Positions 1 through 7,317 of a stretch of 7,317 nucleotides of DNA are shown here, piece after piece. This stretch comes from Myxococcota bacterium (GTDB lineage Bacteria > Myxococcota_A > UBA9160 > PR03). The notes beneath the pieces were generated by a model. The model had not been told where the DNA came from. It did not search any database and worked only from the letters and a program-made list of their open reading frames with translations. Position 1 is the first letter of the stretch. Each line of letters opens with the position of its first letter. The stretch is from positions 1-7,317 of the forward strand of contig JASJBO010000363.1 in NCBI GenBank assembly GCA_030066475.1, written 5' to 3'. A program made the position numbers and the translations under genes.

Positions 1-131
1 GTGTCCTCGGCGTCCGGCATGAAGTGATCGGCGAGCCAGAAGCCATCCCAGCCCGTCGCCTCGACGTGTCGTGCGATCTCGAGCATCTCCTGGAAGGACT
101 GCGTGGGGTTGGGCCAGACACTGAATCGCAT
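1..131 (-). CDS. LLM-class (luciferase-like) flavin/F420-dependent oxidoreductase, N-terminal fragment
   Basis: This is the first 43 codons of a minus-strand gene whose remainder lies left of the window. The peptide opens MRFSVWPNPTQSF, continues through an 'EIARHVEATGWDGFWLADHFM' type segment and ends near PDAED. This is the beta1-alpha1-beta2 start of the bacterial luciferase-like TIM-barrel family, in which the 'ATGWDG-W-ADHFMP' signature is typical of F420- or FMN-dependent oxidoreductases. Family members transfer hydride or activate oxygen with a reduced flavin or deazaflavin; the substrate cannot be deduced from this fragment. The ATG at 131 is supported by a strong Shine-Dalgarno (GAGGAG, minus strand 143-138) six bases upstream. 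The gene is divergent from the selenoprotein gene. Family assignment is fairly secure; cofactor choice (F420 versus FMN) is open. Confidence 0.82.
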   Translation of the reverse strand, partial: MRFSVWPNPTQSFQEMLEIARHVEATGWDGFWLADHFMPDAED

Positions 132-137
132 GTTCCT

Positions 138-143
138 CTCCTC
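138..143 (-). promoter_or_regulatory. Ribosome binding site of the LLM oxidoreductase gene
   Basis: GAGGAG on the minus strand, followed by six bases and then the ATG at 131. It fixes the start codon of the partial gene at the left edge. Confidence 0.7.
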
Positions 144-164
144 GGGCGCGTAGCGGGCGCGTAG
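143..164. repeat. Perfect tandem duplication of an 11-bp unit in a divergent intergenic region
   Basis: The unit CGGGCGCGTAG occurs at 143-153 and again, without gap or mismatch, at 154-164. It lies just upstream of the minus-strand oxidoreductase gene, its first copy touching that gene's Shine-Dalgarno, in the 147-bp gap shared with the selenoprotein gene. It could be a slippage duplication or a paired binding site; nothing in the sequence decides this. Confidence 0.6.
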
Positions 165-264
165 TGGACGCGGCCGGGCGCCGCCTGCCGGCCCTCGTGA
201 GAGCCGAGCCTAGCGCGGAGCTGCCGTGCGACGCCGAGCGGAGAGCTCGCCGGCCCGCCGCTGC

Positions 265-270
265 TACGCT
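265..270 (+). promoter_or_regulatory. Candidate -10 element of the selenoprotein gene (leaderless-type position)
   Basis: TACGCT ends eight bases before the ATG at 279, with no Shine-Dalgarno between. The spacing would place the transcription start at or next to the A of the start codon. The similar TAGACT sits seven bases before the sulfatase ATG and seven bases before an ATG upstream of xsc. The match to TATAAT is modest and no -35 is evident. Confidence 0.3.
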
Positions 271-278
271 CTGCGCCG

Positions 279-1043
279 ATGATCTGGCTCTCGATCCTCC
301 TCGTGTCCGGCACCCTCGTGTCGATCGGCGTGAACCTCGCGTCGGAGTCGCCCGACCTTCGGCTCGGCGCGGGCCTGATCATCAGCGGGCGCGTTCCGTG
401 GATCCTGCTGCTGGCGCTCTGGGGCGGGGTCGCCCTGGGCGCGGCCTCGCTCTTCCGCGGCCGTGTGCTCCCCAAGCTCCCCGTGGTGCTCCTCGAGGTG
501 TTGCCGGTCGCCTACGTCACCTGGTACGTGCTCGTCGGCAGCGCGCTTCCGGCCCACGCTCTCCGGGTCGACGTGGGCGACCCGTTCCCCGCCTACGCGC
601 TCCAGGACCAGGACGGCGCGCTCCACCAGCTCGCGGTGCGCGAGAAGCGAGCGCCGGCGCTCTACATCTTCTACCGCGGCCACTGGTGACCGTTCTGTCG
701 GATCGAGCTGGCCCAGCTCGACAGCTACTACGATCGGATCTCGCAGAAGGGCGTCGCGCTCTTCGCGGTGAGCGTCGATCCGCCGGAGGCGTCGCGCCGA
801 TTGAAGCAGCGCCTCGAGAGCAACTTCACCTTCCTGGGCGATCCGGAGGGCGTCCTGCTCGACGGCCTCGGGATCCGGCACCAGGCCGGGCGCAACGACG
901 GGGGCGACATCGCGTACCCGACGGCCGTGCTCGTCGACGCGGACGGCGTCGTCCGCTGGATCTTCCAGTCCGACTCCTACGCGGATCGCGCCCGGGCCGA
1001 CGAGGTCTTCGCCGCGATCGCAGCGCTGCGAGAGGCGGGCTGA
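279..1043 (+). CDS. Membrane-anchored peroxiredoxin/thioredoxin-fold selenoprotein (UGA = selenocysteine 137)
   Basis: Read through the UGA at 687-689, this is one 254-residue protein. Residues 1-21, 39-58 and 67-90 are hydrophobic and look like three membrane helices; the basic loop RGRVLPK between the second and third suggests the C-terminal domain faces the periplasm. Residues about 97-254 are an AhpC/TSA-like redoxin domain: 'FYRGHW', Sec137-P-F-Cys140-R, then 'LFAVSVDPPEASRRL' and a likely cis-proline in 'AYPTAVLVD' (P214). Relatives carry YRGxWCPFCR here, so UGA replaces the first (peroxidatic) cysteine and gives a UxxC redox motif. A hairpin fitting a bacterial SECIS starts a few bases after the UGA. 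The expected role is thiol-dependent reduction of peroxides or disulfides; the substrate is unknown. A plain nonsense mutation is the alternative, but the downstream frame is intact over 117 codons and the first half alone would lack the catalytic motif. The gene is convergent with the Kunitz gene, 13 bp away. Confidence 0.85.
690..724 (+). promoter_or_regulatory. Putative bacterial SECIS (bSECIS) hairpin immediately 3' of the in-frame UGA
   Basis: Directly downstream of the UGA (687-689) the sequence folds as a perfect 8-bp stem, TCGAGCTG (703-710) with CAGCTCGA (714-721), closed by loop GCC (711-713). An alternative two-part fold pairs CTGTCG (695-700) with CGACAG (719-724) and AGCTG (706-710) with CAGCT (714-718), leaving 701-705 bulged. 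The loop begins 22 nt after the UGA and its first base is G; published bSECIS models ask for a small apical loop about 16-37 nt from the UGA with a G in its first two positions. In the bulged fold T703 is nucleotide 17 counting the U of UGA as 1, the position of the bulged U in E. coli fdhF. SelB recognition is inferred. Confidence 0.65.
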
Positions 1044-1060
1044 CGAGGGCTGCTCCTCAG
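1040..1060. terminator. Weak candidate hairpin between the convergent genes
   Basis: CTGACGAG (1040-1047) pairs with CTCCTCAG (1053-1060) with one C-C mismatch and a 5-nt loop. It spans both stop codons of the convergent selenoprotein and Kunitz genes. There is no T-tract on either strand, so this is at best a factor-assisted bidirectional terminator and may be fortuitous. Confidence 0.2.
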
Positions 1061-3456
1061 TCCCCTGGATTGCCCGTCGGAATGCAGGCCTGCTGGCACT
1101 GCTCCCGCGTGGTGAAGTTGTTCCCGTTGCCCCCGCAACCGCCGTAGACGAACGACTGGCAGGCCCCCGTGTTGGAGTCGAAGTACCAGCGCGGGATGTA
1201 GGCGTCGCAGGGCCCCGGGTCGGGAGCCAGACCGCAGGCGTCGGGAGGCGTCACGTCGCAGGCCTGCTCGCACGCTTCCCGCGTACGGAAGTTGTTGGCG
1301 TTGCCCTCGCAGCCGCCCCAGATGAAGCGCTCGCACTGGCCGGTCTGTGGATTGTGGCTCCAGCGCGGGAAGACTCCGTCGCAGGGGCCCGGGTCGCTCG
1401 GCAGGGTGCAGATGTCCACGCGGGCACCGCACGCGTCGCGGCACTCGGCCTGGGTCCGGAAGTTGTTCTCGTTGCCACCGCATCCCCCGTAGACGAAGCG
1501 CTCGCACTGGCCGCTCGCGGGGTCGTTGTACCAGCGCGGGATGTAGGCACGACAGGGACCGTTCTCGGCGGGCAGGGCGCAGACGTCCACATCGACGTCG
1601 CACGCCTGCTCGCATTCCCTGCGCGTGGCGTAGCGGTTCTCGTTGCCTGCGCAGCCGCCGTAGGTGAACTTCTCGCACTGCCCGGAGTCGGGGTCGTGGT
1701 ACCACTGCGCGATCGCAGCCCGACACGGGCCGGGATCCGCCGGCTGGGCACACTCGTCGATCTCGACGCCGCAGCGGCGCTCGCACTCCTCGCGCGTCGC
1801 GTAGTTGTTCTCGTTGCCGCCGCAGCCGCCCCAGACGAAGGACCTGCAGCTGCCGGTCCGGGGATCGTGGGCCCAGCGCGGAATCAGGGCCAGACAGGGG
1901 CCCTTGTCCGGCGGCAGCTCGCACTGGCCGGCCGAGTCGGGCCGACACGCTGCCTCGCAGGCCGCCTGCGTGGCGAAGTTGTTGTCGTTGCCGCCGCAGC
2001 CGCCGTAGATGAAGCGCTCGCAGCGCCCGTTCACCTCGTCGTAGTGCCAGCGCGGCAGGAAGGCCCGACAGGGGCCGGGGTCCGGCTGGAGCTCGCAGGC
2101 GTCGGGCGCCCCGCACGCCTTCTCGCAGTCGGCGAGTGTGGCGAAGTTGTTCCCGTTGCCGCCGCAGCCGCCCCAGTTGAAGCGCTCGCACCGGCCGCTC
2201 TCGGGGTTGCGACCCCAACGCGGGATGAGCGCGCGGCAGGGGCCGCGGTCGAGCGCCAGCTCGCAGACGTCTCGCGAACCCTCGGGCACGCACTGCGCGA
2301 TCGGCGGGCAGGGCTCGGTGATGCAGTAGACGTCCACCAGATCGCAGCGCTCCCCATCGGGACACTGCACGTCTGCGCAGGTGTCGGCACAGAACGCCAC
2401 CTCGCCTCCGCTGGCCGGCTGGTAGGTCTGACAGGTCTGGTTCTCTTCGCAGGACACGTTCGCGCAGGGATCGCCCGGATCGCCCGGCTGCGCGACACAG
2501 CGCGCGACCGGCGGGCACGGCTCCGTGACACAGGCGACCGGCTGGAGCTCGCAGACCTCGTTCGCGGGGCACTGGCGCCCCTGGCAGGTGTCCGCGCAGT
2601 AGGGAACGAGCTGGCCGTTCGCGTCGAACACCTTGCACTCCTGCCCCGAAGCGCATTGCTGAGTTGCACACGGGTCCTCGGGGTCGGTTGGCATCATGGT
2701 GCAGGCCGCGACGGGCGGGCACGGCTGGGTGAAGCAGGCGACCTGCCGAAGCTCGCAGACGGAGCCGGTCGGGCAGCTGAACCCCTGGCAGGTGTCCACG
2801 CAGATGCCGACGTCCTGTCCGTTGGGGCCCTCGAGCACCTGGCACTCCTGGTGCGGCTGGCAGACGATCCCGGAGCAGACGTCGGTGCTTCCGCACTCGA
2901 GCTCTCCGTCCTCGGAGACGCCGGTCATCGCCTCGCCCGCCGGGCAGAGCCTTCCGGCCAGCAGCGTCTCGCCGGGAGGGCCAGGCGGACCGGGCGGACC
3001 CTGGGGTCCGGGGCTGCCCGAGAGCGCGTTCAAGGAGAAGGGCGTGGCCCCCATCGCGCTGCGGGGCGAGAGGGTCTCGTAGTCGCCCTGGCTCGAAGTC
3101 ACGCGCATCTCGACCTGGAGCCAGCGCCGCTCGCCCGTCTCGAAGTCGGCGACCTCGAAGGGCAGCTCCACGGAGAGCACTCCGTCGATCACGTCCACGC
3201 GATCGAGGAAGATGGGCTTGCCCACCGGCTTGCCGTCGGTCTCCGCGTCCCAGAGCGTGAAGACGAAGTCGGCCGGCTCGTTCAGGAGCACGTCCTGGAA
3301 CTGCACGAGGGCCTGGTACGAGATCGCCGGATCCACGAGCGTGTCGTCCCCGACGGAGGGGGTGGCCGAGACGAGCGCGGCGACGACCAGGGAGACGGCG
3401 CGCAGGGCGCGCGGATGAACGGGCCGGGTAGGAGCGGATCGGGGAGGTCGAAGCAT
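1057..3456 (-). CDS. Secreted multi-domain protein: N-terminal beta domain, collagen-like stretch, three Cys-rich repeats, seven Kunitz/BPTI domains
   Basis: The 799-residue product begins with a signal peptide (basic region to R19, hydrophobic LVVAALVSA, likely cleavage near G36). Residues ~44-144 resemble the N-terminal domain common in bacterial collagen-like surface proteins ('ISYQ..', 'FTLWDA', '[16 protein letters not shown]'). Six Gly-X-Y triplets occupy 147-164, and a [18 protein letters not shown] linker follows. Three cysteine-rich repeats span ~194-396, each with 'CPPxAxC' near its end, and seven Kunitz domains span 398-791. Kunitz domains are canonical serine-protease inhibitors, so the inferred role is inhibition of proteases outside the cell, perhaps from predators, competitors or hosts; adhesion or matrix building is the alternative. 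I prefer the ATG at 3456 over the in-frame GTG at 3465 because the only Shine-Dalgarno (GGAG, 3468-3465) overlaps that GTG and is 8 nt from the ATG. The domain calls are secure; the biological target is unknown. Confidence 0.93.
1084..2265 (-). repeat. Array of seven Kunitz/BPTI-type domains
   Basis: Seven units of exactly 51 residues from first to last cysteine lie at 2113-2265, 1945-2097, 1771-1923, 1600-1752, 1429-1581, 1258-1410 and 1084-1236 (first to seventh in the protein), joined by linkers of 5-7 residues. Every unit has cysteines at relative positions 1, 10, 26, 34, 47 and 51, the same spacing as BPTI C5, C14, C30, C38, C51 and C55, so three disulfides per domain (1-6, 2-4, 3-5) are expected. 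The family hallmarks GPC, (F/W/Y)GGC and the GN-N-(N/R)(F/Y) segment recur in each. The residue after the second cysteine (P1) is R, R, L, R, R, D, D from first to last. Arg at P1 predicts trypsin-like protease inhibition and Leu predicts chymotrypsin/elastase-like; Asp is atypical. Target assignments are inference from family knowledge. Confidence 0.95.
2269..2877 (-). repeat. Three tandem cysteine-rich repeats of 66-69 residues
   Basis: The units begin at minus-strand positions 2877, 2670 and 2466 (69, 68 and about 66 residues). Each follows the pattern C-x4-C-x5-C, a variable stretch with one cysteine before a (V/A)D-T-C, then C-P-x4-C-(E/D)-L, a 'V-x-C-x-T-x-P-C-P-P-x-A-x-C' end and a proline/acidic linker. 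I recognise the 'PCPP..C' ending as typical of cysteine-rich secreted proteins of myxobacteria and relatives, but I cannot name a family with certainty. The regular even cysteine content suggests a disulfide-stabilised extracellular stalk between the N-terminal domain and the Kunitz array. Confidence 0.8.
2965..3018 (-). repeat. Short collagen-like Gly-X-Y stretch
   Basis: Six consecutive Gly-X-Y triplets ([18 protein letters not shown]) lie at residues 147-164 of the Kunitz protein, between the N-terminal domain and the cysteine-rich repeats. Three successive GPP triplets are the most stabilising collagen triplets. The run is short for an independent triple helix, so it may be a trimerisation nucleus or simply a flexible linker. 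Confidence 0.8.
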
Positions 3457-3464
3457 CGGGAGCA

Positions 3465-3468
3465 CTCC
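3465..3468 (-). promoter_or_regulatory. Ribosome binding site of the Kunitz-protein gene (decides the start)
   Basis: GGAG on the minus strand is separated by eight bases from the ATG at 3456. It includes the first base of the alternative GTG start at 3465, which therefore has no usable ribosome binding site. Confidence 0.55.
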
Positions 3469-3522
3469 ATGGGTCCTGGCGGAGGATCAGCGTCGATCCG
3501 GCAGCTGGCAGACGACACCGCG

Positions 3523-3528
3523 ATCATA
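3523..3528 (-). promoter_or_regulatory. Candidate -10 element for the Kunitz-protein gene
   Basis: TATGAT on the minus strand (one mismatch to TATAAT) would give a leader of roughly 60 nt before the ATG at 3456. A TTGTCA lies further upstream (3557-3552), but the 23-bp spacing is too long for a standard promoter, so only the -10 is suggested. It sits in the 219-bp divergent gap (3457-3675) shared with the sulfatase gene, in which I see no other gene. Confidence 0.3.
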
Positions 3529-3636
3529 CCCCGAACCCGTTTCCAGCGGTTTGACAATCGTCACACGGGGCGCCGGCCGCGGGTCGAGATTCCCCTGCGA
3601 TCCCCGAGGCTTGTGGCGCCATACGCAGCGTGCACG

Positions 3637-3654
3637 CGGATCGGGGCGGATCCG
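3637..3654. promoter_or_regulatory. Inverted repeat upstream of the sulfatase gene, possible operator
   Basis: CGGATC (3637-3642) and its reverse complement GATCCG (3649-3654) flank a 6-bp GGGGCG centre. The palindrome covers the position where a -35 would lie for the candidate -10 at 3663, the usual place for a regulator site. With such short GC-rich arms, chance is a real alternative. Confidence 0.25.
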
Positions 3655-3662
3655 GGTTGATC

Positions 3663-3668
3663 TAGACT
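3663..3668 (+). promoter_or_regulatory. Candidate -10 element of the sulfatase gene (leaderless-type position)
   Basis: TAGACT ends seven bases before the ATG at 3676. There is no purine-rich Shine-Dalgarno in between (the spacer is CCCCGCC). This layout fits leaderless transcription starting at the ATG. The identical hexamer at 5542-5547 is also seven bases from an ATG. Confidence 0.4.
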
Positions 3669-3675
3669 CCCCGCC

Positions 3676-5484
3676 ATGCGCAACTGGCTCGCCCTCGCGT
3701 GCGCACTCGTCGTGGTGGCGATCGTCGCCGCCTCCTTCCTGCGCGCGCCGGCGCCGGAGGAGCGCCCCCGCCGGGACACGCCGCGAGCCCGCCCGGACGC
3801 GCCGCCCAACGTCATCCTCTACGTGGTCGACACGCTGCGAGCGGATCACCTCGGGATCTACGGCTATTCGCGCGCCACCTCACCCGGGATCGACCGCTGG
3901 GCCGCCGAAGCGGTGGTGTTCGAACGAGCCTACGCGCCGTCGTCCTGGACGCGCCCGAGCATGGTGTCTCTCTTCAGCGGTCTCGACCCGATCCGCCACG
4001 GGGTCGAGGACCGGCTCGACGTGATTCCCGCCGACGTCGCCCTGCTGAGCGAGCGGCTCGCGGCGGGCGGCTATGCCACCTACGCGGCCGTCACCAACCC
4101 CCAGGTGCTGCCCACCTGGGGCTTCGGCCGGGGGTTCGACGCCTTCGAGGATCTGGACTCGGACACGCGCGGCACGCGCGCCGACGCCGTGTCCGACTGG
4201 GCGGTGGAGCGGATGGGCGAGCTGGCGGGTCGTGCGCCCTTCTTCCTGTACCTGCACCTGCTCGACCCGCATCTCCCCTACGCCCCCCCGGCGCCCTACG
4301 ACGAGCTCTTCCCCCGGACGCCCGCGCTCGCCCCGGACTGGTCCACCGGGCGCTACGACGGCGAGATCGCCTTCGTCGATCTGGAGTTCGGGCGGATCCT
4401 CGACGCGCTGCGACGGCACGGCCTCGAAGACGACACGCTGTTGATCCTCGTCGCCGACCACGGCGAAGAGCTGCTCGATCACGGACTCATCGGGCACGGA
4501 GCCAACCTCTTCGAAGAGGTCGTCCGCGTCCCGCTCATCGTCCGCTTCCCGGACGGCGCACACGCGGGCAGGCGCGTGGCCGCTCCGGTCTCGCTCATCG
4601 ACGTCGCCCCGACGGTTCTGGCGGTCGCCGGCCAGCCCCCCCTGCCGGGCGTCGAGGGTCGCGATCTGACGGCCCTGCTGGACGGCGACGCGGGCGACTG
4701 GACGGACCGCGAGCTCTTCCTGTCACTGCACCTGACGGGTAAGCCGAACCACCTGGTGCGAGGCGTGCTGAGCGGATCGAAGAAGTACCTGCGCCGCTCG
4801 CGGCCGGCGGCCTCGGAGACCCTGTTCGACCTCGATCGCGACCCCGGCGAGACGCACGACCTCGCCGCGAGCGAAGACGAGTCGCGCTCGTACTTCGAGG
4901 CCCTGCTGGACGCACACGTCGCGGTGCACTCGAGCGGGATCCATCTGAGGATCGTGAACGACCTCGCCCCTCGTCCCGTGGGCTGCGAGGTGGTGCTCCG
5001 CACGGAAGGGCGCTTCGTCGACGTCGCGCCGATCCGGCTCGAGCCGGACGACCGCCTCGAGCTGGGCGCCGGGGACCGAACGCTGCGCATGCGCTGCCAG
5101 CTCGAGAATCGGCCGGATCCGCGCTCCCACAGCACGGGGTTGCTCGCCGATGAAGACGGCTTCCTCTTCCGCGTCGCACCGCCCGAGGCGCCGGTCGTCG
5201 TGCGAGAGCTGCGCCTGTCGGACGACCGGGAGCTGCCGCTGGAGGTGGGCCCCCGTCGCGCGGTCCAAGCGTTGCCGTTCTCGTTCGTCGGCACGGACCC
5301 GGCCTGGTCCGTCCGCGATATCGGAGCCCTGCTGAGCGAGGCGGGCACCTACGCCAACGCCCCCGCGGTGACGGCGAACCTGGCCGTGGTCGCCGCACCG
5401 GACGAGCGCGACGACCTCTCCGCGGAGCTGCGCGATCGCCTGCGCGCGCTCGGCTACCTGGAGAGCGAGGCCGAGCAGGAGTAG
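3676..5484 (+). CDS. Membrane-anchored sulfatase-like hydrolase (alkaline phosphatase superfamily) with Thr at the nucleophile position
   Basis: The 602-residue protein starts with an N-terminal hydrophobic anchor or signal (residues 4-22) and an Arg/Pro-rich linker to about 44. The sulfatase domain follows: VVDTLRADHLG (metal-ligand D52), the nucleophile loop APSSWTRPSMVSLFSG (T92-R-P-S95), VADHGEE (D261-H262) and HG at H274-G275. Active sulfatases need Cys or Ser in C/S-x-P-S-R, matured to formylglycine. Here Thr occupies that place and Met replaces the Arg, so classical formylglycine sulfatase chemistry is unlikely; Thr is the nucleophile in phosphoethanolamine transferases of the same superfamily. 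The domain seems to end near 410. About 160 residues without a recognised family follow, and the protein ends with an 'LRDRLRALGYLE' tail common in this sulfatase subgroup. The active site should face the periplasm. Superfamily assignment is secure; substrate and reaction (sulfate ester, phosphodiester or transfer) are unknown. It is divergent from the Kunitz gene and co-directional with xsc. Confidence 0.88.
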   Translation: MRNWLALACALVVVAIVAASFLRAPAPEERPRRDTPRARPDAPPNVILYVVDTLRADHLGIYGYSRATSPGIDRWAAEAVVFERAYAPSSWTRPSMVSLFSGLDPIRHGVEDRLDVIPADVALLSERLAAGGYATYAAVTNPQVLPTWGFGRGFDAFEDLDSDTRGTRADAVSDWAVERMGELAGRAPFFLYLHLLDPHLPYAPPAPYDELFPRTPALAPDWSTGRYDGEIAFVDLEFGRILDALRRHGLEDDTLLILVADHGEELLDHGLIGHGANLFEEVVRVPLIVRFPDGAHAGRRVAAPVSLIDVAPTVLAVAGQPPLPGVEGRDLTALLDGDAGDWTDRELFLSLHLTGKPNHLVRGVLSGSKKYLRRSRPAASETLFDLDRDPGETHDLAASEDESRSYFEALLDAHVAVHSSGIHLRIVNDLAPRPVGCEVVLRTEGRFVDVAPIRLEPDDRLELGAGDRTLRMRCQLENRPDPRSHSTGLLADEDGFLFRVAPPEAPVVVRELRLSDDRELPLEVGPRRAVQALPFSFVGTDPAWSVRDIGALLSEAGTYANAPAVTANLAVVAAPDERDDLSAELRDRLRALGYLESEAEQE

Positions 5485-5501
5485 CCAGGGCTCGAGAACC
5501 T

Positions 5502-5524
5502 CGGACCGAAACCGTTCTGGTCCG
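5502..5524. repeat. Inverted repeat between the sulfatase gene and xsc
   Basis: CGGACC (5502-5507) and GGTCCG (5519-5524) form a perfect 6-bp stem with an 11-nt loop, 17 bp after the sulfatase stop codon. No T-tract follows, so it is a poor intrinsic terminator; it could be a terminator-like hairpin or an operator for xsc. The rest of the 133-bp gap holds the candidate -10 at 5542 and the xsc ribosome binding site. Confidence 0.35.
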
Positions 5525-5541
5525 GGAGGGAGCGGGGCAGG

Positions 5542-5547
5542 TAGACT
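5542..5547 (+). promoter_or_regulatory. Candidate -10 element of xsc
   Basis: TAGACT, identical to the sulfatase candidate, would start a transcript near 5555 and give a leader of roughly 60 nt before the ATG at 5618. No convincing -35 is visible at normal spacing. Confidence 0.35.
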
Positions 5548-5604
5548 CCAGCCCATGCGCCCACGGCGGGCGCGCGAAGAGGCCGGCGGCAGAGGCCGCG
5601 TGCC

Positions 5605-5610
5605 AGGAGG
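5605..5610 (+). promoter_or_regulatory. Ribosome binding site of xsc (decides the start)
   Basis: A perfect AGGAGG is followed by seven bases and the ATG at 5618. It settles the start against the in-frame upstream ATG at 5555, which would add 21 Arg/Gly-rich residues not seen at the start of known Xsc proteins. Confidence 0.85.
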
Positions 5611-5617
5611 AGCCCCG

Positions 5618-7317
5618 ATGAAGATGACCACCGAAGAGGCCTTCGTGAAGGTCCTGCAGGTCCACGGAATCCAGCATGCCTTCGGCATCATCGGGTCGGC
5701 CTTCATGCCGGTCTCGGACCTGTTCCCTCGGGCCGGAATCACCTTCTGGGACGTCGCGCACGAGACGAACGGCGGCTACGTCTGCGACGGCTTCACCCGG
5801 GCGAGCGGAAGGATGGGAATGGCCATCGCCCAGAACGGCCCCGGCGTCACCGGCTTCGTGACCGCCATGAAGACCGCCTACTGGAACCACACCCCGATGC
5901 TGCTGGTCACGCCGCAGGCGGCCAACAAGACGATCGGGCAGGGCGGCTTCCAGGAAGTCGAACAGATGGCGATGTTCCGCGAGATGGTCTGCTACCAGGA
6001 AGAGGTGCGGGATCCCTCGCGCATCGCGGAGGTGCTCAACCGCGTGATCCTCAAGGCCTGGCGCGGCTCGGCACCGGCGCAGATCAACGTGCCGCGGGAT
6101 CTCTGGACGCAGGTGGTGGACGTCGAGCTGCCGCAGGTCGTCCACTTCGAGCGCCCGCCCGGCGGACGTCGGGCGATCGCGGAGGCCGCCGCGCTGCTGT
6201 CCGAGGCGAAGTTCCCGGTGATCCTCAACGGCGCCGGGGTCGTCCTCGGGGATGCGATTCCGGCGTCGCAGGCGCTGGCCGAGCGCCTCTGCGCGCCGGT
6301 CTGCTGCAACTACCAGCACAACGACGCCTTCCCGGGCAGCCACCCGCTCGCGTGCGGGCCGCTCGGCTACAACGGCTCGAAGGCGGCGATGGAGCTGGTC
6401 GCGCGGGCAGACGTGGTGCTGGCGCTCGGCACCCGCCTCAATCCCTTCTCGACCCTGCCCTGCTACGACATCGACTACTGGCCGCGCGACGCGAAGATCA
6501 TCCAGGTCGACGTCAACGCCGACCGCATCGGGCTGACCAAGCGCGTGGCCGTCGGGATCGAGGGCGATGCCAGGCAGGTGGCGGAGCAGCTGCTGGCGCA
6601 GCTCGCGCCGACCGCCGGAGACGCGGGCCGCCGGGAACGCGAGGAGCTGGTGGCCCGGACGAAGGCGCAGTGGCGGCAGACGCTCTGGGAGATGGACCAC
6701 GAGGAGGACGATCCGGGAACCAGCTGGAACGAGCGCGCGCGCCAGCGCGATCCCGATCGCATGTCCGCGCGACAGGCCTGGCGGGCGATCCACGCCGCGC
6801 TTCCGAGCGACGCGATCATCTCCTCCGACATCGGCAACAACTGCGCGATCGGCAACGCGTATCCGAGCTTCGAGACCGGACGCAAGTACCTGGCTCCCGG
6901 CCTGTTCGGTCCCTGCGGCTACGGCTTCCCCTCGATCGTGGGCGCCAAGATCGGCTGCCCGGACGTGCCGGTGGTGGGCTTCGCGGGTGACGGAGCGTTC
7001 GGGATCTCGATGAACGAGATGAGCTCGATCGGCCGCGCCCCCTGGCCGGCGATCACGATGGTGGTCTTCCGGAACTACCAGTGGGGCGCCGAGAAGCGGA
7101 ACACGACGCTCTGGTTCGACGACAACTTCGTCGGGACGGAGCTCGACCCGAACGTGAGCTTCGCGCGCATCGCGGAGGCCTGCGGTCACAAGGGCGTCAC
7201 GGTCACGACGCCGGCGGAGACGACCCAGGCGCTCGAGATCGCGTGCAAGGAGCAGTCCAACGGCGTGACGACCTTCATCGAGGTGATCCTCAACCAGGAG
7301 CTCGGCGAGCCGTTCCG
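5618..7317 (+). CDS. xsc: Sulfoacetaldehyde acetyltransferase (ThDP-dependent), C-terminus cut by window edge
   Basis: Xsc cleaves sulfoacetaldehyde with phosphate to acetyl phosphate and sulfite, the desulfonating step of taurine and related C2-sulfonate degradation in the cytoplasm. The N-terminus MKMTTEEAFVKVLQ and blocks such as NGPGVTGFVTAMKTAYWNHT, TIGQGGFQEVEQMAMF and NYQHNDAFPGSH match Xsc rather than acetolactate synthase. Domain order is that of ThDP enzymes: an N-terminal PYR domain with catalytic Glu49 (AHETNGG), a central domain of about 190-340 and a C-terminal PP domain with the ThDP/Mg motif G457-D458-G459 to N486. The 566 visible residues end at 'ELGEPF', so probably only some 20-30 residues are missing. 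In many bacteria a phosphotransacetylase gene (pta) follows and turns acetyl phosphate into acetyl-CoA; that region is outside the window. The AGGAGG Shine-Dalgarno fixes the start. The upstream sulfatase-like gene hints at organosulfur use, but no direct link is shown. Confidence 0.93.
   Translation, partial: MKMTTEEAFVKVLQVHGIQHAFGIIGSAFMPVSDLFPRAGITFWDVAHETNGGYVCDGFTRASGRMGMAIAQNGPGVTGFVTAMKTAYWNHTPMLLVTPQAANKTIGQGGFQEVEQMAMFREMVCYQEEVRDPSRIAEVLNRVILKAWRGSAPAQINVPRDLWTQVVDVELPQVVHFERPPGGRRAIAEAAALLSEAKFPVILNGAGVVLGDAIPASQALAERLCAPVCCNYQHNDAFPGSHPLACGPLGYNGSKAAMELVARADVVLALGTRLNPFSTLPCYDIDYWPRDAKIIQVDVNADRIGLTKRVAVGIEGDARQVAEQLLAQLAPTAGDAGRREREELVARTKAQWRQTLWEMDHEEDDPGTSWNERARQRDPDRMSARQAWRAIHAALPSDAIISSDIGNNCAIGNAYPSFETGRKYLAPGLFGPCGYGFPSIVGAKIGCPDVPVVGFAGDGAFGISMNEMSSIGRAPWPAITMVVFRNYQWGAEKRNTTLWFDDNFVGTELDPNVSFARIAEACGHKGVTVTTPAETTQALEIACKEQSNGVTTFIEVILNQELGEPF

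Follow-up and report, generated by a model that had tools for sequence, protein, structure and literature searches.

Selenoproteins of the AhpC/TSA fold with selenocysteine (Sec) in a UxxC motif have been known since the Sargasso Sea survey (PMC1088965, PMC2398784, PMC9312934, PMC13188914). Peroxiredoxin-like thiol:disulfide oxidoreductases of this sort (PF00578, UxxC/UxxU) are listed in PMC13188914 and PMC9312934, and the same table has entries for a peroxiredoxin-like family (cd02970, UxxS) and for the Redoxin family (PF08534, UxxC). In their passages on selenoprotein-rich groups, reviews (PMC13188914 among them) name Deltaproteobacteria/Thermodesulfobacteriota, Clostridia and Synergistota. 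Our literature search, thin on subscription papers and preprints, retrieved no relevant paper on Myxococcota or myxobacteria together with selenoproteins or selenocysteine. The older name 'Deltaproteobacteria' may have covered Myxococcota.

We analysed a stretch of 7,317 nucleotides, which as a whole is called the window here, with a redoxin gene that contains an in-frame UGA. Its product is most likely a new membrane-anchored member of the known UxxC AhpC/TSA-fold selenoprotein kind. It shares with the listed PF00578 selenoproteins the AhpC/TSA fold, a predicted Sec as the first residue of UxxC and a bacterial SECIS element (bSECIS); as far as a comparison with the listing goes, it differs from them by a three-helix membrane anchor and the motif GHWUPFCRIEL. 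The cd02970 and PF08534 entries likewise combine a redoxin fold with Sec in first place, and the window protein passes the PF08534 cut-off; the cd02970 entry has UxxS, in contrast to UPFC here. The best NCBIfam match is the SelL-related NF040769 over residues 102-199, at 49.4 bits below its cut-off of 120. Thirteen homologues with Cys in place of Sec (P0024, P0026-P0034, P0036, P0037 and P0039; 41-47% identity) share the redoxin domain, a hydrophobic N-terminus (judged by eye) and WCPFC at the same place.

The thiol-disulfide oxidoreductases ResA, TlpA and DsbE are membrane-anchored, ResA and TlpA by one transmembrane (TM) helix, and the ResA/TlpA type is defined by a redox CxxC and a cis-Pro in an extracytoplasmic protein. 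These CxxC redoxins resemble the window protein, which has a CxxC-type motif, a Pro at the cis-Pro-like place and a predicted extracytoplasmic topology; it differs from them by its three TM helices and its putative Sec, and it passes no NCBIfam cut-off.

The reading frame and its conserved UGA

The preliminary description of this DNA had placed a UGA at the first Cys of a W-C-P-F-C site in a peroxiredoxin-like frame, followed by 117 in-frame redoxin codons, and had predicted that automated annotation would probably report the fragments 279-689 and 768-1043. Under the standard code, gene calling yields exactly these two ORFs (136 and 91 aa). When the TGA is read through, 279-1040 translates into 254 residues with the UGA at residue 137, in the context YIFYRGHW-U-PFCRIELAQL. 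A UxxC motif is present as UPFC at the active site, and the 117 codons downstream encode redoxin sequence up to the terminal stop (Table 1). The read-through product matches AhpC-TSA (PF00578) over residues 99-227 (77.6 bits, cut-off 26) and Redoxin (PF08534) over residues 99-242 (68.2 bits, cut-off 26.6); hence, a single domain spans the UGA. We ran the alignment with homologues proposed earlier for Cys/Sec pairing at column 137, and the column is Cys in every aligned Cys homologue. On site, downstream codons and fragmentation, the preliminary description was therefore borne out.

Table 1. Coordinates of the redoxin gene and its elements within the window.
Feature	Position	Strand	Description
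Putative selenoprotein frame	279..1043	+	254 aa, predicted Sec at residue 137, stop TGA 1041-1043
N-terminal membrane anchor, residues 1-89	279..545	+	Three predicted TM helices, ~2-21, 41-59, 64-85
AhpC/TSA (redoxin) domain, residues 99-254	573..1040	+	Pfam, model and PDB matches
In-frame UGA, putative Sec137 codon	687..689	+	In 14 of 14 orthologues; Cys in homologues
Cys140 codon of the UPFC site	696-698	+	
Putative bSECIS hairpin	703..721	+	8-bp stem 703-710/714-721, GCC loop 711-713

A genome scan gave six loci, four of close relatives and two distant. The close ones come from metagenome-assembled genomes titled Myxococcota bacterium or delta proteobacterium, are 71-77% identical to the window protein over the full alignment, and all have TGA at the site. 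Among the 79 genomes of the order of G001 (one of these four closest redoxin genomes, G001-G004), 77 contain at least one match at E<=0.001, and an orthologue (E<=1e-85) is present in 12, in every case with an internal TGA. Phylum-wide, 13 of 377 genomes match at E<=1e-30, the thirteenth being G202, each with one internal TGA; the G022 match additionally extends over its own terminal stop, a TAG. Counting the window, TGA occupies the identical column in 14/14 orthologues, and none has TAA or TAG there. The terminal stop of the same 14 genes is TGA in eight and TAG in six.

Among the matches listed, 65 homologous proteins drawn from 7995 scored candidates, 29 terminate precisely at the Trp preceding the site and 33 have WCPxC. 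The other three of those listed are two downstream halves (P0041 and P0051) and a protein that departs from the frame before the site (P0044). Pairwise comparison of the 14 orthologues (91 pairs) gives a mean pN/pS of 0.226/0.525 for the part after the UGA and 0.341/0.551 for the part before it. Therefore, the downstream part is translated and selected. The part before the UGA, under looser constraint, contains the membrane anchor, and its weaker constraint may be only an effect of this anchor.

The hairpin after the UGA and the Sec machinery

The published model of the bacterial SECIS (PMC13188914) gives a loop of 3-9 nt, a stem of 4-16 bp, a spacing from UGA to loop of 16-37 nt, a G among the first two loop positions and a minimum free energy at or below -7.5; its loop is mostly G followed by G or U. 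The hairpin in the window, with its stem 13 bases from the UGA, fits this geometry (3-nt loop, 8 bp, G first, 21 nt from UGA to loop), and the 48-nt piece has a folding energy of -14.6. Its second loop base, C, is atypical relative to the published model. A stem of 7-8 bp stands at the identical place in 14/14 orthologues, with a G-U-x loop in 12 and G-C-C in the window and L027.

Taken alone, hairpins of this kind are not rare. Z-scores against shuffled sequences range from -0.8 to -1.5, within 1.6 SD in 5/5 loci, and 29 of 200 shuffles of the window fold equally well. By the same rule, an 8-bp hairpin occurs at 6.3% of codons lying more than 20 codons from the UGA, and random synonymous recoding gives an equally long stem in 25% of trials and an equally low energy in 15%. 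Since shuffles, distant codons and recodings can match it, we rejected the rarity of the hairpin as a stand-alone proof.

The recurrence of the geometry with compensatory base changes is stronger evidence than the hairpin alone. Paralogous UGA redoxins, with TQLGELR versus IELVQLE in the protein, form the same stem geometry from different bases. We counted pairs in 24 sequences (set A5: the 14 orthologues and 10 of the 13 UGA loci of set C, excluding L061, L062 and L064): 97.4% of cells are paired, 40 cells are changed on both sides and the covariation score is 0.503, values each reached by 0/500 shuffles. Controls slid along the same sequences are only 28-35% paired, and none reaches the observed values. 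Changes on both sides affect 5/8 stem pairs, a count reached by 43/500 shuffles. The compensation lies mostly between two subfamilies, and a single ancestral difference may have been counted repeatedly. A third subfamily has a distinct hairpin with an AGUUG or AGUUA loop, 100% paired in 15 sequences (set A6: 15 of the 18 set-B loci, excluding L038, L039 and L041) and with two pairs changed on both sides, as reached by 1/500 shuffles. Rows of A5 and A6 were picked for matching stem geometry, and hence these paired percentages are biased upward. Stems are weak in some other UGA redoxins, with 5 bp in L038 and L041 and 6 bp in L039. In L061 and L062 (WUPFCRRLLAGYE), the rule used finds a weak hairpin or none downstream of the UGA (6 and 2 bp). 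Codon usage among the 14 orthologues shows a further pattern: a single codon is used at 4/4 amino-acid-invariant columns of the hairpin region, and at 6 of the 51 such columns elsewhere, where mean codon identity is 0.61.

We also searched relatives for the Sec machinery, whose absence the preliminary description had named as a second refutation; the relatives' genomes do contain it. The four closest genomes all have a tRNA-Sec above the cut-off (anticodon TCA) and SelD, and three of the four have SelA and SelB above the cut-off; G002 has no SelA match and a SelB below the cut-off. One of the SelD matches has an in-frame TGA (L022, G001:C114:4918-5841), probably a Sec-containing SelD. At E<=1e-9, tRNA-Sec is found in 63 of the 79 genomes of the order, and in 3/14 control genomes at the same cut-off. 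It is present in 11 of the 12 orthologue-bearing genomes of the order and in G202, i.e. in 12/13 orthologue genomes; G022 has none at this cut-off, although its orthologue has the UGA. Genomes with TGA-bearing redoxin matches and no tRNA-Sec at E<=1e-9 include G011, G014, G018 and G022, of which the active site was read in G018 and G022 only. Across the order, UGA redoxins and tRNA-Sec show a loose co-occurrence only, perhaps due to incomplete genomes. In the phylum sample, 215/377 genomes, order members included, have tRNA-Sec at E<=1e-9, and Sec decoding looks common across the phylum. The window itself gives only two Rfam matches, both below gathering scores, and no tRNA by ARAGORN.

Architecture, alternative readings and proposed chemistry

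The three TM helices were predicted from hydropathy and charge and correspond to helices of the AlphaFold2 model. The redoxin domain (model mean pLDDT 87.3) matches Bcp4 (3hjp) and AhpE (1xxu) in the PDB, and its probable location, given the predicted orientation, is extracytoplasmic.

A chance nonsense mutation giving a pseudogene, or a UGA created by assembly error, would agree with the two fragments of standard gene calling and with the 29 truncated proteins among the homologues listed. However, the same TGA stands in all 14 orthologues, from separate genomes and with neither TAA nor TAG in the column, and constraint persists after it. Mutation by chance is ruled out for this UGA by the same codon in all 13 orthologues found, and the random nonsense with downstream decay that the preliminary description had named as its refutation was not seen, since the UGA is retained in relatives and the sequence downstream of it is conserved. 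We rejected pseudogenization and sequencing error on the conserved codon and the downstream constraint, and regard this kind of explanation as vanishingly improbable. A functional 136-aa protein ending at the UGA, with incidental read-through, would hold all three TM helices; it would have no active site, leaves the constraint after the UGA unexplained and is extremely improbable. The clearly coding read-through product would also suit a UGA read as another amino acid, through a reassigned code or near-cognate read-through to Trp or Cys. Against this, the gene's own terminal stop is TGA or TAG (eight and six orthologues), relatives' genomes contain tRNA-Sec, homologues have Cys at the column and a compensated hairpin follows. 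We rejected code reassignment on the terminal TGA of 8/14 orthologues, and hold the reading of the UGA as another amino acid in general to be very unlikely. From the conserved UGA, the Sec/Cys pairing, the hairpin with its cross-subfamily compensation and the machinery in relatives, all observed by computation, we infer with high confidence that the UGA at 687-689 is read as Sec in one full-length selenoprotein. The Sec insertion proposed earlier from the UxxC motif is supported by the UGA kept in 14/14 orthologues, the downstream constraint and the compensated hairpin.

Independently of Sec insertion, the protein could be a true peroxidase that reduces peroxides directly through Cys140 or Sec137. 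A typical peroxiredoxin is defined by Pxxx(T/S)xxC and a catalytic Arg. In the alignment with AhpE, U137 stands at Thr42, C140 at the peroxidatic Cys45 and P214 at Arg116, and R133 occupies the P of the Pxxx(T/S)xxC pattern; the window protein keeps neither the motif nor the catalytic Arg. The earlier term 'peroxiredoxin-like' holds for the fold, not for these typical residues, replaced at the aligned positions of U137, C140 and P214. Since they are replaced, a role as thiol-disulfide oxidoreductase fits better, and the sequence also matches ResA, DsbE and TlpA. Direct peroxide reduction is thus a possibility that we find rather doubtful, and on sequence grounds we lean moderately towards a thiol-disulfide oxidoreductase.

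In the mechanism that we propose for the Sec-containing oxidoreductase, the bSECIS hairpin just past the UGA would recruit SelB with Sec-tRNA-Sec, and the UGA would be decoded as Sec137. Three TM helices would anchor the product at its N-terminus, with the redoxin domain probably at the outer surface of the inner membrane. The U-P-F-C redox pair, made up of Sec137 and Cys140, would sit where a helix begins; within this pair, Sec137 is most likely the attacking nucleophile and would form a selenenylsulfide with Cys140. A membrane or periplasmic thiol donor would then reduce it, and any peroxidase activity would be secondary at most to thiol-disulfide exchange.

Neighbouring genes and the redoxins of the order

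None of the window's other genes gives a tblastn match at E<=1e-5 to the loci of the four close relatives (L001-L004). Ten chosen ORFs near the gene in these loci belong to the RNB exoribonuclease, amidohydrolase, multihaem-cytochrome/PKD, penicillin amidase, acyl-CoA dehydrogenase, TetR, thiolase, HXXEE and P450 families, with one ORF lacking a match. Because the window's genes are unmatched in L001-L004 and the neighbour families there are varied, we propose no conserved operon partner. In the window, the minus strand encodes an 802-aa product at 1057-3465 with seven Kunitz/BPTI domain matches and a collagen-like stretch; to our knowledge, such a product is unusual in a bacterium. The start of a putative luciferase-like monooxygenase gene (PF00296; 25.4 bits, below the cut-off of 27.9) runs off the window at 1-131, also on the minus strand. 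A sulfatase-family gene (3676-5484) precedes xsc on the plus strand (5621-7315; sulfoacetaldehyde acetyltransferase, TIGR03457, 916 bits), and the annotation of these two genes suggests use of sulfonates or sulfate esters. Sixteen of the order's 79 genomes encode an Xsc with 84-87% identity to that of the window, and an orthologue of the selenoprotein gene is present in four of them (G047, G048, G050 and G051). Hence, judging from these sequences, the window organism is probably a member of that order. In G001-G004, no match to Xsc reaches E<=1e-100.

UGA redoxins in the order extend beyond the orthologues. When the best locus per genome was taken, 30 were returned (12 orthologues and 18 paralogues), all with UGA first in W-x-P-[FY]-C. 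We chose 20 further loci by hand, 13 marked by TGA and seven stop-free. The UGA lies at the active-site Cys position in 13/13 of the former, 12 of them in WUPxC or WUPxT, and the stop-free loci have Cys at the active site in 7/7. The thirteenth, L064 of the same order, encodes a PrxQ-like protein with the UGA at the peroxidatic place (TPGU). Another redoxin subfamily has WUPFT (L068) versus WCPPT or WCPFT (L072 and L074), a further Sec/Cys exchange, at a site without a second Cys. A quick tree of 73 rows (44 Sec rows, L064 excluded, and 29 of 33 Cys rows) groups the window and its 13 orthologues as a single Sec clade (SH-aLRT 97), next to a Cys clade of 13 rows formed by the thirteen Cys homologues named above. 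This tree, whose branches are long and whose deep forks are weak, needs at least six Sec/Cys changes, of which only two are forced when counting starred branches.

Gene calling splits this selenoprotein family at its active site, as the proteins ending before Sec among the 65 listed illustrate, and the family, together with the tRNA-Sec in 63 of the 79 genomes of the order, points to wide selenium use in Myxococcota. The broader picture, to which we give about an even chance, is of a little-known Myxococcota order with a redoxin-centred selenoproteome, in which several AhpC/TSA-fold subfamilies, some membrane-anchored, would have switched repeatedly between Cys and Sec and would each have a compensated SECIS hairpin of their own. 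Thiol chemistry of the envelope would then run largely on selenium, through genes recorded as truncated. The subfamilies are natural replicates for the evolution of the SECIS hairpin within coding sequence.
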